From Desulfobulbaceae bacterium (GTDB taxonomy: Bacteria; Desulfobacterota; Desulfobulbia; Desulfobulbales; SURF-16): a stretch of 33,335 nt of DNA. The notes below the pieces were generated by a model that did not search any database, was not told where the DNA came from, and was given only the letters and a program-made list of their open reading frames with translations. Both the position numbers and the translations under genes were made by a program. Shown in pieces: positions 1 through 33,335 of this stretch. How positions within the stretch are numbered: the first letter of the stretch is position 1; the number at the start of each line of letters is the position of its first letter. The DNA lies in contig JAQIBE010000281.1 of the NCBI GenBank assembly GCA_027859235.1, positions 1-33,335 on the forward strand, read 5' to 3'.

Positions 1-858
1 AATCGGCAGCGCCAATCCACCTATCCCTCTCTGATCTTTGATGGTGAGGCGGACGGTATCGTCGGTACCCTTGGTCTTGAAAACTGGACCGGCTTGAAGA
101 AGAGTGGTCTGCGTGTGGCCTATGGTAAGGTCTATTTCTCAGATAGTAATGATACGGATAATCTTATTAGTGATCATTCTGACACGAAAGATTCGACCAT
201 CGTGGCGTCGTTCTTTGAGACGGAAATTCCAGCTGTGGATAATAGTTTGATGGTTTTGAGCTATGCCCATATCTTTGATATGCCGGCCTTTCTGAGCGAA
301 TCTGCAGAAAGCGGGATGGACGGTTTGATTCTCGGTGATGTGGATATGTTCGGCCTGCATGTGCAGGCGGCCGATATTGGTAACTCCGGCCTCGATCTCT
401 ATGTCTCCGGTTCCATCAATGTAACAGATCCAAATGATGAGCCTGAGAATATTGGAGCTGGTATGGGCTTTATGACCGGTGATCGTGCTCAGAATAATCT
501 ATTCGTTGATGATGAGATGGATGCAGAGCGTACCGGTTGGGCTGTTGTTGCCGGTCTCCGCTATGAGCTGCCTATTCAGGCCCTGAATAATCCCAAGCTT
601 GGTTTCGAGTATAACCATGGCAGTCGCTACCATTTTACCATGACCAGCGGCGCGAACGAGCTGTATAATAAGTTTGCCACCCGTGGTGATGCCTATGAGG
701 TCTACTATATTCAGCCTGCGTCCGATAATATGTTCTTCAGGCTAGGTTACACCTATGTGGATTACGAGTACTCATGGTCTGGTCAACCTGCTGGCAAGCC
801 ACAGGAAATAGATACAGAGATGTACAATGTCTATATGCTGATGGACGTCCAGTTCTAG
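1..858 (+). CDS. 3' part of an outer-membrane beta-barrel protein (DUF3373/porin-like), truncated at window start
   Basis: Frame stays open from position 1 (NRQRQSTYPSLIFDGEADGIVG...) through the listed 94..858 ORF. Alternating amphipathic strands, aromatic-terminated strands and final residue F (..YNVYMLMDVQF), typical of OM barrels. Confidence 0.65.
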   Translation, partial: NRQRQSTYPSLIFDGEADGIVGTLGLENWTGLKKSGLRVAYGKVYFSDSNDTDNLISDHSDTKDSTIVASFFETEIPAVDNSLMVLSYAHIFDMPAFLSESAESGMDGLILGDVDMFGLHVQAADIGNSGLDLYVSGSINVTDPNDEPENIGAGMGFMTGDRAQNNLFVDDEMDAERTGWAVVAGLRYELPIQALNNPKLGFEYNHGSRYHFTMTSGANELYNKFATRGDAYEVYYIQPASDNMFFRLGYTYVDYEYSWSGQPAGKPQEIDTEMYNVYMLMDVQF

Positions 859-885
859 CAGACGACTCTGCAGTTTGGAGCATAA

Positions 886-927
886 AAAAAGAGCTGATTG
901 GCCTTGTGCCAATCAGCTCTTTTTTTT
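886..927. terminator. bidirectional Rho-independent terminator
   Basis: AAAAAAAGAGCTGATTGGCcttgtGCCAATCAGCTCTTTTTTTT, between the convergent barrel gene and the NYN gene. Confidence 0.9.
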
Positions 928-981
928 GGTCATCTCTCGGCCGGCATCTGCCGTCAGATCAGCAAGGCTGGACGGTCTGCT

Positions 982-1761
982 CTAATAATCATTGGCCTTC
1001 AGGAGGCGGATGTTCATGGCCTCAACCTTGGCAGAGTCCCTGGAGGTGGGGCCAATCTGAAATTCAAATATCTTCCCATAGGCTGTAAAGATCTGCGGCT
1101 CATTCTCATGCTCTGATTTGGAACAATGGAAGAAGACTGTTTTGGCCCGTAAGCCATCTTTCTCAAGTTGAAAATAGCGGAAGAAACCAAAACCGCGATC
1201 GGCCTTATAGGTGGCCACGACCCCCCTGTACCAGTTATCCCCTTCATAATCCATGGGGAAGGGGAGGAGGCCGGGGATGAGAAAGCCTGAGGTGTAGCTG
1301 TCAGCCGATTCACGCAAATCATTGCTGACATTATTAAAGCCGATGACCTCCACCCGACACCCTTTGTTCTGCAGGGCAGTGATAAGGCGGATGAAATCGC
1401 CGTCACCGGTGAGCAGGATAATCCGATCAAGGTTACGTGACTGCAGGATAGCATCAATGGCCAGATCCATATCGGCATTGGCCTTGGTGGTGACAACGCC
1501 CTCGTCATCCACATAATGTTTTACATATTTCTTGATGACCTTGAAGCCGCATTTACGCAGGACATCATGGTAGGCATAGAGCTTATGCCGATACTCCGCA
1601 TCGACTTCAGTCCGTTTCTGATCTTCGGCCAGGTAGGAGTTGGCCCGCAGCATAATGGAGTTATCCATTGCGGCCAGATCAACAAGGATGTCATAGCGCA
1701 TCCCGTAACCGCCGCAGAGACGAATGTTTTCTGCATCTACATAAATTCCGGTCTTTAACAT
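982..1761 (-). CDS. NYN-domain (LabA/DUF88-like) putative RNase with C-terminal cold-shock-like domain
   Basis: TGIYVDAENIRL, ANADMDLAIDAI and IILLTGDGDFIRLI are NYN acidic motifs. C-term WYRGVVATYKADRGFGFFRYF...VFFHCSKSE...GKIFEFQIGPTSRDSAKVEAMNI resembles a cold-shock OB fold. Confidence 0.8.
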   Translation of the reverse strand: MLKTGIYVDAENIRLCGGYGMRYDILVDLAAMDNSIMLRANSYLAEDQKRTEVDAEYRHKLYAYHDVLRKCGFKVIKKYVKHYVDDEGVVTTKANADMDLAIDAILQSRNLDRIILLTGDGDFIRLITALQNKGCRVEVIGFNNVSNDLRESADSYTSGFLIPGLLPFPMDYEGDNWYRGVVATYKADRGFGFFRYFQLEKDGLRAKTVFFHCSKSEHENEPQIFTAYGKIFEFQIGPTSRDSAKVEAMNIRLLKANDY

Positions 1762-1876
1762 GGGATAAGTTTTTTTTAAGGTTGGTCTTTATAAAATGTC
1801 TGTAGAAAATCTACGTGTGTTGCCAGAACCCCCGCCATTTTTTTTGTGACTTCTGTGGGGGGGCTGCGGCAAGTTT

Positions 1877-1911
1877 TTCTTACTTCTTACTTCTTACTTC
1901 TCACTTCTAAC
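1877..1911. repeat. heptanucleotide tandem repeat (TTCTTAC)x3 + TTCTCAC + TTCTAAC
   Basis: Read directly: TTCTTAC TTCTTAC TTCTTAC TTCTCAC TTCTAAC. Confidence 0.9.
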
Positions 1912-1918
1912 GAGGGTT

Positions 1919-1930
1919 TATTCCCACTCA
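1919..1930. repeat. att core repeat, guaA-distal end
   Basis: TATTCCCACTCA; reverse complement TGAGTGGGAATAA would still encode ..EWE-stop. Confidence 0.85.
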
Positions 1931-1951
1931 GTAGATATATTAAGATAACTT

Positions 1952-1995
1952 GTTGAAGTTCCGTTATAAGAAAAATGTTTGTAAAATCTTTGTAA
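1952..1995. promoter_or_regulatory. probable integrase arm-type binding region, left
   Basis: GTTGAAGTTCCGTTATAAGAAAAATGTTTGTAAAATCTTTGTAA. Near-repeat of 7226-7270; two TTGTAA motifs 11 bp apart. Confidence 0.65.
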
Positions 1996-2360
1996 GTAGA
2001 ACCATACGATTTGGTTAATCAGTATTTTGAATACTATTCCATAAACCCACTAACTGACAACACTAAACTCTATATTAACCAAGATAAGACTGACGTGTTT
2101 GTAAAACAACCAAACCACCAAACCACCCCTCCCTCACCACTAAACACCTACACAAACACAAACCCCTAAACTACAATAAAGAATACAGTCATCTTGAAAA
2201 AATATATCTTCTAAAATACCCCATTTTAGGACATCACAGGAGTAATACAAATTATCTTTTTGTGTTTGACTGACACCCCACATATCAGAATGTTATTATT
2301 AGTTTATGTAAATCAATTGGGAACATTGTTATAAATATAACAAAGGGGGTGATTGATAAA

Positions 2361-2510
2361 ATGAGTAACAAAGTTAAACAGGTTGGGTTGAGATTAACAG
2401 AGTTCCATCACAATGAAATTTTGAATTTAAGTCAGAACGGACATATCAAATTGAGTGAGTGGATAAGGAGAGTTGTATTAGAGAAATTGGAGGAATTAAG
2501 GAATGGATGA
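2361..2510 (+). CDS. small ribbon-helix-helix-like DNA-binding protein (49 aa)
   Basis: MSNKVKQVGLRLTEFHHNEILNLSQNGHIKLSEWIRRVVLEKLEELRNG, preceded by a strong SD (AAAGGGGGTGAT). Below the length cut of the supplied ORF track. Confidence 0.7.
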   Translation: MSNKVKQVGLRLTEFHHNEILNLSQNGHIKLSEWIRRVVLEKLEELRNG

Positions 2511-2718
2511 TGTGAATGAGGTAGTTGATAAACACCTTAAAGGTGATGATAGGGAAGTTATGAGATTAGGTAAGAGATTGGGTAGTTTAATAATCCAATC
2601 AAAGTCAGTTGAAGAGATGGGTTCTTATGGTGGTTTAATGGGACTTCTCACCAGTTATGGAGATAAATCACTGATAGTTAAAGTAGTCAGGAGAGAGATA
2701 GGACGAATTCATAAATGA
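2503..2718 (+). CDS. hypothetical protein, 71 aa
   Basis: ATG overlaps the end of the upstream RHH ORF; same strand; compact operon arrangement. Confidence 0.55.
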   Translation: MDDVNEVVDKHLKGDDREVMRLGKRLGSLIIQSKSVEEMGSYGGLMGLLTSYGDKSLIVKVVRREIGRIHK

Positions 2719-2924
2719 GTAAGAACTTGTTTATATTCACTGACAGGGAAACCTTACTGGGTAAGGGTTTGATGAAAATTAAACACAAAAAAATCTTACG
2801 AAATGAAGATGGAGTTGTTGAAATTAAAAGGTTGAAACAAGGAGTAATGGGTTCAACAAAATTTCACATATCAAAGGTGTGTTTAACAGGGGGTAATCAA
2901 AGGATTATCCTGGTGAGAGGGTGA
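2715..2924 (+). CDS. hypothetical protein, 69 aa
   Basis: ATGA overlap with the upstream stop (2715-2718). Confidence 0.5.
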   Translation: MSKNLFIFTDRETLLGKGLMKIKHKKILRNEDGVVEIKRLKQGVMGSTKFHISKVCLTGGNQRIILVRG

Positions 2925-2925
2925 T

Positions 2926-3001
2926 GGGTTGATAGAACAACCCACCACCTATGAGATACAAGTTACCTTCCAATCACAAGGTATTTATACCCTTGTATCT
3001 C
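2926..3001 (+). promoter_or_regulatory. structured leader upstream of the RepA-like ATPase
   Basis: Hairpin GGGTTgatagaacAACCC (2926-2943), then GAGATACAAG...CTTGTATCTC (2953-3001) with alternative internal pairings ACCTT/AAGGT and GGTA/TACC. Confidence 0.5.
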
Positions 3002-3009
3002 TTTATTAA

Positions 3010-4008
3010 TTGGAGATTGAAGAAATGGAGTTAGAATTTAATGATGTGGTAGAACAGGAACAGATTGATTTTGGAATGATGAGTAGTAGTGATTTCATAA
3101 AACAAGACATACCAATACAAAGGAATATCTTATCAACTTGGTTGAAAGAAGGTTCAATCAATATGGTTTCAAGTAATCCTGGTTCATTGAAAACGTGGTA
3201 TGTGATGGGTATTTGTAAGTCAATATTAACTGGTGAGAACTTTGGTAAATGGGACGTTGAGAAAGAAGATATAAACATCCTTTTTATAGACGGTGAATTA
3301 CACCAATCAAACTTGAAAACAAGATTGGTTCAAATGAACCTTAAAGAGAATGGTGATAGGTTCCATATTCTATGTAAAAGTATGGTTGATGACAAGGTAA
3401 GAGGTGAGTTTGATTTAACTTATAAGAGTTTTAGAGATTATGTGAAAAACACCTGTATTGAAATGGATATAGGTTTAGTTATCTTTGATAATATGTCTTC
3501 ACTTTGTATAGGGTTAGACGACAATGTGAAACATAATTGGGACTTAATAAGTCAATACTTCCTTGAACTTCGTCATAAAAATATTTCATCTATTATTGTA
3601 GAACATAATAACCGGAATTCCAGTTATAGGGGGAGTTCATCTAAATTAGATAATTTAGATACACATACTGTTATCAAACGACAATCTATGGATAAGAACG
3701 TCATAAACATTTCATTTGGTAAGTATCGGTATGAGTTGGATAAGTCAGTTATGGGTACTCATAAGTTTGTTATGAGTATGACTGATAATGTTATGGAGTG
3801 GAAAGAGTTAGATAGTGATAGTTTTGGTAGAAATAAAAAAGTTTTAACTCTGTTGGGTGAAGGGTTAAAACAGGATGAGATAGGTAAGTTGATTGAGGTG
3901 GATAGGAGTTATGTAAGTAAAATTAAGAGTTGGAATATCACACAGGATTACTTTACTAAATCTAATCAATTTACGGATACAGGTAAGGGTTATTATAGAG
4001 TGAGTTAA
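3010..4008 (+). CDS. RepA-like/AAA_25 P-loop ATPase with C-terminal HTH; start may be ATG 3025 rather than TTG 3010
   Basis: NMVSSNPGSLKTWYVMG (Walker-A-like), INILFIDGELHQSNLKTRL, IGLVIFDNMSSL, SIIVEHNNRNSSYRGSSSKLDNLD match the RepA/AAA_25 pattern. C-term LKQDEIGKLIEVDRSYVSKIKSW looks like HTH. TGGAG at 3011-3015 is placed as an SD for ATG 3025. Confidence 0.75.
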   Translation: MEIEEMELEFNDVVEQEQIDFGMMSSSDFIKQDIPIQRNILSTWLKEGSINMVSSNPGSLKTWYVMGICKSILTGENFGKWDVEKEDINILFIDGELHQSNLKTRLVQMNLKENGDRFHILCKSMVDDKVRGEFDLTYKSFRDYVKNTCIEMDIGLVIFDNMSSLCIGLDDNVKHNWDLISQYFLELRHKNISSIIVEHNNRNSSYRGSSSKLDNLDTHTVIKRQSMDKNVINISFGKYRYELDKSVMGTHKFVMSMTDNVMEWKELDSDSFGRNKKVLTLLGEGLKQDEIGKLIEVDRSYVSKIKSWNITQDYFTKSNQFTDTGKGYYRVS

Positions 4009-4101
4009 GAGTGTATTCTATTGTTGGTGTTGTCATTACACCCTACCCCTACAATCCTTTGGATGTAGGGTATAACTCCATAATTAGAATATAGAATGTG
4101 T

Positions 4102-4177
4102 GTGTGAATAACTCTTTATATAGGGATTCACACTTCACATTAGTTGTGTGTGAATGATTAAAAGGGGTGATTCACAT
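4102..4177. repeat. two tandem inverted-repeat units, 46-bp period
   Basis: GTGTGAAT-N16-ATTCACAC (4102-4133) and GTGTGAAT-N14-ATTCACA (4148-4176), between convergent genes. Confidence 0.7.
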
Positions 4178-4642
4178 TCACTCACCTATGAATTGATTAT
4201 TCTTAAATTCACCTACATACTTTTCACCATTAGGAGAGGTGAATCTTCCGTGTCCATTAAATTGATTATTCTTAAAATCACCTACATACTTTTCACCAGT
4301 AGACATGGTTAATTTCCCGTATCCATCCATATTACCATTCTTAAAATCACCTATATATTTCATACCATCAGGAAAGGTTATTGTTCCGTATCCATCAGAC
4401 TTACCATTCTTAAGTTCACCTACATATTCCATACCATCAGGAGAGATTAATCTTCCGTTTCCATCAAATTTACTATTCTTAAAATCACCTACATATTTCG
4501 TACCATTAGAAACTATGAATGTTCCGTGTCCATTACTACAATTACCCTCAATACAAGTACCACCATAAGAACTTACAGGTAATAGACACAACATTGTTAG
4601 TATAATTATAAAATCTGATTTCTTCATTTTTAACTCCCTCAA
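4178..4642 (-). CDS. exported MORN-repeat protein
   Basis: N-terminal signal peptide MKKSDFIIILTMLCLLPVSSYGG (start may be the second Met, 4627). About five MORN units (YVGDFKNxxFDGxGRxxxPDG...), encoded by a ~69-bp DNA period. Confidence 0.85.
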   Translation of the reverse strand: MRELKMKKSDFIIILTMLCLLPVSSYGGTCIEGNCSNGHGTFIVSNGTKYVGDFKNSKFDGNGRLISPDGMEYVGELKNGKSDGYGTITFPDGMKYIGDFKNGNMDGYGKLTMSTGEKYVGDFKNNQFNGHGRFTSPNGEKYVGEFKNNQFIGE

Positions 4643-4824
4643 AGGTAATTACTTTATCAGTTAAGTATGTATATGACAAAACATAACAAATAAAACATCT
4701 AACAACTATATACTTTTTTTGAATATCAGTTTTTGTAATAAACTGACATTCATCAAACACTCTATATTGTAGTAATATCAACAAGTTAGTCCATTATCAC
4801 CGACTAAACCCTAAAACAAACCTA

Positions 4825-4853
4825 TTGACAATGTCAGTTTGTGAGGATATTCT
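4825..4853 (+). promoter_or_regulatory. sigma70-type promoter for the small recombinase, with overlapping palindrome
   Basis: TTGACA (4825-4830) - 17 bp - TATTCT (4848-4853). TGACA-A-TGTCA palindrome at 4826-4836. Confidence 0.55.
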
Positions 4854-4898
4854 CTCATTATATGATATTGAAAATCAGTTAAATCAAGAGGTGATGAT

Positions 4899-5456
4899 AT
4901 GAAGGTTTATCCAATCAAAGACGAATTAAAGATTAAAACTCTCAAAAAGTTGTTGAGTAATGAACCCAGAAACCTTTTACTTTTTACTCTTGGTTTGAAC
5001 TCTGGGTTGAGAATGGGTGATATTCTAAAATTGAAGGTTCAAGATGTTCTAAACAAAGGAGTGGGAGATAAGGTATATCTGGTTGAGGGTAAAACCAAAA
5101 AACAGAACTACTTTATTATCAATACAGAGGTTTTAAGGGTGATTGAGTTGTATTTGGATACATTACCTACCCTGAACCCTGAATCCTTTTTATTTCCATC
5201 AAGGAAGGGTTCTACACCCCTGTTGGTTGAGTCAGTCAATCATATGATTAAAAAATGGTGTAAAGAGATTGGGATTAAGGAAAATGTAGGGTGTCATACA
5301 TTACGAAAAACCTTTGGATACTTCCAACATAAGAAGTTTGGGGTATCTGTTCCAGAACTTATGGTTAGGTTCAATCATTCATCCCAAGACACGACATTGA
5401 GATACATAGGGATTGACTCAAAGGTGGTTAATCTAATGTTGATGAACGAAATCTAA
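4899..5456 (+). CDS. minimal (catalytic-domain-only) tyrosine recombinase, 185 aa
   Basis: Catalytic motifs SGLRMGDILKL (R), EGKTKKQNYF (K), CHTLRKTFGY (HxxR), NHSSQDTTLRYIGI (H...Y). No N-terminal core-binding domain. SD AGAGGTGATG. Confidence 0.85.
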   Translation: MKVYPIKDELKIKTLKKLLSNEPRNLLLFTLGLNSGLRMGDILKLKVQDVLNKGVGDKVYLVEGKTKKQNYFIINTEVLRVIELYLDTLPTLNPESFLFPSRKGSTPLLVESVNHMIKKWCKEIGIKENVGCHTLRKTFGYFQHKKFGVSVPELMVRFNHSSQDTTLRYIGIDSKVVNLMLMNEI

Positions 5457-5489
5457 TCAGAGGTTAATTAGTCACTTAACTCTGATTAG
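5453..5489. repeat. inverted repeat with 8-bp spacer overlapping the recombinase stop codon
   Basis: CTAATCAGAGGTTAA-TTAGTCAC-TTAACTCTGATTAG (one-nucleotide indel between arms). Confidence 0.75.
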
Positions 5490-5703
5490 ACCTCTGGAGG
5501 TTTTATGTTAGAATAAAAAATGGTAAAACATCATTCCGAAAATGAACCCGATAAATATCTCTGACATTTGAAGACCTTTTTTCTATGGGTTAATATTTAA
5601 CCACTTCAAAAAAAGAAATCCTTGAATCTCTAACCATAATCTTATAGTTATTAGATTACTTTTTGAAATGATCCGAATACTCATTCACCTAAAAGTAAAA
5701 AAT

Positions 5704-5771
5704 AGTCCCCTATACAATCGTTAAGGTGGTTCCCCAACCTTTAACCTTAACGATTTTAGGGGACTTTTTTT
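5704..5771. terminator. long Rho-independent terminator
   Basis: AGTCCCCTatacAATCGTTAAGGT...ACCTTAACGATTttaGGGGACT followed by TTTTTTT. Confidence 0.85.
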
Positions 5772-5886
5772 GTTCCAGATAAGATATTTATAACAGAACT
5801 ATCCTATATCACCCATAAAGAAAGATGTTTTTTTCAAGAAAAAAGACAAACAACTATACCTAACATTTTGATTGATGAATCACCTC

Positions 5887-7188
5887 TTACTTAGTAACTG
5901 GTTCATCCACCAAAATCTTGTAGTGTTCTTTACCCTTATCTTGGGTTAGTTCCTTTCTCATTTTTTCAACTTCTATGTGTCCGTAATGTTGTTCAATAAA
6001 GTGAACACTACACCCCAGGTTTTTACTTAAAGTAAAAACATCTACACCACTATATAACCTGTATGTTGAGTAGGTATGTCTTAAACTGTAATAACAAACT
6101 TGTTTATCAACCTCATCCAATTTGGTGTCTTTTAACATTCTATTCCAGTATTTGTAATATACTGTTCTGTTCAAAGGTTCACCGGTATCGTTATCACAGA
6201 ATACCCAATCGTTGGGTTTGGTATGTTTTGAAAGTTTCCATATCTTTTTATACAAGTCAGGACGTCTACCTATTACAACTCTCTTTCCTGTCTTCCCTCT
6301 TTTAAGGTTAATGTAAAGACAGGGGTTCTTATCTGTTGAAGTCGGTGGTTTTACACTCAAATCCTCCCATTTCAACTGTCTTCCTTCTCCAAACCGTAAA
6401 CCAGTATTACACAATAAAATAATGAAATACCTAATGAACTCCTTTTGTTCCTTCTCCTTAGGTGGACAGGATTTCCCCCAAGTCCTTAGATGTAGATAAA
6501 TCGTCTTCCATTCTTCATTTGTTAACTCTTGACGGGAATGGATGAGTTTATTTTTACTCAATTTGTTCTTAGGGAATAGAGGTTTGGACTTGTTGTCTAA
6601 ATAATTTCTTTCAAAACAAAAATTATAGAAATTATTTATAGTTGAACTCTCATTTAAGAGGGTTAACATCCTAACCGGACGTTTATTTTTAGAGTATGAG
6701 GGATTGTTTATTCGGTGATTGAAATACTCTTCAAACTTGTATGAAGGAATGGAAGACAACTTTGTCTTCTCACCAACAAAGTAGAGAAAATGTTTCATTT
6801 GACTTCGTATTGTTACCCACCTACCTTCTGTTATACCTTGATTAGGGTTACTACTTACTTCTAACTTTCGGTGTTCAAGATACTTATCCACCAGTTCCTT
6901 AGAGGTATACTCAAATATCACCTCGTTGTTTCTAATCTTGGACTTCAAGTCAAGGTAGATTTCCTCACTTAGTTCTATCCCTTCTTGGAGATTTTCAGTT
7001 CTTAGTGATTTTCTGTAATATTTTTGATTTTCACGAAACCAGACACTCATCTGGTAAACCAAACCGGATTGGGTAGTCCTGAACACTTTAACACGTCCAC
7101 CTAATACATCGTGTTCATCGGTTTTGAAACTACCCTTGTTCTCTCTTGGTTTTCGTGGTTTGGACTTTCGGGTGGGAATAGAACTCAT
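5887..7188 (-). CDS. tyrosine-type site-specific integrase (433 aa)
   Basis: LLCNTGLRFGEGRQLKWEDL (R), LKRGKTGKRV (K), YYSLRHTYSTYRLYSGVDVFTLSKNLGCSVHFIEQHYGHI (YxLRH...HY). Adjacent to the att core in guaA. Confidence 0.92.
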   Translation of the reverse strand: MSSIPTRKSKPRKPRENKGSFKTDEHDVLGGRVKVFRTTQSGLVYQMSVWFRENQKYYRKSLRTENLQEGIELSEEIYLDLKSKIRNNEVIFEYTSKELVDKYLEHRKLEVSSNPNQGITEGRWVTIRSQMKHFLYFVGEKTKLSSIPSYKFEEYFNHRINNPSYSKNKRPVRMLTLLNESSTINNFYNFCFERNYLDNKSKPLFPKNKLSKNKLIHSRQELTNEEWKTIYLHLRTWGKSCPPKEKEQKEFIRYFIILLCNTGLRFGEGRQLKWEDLSVKPPTSTDKNPCLYINLKRGKTGKRVVIGRRPDLYKKIWKLSKHTKPNDWVFCDNDTGEPLNRTVYYKYWNRMLKDTKLDEVDKQVCYYSLRHTYSTYRLYSGVDVFTLSKNLGCSVHFIEQHYGHIEVEKMRKELTQDKGKEHYKILVDEPVTK

Positions 7189-7191
7189 TTT

Positions 7192-7208
7192 TTGTAATAT
7201 CCTTGTAA
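7192..7208. promoter_or_regulatory. TTGTAA pair 11 bp apart immediately upstream of the integrase start
   Basis: TTGTAA at 7192-7197 and 7203-7208. Confidence 0.5.
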
Positions 7209-7225
7209 GACGGTTTTTCTAACAC

Positions 7226-7270
7226 GTTGTATTTCCGTTTTAAGAACATTACTTTGTAAAATCTTTGTAA
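7226..7270. promoter_or_regulatory. probable integrase arm-type binding region, right
   Basis: GTTGTATTTCCGTTTTAAGAACATTACTTTGTAAAATCTTTGTAA, near-repeat of 1952-1995. Confidence 0.65.
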
Positions 7271-7332
7271 TCAAGTTCTATATGTGAAATGTAGTGTTAT
7301 CAGGATGTTACAAACAATTGAATGGGATAAAA

Positions 7333-8883
7333 CTATTCCCACTCAATGGTTGCCGGCGGCTTGGATGAAACATCAAGCACCACACGATTTACCCCAACCA
7401 CCTCATTGATAATGCGGTTGGAAATACGGCCAATGAGGTCATAGGGTAAGCGTGACCAGTCGGCAGTCATGGCATCAAGACTATCCACGCAGCGCAGGGC
7501 AATAACGTTTTCATAGGTGCGTTCGTCGCCCATAACCCCAACCGTCTGGATGGGGAGGAGTACGGCAAAGGATTGCCATACCTTGCTGTACCAGCCGCTG
7601 GATTTCATCTCTTCAAGGACAATAACATCCGCCTTTCTGAGGATGTGCAAACGGTCGCCGGTGATTTCTCCCATGATGCGGATGCCAAGTCCTGGTCCCG
7701 GAAAGGGCTGACGGAATACAGCCTCGTCAGGGAGTCCGAGCTCAAGGCCGAGGAGACGCACCTCATCCTTAAAGAGCTCTCTGAGCGGTTCAATGAGGTC
7801 AAGCTTCATGATATCCGGCAACCCGCCAACGTTATGGTGGGACTTGATCACCGTGGCACCGGCCAGGGCCACCGATTCGATGACATCGGGGTACAGGGTG
7901 CCCTGGGCCAGATATTTGACATCGCCGAGTTTCTTTGCCTCTTCTTCAAAGATCTTGATGAAGCCGTAGCCTATTTTCTTGCGTTTGATTTCCGGGTCGA
8001 CAACACCCTCCAGTTCTGCAAGAAAATAGTCTTCAGCATCAACATCAATAACCTTGAGTTTGGTGGTGTCGCTGAAGAATTTCAGGAGTGAACCTGTTTC
8101 TCCCGTGCGCATGAGACCGTTATTCACATAGATACAGACCAGTTGATCGCCGATGGCCTTATGGATGAGTGCTGCGGTAACGGCTGAGTCAACACCGCCG
8201 GAAAGGGCGCAGAGCACCTTGTCGGTTCCTACCTTTGCCTGGATGGCCGCCACAGTGGTGTCCACAAAGGAGCCCATGGTCCAGTTGCCTTCACAGTTGC
8301 AGATGCCAAAGAGGAAGTTCCGCAGGATCTCATTACCGATGAGGGTGTGGGCAACCTCCGGGTGGAACTGTACACCCATGAGTTTCTTTTCGGTGTGGCG
8401 CATGGCAGCGTAGGGAGAATGCTCGCTCTCGGCCGAGGCCTCAAACCCCTGTGGCAATTTCTCGATACGGTCACCATGGCTCATCCACACCTGCAGAGAG
8501 GTCTCGGCTGTTTCCAGACCGGAGAAGAGTCCTTCCTCATATTTAATATCAAGATGGGACTTGCCAAATTCACGTTTGTCGGCCTTTTCAACAACACCGC
8601 CCATGGATTGTATCATGAGCTGGGCGCCGTAACAGATGCCGAGGATGGGGATGTCTTGAGAGAATATCCTGGCATCAATGGACGGGGCATCTGTATCGTA
8701 TACCGAGCAGGGGCCGCCGGAGAGGATTATGCCCGTGGGCTTATGCTCAAGGATGGTGTCAAGTCCCGTGGTGTAGGGATGGATTTCACAATATACCTTA
8801 TGTTCACGAACTCTTCGGGCAATGAGCTGCGTGGTTTGCGAGCCGAAGTCAACGATGATTATTTTTTCACTATGGATATTCAT
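7333..8883 (-). CDS. guaA: GMP synthase (glutamine-hydrolysing)
   Basis: Class I amidotransferase ILGICYGAQLM and GVQFHPEV; PP-loop ALSGGVDSAVTA; C-terminal SSKPPATIEWE. Confidence 0.98.
   Translation of the reverse strand: MNIHSEKIIIVDFGSQTTQLIARRVREHKVYCEIHPYTTGLDTILEHKPTGIILSGGPCSVYDTDAPSIDARIFSQDIPILGICYGAQLMIQSMGGVVEKADKREFGKSHLDIKYEEGLFSGLETAETSLQVWMSHGDRIEKLPQGFEASAESEHSPYAAMRHTEKKLMGVQFHPEVAHTLIGNEILRNFLFGICNCEGNWTMGSFVDTTVAAIQAKVGTDKVLCALSGGVDSAVTAALIHKAIGDQLVCIYVNNGLMRTGETGSLLKFFSDTTKLKVIDVDAEDYFLAELEGVVDPEIKRKKIGYGFIKIFEEEAKKLGDVKYLAQGTLYPDVIESVALAGATVIKSHHNVGGLPDIMKLDLIEPLRELFKDEVRLLGLELGLPDEAVFRQPFPGPGLGIRIMGEITGDRLHILRKADVIVLEEMKSSGWYSKVWQSFAVLLPIQTVGVMGDERTYENVIALRCVDSLDAMTADWSRLPYDLIGRISNRIINEVVGVNRVVLDVSSKPPATIEWE
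7334..7345. repeat. att core repeat, guaA end
   Basis: TATTCCCACTCA, overlapping the last codons and stop of guaA. Confidence 0.85.
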
Positions 8884-9037
8884 GATTGGTTTCTTTTTAA
8901 GTAATGTTTAGGTGAAGATGACCTTCACTGGCCTATGCTAAAGTTAAGGTGTTGAGAAATCAGAAGTTGCCAGGTCTGACGGCGTCATTCATGGGGACAG
9001 ATTTTATCTGCTCAACTTCTTAATTCTCACCTGCTCA

Positions 9038-10489
9038 TCATCCCATGCGATAATTTGGTGCTTCCTTGGTAATAATAACATCATGGACATGACTTTCTTT
9101 AAGCCCTGCCGCACTGATTTTGACGAACCGTGCCTTCTGCTGCAATTCCTTGATCGTTGCCGCGCCAACATAGCCCATACCGGAACGCAACCCGCCCATG
9201 AGTTGATAGATAATGTCGGCTAAGGAACCTTTATAAGGGACCTTACCTTCAATGCCCTCAGGAACATGCTTGGCTGATTTCTCCTGGAAATAGCGGTCGG
9301 AACTGCCTTTTTTCATGGCCCCCAGGGAGCCCATGCCGCGGTAACCTTTGTAGGTACGACCCTGATACAGGAAGGTCTCACCCGGAGATTCGTCCGTGCC
9401 GGCAAACATGGAACCGGCCATAATGGTACAGGCTCCGACGCCAATGGCCTTGGTGATATCACCGGAATGCTTAATGCCGCCGTCACCTATAATAGGGACG
9501 TTGTATTTTGCGGCGATTTTCGCACAATTATAAATGGCCGAGAGCTGCGGCACACCGACACCGGCAACGATGCGGGTGGTACAGATAGAGCCGGGGCCGA
9601 CGCCGACCTTGACGCCATCGGCGCCAGCCTTGATAAGGGCCTCAGTGCCATCGGCTGTGGCGACATTGCCGGCAATGATCTCAATGTCAGGGAAGGACTC
9701 TTTGATTGCCCTGAGGGTGTTGAGGACGTTGCGGGAATGGCCATGGGCGGAATCAAGGCCGAGGACATCAACTCCGGCGCGTATGAGCTGCTCAATGGAC
9801 TCCATGGGGGTGCCGATGCCCACTGCCGCACCAACCCGCAGACGACCTAAATCATCCTTGATCGCATGTGGATATTTTTTAATTTTTTCCAGATCCTTGA
9901 TGGTGATCAACCCCTGCAGCCCGCCGTCATTGTCGATAATAAGGAGTTTCTCGATTCGATGCTCGTGCAGTATGGCCTTGGATTGTTCCAGGGTGATACC
10001 CGCCTTGGCCGTGACCAGGTTTTTAGCGGTCATCACATCCTTCACTCTGAGGTCCTGGTGGGAGACAAAGCGGAGGTCGCGGTTGGTGACAATACCAACG
10101 AGCTTCCGCCCCCGTACCACTGGAACACCTGAGATACGGTAGGTACCCATGACTTTCTGGACTTCAGCCACGGTGGAATTTTCTGTGGTGGTAATCGGGT
10201 CAATAATCATCCCTGATTCTGATTTTTTAACCTTCTTGACCTCAAGAAGCTGCTCTTCCAGGGTCATATTCTTATGGATAATGCCTATTCCGCCTTCCTG
10301 GGCCAGGGTAATGGCTGTGCGGTGTTCCGTGACAGAATCCATGGCAGCCCCGACAATGGGCAGGTTGATGCGAATGTTTTTGGTGAGTTGGCAGGACAGA
10401 TCAACCTCGTTTGGCAGAACATCAGAGGGTCCGGGCATGAGAAGGAGGTCATCAAAAGTGTAGGCATGTTCAATTTTATCAGTTAGCAT
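9038..10489 (-). CDS. guaB: IMP dehydrogenase
   Basis: [21 protein letters not shown] pair, [41 protein letters not shown]. Confidence 0.98.
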
Positions 10490-10524
10490 GGGGCGCCCCT
10501 GTTATGTAAGCTTTATACTGGTTA

Positions 10525-10552
10525 ATTATATCTTTTTCTATTTAGTTGACAA
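10525..10552 (-). promoter_or_regulatory. sigma70-type promoter of guaB
   Basis: On the minus strand: TTGTCA-N16-TATAAT. Confidence 0.6.
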
Positions 10553-10638
10553 CGTCTTAATAAAACAGGAAAAAAGAAAAGGCCTGCTGTTTATGAGCAG
10601 ACCCTCTAATATATCAAGACACTCAAAGAGTTATCTCA

Positions 10639-11244
10639 ATGTTATATATAAATCCACAGAATCCACAACCACGCTTGATTCAACAGGCGGTGGAAATCCT
10701 TAAGCGGGGTGGAATTGTCTGCTATCCCACCGATACAATGTACGGCATGGGATGTGATATGTTCAATCAAAAGGCCGTTAAGCACTTACATCAAATAAAA
10801 AACCGCCCTAAAAAGAAACCCTTTAGTTTCATGTGTTGCGACTTAAAAAATGTAAGCACTTATTGTCATTTGTCCAATAATGCCTATAAGATAATGAAAA
10901 AAAATCTGCCGGGGGCCTATACCTTTGTGCTGCCCACCATGAAGATTGTGCCGAAGATCATGATCACCAACCAGAAGACCGTGGGTATCAGGGTTCCTGA
11001 TAACCGTATTTGTGAGATGCTCGTGGAAGGACTTGGTAATCCCATTGTCACCACCAGTGCGGCTAAATCTGATGAAGACTCGCCCTGCTCAGCCTATGAG
11101 GTTGAACTCCTGTTTAAAAATCAGGTGGATGAGATTATTGATGGTGGTGATATTGTTCCTGAGCCCTCTTCCGTAGTTTCTTTAATCCATGCCACTCCTG
11201 AAATAATCAGAGAGGGGAAGGGTGATATTTCAATCTTCTATTAG
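10639..11244 (+). CDS. Sua5/YciO/YrdC-family protein (YciO-like)
   Basis: GGIVCYPTDTMYGMGCDMFNQKAV, KKKPFSFMC, PGAYTFVLPT, VGIRVPDN, PIVTTSA. Confidence 0.9.
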   Translation: MLYINPQNPQPRLIQQAVEILKRGGIVCYPTDTMYGMGCDMFNQKAVKHLHQIKNRPKKKPFSFMCCDLKNVSTYCHLSNNAYKIMKKNLPGAYTFVLPTMKIVPKIMITNQKTVGIRVPDNRICEMLVEGLGNPIVTTSAAKSDEDSPCSAYEVELLFKNQVDEIIDGGDIVPEPSSVVSLIHATPEIIREGKGDISIFY

Positions 11245-11335
11245 ACCGGCGTTGCCACTCCCGGCGTTGGCACTCCTGTTTAAACTGAAGATTATCAGCC
11301 CGTTAGGGGGTACAAACTCGATAACTCGAGCCCCC

Positions 11336-11620
11336 TCAACCCTTCTTCACCAGAGGATCTTTTAACGATTTACTCATGGTGAAATGAATGGTTTTGCGTG
11401 GCGGAATATGCATTATTTTTCCCGTACGCGGGTTTTTGGTGGAACGTGCCTTGCGTTGACGAATGGAAAAACTGCCAAAGCCTCTGATTTCAACCCGGCG
11501 TTCTTCCTCTAACGCTGCGGCAATAGAATCAAGCATAATATCAATTGCTTGGCTTACATCTTTTTTTAAGTAGCCATCCATCTTTTCTGATACGGCATCA
11601 ACAAGATCTCTTTTCAGCAT
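11336..11620 (-). CDS. HU/IHF-family DNA-binding protein (integration host factor-like)
   Basis: MLKRDLVDAVSEK..., EIRGFGSFSIRQRKARSTKNPRTGKIMHIPPRKTIHF. Confidence 0.95.
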   Translation of the reverse strand: MLKRDLVDAVSEKMDGYLKKDVSQAIDIMLDSIAAALEEERRVEIRGFGSFSIRQRKARSTKNPRTGKIMHIPPRKTIHFTMSKSLKDPLVKKG

Positions 11621-11736
11621 TGTTCCATCTCTCTAAAGTCTCTAAAAACATACTCTTACCTAACGCTATGGTCGATAGTACAACGTTATGCAGAATATGC
11701 CATATATGTTAAAAAACGTCCCTGTGGGGGATACGT

Positions 11737-12675
11737 TTATTGATTAGCCAGGGATAAGGTTCCGTTCCACTCGTAGGAGAGCCGGGGTTGTAGCTGCTGC
11801 AGGTGGCCAAGCAGGTCCAGTTCTGTTGAGCTGAGGAGGGAGCTGATCAGACCGACAGCATCTTTTGGCGGATAAACAAGCTCAGGGAATGGAGTAGTTT
11901 TCATTCCACCCAGTTTCGCTGCGAGGAGAATTGCATCATGGAAGTTGCCGAGTTCGTCAATCAGACCGAGCTCTTTAGCCTGTTCACCTGAAAAGATACG
12001 GCCGTCAGCAACCTTGGTGACGGCTGCAACGGATAACTTCCGGGATTCAGCAATAGCAGCTATAAATTGCTGGTGGACGGTGTCAATGACGTCTTGCAAC
12101 AGGGCACGTTCTTCCTTGGTGATGGTGTGATTAGTCGCACCGATATCTTTAAATTTACCGCTTTTTATTGTTTCGCTTCGGTAGCCAATTTTTTGGAAGA
12201 TTTCCTCGAAATTGGGGAATTTCATAATAACACCCATGGAACCGGTTAAGGTCCCGGGTGAGGCTATAATCTGATCCGCACCAATTGCCGCATAGAAACC
12301 ACCGGATGCGGCAATTGAACCCATTGAGGCTACCACAGGCTTTGCCCTTGCCAGCCGTTTTATTTCCGTGAAGAGTTCCTGGGAGGCACCAACCGCACCA
12401 CCAGGGCTGTCGATGCGGATGACCACAGCCTTAATTGTATCTTCCTCGTTAAGCATCTGGATATCGCGCAGAAGATCTTCCGTATCCAGGATCACCCCTT
12501 TGACATCAATAATACCAACACCATTAGTGACCCGCCCAAAGAATGGATCAGACGGTTTAACCAACTTCGTGATGATAAAGGATATTCCCGCAAAAAAGAT
12601 AACCCCGGCCATGGTCATGAAGATAAAACCAGTGAGAAAGGGGTGGCGAGCGGTGAATGAGCGTGTCTCAGACAT
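11737..12675 (-). CDS. sppA: signal peptide peptidase SppA (start probably at MSETRS, 12675; ORF extends to 12747)
   Basis: IDSPGGAVGASQELFTEI, ASMGSIAASGGFYAAIGADQIIASPGTLTGSMGVI. Confidence 0.9.
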   Translation of the reverse strand: MSETRSFTARHPFLTGFIFMTMAGVIFFAGISFIITKLVKPSDPFFGRVTNGVGIIDVKGVILDTEDLLRDIQMLNEEDTIKAVVIRIDSPGGAVGASQELFTEIKRLARAKPVVASMGSIAASGGFYAAIGADQIIASPGTLTGSMGVIMKFPNFEEIFQKIGYRSETIKSGKFKDIGATNHTITKEERALLQDVIDTVHQQFIAAIAESRKLSVAAVTKVADGRIFSGEQAKELGLIDELGNFHDAILLAAKLGGMKTTPFPELVYPPKDAVGLISSLLSSTELDLLGHLQQLQPRLSYEWNGTLSLANQ

Positions 12676-12699
12676 AGAATGACCTAATGTGATGAAAAA

Positions 12700-12775
12700 A
12701 CATAAAGGAGATTGAGGGTGAATAAGGATGTGAAGAGTCCTCTCCACTTCTATTCACTCTCAATCTCCTTTATGT
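12700..12775 (-). terminator. 25-bp-stem hairpin followed by T6 on the minus strand
   Basis: ACATAAAGGAGATTGAGGGTGAATA / TATTCACTCTCAATCTCCTTTATGT, one mismatch, 26-nt loop. Confidence 0.7.
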
Positions 12776-12782
12776 TAGAAAG

Positions 12783-12815
12783 AAAAAAAAGGCACCCTGT
12801 ACCCAGGGTGCCTTT
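12783..12815. terminator. Rho-independent terminator of rpsA
   Basis: AAAAAAAAGGCACCCTgtacccAGGGTGCCTTT; T8 tail on the minus strand. Confidence 0.9.
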
Positions 12816-12829
12816 GGAACGACGCAAGC

Positions 12830-14515
12830 CTACTTGTCTTCGTCCATTCTGGACTGAAGCAGATCACCAAAGGTGGAAGGCTCATTGGACGCTTCCGGCT
12901 TGTAATGACCATAATCAGCGTCAGGACTGGTCAGTGCCTTGATGGACAGACCAATCTTGCGTTCCTTTGCAGAAACGTTGATTACTTTTGCTTCAATGAT
13001 GTCCCCTACATTGTACATTCCCACCGGGGTGGTAATCTTCTCAGTGGAAATCTCTGAAACGTGAATGAGTCCTTCGATTCCTTCCTGAACTTCAACAAAT
13101 ACACCAAAGTCTGTAACGTTGGTGATTTTGCCTTTAAGGGTGGATCCGAGAGGATTCTTCTCGATGGTGGTTTGCCATGGATCTGGCTCAAGCTGCTTGA
13201 TACCCAGGGAGAACCGCTCGTTTTCACGGTCAATTTTCAGTACGGCTGCCTGGATGGTATCACCCTTGGCGAATTTCTCTGAAGGATGCTTGATGCGCTC
13301 AGTCCAGGAGAGGTCTGAAACGTGGATGAGGCCGTCAATGCCTTCTTCAATGCCAATGAAAATACCGAAGTCAGTGATGTTCTTCACCTTGCCTTCAATA
13401 ATGGCACCAACAGGATAGTTCTCTATAACCAGATCCCATGGATTAGGCTGGAGCTGCTTCATGCCGAGGGAGATACGCTTGGCATCCACATCGATATTAA
13501 GTACAGCAACATCAACCTTATCACCAACGGTAACGATCTTGGATGGGTGACGGGTCTTCTTGGACCAGGACATCTCGGACACATGAATAAGGCCTTCAAC
13601 ACCTTCTTCAAGTTCAGCAAAGACACCGTAGTCGGTAATGGAAACAACCTTACCTACTGTCTTGTCGCCCACAGGGTAACGGTTAGCAACGGTTGCCCAT
13701 GGATCTTCTTTAAGCTGCTTAACACCGAGGGATACCTTGTCGGTTTCTTTGTCAAACTTAAGGATTTTCACTTCCACTTCTTCGCCAACCTTGAAGAGCT
13801 TGGATGGGTGGGAAACACGTCCCCAGGAAAGATCCGTGATGTGACAGAGACCGTCAAGACCGCCAAGGTCAATGAAGATACCGTAATCGGTGATGTTGGT
13901 GATGGAGCCTTTGACAATGGCACCTTCCTGTAGGGTGGAACGCATCTCTTCACGCAGCTTCTGGCGTTCCTCTTCAAGGATGGCACGACGGGAAATCACA
14001 ACGTTGTTGCGTTTCTTATTATATTTGAGAATCTTGAAGTCAAAGGAGTCGCCGATCAGGGCGTCAAGGTCTTTAACCGGACGAAGATCAATTTGTGAGT
14101 ATGGCAGGAAGGCCGGAACACCGATATCAACGGAAAGACCACCCTTAACCCGGTTGTCAATGCGACCGAGGATCGTGCCGTCTTCCTCTTGAATGGTAGC
14201 GATATCTTCCCAGACTTTAATGCCGATTGCCTTCTCGTGGGACAGGCGCAATCCGCCTTCTGCTTCACGTCTTTCAACAAAGACGTCAAAAATGTCACCG
14301 ACTTTAACTTCTACGTTTTCGCCTTCAGCTTTGAATTCAGAAAGGAGGATTTCACTTTCTGATTTGTCGCCACAGTCTACAATGGCAAAGTTGTCAGAGA
14401 TGTCAATAACTGTACCTTCGACAACATCACCTACGGATACGACGACGAGCTCTTCAGAGGCGAAAAGCTCTGCAAAACTCATTTCTTCTGTGAATTGTGT
14501 TTCAGTATTACCCAT
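12830..14515 (-). CDS. rpsA: 30S ribosomal protein S1
   Basis: Six S1-type repeats (GKVVSITDYGVFAELEEGVEGLIHVSEMSW... etc.). Confidence 0.97.
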   Translation of the reverse strand: MGNTETQFTEEMSFAELFASEELVVVSVGDVVEGTVIDISDNFAIVDCGDKSESEILLSEFKAEGENVEVKVGDIFDVFVERREAEGGLRLSHEKAIGIKVWEDIATIQEEDGTILGRIDNRVKGGLSVDIGVPAFLPYSQIDLRPVKDLDALIGDSFDFKILKYNKKRNNVVISRRAILEEERQKLREEMRSTLQEGAIVKGSITNITDYGIFIDLGGLDGLCHITDLSWGRVSHPSKLFKVGEEVEVKILKFDKETDKVSLGVKQLKEDPWATVANRYPVGDKTVGKVVSITDYGVFAELEEGVEGLIHVSEMSWSKKTRHPSKIVTVGDKVDVAVLNIDVDAKRISLGMKQLQPNPWDLVIENYPVGAIIEGKVKNITDFGIFIGIEEGIDGLIHVSDLSWTERIKHPSEKFAKGDTIQAAVLKIDRENERFSLGIKQLEPDPWQTTIEKNPLGSTLKGKITNVTDFGVFVEVQEGIEGLIHVSEISTEKITTPVGMYNVGDIIEAKVINVSAKERKIGLSIKALTSPDADYGHYKPEASNEPSTFGDLLQSRMDEDK

Positions 14516-14732
14516 TGGACAAATTCCTTGTACGATTCTAACCAGTTAATAAGGTACTCAAGAGTCGGAGGTTAGTTAGATGAACAGATAAATGTACTGC
14601 TGGATGCGAGTACACCGCTTAATGCGTATCCGGTCATGGTGCCGATTCTGAGCAGAAAAGAGTTCTTATACCAAAGACAACAGGGAAAAGGCAACCAAAA
14701 GTTAAGGTTTTGCTTATCTTTATTTTATGTGT

Positions 14733-15167
14733 TTATGACTGTAGTTTGGTGGTATTTAGGAAATAATCCTGCAGGATCTTGCTGTGGTCAAAGGCCAGGG
14801 CCGGAAGGTTGTCCCGGGTGTAGACCCGGGCCTTGACCGCATCATCCCCTGCTCTGAGGGTGCCTGTGCCCCTTGCCGTGTACACGGTGGTGATGGTGTG
14901 GAGTCTGGCGTCACGGGTTGGGTCTGAATAGGTATGAAATTGGCCGGTAAGGGTGATGGTAAGCCCTGTCTCTTCCCGGGCTTCACGGACAGCCGCTGTT
15001 TCAAGATCTTCACCATAATCGACAAACCCGCCCGGCAGGGCCCAGCCATAGGGCGGGTTCTTGCGTTCGATGAGGACAATGCCGTCTCCATATATAATGA
15101 TAATGTCAACGGTGGGCACCGGGTTCTTGTAGGTTTCAATCTGGTGGTGGCATTTCGGGCATTGCAT
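14733..15167 (-). CDS. NUDIX hydrolase
   Basis: NUDIX box [25 protein letters not shown]-terminal CPKCHHQ zinc-ribbon-like motif. Confidence 0.93.
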
Positions 15168-15209
15168 TGGCTTACCTGGCTGGTGATGAAGGGGTGATTT
15201 GTCTGGTTG

Positions 15210-16457
15210 TTAAAATTGCTCTACGCTGCGGATTATTCTGAAGTAATTGGCAAAGACCTCCATACGGGCCGCGACATGGATGTATTTTACTAAGGACAGG
15301 TTGCTGATGGCATCAAGAAGATCAGATTCCTGCTCTAGACCCTCCTGGTATTTTAAGCGGGTAATCCGTAAATTCTCCTCAGCCTGCAAGATGTTCGTCC
15401 GGGAGACCGCAACCGTGTCAAGACTCACCCCATAGTCCAGAAAGAGGTTGGAGAGTTCTGTCTCCAGCCCCCTCTGCAACTCCCCCAGTTGGGCTGCGAC
15501 GTTGCGTTTTTCGCTTTTAGCCTTGCTTATCCCGGCCTGTTTGGCAAAGCCGTCAAAGAGGTTCAAACTCAGCATGGCTGTGCCGCGTAACTCCTCATCA
15601 TAGGTGTTGTCATCGGGAAAATAATTATTTTCATACCTGCGGTAACTCCCTGTTACATCGAGACGGGGTCCGTAGCTGGCCCGGGCTGCCTTTATCTGCA
15701 GGCCAACCGCCTTATTTGTTTCATCCAGGGTCTTGATCTCACTGCGGTTGGCCAGCATCATGCGCTGGTACTCTTCCGGCTCGTCCAGCAGGGGCAGTTG
15801 CGCAAACTCTGTAAACTCAAGGTCGGCTGGGGCTATGTGCTGCTCGGTCTCAAAGGCTAGACGCTGCACGCCTTTGGCGAATTCAGCCTCCACTTTTTTA
15901 ACAGTGATGGTGGCATTATCAAGATCCACCTTGAAACGCAGGAGTTCGTTCTTCTCAACAAGTCCAACGTCGTAGCGGTTTCGGCTGTCCTCAAAGAGCT
16001 TCTGGAGGGTGGCTTGTGACTCCTGGGCCACCTCCCGCTGACTCTGGAGCTTGAAGATATCCAGGTAGCGCAGGGCAACGTTGAGCTGCACGTCCTGTTT
16101 GATGCCCTGCAGCCGATGGAACTGCGCCCTTTCCAGCAACCGGGCGGAGCGTATGTTGTAATAATCATAAAAGCCGGAAAAGAGGTTCCAGGTGACGGCA
16201 CCATAGCTTACGCCATTCTCCTCCTCCTCAAAAAGGTTGTCATCGTCCAGTCGGTTGATGGTGTAGGAGATGTCGACACTGGGGAGGAAGTGGCTGCGGG
16301 CCATGGTGACATCACTCCTGCTCTTGTCGAGACCCGCCTGGTATTGGGCAATGATGTGCCGATTCGCGATGGCGCTCTTCTGCAGTTCGCTGAGGCTTAC
16401 GCCGTAGCTTGGCGCGGCGAAGAGGAGAAAGATCAAGAGCAAGGTGCAGCGTTTCAT
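15210..16457 (-). CDS. TolC-family outer-membrane efflux protein
   Basis: Signal peptide plus two OEP repeats (GAVTWNLFSGF..., MLSLNLFDGFAKQAGISKAKSEKRN). Confidence 0.92.
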   Translation of the reverse strand: MKRCTLLLIFLLFAAPSYGVSLSELQKSAIANRHIIAQYQAGLDKSRSDVTMARSHFLPSVDISYTINRLDDDNLFEEEENGVSYGAVTWNLFSGFYDYYNIRSARLLERAQFHRLQGIKQDVQLNVALRYLDIFKLQSQREVAQESQATLQKLFEDSRNRYDVGLVEKNELLRFKVDLDNATITVKKVEAEFAKGVQRLAFETEQHIAPADLEFTEFAQLPLLDEPEEYQRMMLANRSEIKTLDETNKAVGLQIKAARASYGPRLDVTGSYRRYENNYFPDDNTYDEELRGTAMLSLNLFDGFAKQAGISKAKSEKRNVAAQLGELQRGLETELSNLFLDYGVSLDTVAVSRTNILQAEENLRITRLKYQEGLEQESDLLDAISNLSLVKYIHVAARMEVFANYFRIIRSVEQF

Positions 16458-19400
16458 GAGCGGCTCCTTTCCATGCCGATGACAAAGGCAAGGAGTGAGG
16501 GGATGACAAAGAGGGTGAAGAGGGTGGACATGGCCAGCCCGCCAAGGAGGATACTGCCAAGGCCGCGGTATAACTCGCTGCCGGCACCGGTTGACAGCAC
16601 CAGGGGCAGCATGCCGAGAATACTGGTGATGGCGCTCATGAAGATGGGGCGGATTCGGGTCTGGACCGCATCAGAGATGGCGAGAATGCCCTGCATGTTA
16701 TTGTAGCGCACATTATTGAGGGATTGATGGACAATCAGAATGGCGTTGTTGACCACGGTGCCGATCAGAATAATAAAGCCGAGCATGGCCAGGACATCAA
16801 AACCCTGGGGGGCGATGAAGAGATCCACCAGCCTCAATCCTGCAAAGCCGCCGGCTGCGGCCAGGGGAACGGAAAAGAGAATGATGAACGGGTAGAGAAA
16901 GTTCTCAAACAGGGCGGCCATGAGGAGATAGGTGATGAGCAGGGCCAGGAGCAGGTTCCACTGCAGGGCCATCCGTGTTTCGGTTAATTTATCGGCATTG
17001 CCGCCCACAGCCACGTTAACGCCCGTAAGGGCTCCAGCCTTTTGCAGGCTCGGGATGATGTCATTCTGCACCGTTTCCATGGCGGTCTGTAAGGGCAACC
17101 CCGGAGGGGGCGTGACCTGGAGGGTAATGGTGCGCAACCGTTCCAAATGGTTGATCTGCGCCATTCCCTCGGTATAGACCAGATCGGCAACATCGCCTAC
17201 CCGAATGAGTTTGCCGGAACTATTGACGATACTCGTTTTTAAGATCGCCTCCGGGGTCGAGTAGGTGGCGTCACTCCCCTTGAGAACGAGATCCACCTGT
17301 TTGGTCCCTGCAGGTCGGAACTCGTCAATCTTCCGACCATCCATCAGGACATCAATATAGATACCCAGATCCTCTTCTGTGAGGCCGTTTGCCGCCAGTT
17401 TTTCCTTGTTGGGAATGAACCTGGCCTCCGGGTAGCTAGCCTCCAGGGAGGGGACCGGGCGAACCTGGGCCCCGGGGATTTTCTGGCTGACTGTGCCGAA
17501 GAGGGTGCGGGAAGCAGTGATCATGGCATTGATGTCAGTGCCTGAGACGTTAATGTCGAGGTTATTGCCCTTGCCTATATCGCTTTCAAATATACCGGCC
17601 TGGACACTGATTCCGAAAACACCGGGGATGGAGTTCATGATGCGGTTAAAGAGCGGCATCATCTCCCTGGCCCTGGTTTCATGGGTCGAGATTCCGCCGA
17701 AAAGGGTCATCCGGTCAGAGGCGACATAGAAAAGATTCTTGATCTGGGGGATGCCGTCCTTGCCGTCCTCCTTGATATAGGGGGCGGCCTCCTCATGGAT
17801 ATAGCTGCCGAGCTCCTTCATTTTCTCCACTGAATATCCTGGTGGCGGAATGAGGATGTTTAAAATCAGGTTCCGGTTGCCCTGGGGCAGATATTCGGCC
17901 GGCGGCATGAGGCTGAGGGTGAGACCAATGGAGAAACTGGTAAAGAGAACAACCGTGACGATGCGATTGATCTTGGTTTTGAGGCATAAATTGGAGAGCA
18001 TCATCAGCTTCTCGACACAATAAGCACCGACTTTACTCTTTCTGACCTCTTTCACCGGGGTTTTCTGGTTGCGGTAAAAAAGATTAAAGAGGGAGGGGAT
18101 GACTGAGATTGACACAAAGAGGCTCAGCAGGATCGAGAAGGTAATGGCAATGGCAATATCACGAAAGAGCTGACCCGCCTCCTCCTGCATGAAGATAACC
18201 GGAAGGAAGACGGCAACCGTGGTGGCGGTGGAGGCCAGTACCGCTCCCCAGACCTCGGTGGCGCCGTCATGGGCGGCGGCACGGGCGGATTTCCCCATCT
18301 TCCGGTGGCGATCAATGTTTTCCAGAACCACGATGGAGTTGTCCACCAGCATGCCCACGGCAAAGGAGATGCCGGCCAGACTCACCACATTTAAGTTGCG
18401 GCCCATGCCCCATAAAAAGATGAAGGTGCCGATGGCGGAGATGGGAATGGCAACGGCTGTAGTGATGGTCCCCCGCAGGCTGCGAAGAAAAACAAGGAGC
18501 ACGCAGATGGCCAGAATGCCGCCGATCAGGACGTTTTGCTTCACCAGATTAATGGCGGTATTGATGTAGGGGCGCTGGTCATAGACCCAGTTGAAGTAGA
18601 GATCGTGTTCGGCCAGCAACCCTTTGTTCAGCTCATTAACCTTGGCTTCAAGCTGGGCTGTCATGGCCAGGACGTTGGCACCCTGTTCCTTGCGGATCCC
18701 GACGACGATGACCTGTGTCCCGTTTTGTAAAACCGAGACATTCTCCTTTTGGAAGCCCTTGCTGACATCGGCCACATCATGGAGATATACCCGGTTGGAG
18801 CCGTCATTAAAAAGGACGACATCAAGCGGGTCGGCCGGAGACTGGAACTGGCTCACCGTGCGGATACGGTAATTTTTTTTACCGATACCGAGCACGCCGG
18901 CGGAAATGGTGGTGTTACTCTTCTGCACCGCGCTCATGATCTGGTTGATGGTGATATTGTGGCGGGCCATCTTGTCACTGTCCAGGGTGATATGCAGCTC
19001 GTTCTCTGTGCCGCCGAAGACAAAGAGGGAGCCGACCCCCTGAACCCGTTCAAGATGCTGGCGGACATTATCTTCAAAGAAGGTCTTGAATTCATTGATA
19101 TGGCGGCTGTTCTCCGGTTTTGTCTTCAGCATCATCCATATTACCGGTGAGCTGCTTGCGCCTGCGGCTTCAATGATGGGTTTGCCGGCATTCTTCGGGT
19201 AACTGGGGACCTCGTTCATCTTGTTGGAGACGCGGAGCAGGGCTGCGTCAAGATCAATACCAAGCTCAAAAGATAAGGAAATCTCGCCATAACTGTTAAA
19301 GCTGGCGCTCTCCATTGCGGTCAATCCCTGCAGACCCTTTAAGGTGTCTTCCTGTTGTTCAATGATTTCCTTTTCGATCTCATAGGGAGTCGCACCGGCC

Positions 19401-19552
19401 CAAGTGGTATTTACCGTAATTTTAGGGGCTTCCACATCCGGAGTGAGCTGCACTGGCAGTTTGTTCAGTCCGATAAGGCCGAACATCACCACCAGGATCA
19501 CGGCCACGGTGATGGAGACCGGCTTTTCTATGGAGGTCTTGATGATGTCCAT
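16454..19552 (-). CDS. RND-family efflux transporter permease
   Basis: 1032 aa; ISFAVGMLVDNSIVVLENIDRHR, GFIILIGTVVNNAILIVH and other RND core motifs. Confidence 0.96.
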   Translation of the reverse strand: MDIIKTSIEKPVSITVAVILVVMFGLIGLNKLPVQLTPDVEAPKITVNTTWAGATPYEIEKEIIEQQEDTLKGLQGLTAMESASFNSYGEISLSFELGIDLDAALLRVSNKMNEVPSYPKNAGKPIIEAAGASSSPVIWMMLKTKPENSRHINEFKTFFEDNVRQHLERVQGVGSLFVFGGTENELHITLDSDKMARHNITINQIMSAVQKSNTTISAGVLGIGKKNYRIRTVSQFQSPADPLDVVLFNDGSNRVYLHDVADVSKGFQKENVSVLQNGTQVIVVGIRKEQGANVLAMTAQLEAKVNELNKGLLAEHDLYFNWVYDQRPYINTAINLVKQNVLIGGILAICVLLVFLRSLRGTITTAVAIPISAIGTFIFLWGMGRNLNVVSLAGISFAVGMLVDNSIVVLENIDRHRKMGKSARAAAHDGATEVWGAVLASTATTVAVFLPVIFMQEEAGQLFRDIAIAITFSILLSLFVSISVIPSLFNLFYRNQKTPVKEVRKSKVGAYCVEKLMMLSNLCLKTKINRIVTVVLFTSFSIGLTLSLMPPAEYLPQGNRNLILNILIPPPGYSVEKMKELGSYIHEEAAPYIKEDGKDGIPQIKNLFYVASDRMTLFGGISTHETRAREMMPLFNRIMNSIPGVFGISVQAGIFESDIGKGNNLDINVSGTDINAMITASRTLFGTVSQKIPGAQVRPVPSLEASYPEARFIPNKEKLAANGLTEEDLGIYIDVLMDGRKIDEFRPAGTKQVDLVLKGSDATYSTPEAILKTSIVNSSGKLIRVGDVADLVYTEGMAQINHLERLRTITLQVTPPPGLPLQTAMETVQNDIIPSLQKAGALTGVNVAVGGNADKLTETRMALQWNLLLALLITYLLMAALFENFLYPFIILFSVPLAAAGGFAGLRLVDLFIAPQGFDVLAMLGFIILIGTVVNNAILIVHQSLNNVRYNNMQGILAISDAVQTRIRPIFMSAITSILGMLPLVLSTGAGSELYRGLGSILLGGLAMSTLFTLFVIPSLLAFVIGMERSRS

Positions 19553-20604
19553 TATTTTTCTCCTGCCACAACGACAGGTTGGTCAGGGCGCAGACGTTCA
19601 TTGCCTTCGATAACGATGTCCATGCCCGCGCTGATGTTGGGGTTGTCCACTCCCACCTCTTGTCCGAGGAAGGCAACAATATGGACCGGCAGGATTGCGG
19701 CCTTGCCTTCCTTAATCGTATAGATAAAGTCCTTGCCTTGGGACTTGATGAGGGCGGCCCGGGGGATGACGGCGAGTTTCTGTCTGGTGGAGGCGGCGAC
19801 ATGAATGGTGGCGGACATGTTTTCGCTGATATCGGTCTGGGGTGGAATTTTGACCTTTAAAAAGACATTCCTCGTCTGGGGGTCGGCCTTGGGGGCAATG
19901 GCGCGGATGGTGCCGGTCAGCTCGCGGTCATAGGCATTGATGATGACCGGGACCTTGTCGCCAATACTGATGTGTTGCAGCATGGTTTCACCCACCGGCA
20001 CCCGGATGAAGAGATCGTTGGTGGAGCCAAGGGTGACGATTACCCGCCCCTGCTGAACCCAGTCGCCGAGGTCAACATTTTTGCTGAGGATGACACCGGC
20101 AAAGGGTGCTGTGATCACGCTGCGTTTTTTTTGAATGAGCAGCAGGTGCAGCCCGTCTTCGAGGGCCTGTTTTTCCTTCAGCAGATTCTGGTGGGTGTAC
20201 AGCGTCTCCTCATAATCCTTTTCACTGACCCCGTCTTGGGCATACAACCGCTTCAGCCGGGTGAAGTTCTTTTCAGCCTGTTCAACCTGCAGCTCCATTT
20301 GAGCGATGCGGGTCCGGCTGAGGGCAATGGTGGTGTCAAGAATTTCGGTGTTCAGGACAAGAAGGGGTGTCCCCTGCTGCAGGTGATCGCCTTCCCGGAC
20401 GTGGATCTCGGCCACGAGACCGGCTAGTTCGCTTGAGATATGACTGACCCGCTCATAGTAGAGGGAGCCCAGTACAGACTGGGTCTGGCTGATCTCCTGC
20501 ACCTCTACCTTGGTGACAACGACCTTGGCCGGGGGTGTTTCCTGAGCAATTACGAGGCTGGGAAGCAGGACAGCGATAAGAAGCAGGGGGTGAAGGAGGC
20601 GCAT
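19552..20604 (-). CDS. RND efflux periplasmic adaptor (membrane fusion protein)
   Basis: Signal peptide, SELAGLVAEIHVREGDHLQQGTPLLVL biotinyl-lipoyl-like motif, coiled coil, overlaps the RND gene. Confidence 0.94.
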   Translation of the reverse strand: MRLLHPLLLIAVLLPSLVIAQETPPAKVVVTKVEVQEISQTQSVLGSLYYERVSHISSELAGLVAEIHVREGDHLQQGTPLLVLNTEILDTTIALSRTRIAQMELQVEQAEKNFTRLKRLYAQDGVSEKDYEETLYTHQNLLKEKQALEDGLHLLLIQKKRSVITAPFAGVILSKNVDLGDWVQQGRVIVTLGSTNDLFIRVPVGETMLQHISIGDKVPVIINAYDRELTGTIRAIAPKADPQTRNVFLKVKIPPQTDISENMSATIHVAASTRQKLAVIPRAALIKSQGKDFIYTIKEGKAAILPVHIVAFLGQEVGVDNPNISAGMDIVIEGNERLRPDQPVVVAGEK

Positions 20605-21089
20605 TATCTTTCCTTTTGAGCAGTAGTGGTGGAGTTATGGCGTTCGATGTGCTGGAGGTTGCTGGTTATTTTTTCAAGGGTGCGGCGGCAAATCGCCTGA
20701 TCCTTGGCGGTAACGCCTTGCGTCGATTTTTCAGCAAAGGAATTGAGTAGTTCGCTGACATCCCTGACCAGCGACTCGCCCTGACTGGTTAAAAAGACGA
20801 GGGAGGTGCGGCGGTCAGCAGGGTTATTCCTGCGTTCAATCAGCGCTTTGTTCTGCAGCCGGTCCAGGATACGGGTGAGATTGGCGGCGGACTTATTGCA
20901 TTCATCGCCAATCTGGCGTTGGCTAAGGCCGGAGGTTGAGGCGAGAATTTTTAAGGGCTGAACCTGTTCAATGGTCAGGTCATGGGGCTTGAGGAGCTTC
21001 TCCGCCAGATTCTTGATACGCTGGGCGGTATAATAAATCAGGCGGGGAAGGGGTTCGTCGCCCTGGCGGTTGGTGCTGGGATGGCTCAT
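20604..21089 (-). CDS. MarR-family transcriptional regulator
   Basis: LSQRQIGDECNKSAANLTRILDRLQNKALIERRNNPADRRTSLVFLTSQGESL. Confidence 0.95.
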   Translation of the reverse strand: MSHPSTNRQGDEPLPRLIYYTAQRIKNLAEKLLKPHDLTIEQVQPLKILASTSGLSQRQIGDECNKSAANLTRILDRLQNKALIERRNNPADRRTSLVFLTSQGESLVRDVSELLNSFAEKSTQGVTAKDQAICRRTLEKITSNLQHIERHNSTTTAQKER

Positions 21090-21102
21090 GGTTGACTCCT
21101 TG

Positions 21103-21148
21103 ATAGTTAACGTGACAACTATTGTATCCGGGGCGGTTCTAAAGTCAA
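21103..21148 (-). promoter_or_regulatory. promoter with overlapping inverted-repeat operator upstream of marR-efflux operon
   Basis: Minus strand TTGACT-N16-TACAAT, with ATAGTT-N8-AACTAT (21103-21122) over the expected +1 region. Confidence 0.7.
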
Positions 21149-21167
21149 CGGAAAAGAGCGCTAGCCG

Positions 21168-21758
21168 TTACTCCAGAGGAAAACAGCAGGCATGGATATC
21201 CTGCCAGCTGCGAACCACAGGCAGGCTATGGCGCCCGCTGTTCCACGGCTGGTCAAAGACCATTGCAATAATGCCTTCCTGGGCAAGGGTTTCACAGGTT
21301 TCAAACCGGTCGTCAATAAAGTGGGTCAACCCAAGGTCCAGGATGTGTTCTGTTTTGGAGTCATGATCGCCCATGGCAATGATGTGCATATCCGCTGTTA
21401 TTTGTGACCCCAATTCATGTTCCAGCCAGTCAACAATGGGGTCCCTGAGGGGGCGGGCGGTGATGAAGGTGAGGGGGGCCTGGGTTTGAATTTTTTGTAA
21501 AACCGGTCGGGCATCGGGCAGGAGTTTCAGCTTGTAGCCAATGGGGTCAACCATGAGTTTATGGAAAATGGTCTGAACGATGGCGTCATCCATGTTGAGA
21601 CATTGCTCAACATTAAAATGGGTGATCTGTTCGGGTTTTATATCAATGGTATATTCTTCCCGGGCTATGCGGATGAAGGCCTCCATGGTGTCAGCCACAA
21701 CGCAGTCAATATCAAAGCCGAGGGAGGTGAGGGGAAGTCTGTTTTTGTAGATGTTCAT
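21168..21758 (-). CDS. HAD-superfamily 5'-nucleotidase-like protein
   Basis: GFDIDCVVADTMEAF, LTFITARPLRDPIVDWL, THFIDDRFETCETLAQEG. Confidence 0.75.
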   Translation of the reverse strand: MNIYKNRLPLTSLGFDIDCVVADTMEAFIRIAREEYTIDIKPEQITHFNVEQCLNMDDAIVQTIFHKLMVDPIGYKLKLLPDARPVLQKIQTQAPLTFITARPLRDPIVDWLEHELGSQITADMHIIAMGDHDSKTEHILDLGLTHFIDDRFETCETLAQEGIIAMVFDQPWNSGRHSLPVVRSWQDIHACCFPLE

Positions 21759-22026
21759 TCCGGCGTGCTTACCAGATGGAAAACCTTTTATAAAGAGGGG
21801 AATGGATTTTCTTTATGTAGGCGACTGAATCTGGGATGAAAAACAATTGCTTAGGGATGCGTCATGGGGGACGGTCGGCAATTATACGGCTTAAAAACAG
21901 GTGCTGTTCCAAGCCTCCTCTTGACAAAACGTCAATCGATGGGCATATTCTCCAGTCATCAATTAATGATACTAAGTGTTGTTCAGTTCGACGCACCTGC
22001 AAATAATAGAGAGAGATACGATCGTC

Positions 22027-22980
22027 ATGGAGCTTCCCCCACTTAAAATAGGTAAATTCACAGCACCCATTCCCCTTGTCCTGGGCGGCATGTCCGTGCG
22101 CGTATCCACCTCTGCCCTGGCTGCGCCGGTGGCTGAATGCGGCGGTATCGGTACCATCGGCGCTTCGGTTATCCCCGTGGAAGAGGTGAAGGCGGAAATT
22201 CGCAAGGCCAAGTCCATGACCAAGGGGGTCATTGCCGCAAACATTATGTTTGCCGTGAAAAATTTCCATGAGACGGTTATTGGCGCCATTGATGCCGGTG
22301 TTGATATCATTGTCACCGGGGCGGGTTTTTCCCGGGATATCTTCAAGATCGGTAAGGAAACCAATACCCCCATTGTCTCCATTGTCTCGTCTCCAGCCTT
22401 TGCCAAGCTTGCCCAGAAACTGGGGGCTGCGGCCATTGTCGTTGAGGCCAAAGAGGCAGGCGGTCACCTGGGAACGGATGTGGCCCTCAGGGATCTCTTT
22501 CCTGAAATTCGCAAGGTCGTTAAGGGGATTCCCCTCATTGCGGCCGGCGGTATCACCAACGGGTATGAGATGGCTGAACTCATGGGGAAATACGGTGCCG
22601 ATGCGGTGCAGATTGCCACCCGTTTTGTCATGACCCATGAATGTCCGGTGGATGATCGTTTCAAGCAGGCCATGCTTGAGGCAACAAACAAGGATGTGGT
22701 CCTGACCTCGTCACCCGTGGGTATGCCCGGTCGGGCCTTGAATACGCCATTTGTCCGTGCTCTCGCAGCCGGCGAAGACCTGAAGGACAAGGAATGCCGT
22801 TATCACTGTCTGAAAAAATGTGACCACCATTATTGTATTGCCGATCGTTTGATGAAGGCGTATGAGGGTGATTATGAAAACGGTCTCTTCTTTTCTGGCG
22901 AGAATGTGGGTAAATTTCACTCCATCATTTCTGTCCGCGAGGTCTTTGACCAGTTTATTGCCGAGGCGAAATCGGTATAG
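22027..22980 (+). CDS. nitronate monooxygenase / FabK-like flavoprotein
   Basis: VLGGMSVRVSTSALAAPVAECGGIGTIGA, EAKEAGGHLG, PLIAAGGITNGYEMAELMGKYGADAVQIATRFVMTHEC. Start chosen at MELPPLKIG. Confidence 0.88.
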   Translation: MELPPLKIGKFTAPIPLVLGGMSVRVSTSALAAPVAECGGIGTIGASVIPVEEVKAEIRKAKSMTKGVIAANIMFAVKNFHETVIGAIDAGVDIIVTGAGFSRDIFKIGKETNTPIVSIVSSPAFAKLAQKLGAAAIVVEAKEAGGHLGTDVALRDLFPEIRKVVKGIPLIAAGGITNGYEMAELMGKYGADAVQIATRFVMTHECPVDDRFKQAMLEATNKDVVLTSSPVGMPGRALNTPFVRALAAGEDLKDKECRYHCLKKCDHHYCIADRLMKAYEGDYENGLFFSGENVGKFHSIISVREVFDQFIAEAKSV

Positions 22981-23109
22981 TTTCTTTGGGGGTGTCCCCC
23001 GATAGCTTCAACTGCAGTATCAATTATTAACACTGTTCGACTCCTGTATTCGCTCCCCTGTCTGTAATCCTATGGCGGGGAGGGTGCGGGGCAAAATAAA
23101 AGAACGGGT

Positions 23110-24423
23110 ATGAAAAAAGAACAACAGGATCCACCTCCGCGTATTGTCGGGGTGGAATCTCATGGTATAACCGCAGCGTCCCTTGACTCTGATGCAGCGT
23201 ATGTCCTCAAAAAACTGACCAAGGCAGGCTATAAGGCCTATCTTGTCGGCGGCGGGGTGCGCGATCTGTATCAGGGCGTCTCCCCCAAAGATTTTGATCT
23301 TTCCACTGATGCCAGTCCCACCCAGGTTCGCAAGCTGTTTCGCAACAGCAGGGTGATCGGCCGGCGTTTCCGTTTGGTGCAGGTCTTCTTTCACGATAAT
23401 AAAATTATTGAGTTATCCACCTTTCGTTGTCGTACGGAGTGTGATGACGACAAGAAGGGGGAGGTGCTCGCCCATAATAACGCCTTTGGTGATGAGCGCG
23501 AAGATGCCTTCCGGCGTGACCTGACCATTAACGGTCTGTTTTATGATATTGAGCAGGAAACCATCATTGATTATGTCGGCGGGGTGCAGGATCTGGATGA
23601 CAAGGTCGTGCGGATTATCGGCAATGCCGATCTGCGCATTGGTCGGGATCCGGTGCGCATGATGCGGGCCATCCGCCACGCGGCCCGCTCAGGCTTCACT
23701 ATCGAGCCTGCGACCTGGACGGCGATTCAAACCCATTGCGACTCCCTGTCAGTCTGTCCGGTATCACGCATCCGTGATGAATTATTCAAGGATCTGCATG
23801 GCCGTGCCAGCGGCCAGTGGGTGCGTTTTGCGGCCCGGAGTGGCTTACTCACGAGCTTACTGCCCTTTTATGCTGAGGTGCTTGAGGAGGAGGGGGTCGA
23901 AGAGGAATTAGAACAATTGCTTACCGCGGTTGACATGGTTCAATCCACGGGCGGGCGCTTAAAGGATGATATGCTCCTTGCCGTGCTCATCCTGCCCTGG
24001 GCCAGACGCCGCTTCCCGGATTTAAACACTGGTTTGAAGACCGGGGATGCCTTTGCCCTGTCCCGCGAGATTCGTGAGCATCTCAAACATATCATGGCTC
24101 ATCTTGATATTAAACGGGCCTTGAAAGAACAGATCGCCACCACGCTGACCCTCCTGCCTCTTTTTATGAAGAATCGCGGCAAGGGGTGGCCCAAGTGGCT
24201 GACGAAGAAGAGTTATTTCGGGCAAGGTCTGCTCTTCCATGGTCTGGTGCAGCAGGCTGGCGGCGGCGAGAAGGTTGCTGAAAACCTGTGGCCCAAACCG
24301 CCCCGTATCCATAAGAAAACAATCCCTGTTTCCAGGCCGAAACCCCGGTCCAAAGGTAGTCGCGCTCCGGCCTATACTAATAGCAAGAGTAAGGGCGGCG
24401 TCTTTGGTTTTCGCAAGGGGTGA
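23110..24423 (+). CDS. pcnB: poly(A) polymerase / CCA-adding nucleotidyltransferase family
   Basis: AYLVGGGVRDLYQGVSPKDFDLSTDASPTQVRKLFRNSRVIGRRFRLVQVFF; RRDLTINGLFYD; basic C-terminal tail. Confidence 0.9.
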   Translation: MKKEQQDPPPRIVGVESHGITAASLDSDAAYVLKKLTKAGYKAYLVGGGVRDLYQGVSPKDFDLSTDASPTQVRKLFRNSRVIGRRFRLVQVFFHDNKIIELSTFRCRTECDDDKKGEVLAHNNAFGDEREDAFRRDLTINGLFYDIEQETIIDYVGGVQDLDDKVVRIIGNADLRIGRDPVRMMRAIRHAARSGFTIEPATWTAIQTHCDSLSVCPVSRIRDELFKDLHGRASGQWVRFAARSGLLTSLLPFYAEVLEEEGVEEELEQLLTAVDMVQSTGGRLKDDMLLAVLILPWARRRFPDLNTGLKTGDAFALSREIREHLKHIMAHLDIKRALKEQIATTLTLLPLFMKNRGKGWPKWLTKKSYFGQGLLFHGLVQQAGGGEKVAENLWPKPPRIHKKTIPVSRPKPRSKGSRAPAYTNSKSKGGVFGFRKG

Positions 24424-24429
24424 GCTGCT

Positions 24430-25341
24430 ATGGCTGTGGAAAATCCCTTTGAGCAGACCTCTACCCTGGACCTGATGGCCCAGGCTTTGCGTCTGAAGCT
24501 TGCCAGACGTCAGGACCGTTTTTCTCTCTGTTCCATCCTCAATGCCAAATCCGGTAAATGCAGTGAGGACTGCGCCTACTGTACCCAATCTGCCCATTTC
24601 CTCACAAATTCCCCTGAATATCCCCTTGTTGACGTGAAGACCGCCGTGGCTGCGGCTGTGGCAGCCAAGGATAACGGCGCATCCCGTTTTTCCCTGGTGA
24701 CCTCCGGACGCGGGCCTGTGGGTGATGAGGTTGCGGCCTATGGCGAGCTGATCGGAGCCATTAAGGGTAGGGTTGATATCGGCATCTGCGGTTCCTTTGG
24801 CATTGCTTCGCTTGCGGATCTCACTCTATGGCGCGATGCAGGGATGAGCCGCTATCATCATAATCTCGAGTCTTCGCAGGAATTTTTCCCCTCCATCTGT
24901 GCAACCCATACCTTTGCAGAACGCGTTGCCACGGTGAAAGCGGCCAGGGAGGCGGGTCTGTCGGTGTGCAGCGGCGGCATTATTGGTCTGGGTGAAGATG
25001 AAACGAACCGGGTGTCTCTGGCCCGCAGCCTCGCTGAACTGGAGGTTGATTCTGTTCCCCTCAATATTCTCATTAGTCTGGAGGGCACGGCTTTAAGTGA
25101 TGTTGCCCCCCTGAGCCAGGATGAAATTCTGCGCGCCATCGCCATCTTCCGCATTATTCTGCCCGATGTTCCCCTGCGTCTTGCCGCAGGCCGTGAATCA
25201 GCCCTGGGTGAATTCTTAAGTTCCGCCTTCATGGCCGGGGCCGACGGCATGATGATTGGCGGCTATCTCACCCAACGGGGCAGAACCCCGGAGCAGGATC
25301 TGGCCTTTGTGAACCAGATGCGAGAGATATGGACCCGCTGA
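24430..25341 (+). CDS. bioB: biotin synthase
   Basis: Radical SAM motif CSEDCAYCTQS; YHHNLESS; ICSGGIIGLGE-like CSGGIIGLGED. Confidence 0.95.
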   Translation: MAVENPFEQTSTLDLMAQALRLKLARRQDRFSLCSILNAKSGKCSEDCAYCTQSAHFLTNSPEYPLVDVKTAVAAAVAAKDNGASRFSLVTSGRGPVGDEVAAYGELIGAIKGRVDIGICGSFGIASLADLTLWRDAGMSRYHHNLESSQEFFPSICATHTFAERVATVKAAREAGLSVCSGGIIGLGEDETNRVSLARSLAELEVDSVPLNILISLEGTALSDVAPLSQDEILRAIAIFRIILPDVPLRLAAGRESALGEFLSSAFMAGADGMMIGGYLTQRGRTPEQDLAFVNQMREIWTR

Positions 25342-26483
25342 GCTGGCTCGAACAGCGTAAGGCTGACGGGTTGCTGCGTAAGCTCCATCCGCTCCAGCGT
25401 CAGGTGGGGCAGCCTCTTGCCGCTGTGCACTCCGCCGCGCCTCTGATTGATTTTTCCTCCAACGACTACCTTGCTCTCAGCCACCATCCCCGGGTTATTG
25501 AATCAGGGGTCCGCTATCTCAAACAATATGGCGCCGGTGCGGGCGCGGCCAGACTGATGAGCGGTGATTGCGACTACCACCATGAGCTGGAGCGCGCCAT
25601 TGCCGGGTATAAGGGCAAGGCGTCGGCCCTTCTCTTCGGCAATGGCTATATGGCCAACAGCGGTATGATTCCCGCCCTGGTGGGACGGCATGATGTGATT
25701 TTTTCAGATCGCCTCAATCATGCCTCCATCGTGGACGGCTGCAAACTCTCCGGGGCGACGGTGGTGCGCTTCCGCCATAATGATACGGAGCATTTGCAGG
25801 AATTATTGCAGGCCAGACGGGGCACAGGGCGGGCTCTCATTGTGGTGGAATCCCTCTACTCCATGGATGGCGACCGAGCCCCTCTGGTGGCCATTGTCCG
25901 GCTGAAAAAGATGTTTGACTGTGTCCTGCTGGTGGATGAGGCCCATGCCACGGGCCTATTCGGCCAGACCGGTTCCGGTCTGGTGGAAGAGGAGGGGGTG
26001 ACCGATGATGTTGAACTCGTCATGGGTACCTTCGGCAAGGGGCTTGGCAGCTATGGCGCCTATGTGGCCGCGGATCAGGTGTGGATTGACTATCTGCTGA
26101 ACCGGGCCCGGAGTTTTATCTATTCAACTGCCCTGCCGCCGGGGGTGATCGGCGCAAGTCTCGGGGCGCTGCAGGTGATCCGGGAGGAGCCATGGCTTGC
26201 GGATAGATTAAAAGAAAAGACCAGGACATTCATAACCTGTTTAAGTGAGCAAGGATTCCAGCTGCACTCCGATTCGCAGATTGTCCCCCTGATGATCGGG
26301 GCCAGTGATGTGGCCATGGGAATGGCAGGTGCCCTGCAAGACAGGGGCTTTCATGTCACTGCGGTGCGGCCGCCAACGGTTCCTGAGCATACGGCCCGGT
26401 TGCGCTTTTCAGTGACCCTGCATCATACGGATGATGATCTGCGCAGGTTGGCTGAGGCGGTTGGAGCGGTGCACTCTAGGTAA
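25329..26483 (+). CDS. bioF: 8-amino-7-oxononanoate synthase
   Basis: DFSSNDYLALSHHPRV, AHATGLFG (DEAHATG), GTFGKGLGSYGAYV PLP-lysine motif; overlaps bioB. Confidence 0.95.
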   Translation: MDPLSWLEQRKADGLLRKLHPLQRQVGQPLAAVHSAAPLIDFSSNDYLALSHHPRVIESGVRYLKQYGAGAGAARLMSGDCDYHHELERAIAGYKGKASALLFGNGYMANSGMIPALVGRHDVIFSDRLNHASIVDGCKLSGATVVRFRHNDTEHLQELLQARRGTGRALIVVESLYSMDGDRAPLVAIVRLKKMFDCVLLVDEAHATGLFGQTGSGLVEEEGVTDDVELVMGTFGKGLGSYGAYVAADQVWIDYLLNRARSFIYSTALPPGVIGASLGALQVIREEPWLADRLKEKTRTFITCLSEQGFQLHSDSQIVPLMIGASDVAMGMAGALQDRGFHVTAVRPPTVPEHTARLRFSVTLHHTDDDLRRLAEAVGAVHSR

Positions 26484-26510
26484 GGAACCCCTGGGTAGCG
26501 AACAAGGGAA

Positions 26511-26627
26511 GAACCACGGATGAACACGGATACACACGGATACACACGGATAAAAGCATGTTGAGACACCGCATAGCGGTGTCGAGTAAAAATAAAATCC
26601 GTGTCCATTCGTGTCCATCCGTGGTTC
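26511..26627. repeat. compound palindromic intergenic repeat (ACACGGAT-type)
   Basis: GAACCACGGATGAACACGGATACACACGGATACACACGGAT ... GACACCGCatAGCGGTGTC ... ATCCGTGTCCATTCGTGTCCATCCGTGGTTC. Confidence 0.85.
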
Positions 26628-26648
26628 CAAAAAAAACCTGAGATTTCG

Positions 26649-28331
26649 CTACCGTGTCAACTGGCGATACTTGATCCGGTGGGGCTGCTCCGCCTCTTTA
26701 CCGAGACGTTTCTTGCGGTCTTCATCATAATCCGAGTAATTCCCTTCATGGAAGACCACCCGGCTGTCGCCCTCAAAGGCCAGGATATGGGTGGCGATGC
26801 GGTCGAGGAACCACCGGTCATGGCTGATCACCACGCCGCAGCCGCCGAAATTCTCCAACGCCTCTTCCAGGGCGCGCAGGGTGTTGATATCCAGGTCGTT
26901 GGTGGGCTCATCCAGCAGAATAACATTGGCCCCTGCCTTTAAAATACGGGCCAGATGGACGCGGTTGCGCTGGCCGCCGGAGATTTCACCCACCTTCTGC
27001 TGCTGCTGACTGCCTGAGAAGTTAAAGCGCGACACATAGGCCCGGGAGTTCATTTCCCGGTCCCCCAGGGGAATCACATCCATTCCTTCAGAGATCGTCT
27101 CCCAGATGGTTTTCTCCGGATCAAGCACATCGCGGGACTGGTCAACATAGGCCAGTTTGACCGTATCACCCACGATGATCTCGCCCTTGTCCGGCTGCTC
27201 CTGGCCGGTGATCATCTTGAACAGGGTGGATTTACCTGCGCCGTTCGGCCCCACCACACCAATGATGCCGCCGGAGGGCAGAGAAAAGGTCATGTCTTCC
27301 ACCAGGAGCTTGTCATCAAACCCCTTGGAAACCCCTTTCGCTTCAATGGCAATGCTGCCAAGACGCGGACCAGCCGGGATAAAGATCTCAAGCTTGTCAA
27401 TGCGTTCCTGGGTGTCCTGATTTAAGAGCTTGTCATAGTCCTTGATGCGGGCCTTGGACTTGGCGCGCCTCCCCTTGGGGGACATCTTGATCCACTCCAG
27501 TTCATGCTTCAAGGTCTTCTGCCGCTCGGTCTCCTGCTTCTCCTGCTGGGCCAGACGCTTTTGTTTCTGGTCAAGCCAGGATGAATAATTGCCCTTCCAG
27601 GGGATGCCCTTGCCGCGATCCAGTTCCAGAATCCAGCCGGCAACATTATCCAGGAAATAACGGTCATGGGTCACGGCAATGACCGTGCCTTCATAGAGCC
27701 GCAGATGCTGCTCAAGCCAGCCCACGGTTTCCGCATCAAGATGGTTTGTCGGCTCGTCCAGCAGGAGGATATCGGGCTTCTTGAGGAGGAGGCGGCAGAG
27801 CGCCACGCGGCGCCGTTCACCACCGGAGAGGAATTCCACTGAACTGTCGCCGGGGGGGCAACGGAGTGCATCCATGGCCATGTCCAGTCTGGCGTCAAGG
27901 TCCCAGGCGCCGGTGTGGTCGAGAAGTTCCTGCACCTCACCCTGTCGGGTGATGAGGGCGTCCATCTCGTCATCGGACATGGGTTCAGCAAACTTATTGT
28001 TAATCTCTTCAAATTCCTTGAGGAGATCCACGATCTCAACAACCCCTTCCTCAACAATTTCTCTGACGGTCTTGGCATTATCAAGATGCGGTTCCTGTTC
28101 AAGCATACCCACGGTTAACCCCTGGGCAATGGAGGTCTCACCCTGGAATTCAGTGTCGGTGCCGGCCAGGATGCGCAACAGGGAACTCTTTCCTGAACCG
28201 TTCAGGCCGAGAACACCGATCTTGGCGCCGTAGAAATAGGAGAGGTTGATCTTCTCCAGTACAGGCTTGTTATTATAAATTTTGGAAACATTGATCATCG
28301 AATAGATGATTTTATGTGGATCGTCACTCAT
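26649..28331 (-). CDS. ettA: ABC-F energy-dependent translational throttle protein EttA
   Basis: Two ABC cassettes (GLNGSGKSSLLRIL, LSGGERRRVALCRLLL, GPNGAGKSTLFKMI, ISGGQRNRVHLARIL), 560 aa. Confidence 0.95.
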   Translation of the reverse strand: MSDDPHKIIYSMINVSKIYNNKPVLEKINLSYFYGAKIGVLGLNGSGKSSLLRILAGTDTEFQGETSIAQGLTVGMLEQEPHLDNAKTVREIVEEGVVEIVDLLKEFEEINNKFAEPMSDDEMDALITRQGEVQELLDHTGAWDLDARLDMAMDALRCPPGDSSVEFLSGGERRRVALCRLLLKKPDILLLDEPTNHLDAETVGWLEQHLRLYEGTVIAVTHDRYFLDNVAGWILELDRGKGIPWKGNYSSWLDQKQKRLAQQEKQETERQKTLKHELEWIKMSPKGRRAKSKARIKDYDKLLNQDTQERIDKLEIFIPAGPRLGSIAIEAKGVSKGFDDKLLVEDMTFSLPSGGIIGVVGPNGAGKSTLFKMITGQEQPDKGEIIVGDTVKLAYVDQSRDVLDPEKTIWETISEGMDVIPLGDREMNSRAYVSRFNFSGSQQQQKVGEISGGQRNRVHLARILKAGANVILLDEPTNDLDINTLRALEEALENFGGCGVVISHDRWFLDRIATHILAFEGDSRVVFHEGNYSDYDEDRKKRLGKEAEQPHRIKYRQLTR

Positions 28332-28669
28332 GGAAAGCTCCTGTAACTATGGTGGGTTGCTTGGTAAGGGTGTGCATGTAATGAGTGGGCAACAGCCCAT
28401 GTTTAGTCATGAATGTATAAACGCTGAAGCTGGATGTGTAAATAGGAGATGAGGGTTTAGCAGGGGGTGTTTCTCACGGGGTGAGAGGATGCGGTGCATG
28501 GGGCGATATCCCGTCGCCTGGCCGCCGGGTTCCGCCTTATGTAACTCCTGGAGTGTAATGCGTCCTGATTCTTGCTGGATCTGCGTTCCTGCAATTTTGC
28601 TTGCAGACAGTTATCACAAAAAAAACATAATTGTCTCGGCAATGGGTATGACTTTTTTGGCGGACAAGC

Positions 28670-28698
28670 TTGACAATTCATCTAAATAGTAATAATTA
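28670..28698 (+). promoter_or_regulatory. sigma70-type promoter
   Basis: TTGACA-N17-TAATTA upstream of the 28741 ORF. Confidence 0.55.
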
Positions 28699-28740
28699 TC
28701 AAATAGAGCTGGTTGAATTTAAACAATAAAGGAGATACCC

Positions 28741-28974
28741 ATGGCTGGATGTGGATGTGGATGTAATAAAGGCTTAACGGACGAACAAAAAAAGATTCTT
28801 GCGGCAATGGCCGGTCAAACAGGTCCCAGTGGTTGTAAAGATATAGCCGCGGCAACGGGTCTGGAATCCAAGTCGGTGAGTTGTAAACTTACCGCCCTGA
28901 AAAAGAAAGGATATATCAGCAGCCCGGTGCGTTGTAAGTATGAAATCACTGAGGAGGGCAGGGCCGCCAAATAG
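28741..28974 (+). CDS. small winged-helix protein with N-terminal CGCGC cysteine motif
   Basis: MAGCGCGCNKG + LTDEQKKILAAM...CKDIAAATGLESKSVSCKLTALKKKGYISSPVRCKYEITEEGRAA. SD AAGGAGATACCC; own promoter and terminator. Confidence 0.8.
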   Translation: MAGCGCGCNKGLTDEQKKILAAMAGQTGPSGCKDIAAATGLESKSVSCKLTALKKKGYISSPVRCKYEITEEGRAAK

Positions 28975-29005
28975 GTCTGTTTCCCCCACATAGTTGTCTG
29001 AAAGT

Positions 29006-29032
29006 GCCGGGGAGAAATCCCCGGCTTTTTTT
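29006..29032 (+). terminator. Rho-independent terminator
   Basis: GCCGGGGAgaaaTCCCCGGCTTTTTTT. Confidence 0.92.
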
Positions 29033-29321
29033 ATGCCCGGACCCTGCCCCTGCAGATATGCGAAGCGGGTTGTGCATGGTGGTTCTCCTTGAAATCCGCG
29101 AATGGACTGTTAATTATTTAATGTTTGTGGCTTCCAGAATAGATTTATGTAAAACTCAAAGGGTAAGGGGATGCGTTTTTTTATGCTGCCCTTGTGATTG
29201 CCCATGCCGCCTTCAGGCATGGATCTAGAGGGGTTGTGGTCGGACAATCCCTCACGGCAGCGTATTTTGCCCGGGGTGTATGAGGTTTGCTGCGTTGTTT
29301 TGAACGTGAAGACTGTGATGG

Positions 29322-30692
29322 ATGAATATGAAGAAAAATGACTTGTTACTCCCGAAGAATCGAATCGAGCGGGTATTTAAACGGATTCGGACACCGCTTG
29401 ACGAGTTTGTCCATGATCAGGCCTCAGGCGCTCTCCTGCTCATGTTCTGTGCCATCTTGGGTATGGTTCTGGCAAACTCCGGGTTGTCTACCTTGTATTA
29501 CACGGTGCTGCATACCAAGGTTGCCCTGCACCTTGGCGATTTGCAGCTGAGTCATACGATTCACCAGTGGATTAATGACGGGTTGATGGCGTTGTTTTTC
29601 CTGGTTGTGGGACTCGAGATTAAAAGGGAAATATTGGTGGGTGAATTGTCTGATTTGCGTCAGGCGGTGCTTCCTGTTACGGCTGCCGTGGGCGGTATGC
29701 TCATGCCCGCGTTGTTGTTTGCCCTCTTTAATTGGGGTGGGGAGGGGCAGAGCGGTTGGGCGATTCCCATGGCCACGGATATTGCCTTTGCGGTTGGTGT
29801 CATGGTTCTTCTGGGAAACCGTATTCCGAAAACCCTGCTCAGCTTTCTGCTGGCCCTGGCCATTGTTGATGATCTCGGTGCTGTGCTCATCATTGCCCTC
29901 TTTTATACCTCGTCCATTGCCTGGTGGGCTCTGGGCTGGGCTGGTGTTTTCTTCGGGCTGCTTCTCCTCTGCAATGTGGTTGGAATTCGCTCCTCTTTAG
30001 TGTATTTCTTGCTCGGCGGCGGGCTGTGGCTCATGCTGCTGCAATCCGGAGTCCATGCGACTTTGGCCGGTGTCCTGACGGCTCTCACGGTTCCTGCCAA
30101 TTCAAAATGTTTGCCTGAAATGTTTATAAAGCAGATGAAACGGCTCATAACTCGATTTAAATGGGCCGCACGTTCGGGTAAAACGATCATGGAGGACGAT
30201 GCGCAGCAGAGCGTTGTGCAGGGGTTTGAGACGGCGATTCAGGCGATTCAACCCCCCTTGGAACAGTTGGAACATCGCCTGCATCACTGGGTGTCTTTCT
30301 TTATTGTTCCGCTCTTTGCCCTTGCCAATGCCGGTGTTGCCATTGATGTCTCCACCCTTGCTGACAGTCTCATGCACCCGGTAACCCTGGGTATTGTTAT
30401 CGGCCTTGTGGGCGGGAAGTTTATAGGGGTGTTCGGGTCTAGTTGGCTGCTGGTGAAGTTGGGTATAGCGCGTCTCCCCCAGGATGTGAGTCTGGCCCAT
30501 ATTGGCGGGGTTGGGATGCTTGCCGGTATTGGTTTTACCATGGCCTTTTTTATCGGTGAGTTGGCCTTTGTTGGTCAGGGTAATTTACTCGATAATGCCA
30601 AGATCGGCATTCTCGCCGCCTCTCTCCTTTCCGGTTTATTGGGGTATACCTGGTTACGTCTGGGGTGCAGTCGGCGGCCATCTTCGTCGTAA
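29322..30692 (+). CDS. nhaA: Na+/H+ antiporter NhaA
   Basis: MALFFLVVGLEIKREILVGELSDLRQAVLPVTAAVGGM, AIPMATDIAFAVGVM, LAIVDDLGAVLIIALFY, SGVHATLAGVL. Confidence 0.96.
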   Translation: MNMKKNDLLLPKNRIERVFKRIRTPLDEFVHDQASGALLLMFCAILGMVLANSGLSTLYYTVLHTKVALHLGDLQLSHTIHQWINDGLMALFFLVVGLEIKREILVGELSDLRQAVLPVTAAVGGMLMPALLFALFNWGGEGQSGWAIPMATDIAFAVGVMVLLGNRIPKTLLSFLLALAIVDDLGAVLIIALFYTSSIAWWALGWAGVFFGLLLLCNVVGIRSSLVYFLLGGGLWLMLLQSGVHATLAGVLTALTVPANSKCLPEMFIKQMKRLITRFKWAARSGKTIMEDDAQQSVVQGFETAIQAIQPPLEQLEHRLHHWVSFFIVPLFALANAGVAIDVSTLADSLMHPVTLGIVIGLVGGKFIGVFGSSWLLVKLGIARLPQDVSLAHIGGVGMLAGIGFTMAFFIGELAFVGQGNLLDNAKIGILAASLLSGLLGYTWLRLGCSRRPSSS

Positions 30693-30904
30693 GCGTGAAT
30701 CTGTTTTTTGCACATCCAGGATGTCTCTGTTTGCCCCCTTTGTTGACCTCCTGGGGCTGGCCCACGTTTCCCTTGCATCTTCTGCTGCCGACCCCCTACT
30801 ATTAGTTATGGCCGGACGACCAGGACCTGTCCCGGCCGACCGCTGCATTGTATGTGCTTGCAGCGCTGAGGCAGAACAGGAAAGAGGGTGGTGGCTAAGG
30901 AGAA

Positions 30905-33335
30905 ATGATGACTCAAGAACAAGACCGGGATTTTTTTCAACTGTTTGCGACGATCAGGTCGCAGCTCAAGACAATAATCTATGATCAGGACGATGCGGTT
31001 GATGAGGTTGTTGATGGACTGATTCATATGTCGTGCAGGCCGGAAGAGTCTCAGCCGCGGGGAATTTTCACCTTTCTGGGCCCCGATTCAGTGGGGAAAA
31101 TATATCTGGCGCGGGGGCTTGCCGAATTCCTCGAAGGGTACTCGTATGTCATCCATCTCGATATGGAGCAGTATAGCGATCCTGAAACTATCTTTCCACT
31201 GCTTGGCGTGTCAGGTGGCCAGGAAGGAGTCACGGAAGGCGACCTGGTCAGGAGTGTCCGTGAACATCCGCGCTCCATCATTATTTTTGAAGGAATAGAA
31301 AAGGCGGATAACCAGCTGCACCTGGCACTTTTAAACCTGCTCTCCAGTGGCGATCCTGATTCCGGGGTGAGTTTCAGGGAGACGATTATCATTTTCACCT
31401 CCACCCTTGGCAGTGCCTTATACAAGAACCGTGATTTTCTGGAGGGTTTCAGCAAAAACAGGGTACAGACCCAGGATCTGGCCATAAAGGTTCTTGCAAG
31501 AGAAAAAAAAATTGCCTTCGATATGATCCAGCCAGCCATTGCCCCGAAACTTCTGGAGGTCATGGGCCGGAATTTTATCATGCTGTTCAACCGCTTGAGC
31601 CTGGAGTCCATGGTCCGGATCGGCTGTCAATCTCTGGATGTGCATGCCAAGAAATTTGGCGATAAAAGCGGTATAACGTTCCAGTTCAGGGATGTGGAAC
31701 AATTGATGGCCCTGCTTATCCTGTCACTCGGCGCCCCTATCAATGCAAAAAAGATTAAGCAGCAGCTGCCTGAGGCGCTTCTCGGCAGGGTCACCAGATA
31801 TGTCAGGGAAGGGCAGGTCTTTCCGCAAAAGGTCGTGTTTAAGGTATCGAAGCAGGCCTCTGAGTTTATAGCCGGTCTGCAGGAGAGAAAAGAGGACCTT
31901 CTCCATCTGTATAAGAAAAATGCAACGATAAGTCTGGCGTGGAAGGAGTATATGCGGGGCAGCACGCTGTTTTTAAGTGTTGCCAAGGGGCGGGTGGAAA
32001 AAGTCTCTGCGGGCGAAGAATTAATAAAAGAGGTGCGGCCCTGCATCGAATTTTCAACCATCGGTTTTGCTGATATTGCCGGCAATAAGGCAACGAAGGA
32101 GACGTTAAAGCAGATCATAACAGTGCTCAAAAATCCGGGTCTGGTCACGCGGTTTGCTATAGACATGCCCAAGGGCCTGCTTATGTATGGATCTGCAGGC
32201 GTTGGTAAAACCATGCTCAGCAAGGCCTTTATCCAGGAAATGGGACTGCCCTTTGTGTATGCCTCGCGGACGGATCTCTTTGATCCCGATTATATCAGCA
32301 AGGCCTACCAGGAGGCGCGGGAGTATGCCCCAGCCATTGTCTTCCTCGATGGTATTGACGTCAAAGGGCTCCTTGCGGGAGTCCTTACAACCATGCCGGA
32401 CGATCAGCTGGTCCTGGAACTGGACAGTGTTAAAACGGATCCCGCCAGCCTCGTGTTCACCATTGCCACAGCCCTGAACCGGCAGGAGGTGAGTCCGGTC
32501 CTTATTGCTCCGGACCGGATTGACACCTTTGTCGAGGTGCCCGAACTGGATAGAGAGGCCCGGCGCTTCTTTATAGATAAGATTCTCAAGAAACCCAACG
32601 ACGGCAAGATAAATGTGGAAAGGGTGATCCGCTATATTTCCGGGATGAACGGCTATGATCTGCAGCGTATCGGTAAGGAGGCTTCCCTGTATGCTATCCG
32701 TAACGGGTTGGAATGTCTGACCGAAGAGATTCTGATCGAGCAGATTAATATTATCAAGTATGGCTATAAGCTTGAGAAGAAACATATGCGTAATCTTGAC
32801 GAGGAGCTCAGGATCACCGCCTATCACGAGGCGGGTCACGCCGTACTTTCTTTTCTTCTTCTGCCGGATATCAAGATTGAACAGGTGACTATTGCCCCCA
32901 GGCTGCAGGTGCTGGGGTTTATCTCCTATACCCTGGAAGATTTTCCCGGCAATATTTCCAAGGATGAGATCTTTCATAACTCTTGTGTCTTGATGGCCGG
33001 CAGGATTGCCAGCATGAAGAAGTTCGGCGGGCGCGGGCTTAATACCGGGGCAGCCAACGATCTTGAACAGGCAACGCAACAGGCCTATGCCGCAGTGGCA
33101 AGTCTGGGTATGGATGAAACCATAGGGTATGTCCATACGGATACCCTGTCCCAGAATGTCAGTCGGCAGATTTTTCTCTCCACGGTGGAAAATCAGGTGC
33201 AGTATTGGATTAAAGACGCAACAGAAAAGGCAGTGCAGCTTGTTGACGAACACTGGCCAAAGATAGAAAAACTGGCGGCCGTTCTCATTCAATATGAAAT
33301 TGTTGATGGTGACGACCTGGCGCGGATCATGAAGG
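30905..33335 (+). CDS. ClpA/B-D2-like AAA domain fused to an FtsH-like AAA + M41 zinc metallopeptidase domain; runs off the window end
   Basis: Translated by hand, 810 codons open from ATG 30905 (or 30908). FTFLGPDSVGKIYLARGLAEFL and IIIFEGIEKADNQLHLALLNLL (ClpB D2-like). FADIAGNKATKETLKQIITVLKNPGLVTRFAIDMPKGLLMYGSAGVGKTMLSKAF, IVFLDGIDVKG, ITAYHEAGHAVLSFLLLP, LNTGAANDLEQATQQAYAAVASLGMDETIGYV (FtsH/M41). Confidence 0.88.
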   Translation, partial: MMTQEQDRDFFQLFATIRSQLKTIIYDQDDAVDEVVDGLIHMSCRPEESQPRGIFTFLGPDSVGKIYLARGLAEFLEGYSYVIHLDMEQYSDPETIFPLLGVSGGQEGVTEGDLVRSVREHPRSIIIFEGIEKADNQLHLALLNLLSSGDPDSGVSFRETIIIFTSTLGSALYKNRDFLEGFSKNRVQTQDLAIKVLAREKKIAFDMIQPAIAPKLLEVMGRNFIMLFNRLSLESMVRIGCQSLDVHAKKFGDKSGITFQFRDVEQLMALLILSLGAPINAKKIKQQLPEALLGRVTRYVREGQVFPQKVVFKVSKQASEFIAGLQERKEDLLHLYKKNATISLAWKEYMRGSTLFLSVAKGRVEKVSAGEELIKEVRPCIEFSTIGFADIAGNKATKETLKQIITVLKNPGLVTRFAIDMPKGLLMYGSAGVGKTMLSKAFIQEMGLPFVYASRTDLFDPDYISKAYQEAREYAPAIVFLDGIDVKGLLAGVLTTMPDDQLVLELDSVKTDPASLVFTIATALNRQEVSPVLIAPDRIDTFVEVPELDREARRFFIDKILKKPNDGKINVERVIRYISGMNGYDLQRIGKEASLYAIRNGLECLTEEILIEQINIIKYGYKLEKKHMRNLDEELRITAYHEAGHAVLSFLLLPDIKIEQVTIAPRLQVLGFISYTLEDFPGNISKDEIFHNSCVLMAGRIASMKKFGGRGLNTGAANDLEQATQQAYAAVASLGMDETIGYVHTDTLSQNVSRQIFLSTVENQVQYWIKDATEKAVQLVDEHWPKIEKLAAVLIQYEIVDGDDLARIMK

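Follow-up and report, generated by a model that had tools for sequence, protein, structure and literature searches.

An FtsH-related double-AAA protein of the Desulfobulbaceae with degenerate ATPase motifs and an intact M41 zinc protease site

The gene and its domain layout

The window, by which we mean the whole 33,335-nucleotide stretch of Desulfobulbaceae DNA that was analyzed, is an entire contig (C14), and its last gene encodes a protein with two AAA modules followed by an M41 peptidase domain. As the earlier note had described, the reading frame is open at the contig end. It has no stop in 810 codons. A full orthologue close to the window protein (L007) is just one residue longer, and the gene is therefore practically complete. 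Of the two ATG codons at its beginning, the second, at 30908, is more likely to be the start than that at 30905, because both the spacing from the AAGGAG sequence and the starts of orthologues fit it better. The features of the locus are as follows.

30897..30902, + strand: Shine-Dalgarno sequence AAGGAG, with a spacing of 5 to 30908 and of 2 to 30905
30905..33335, + strand: AAA_2-AAA-M41 coding sequence of 810 codons, with about one residue and the stop codon missing
30950..31459, + strand: module 1, a ClpB/ClpA D2-like AAA module (residues 16-185; Pfam AAA_2 and PDB profile)
31460..32056, + strand: linker and remains of the D2-small domain (residues 186-384), the least conserved part, in which the Arg finger of module 1 has been lost (Arg to Val219)
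32057..32779, + strand: module 2, an FtsH-like AAA module with its lid (residues 385-625; Pfam AAA)
32792..33334, + strand: peptidase M41 domain (residues 630-810; Pfam, AF2 model and Foldseek)

All three Pfam domains (AAA_2, residues 51-183; AAA, 425-546; Peptidase_M41, 632-808) exceed their curated cut-offs. Module 1 matches the PDB profile of ClpB D2 (E 9.5e-29), and residues 385-810 are homologous to the FtsH/AAA protease family (E 1.8e-49 to 6gcn), so that the fusion of a ClpB-D2-like AAA module to FtsH/M41, first proposed from the letters of the sequence, is upheld by both Pfam and PDB profiles. The absence of a transmembrane segment, claimed at the same time, agrees with the hydropathy of 19 sequences: none was found, the maximum 19-residue Kyte-Doolittle mean being 1.60 in the window protein and no higher than 1.88 in 18 orthologues. 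A predicted structure (AF2) of residues 385-810, from an alignment that included ordinary FtsH rows, has a mean pLDDT of 77.7 and a pTM of 0.52; most of the M41 domain lies at pLDDT 80-98, and the stretch following Walker B is poorly modeled. The best Foldseek match of this model is apo-FtsH (3kds, E 1.5e-29).

Motor and protease motifs within the family

The motifs on which the activities of the protein would depend lie at the following positions.

31079..31102, + strand: module 1 Walker A, GPDSVGKI, with the Thr/Ser lost
31277..31297, + strand: module 1 Walker B, IIIFEGI (within IIIFEGIEKA), with the catalytic Glu replaced by Gly
32189..32212, + strand: module 2 Walker A, GSAGVGKT, intact
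32276..32293, + strand: LFDPDY, where the pore loop of FtsH is deleted, with six residues of MFVGVG missing
32339..32359, + strand: module 2 Walker B, VFLDGID, with the Glu replaced by Gly483 (GAT GGT at 32348-32353)
32507..32518, + strand: second region of homology, APDRID, with the first Arg finger lost (Ala535, 32507) and the second kept (Arg538, 32516)
32825..32839, + strand: zinc-binding and catalytic motif HEAGH, its HExxH invariant in 44/44 sequences
33059..33061, + strand: third zinc ligand, Asp719, in NDLEQAT, invariant in 44/44 sequences

The relatives search, covering 58 genomes, yielded 18 full-length or near-full-length orthologues at 54-82% identity, all with intact reading frames, and because these carry the same substitutions, the latter are not due to chance. 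With an N-terminal profile, the gene was detected in 42/258 genomes of the host's class, in single copy save for one split gene, and in 7/241 genomes from another class of the same phylum. One sequence from a genome outside the host's class (G394) groups within the window's clade. In a Nitrospirota sample, a set without a positive control, 0/198 genomes had the gene. A scan of genome contigs for the HEAGH pattern returned matches dominated by ordinary FtsH and is uninformative about distribution. An ordinary FtsH-sized paralogue of 610-628 amino acids is found at three loci (L175, L177 and L206), a few genes upstream of the double-AAA gene and on the opposite strand.

The motif tally covers 30 distinct full-length sequences from the window's clade, and 44 sequences once those of all three groups (this clade, the sister class, and the proteobacterial homologues) are counted. 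In module 2, the catalytic Glu of Walker B is Gly in 30/30 clade sequences, the first Arg finger is Ala or Glu in all 30, and the sensor-1 Asn is absent in 27/30, at a position where the alignment is loose; the second Arg finger (Arg) and the Walker A Lys, Lys435, are each kept throughout the 30. In module 1, the position of the catalytic Glu is occupied by Ser, Ala, Asn, or Gly in every clade sequence, the Walker A Thr/Ser is gone in 24/30 and the sensor-1 Asn in 29/30, and the Arg finger, which is Arg in ClpB and the proteobacterial homologues, is replaced (by Val219 in the window protein). The counterpart of the ClpB GYVG loop in this module has no aromatic residue.

Most of what the earlier note had read from the single sequence thus stands: the degenerate GPDSVGKI and IIIFEGIEKA of module 1, the intact GSAGVGKT and altered VFLDGID of module 2, the altered first Arg of APDRID, lost in 30/30, and the intact HEAGH and NDLEQAT, whose zinc ligands are invariant in 44/44. 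Its account of the pore motif needs revision, because the FVG motif is not merely altered: six residues (FVGVGA in FtsH) are deleted relative to FtsH structures. Of the two DG/EG changes, whose conservation among orthologues the earlier note had proposed to check, the DG of module 2 is conserved (30/30); in module 1, the loss of Glu is conserved but not the Gly itself, the position being variously G, A, S, or N.

Purifying selection on the protein is strong. For three pairs of sequences, dN/dS is 0.007-0.25 across all domains and is lowest in the lid (0.007-0.06) and the M41 domain (0.04-0.11). Mean pairwise identity follows a similar order, with the lid of module 2 the best conserved part (83.5%), followed by M41 (72%), the remainder of module 2 (69%), module 1 (56%), and the linker (50%). 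Interrupted or shortened copies occur in one genus of the host's order (G217, L138; G221, L142; G218, L185), and the copy in G217 is broken by an in-frame stop, carries HESGH, and has Asn at the position of Asp719. Gene decay is the probable explanation of these copies, and the gene would therefore be dispensable in that genus, a point that weighs against the mode of action favored below.

Relatives, gene neighborhoods, and the order of losses

Among sampled Pseudomonadota, homologues are found in 3/399 genomes, and a further four lie within one family. These proteins (L187-L189, L192-L195) are of ~915-940 amino acids and share 31-34% identity with the window protein over ~807 residues (E 1e-132 to 1e-160). 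In 7/7, Walker A, Walker B, sensor-1, and Arg fingers are canonical in both modules; the pore loop of module 2 is already short, and the loop of module 1 retains an aromatic residue (KGF or KTY). Sequences from the sister class are intermediate, keeping the module 2 DE in 6/7 and the module 1 Glu in 4/7, with the sensor-1 Asn and the first Arg finger absent. The Pfam AAA score falls from 142 bits in the proteobacterial homologues to 58.6 in the window protein and the M41 score does not fall (89-96 versus 117), so only the motors have eroded.

In a tree of module 2 and M41 with FtsH as the outgroup, FtsH splits off first (100/100), then the proteobacterial set (97/96), and then the Desulfobacterota-type set (100/99); the rooting is tentative because the branches to FtsH are long. 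On this tree, Glu must have given way to Gly twice, at the base of the window's clade and separately in G805. Orthologues with a canonical DE Walker B, which the earlier note had weighed as a sign that the substitutions might be sequencing errors or specific to a strain, are absent from the window's clade but present in the sister class and among the proteobacterial homologues. This confinement to distant relatives points to an ancestral state and directional loss rather than to an artifact. As judged by sequence comparison, then, the losses are lineage-wide, stepwise, and partly convergent, and we infer that the ancestor was an ATP-driven soluble double-ring M41 protease, a form that survives in some proteobacteria.

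The operon partners that the earlier note had suggested looking for did not emerge in the window's clade, where no neighboring gene is conserved in ~20 neighborhoods. At the proteobacterial loci (L196-L202), the gene for the M41 homologue is adjoined in 7/7 cases by YbjN-like proteins, encoded either by two genes downstream or, where the operon is divergent, as a single tandem protein, and all seven loci also carry a protein of 440-485 amino acids, without a Pfam family, that has two hydrophobic stretches near the N terminus. The two versions of the locus are related by profile, the membrane protein weakly so, and just one of the neighboring proteins tested exceeds the Pfam YbjN cut-off. Profiles of the YbjN-like and membrane proteins found neither in any window-type neighborhood examined. 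We infer that the ATP-driven form may be tethered to the membrane via a separate protein and that the ATPase-dead form no longer belongs to that system. Examples of the gene set beside an ATPase-intact M41 homologue are at L200:5304-7768 and L198:11247-13714, and it looks like an undescribed proteolytic system in its own right.

A role in defense was considered and set aside, PADLOC giving generic AAA matches alone, as was carriage by mobile elements, with no relative in viral contigs in a search with the middle region and none in plasmids at E 1e-60. Proteins of Pseudomonas megaplasmids (H2-H15) annotated as "AAA family ATPase" match residues 398-915 of the proteobacterial homologue at 28% identity, the matches beginning before the AAA module, and may represent another FtsH-like variant. 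Elsewhere, the window may carry an integrated element at about 3010-7188, to judge from two tyrosine-recombinase-like integrase open reading frames (4899-7188) near guaA (7333-8883).

Proposed mode of action and comparison with known systems

The reading that we favor, with reasonable though far from complete confidence, is that of a cytosolic M41 zinc metalloprotease built on a scaffold of two AAA modules that neither hydrolyzes ATP nor threads substrates. The loss of the catalytic residues of both motors beside an intact protease site makes ATP-free digestion probable. The earlier reading of a soluble zinc protease, with AAA parts that bind nucleotide without hydrolyzing it, likewise fits all of the comparative data, from the clade-wide losses to the invariant protease site. 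The two AAA-like modules would form a ring scaffold, probably hexameric if the oligomeric state of FtsH is a guide, which the lid of module 2, so strongly conserved, would hold together. Unfolded, short, or specifically docked clients would enter the protease chamber passively and be cleaved at the zinc site without ATP turnover. Module 2 probably still binds nucleotide, given that its Walker A Lys is invariant, at most statically and as a structural or allosteric ligand; binding by module 1 is probably weak or absent. Because Lys435 is conserved in every sequence, nucleotide is suggested to matter, and some nucleotide-driven cycle may remain.

Alternatively, the protein could be a regulatory subunit that enters mixed rings with a second AAA protease, either canonical FtsH or a different one; the partners would hydrolyze ATP and the window protein would add a protease site or a docking surface. 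The host genome has three further M41 genes, FtsH proteins of plants assemble into mixed complexes (PMC8197885), and the invariant second Arg finger could complete a neighbor's site. However, the window protein has no membrane anchor and, unlike canonical FtsH, has an additional ring at its N terminus, a very long branch parts FtsH from its family, and its clade lacks a conserved neighbor gene; we regard mixed rings as unlikely. We consider it about equally unlikely that the protein is still ATP-driven, with module 2 hydrolyzing slowly via another base as a conformational switch. Residual ATPase activity through such a non-canonical base is conceivable, since the Walker A Lys and Thr, the Walker B Asp, and the second Arg of this module are invariant or nearly so, but the catalytic Glu, the first Arg finger, and the pore loop have been lost together and the sensor-1 motif has changed. 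It is decidedly improbable that the protease site is inactive as well, leaving a protein that serves only as a scaffold or zinc-binding adaptor: pseudo-proteases are known among plant FtsHi and nothing specific to this family supports the idea, whereas HExxH and the Asp are invariant in 44/44 and M41 is under strong purifying selection. A sequencing error, chimera, or decaying pseudogene, for which the position of the gene at a contig end in a fragmented assembly might be cited, is ruled out for practical purposes by the 18 orthologues from other assemblies, which have the same losses at 54-82% identity and intact frames, and by dN/dS values far below 1.

AAA proteases are defined by the coupling of ATP hydrolysis to degradation. 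In the ATP-independent protease that we favor, this coupling has apparently been dismantled stepwise while the protease stayed under selection; for the M41 family, the literature searched describes only the opposite loss, the dead protease of plant FtsHi. The chances seem to us evenly balanced that this is a new class of compartmental zinc proteases that act without ATP, derived from an undescribed ATP-driven soluble double-ring M41 protease, in which living intermediates record the order of motor decay. On this view, shortening of the module 2 pore loop, seen in every lineage, came first; the first Arg finger and sensor-1 were lost next, and the Walker B Glu last, on two independent occasions. 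Comparison of intact, intermediate, and dead forms would allow tests of which losses uncouple proteolysis from ATP, and could show the role of rings without a motor. No account was found of the architecture of the window protein, or of an ATPase-dead, protease-intact relative of FtsH, in a literature search that left subscription journals and preprints mostly outside its reach, so novelty is unproven.

With the FtsH family (M41; AFG3L2, YME1), the protein shares the order of an AAA module then M41, the HEAGH motif, and the zinc-binding Asp. Unlike FtsH, it has no transmembrane anchor, catalytic Glu, first Arg finger, or FVG pore loop, its N terminus is an extra ClpB-D2-like module, and its family forms a clade of its own (100/100) on a long branch; with NCBIfam FtsH_fam, it scores 211.9 bits against a cut-off of 600. 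The resemblance to ClpB/ClpA is limited to D2, no N domain, D1, or M domain being matched, and in contrast to ClpB D2, module 1 has lost the Walker B Glu, sensor-1 Asn, Arg finger, and GYVG loop. The proteobacterial double-AAA M41 proteases have the same architecture from end to end and the short pore loop of module 2, but differ in their canonical ATPase motifs, ~120 extra N-terminal residues, and YbjN-like and two-transmembrane neighbors. The plant FtsHi pseudo-proteases lose HEXXH (PMC8197885); they too are relatives of FtsH with one activity dead, whereas the window family has lost the ATPase and kept HEXXH. A functional parallel may lie in LonC of Meiothermus taiwanensis, which binds six nucleotides per hexamer, has no ATPase activity, and degrades unfolded, but not folded, proteins (PMC3391209). 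Degenerate AAA motifs beside an intact protease site are common to both, by its description in the case of LonC (PMC3391209) and by sequence in that of the window family, although LonC is a Ser-Lys protease with one AAA-like module and the window protein is a zinc M41 protease with two. The window protein, a soluble relative of FtsH, probably cuts proteins without consuming ATP, a mode of action that LonC represents among proteases of an unrelated family.
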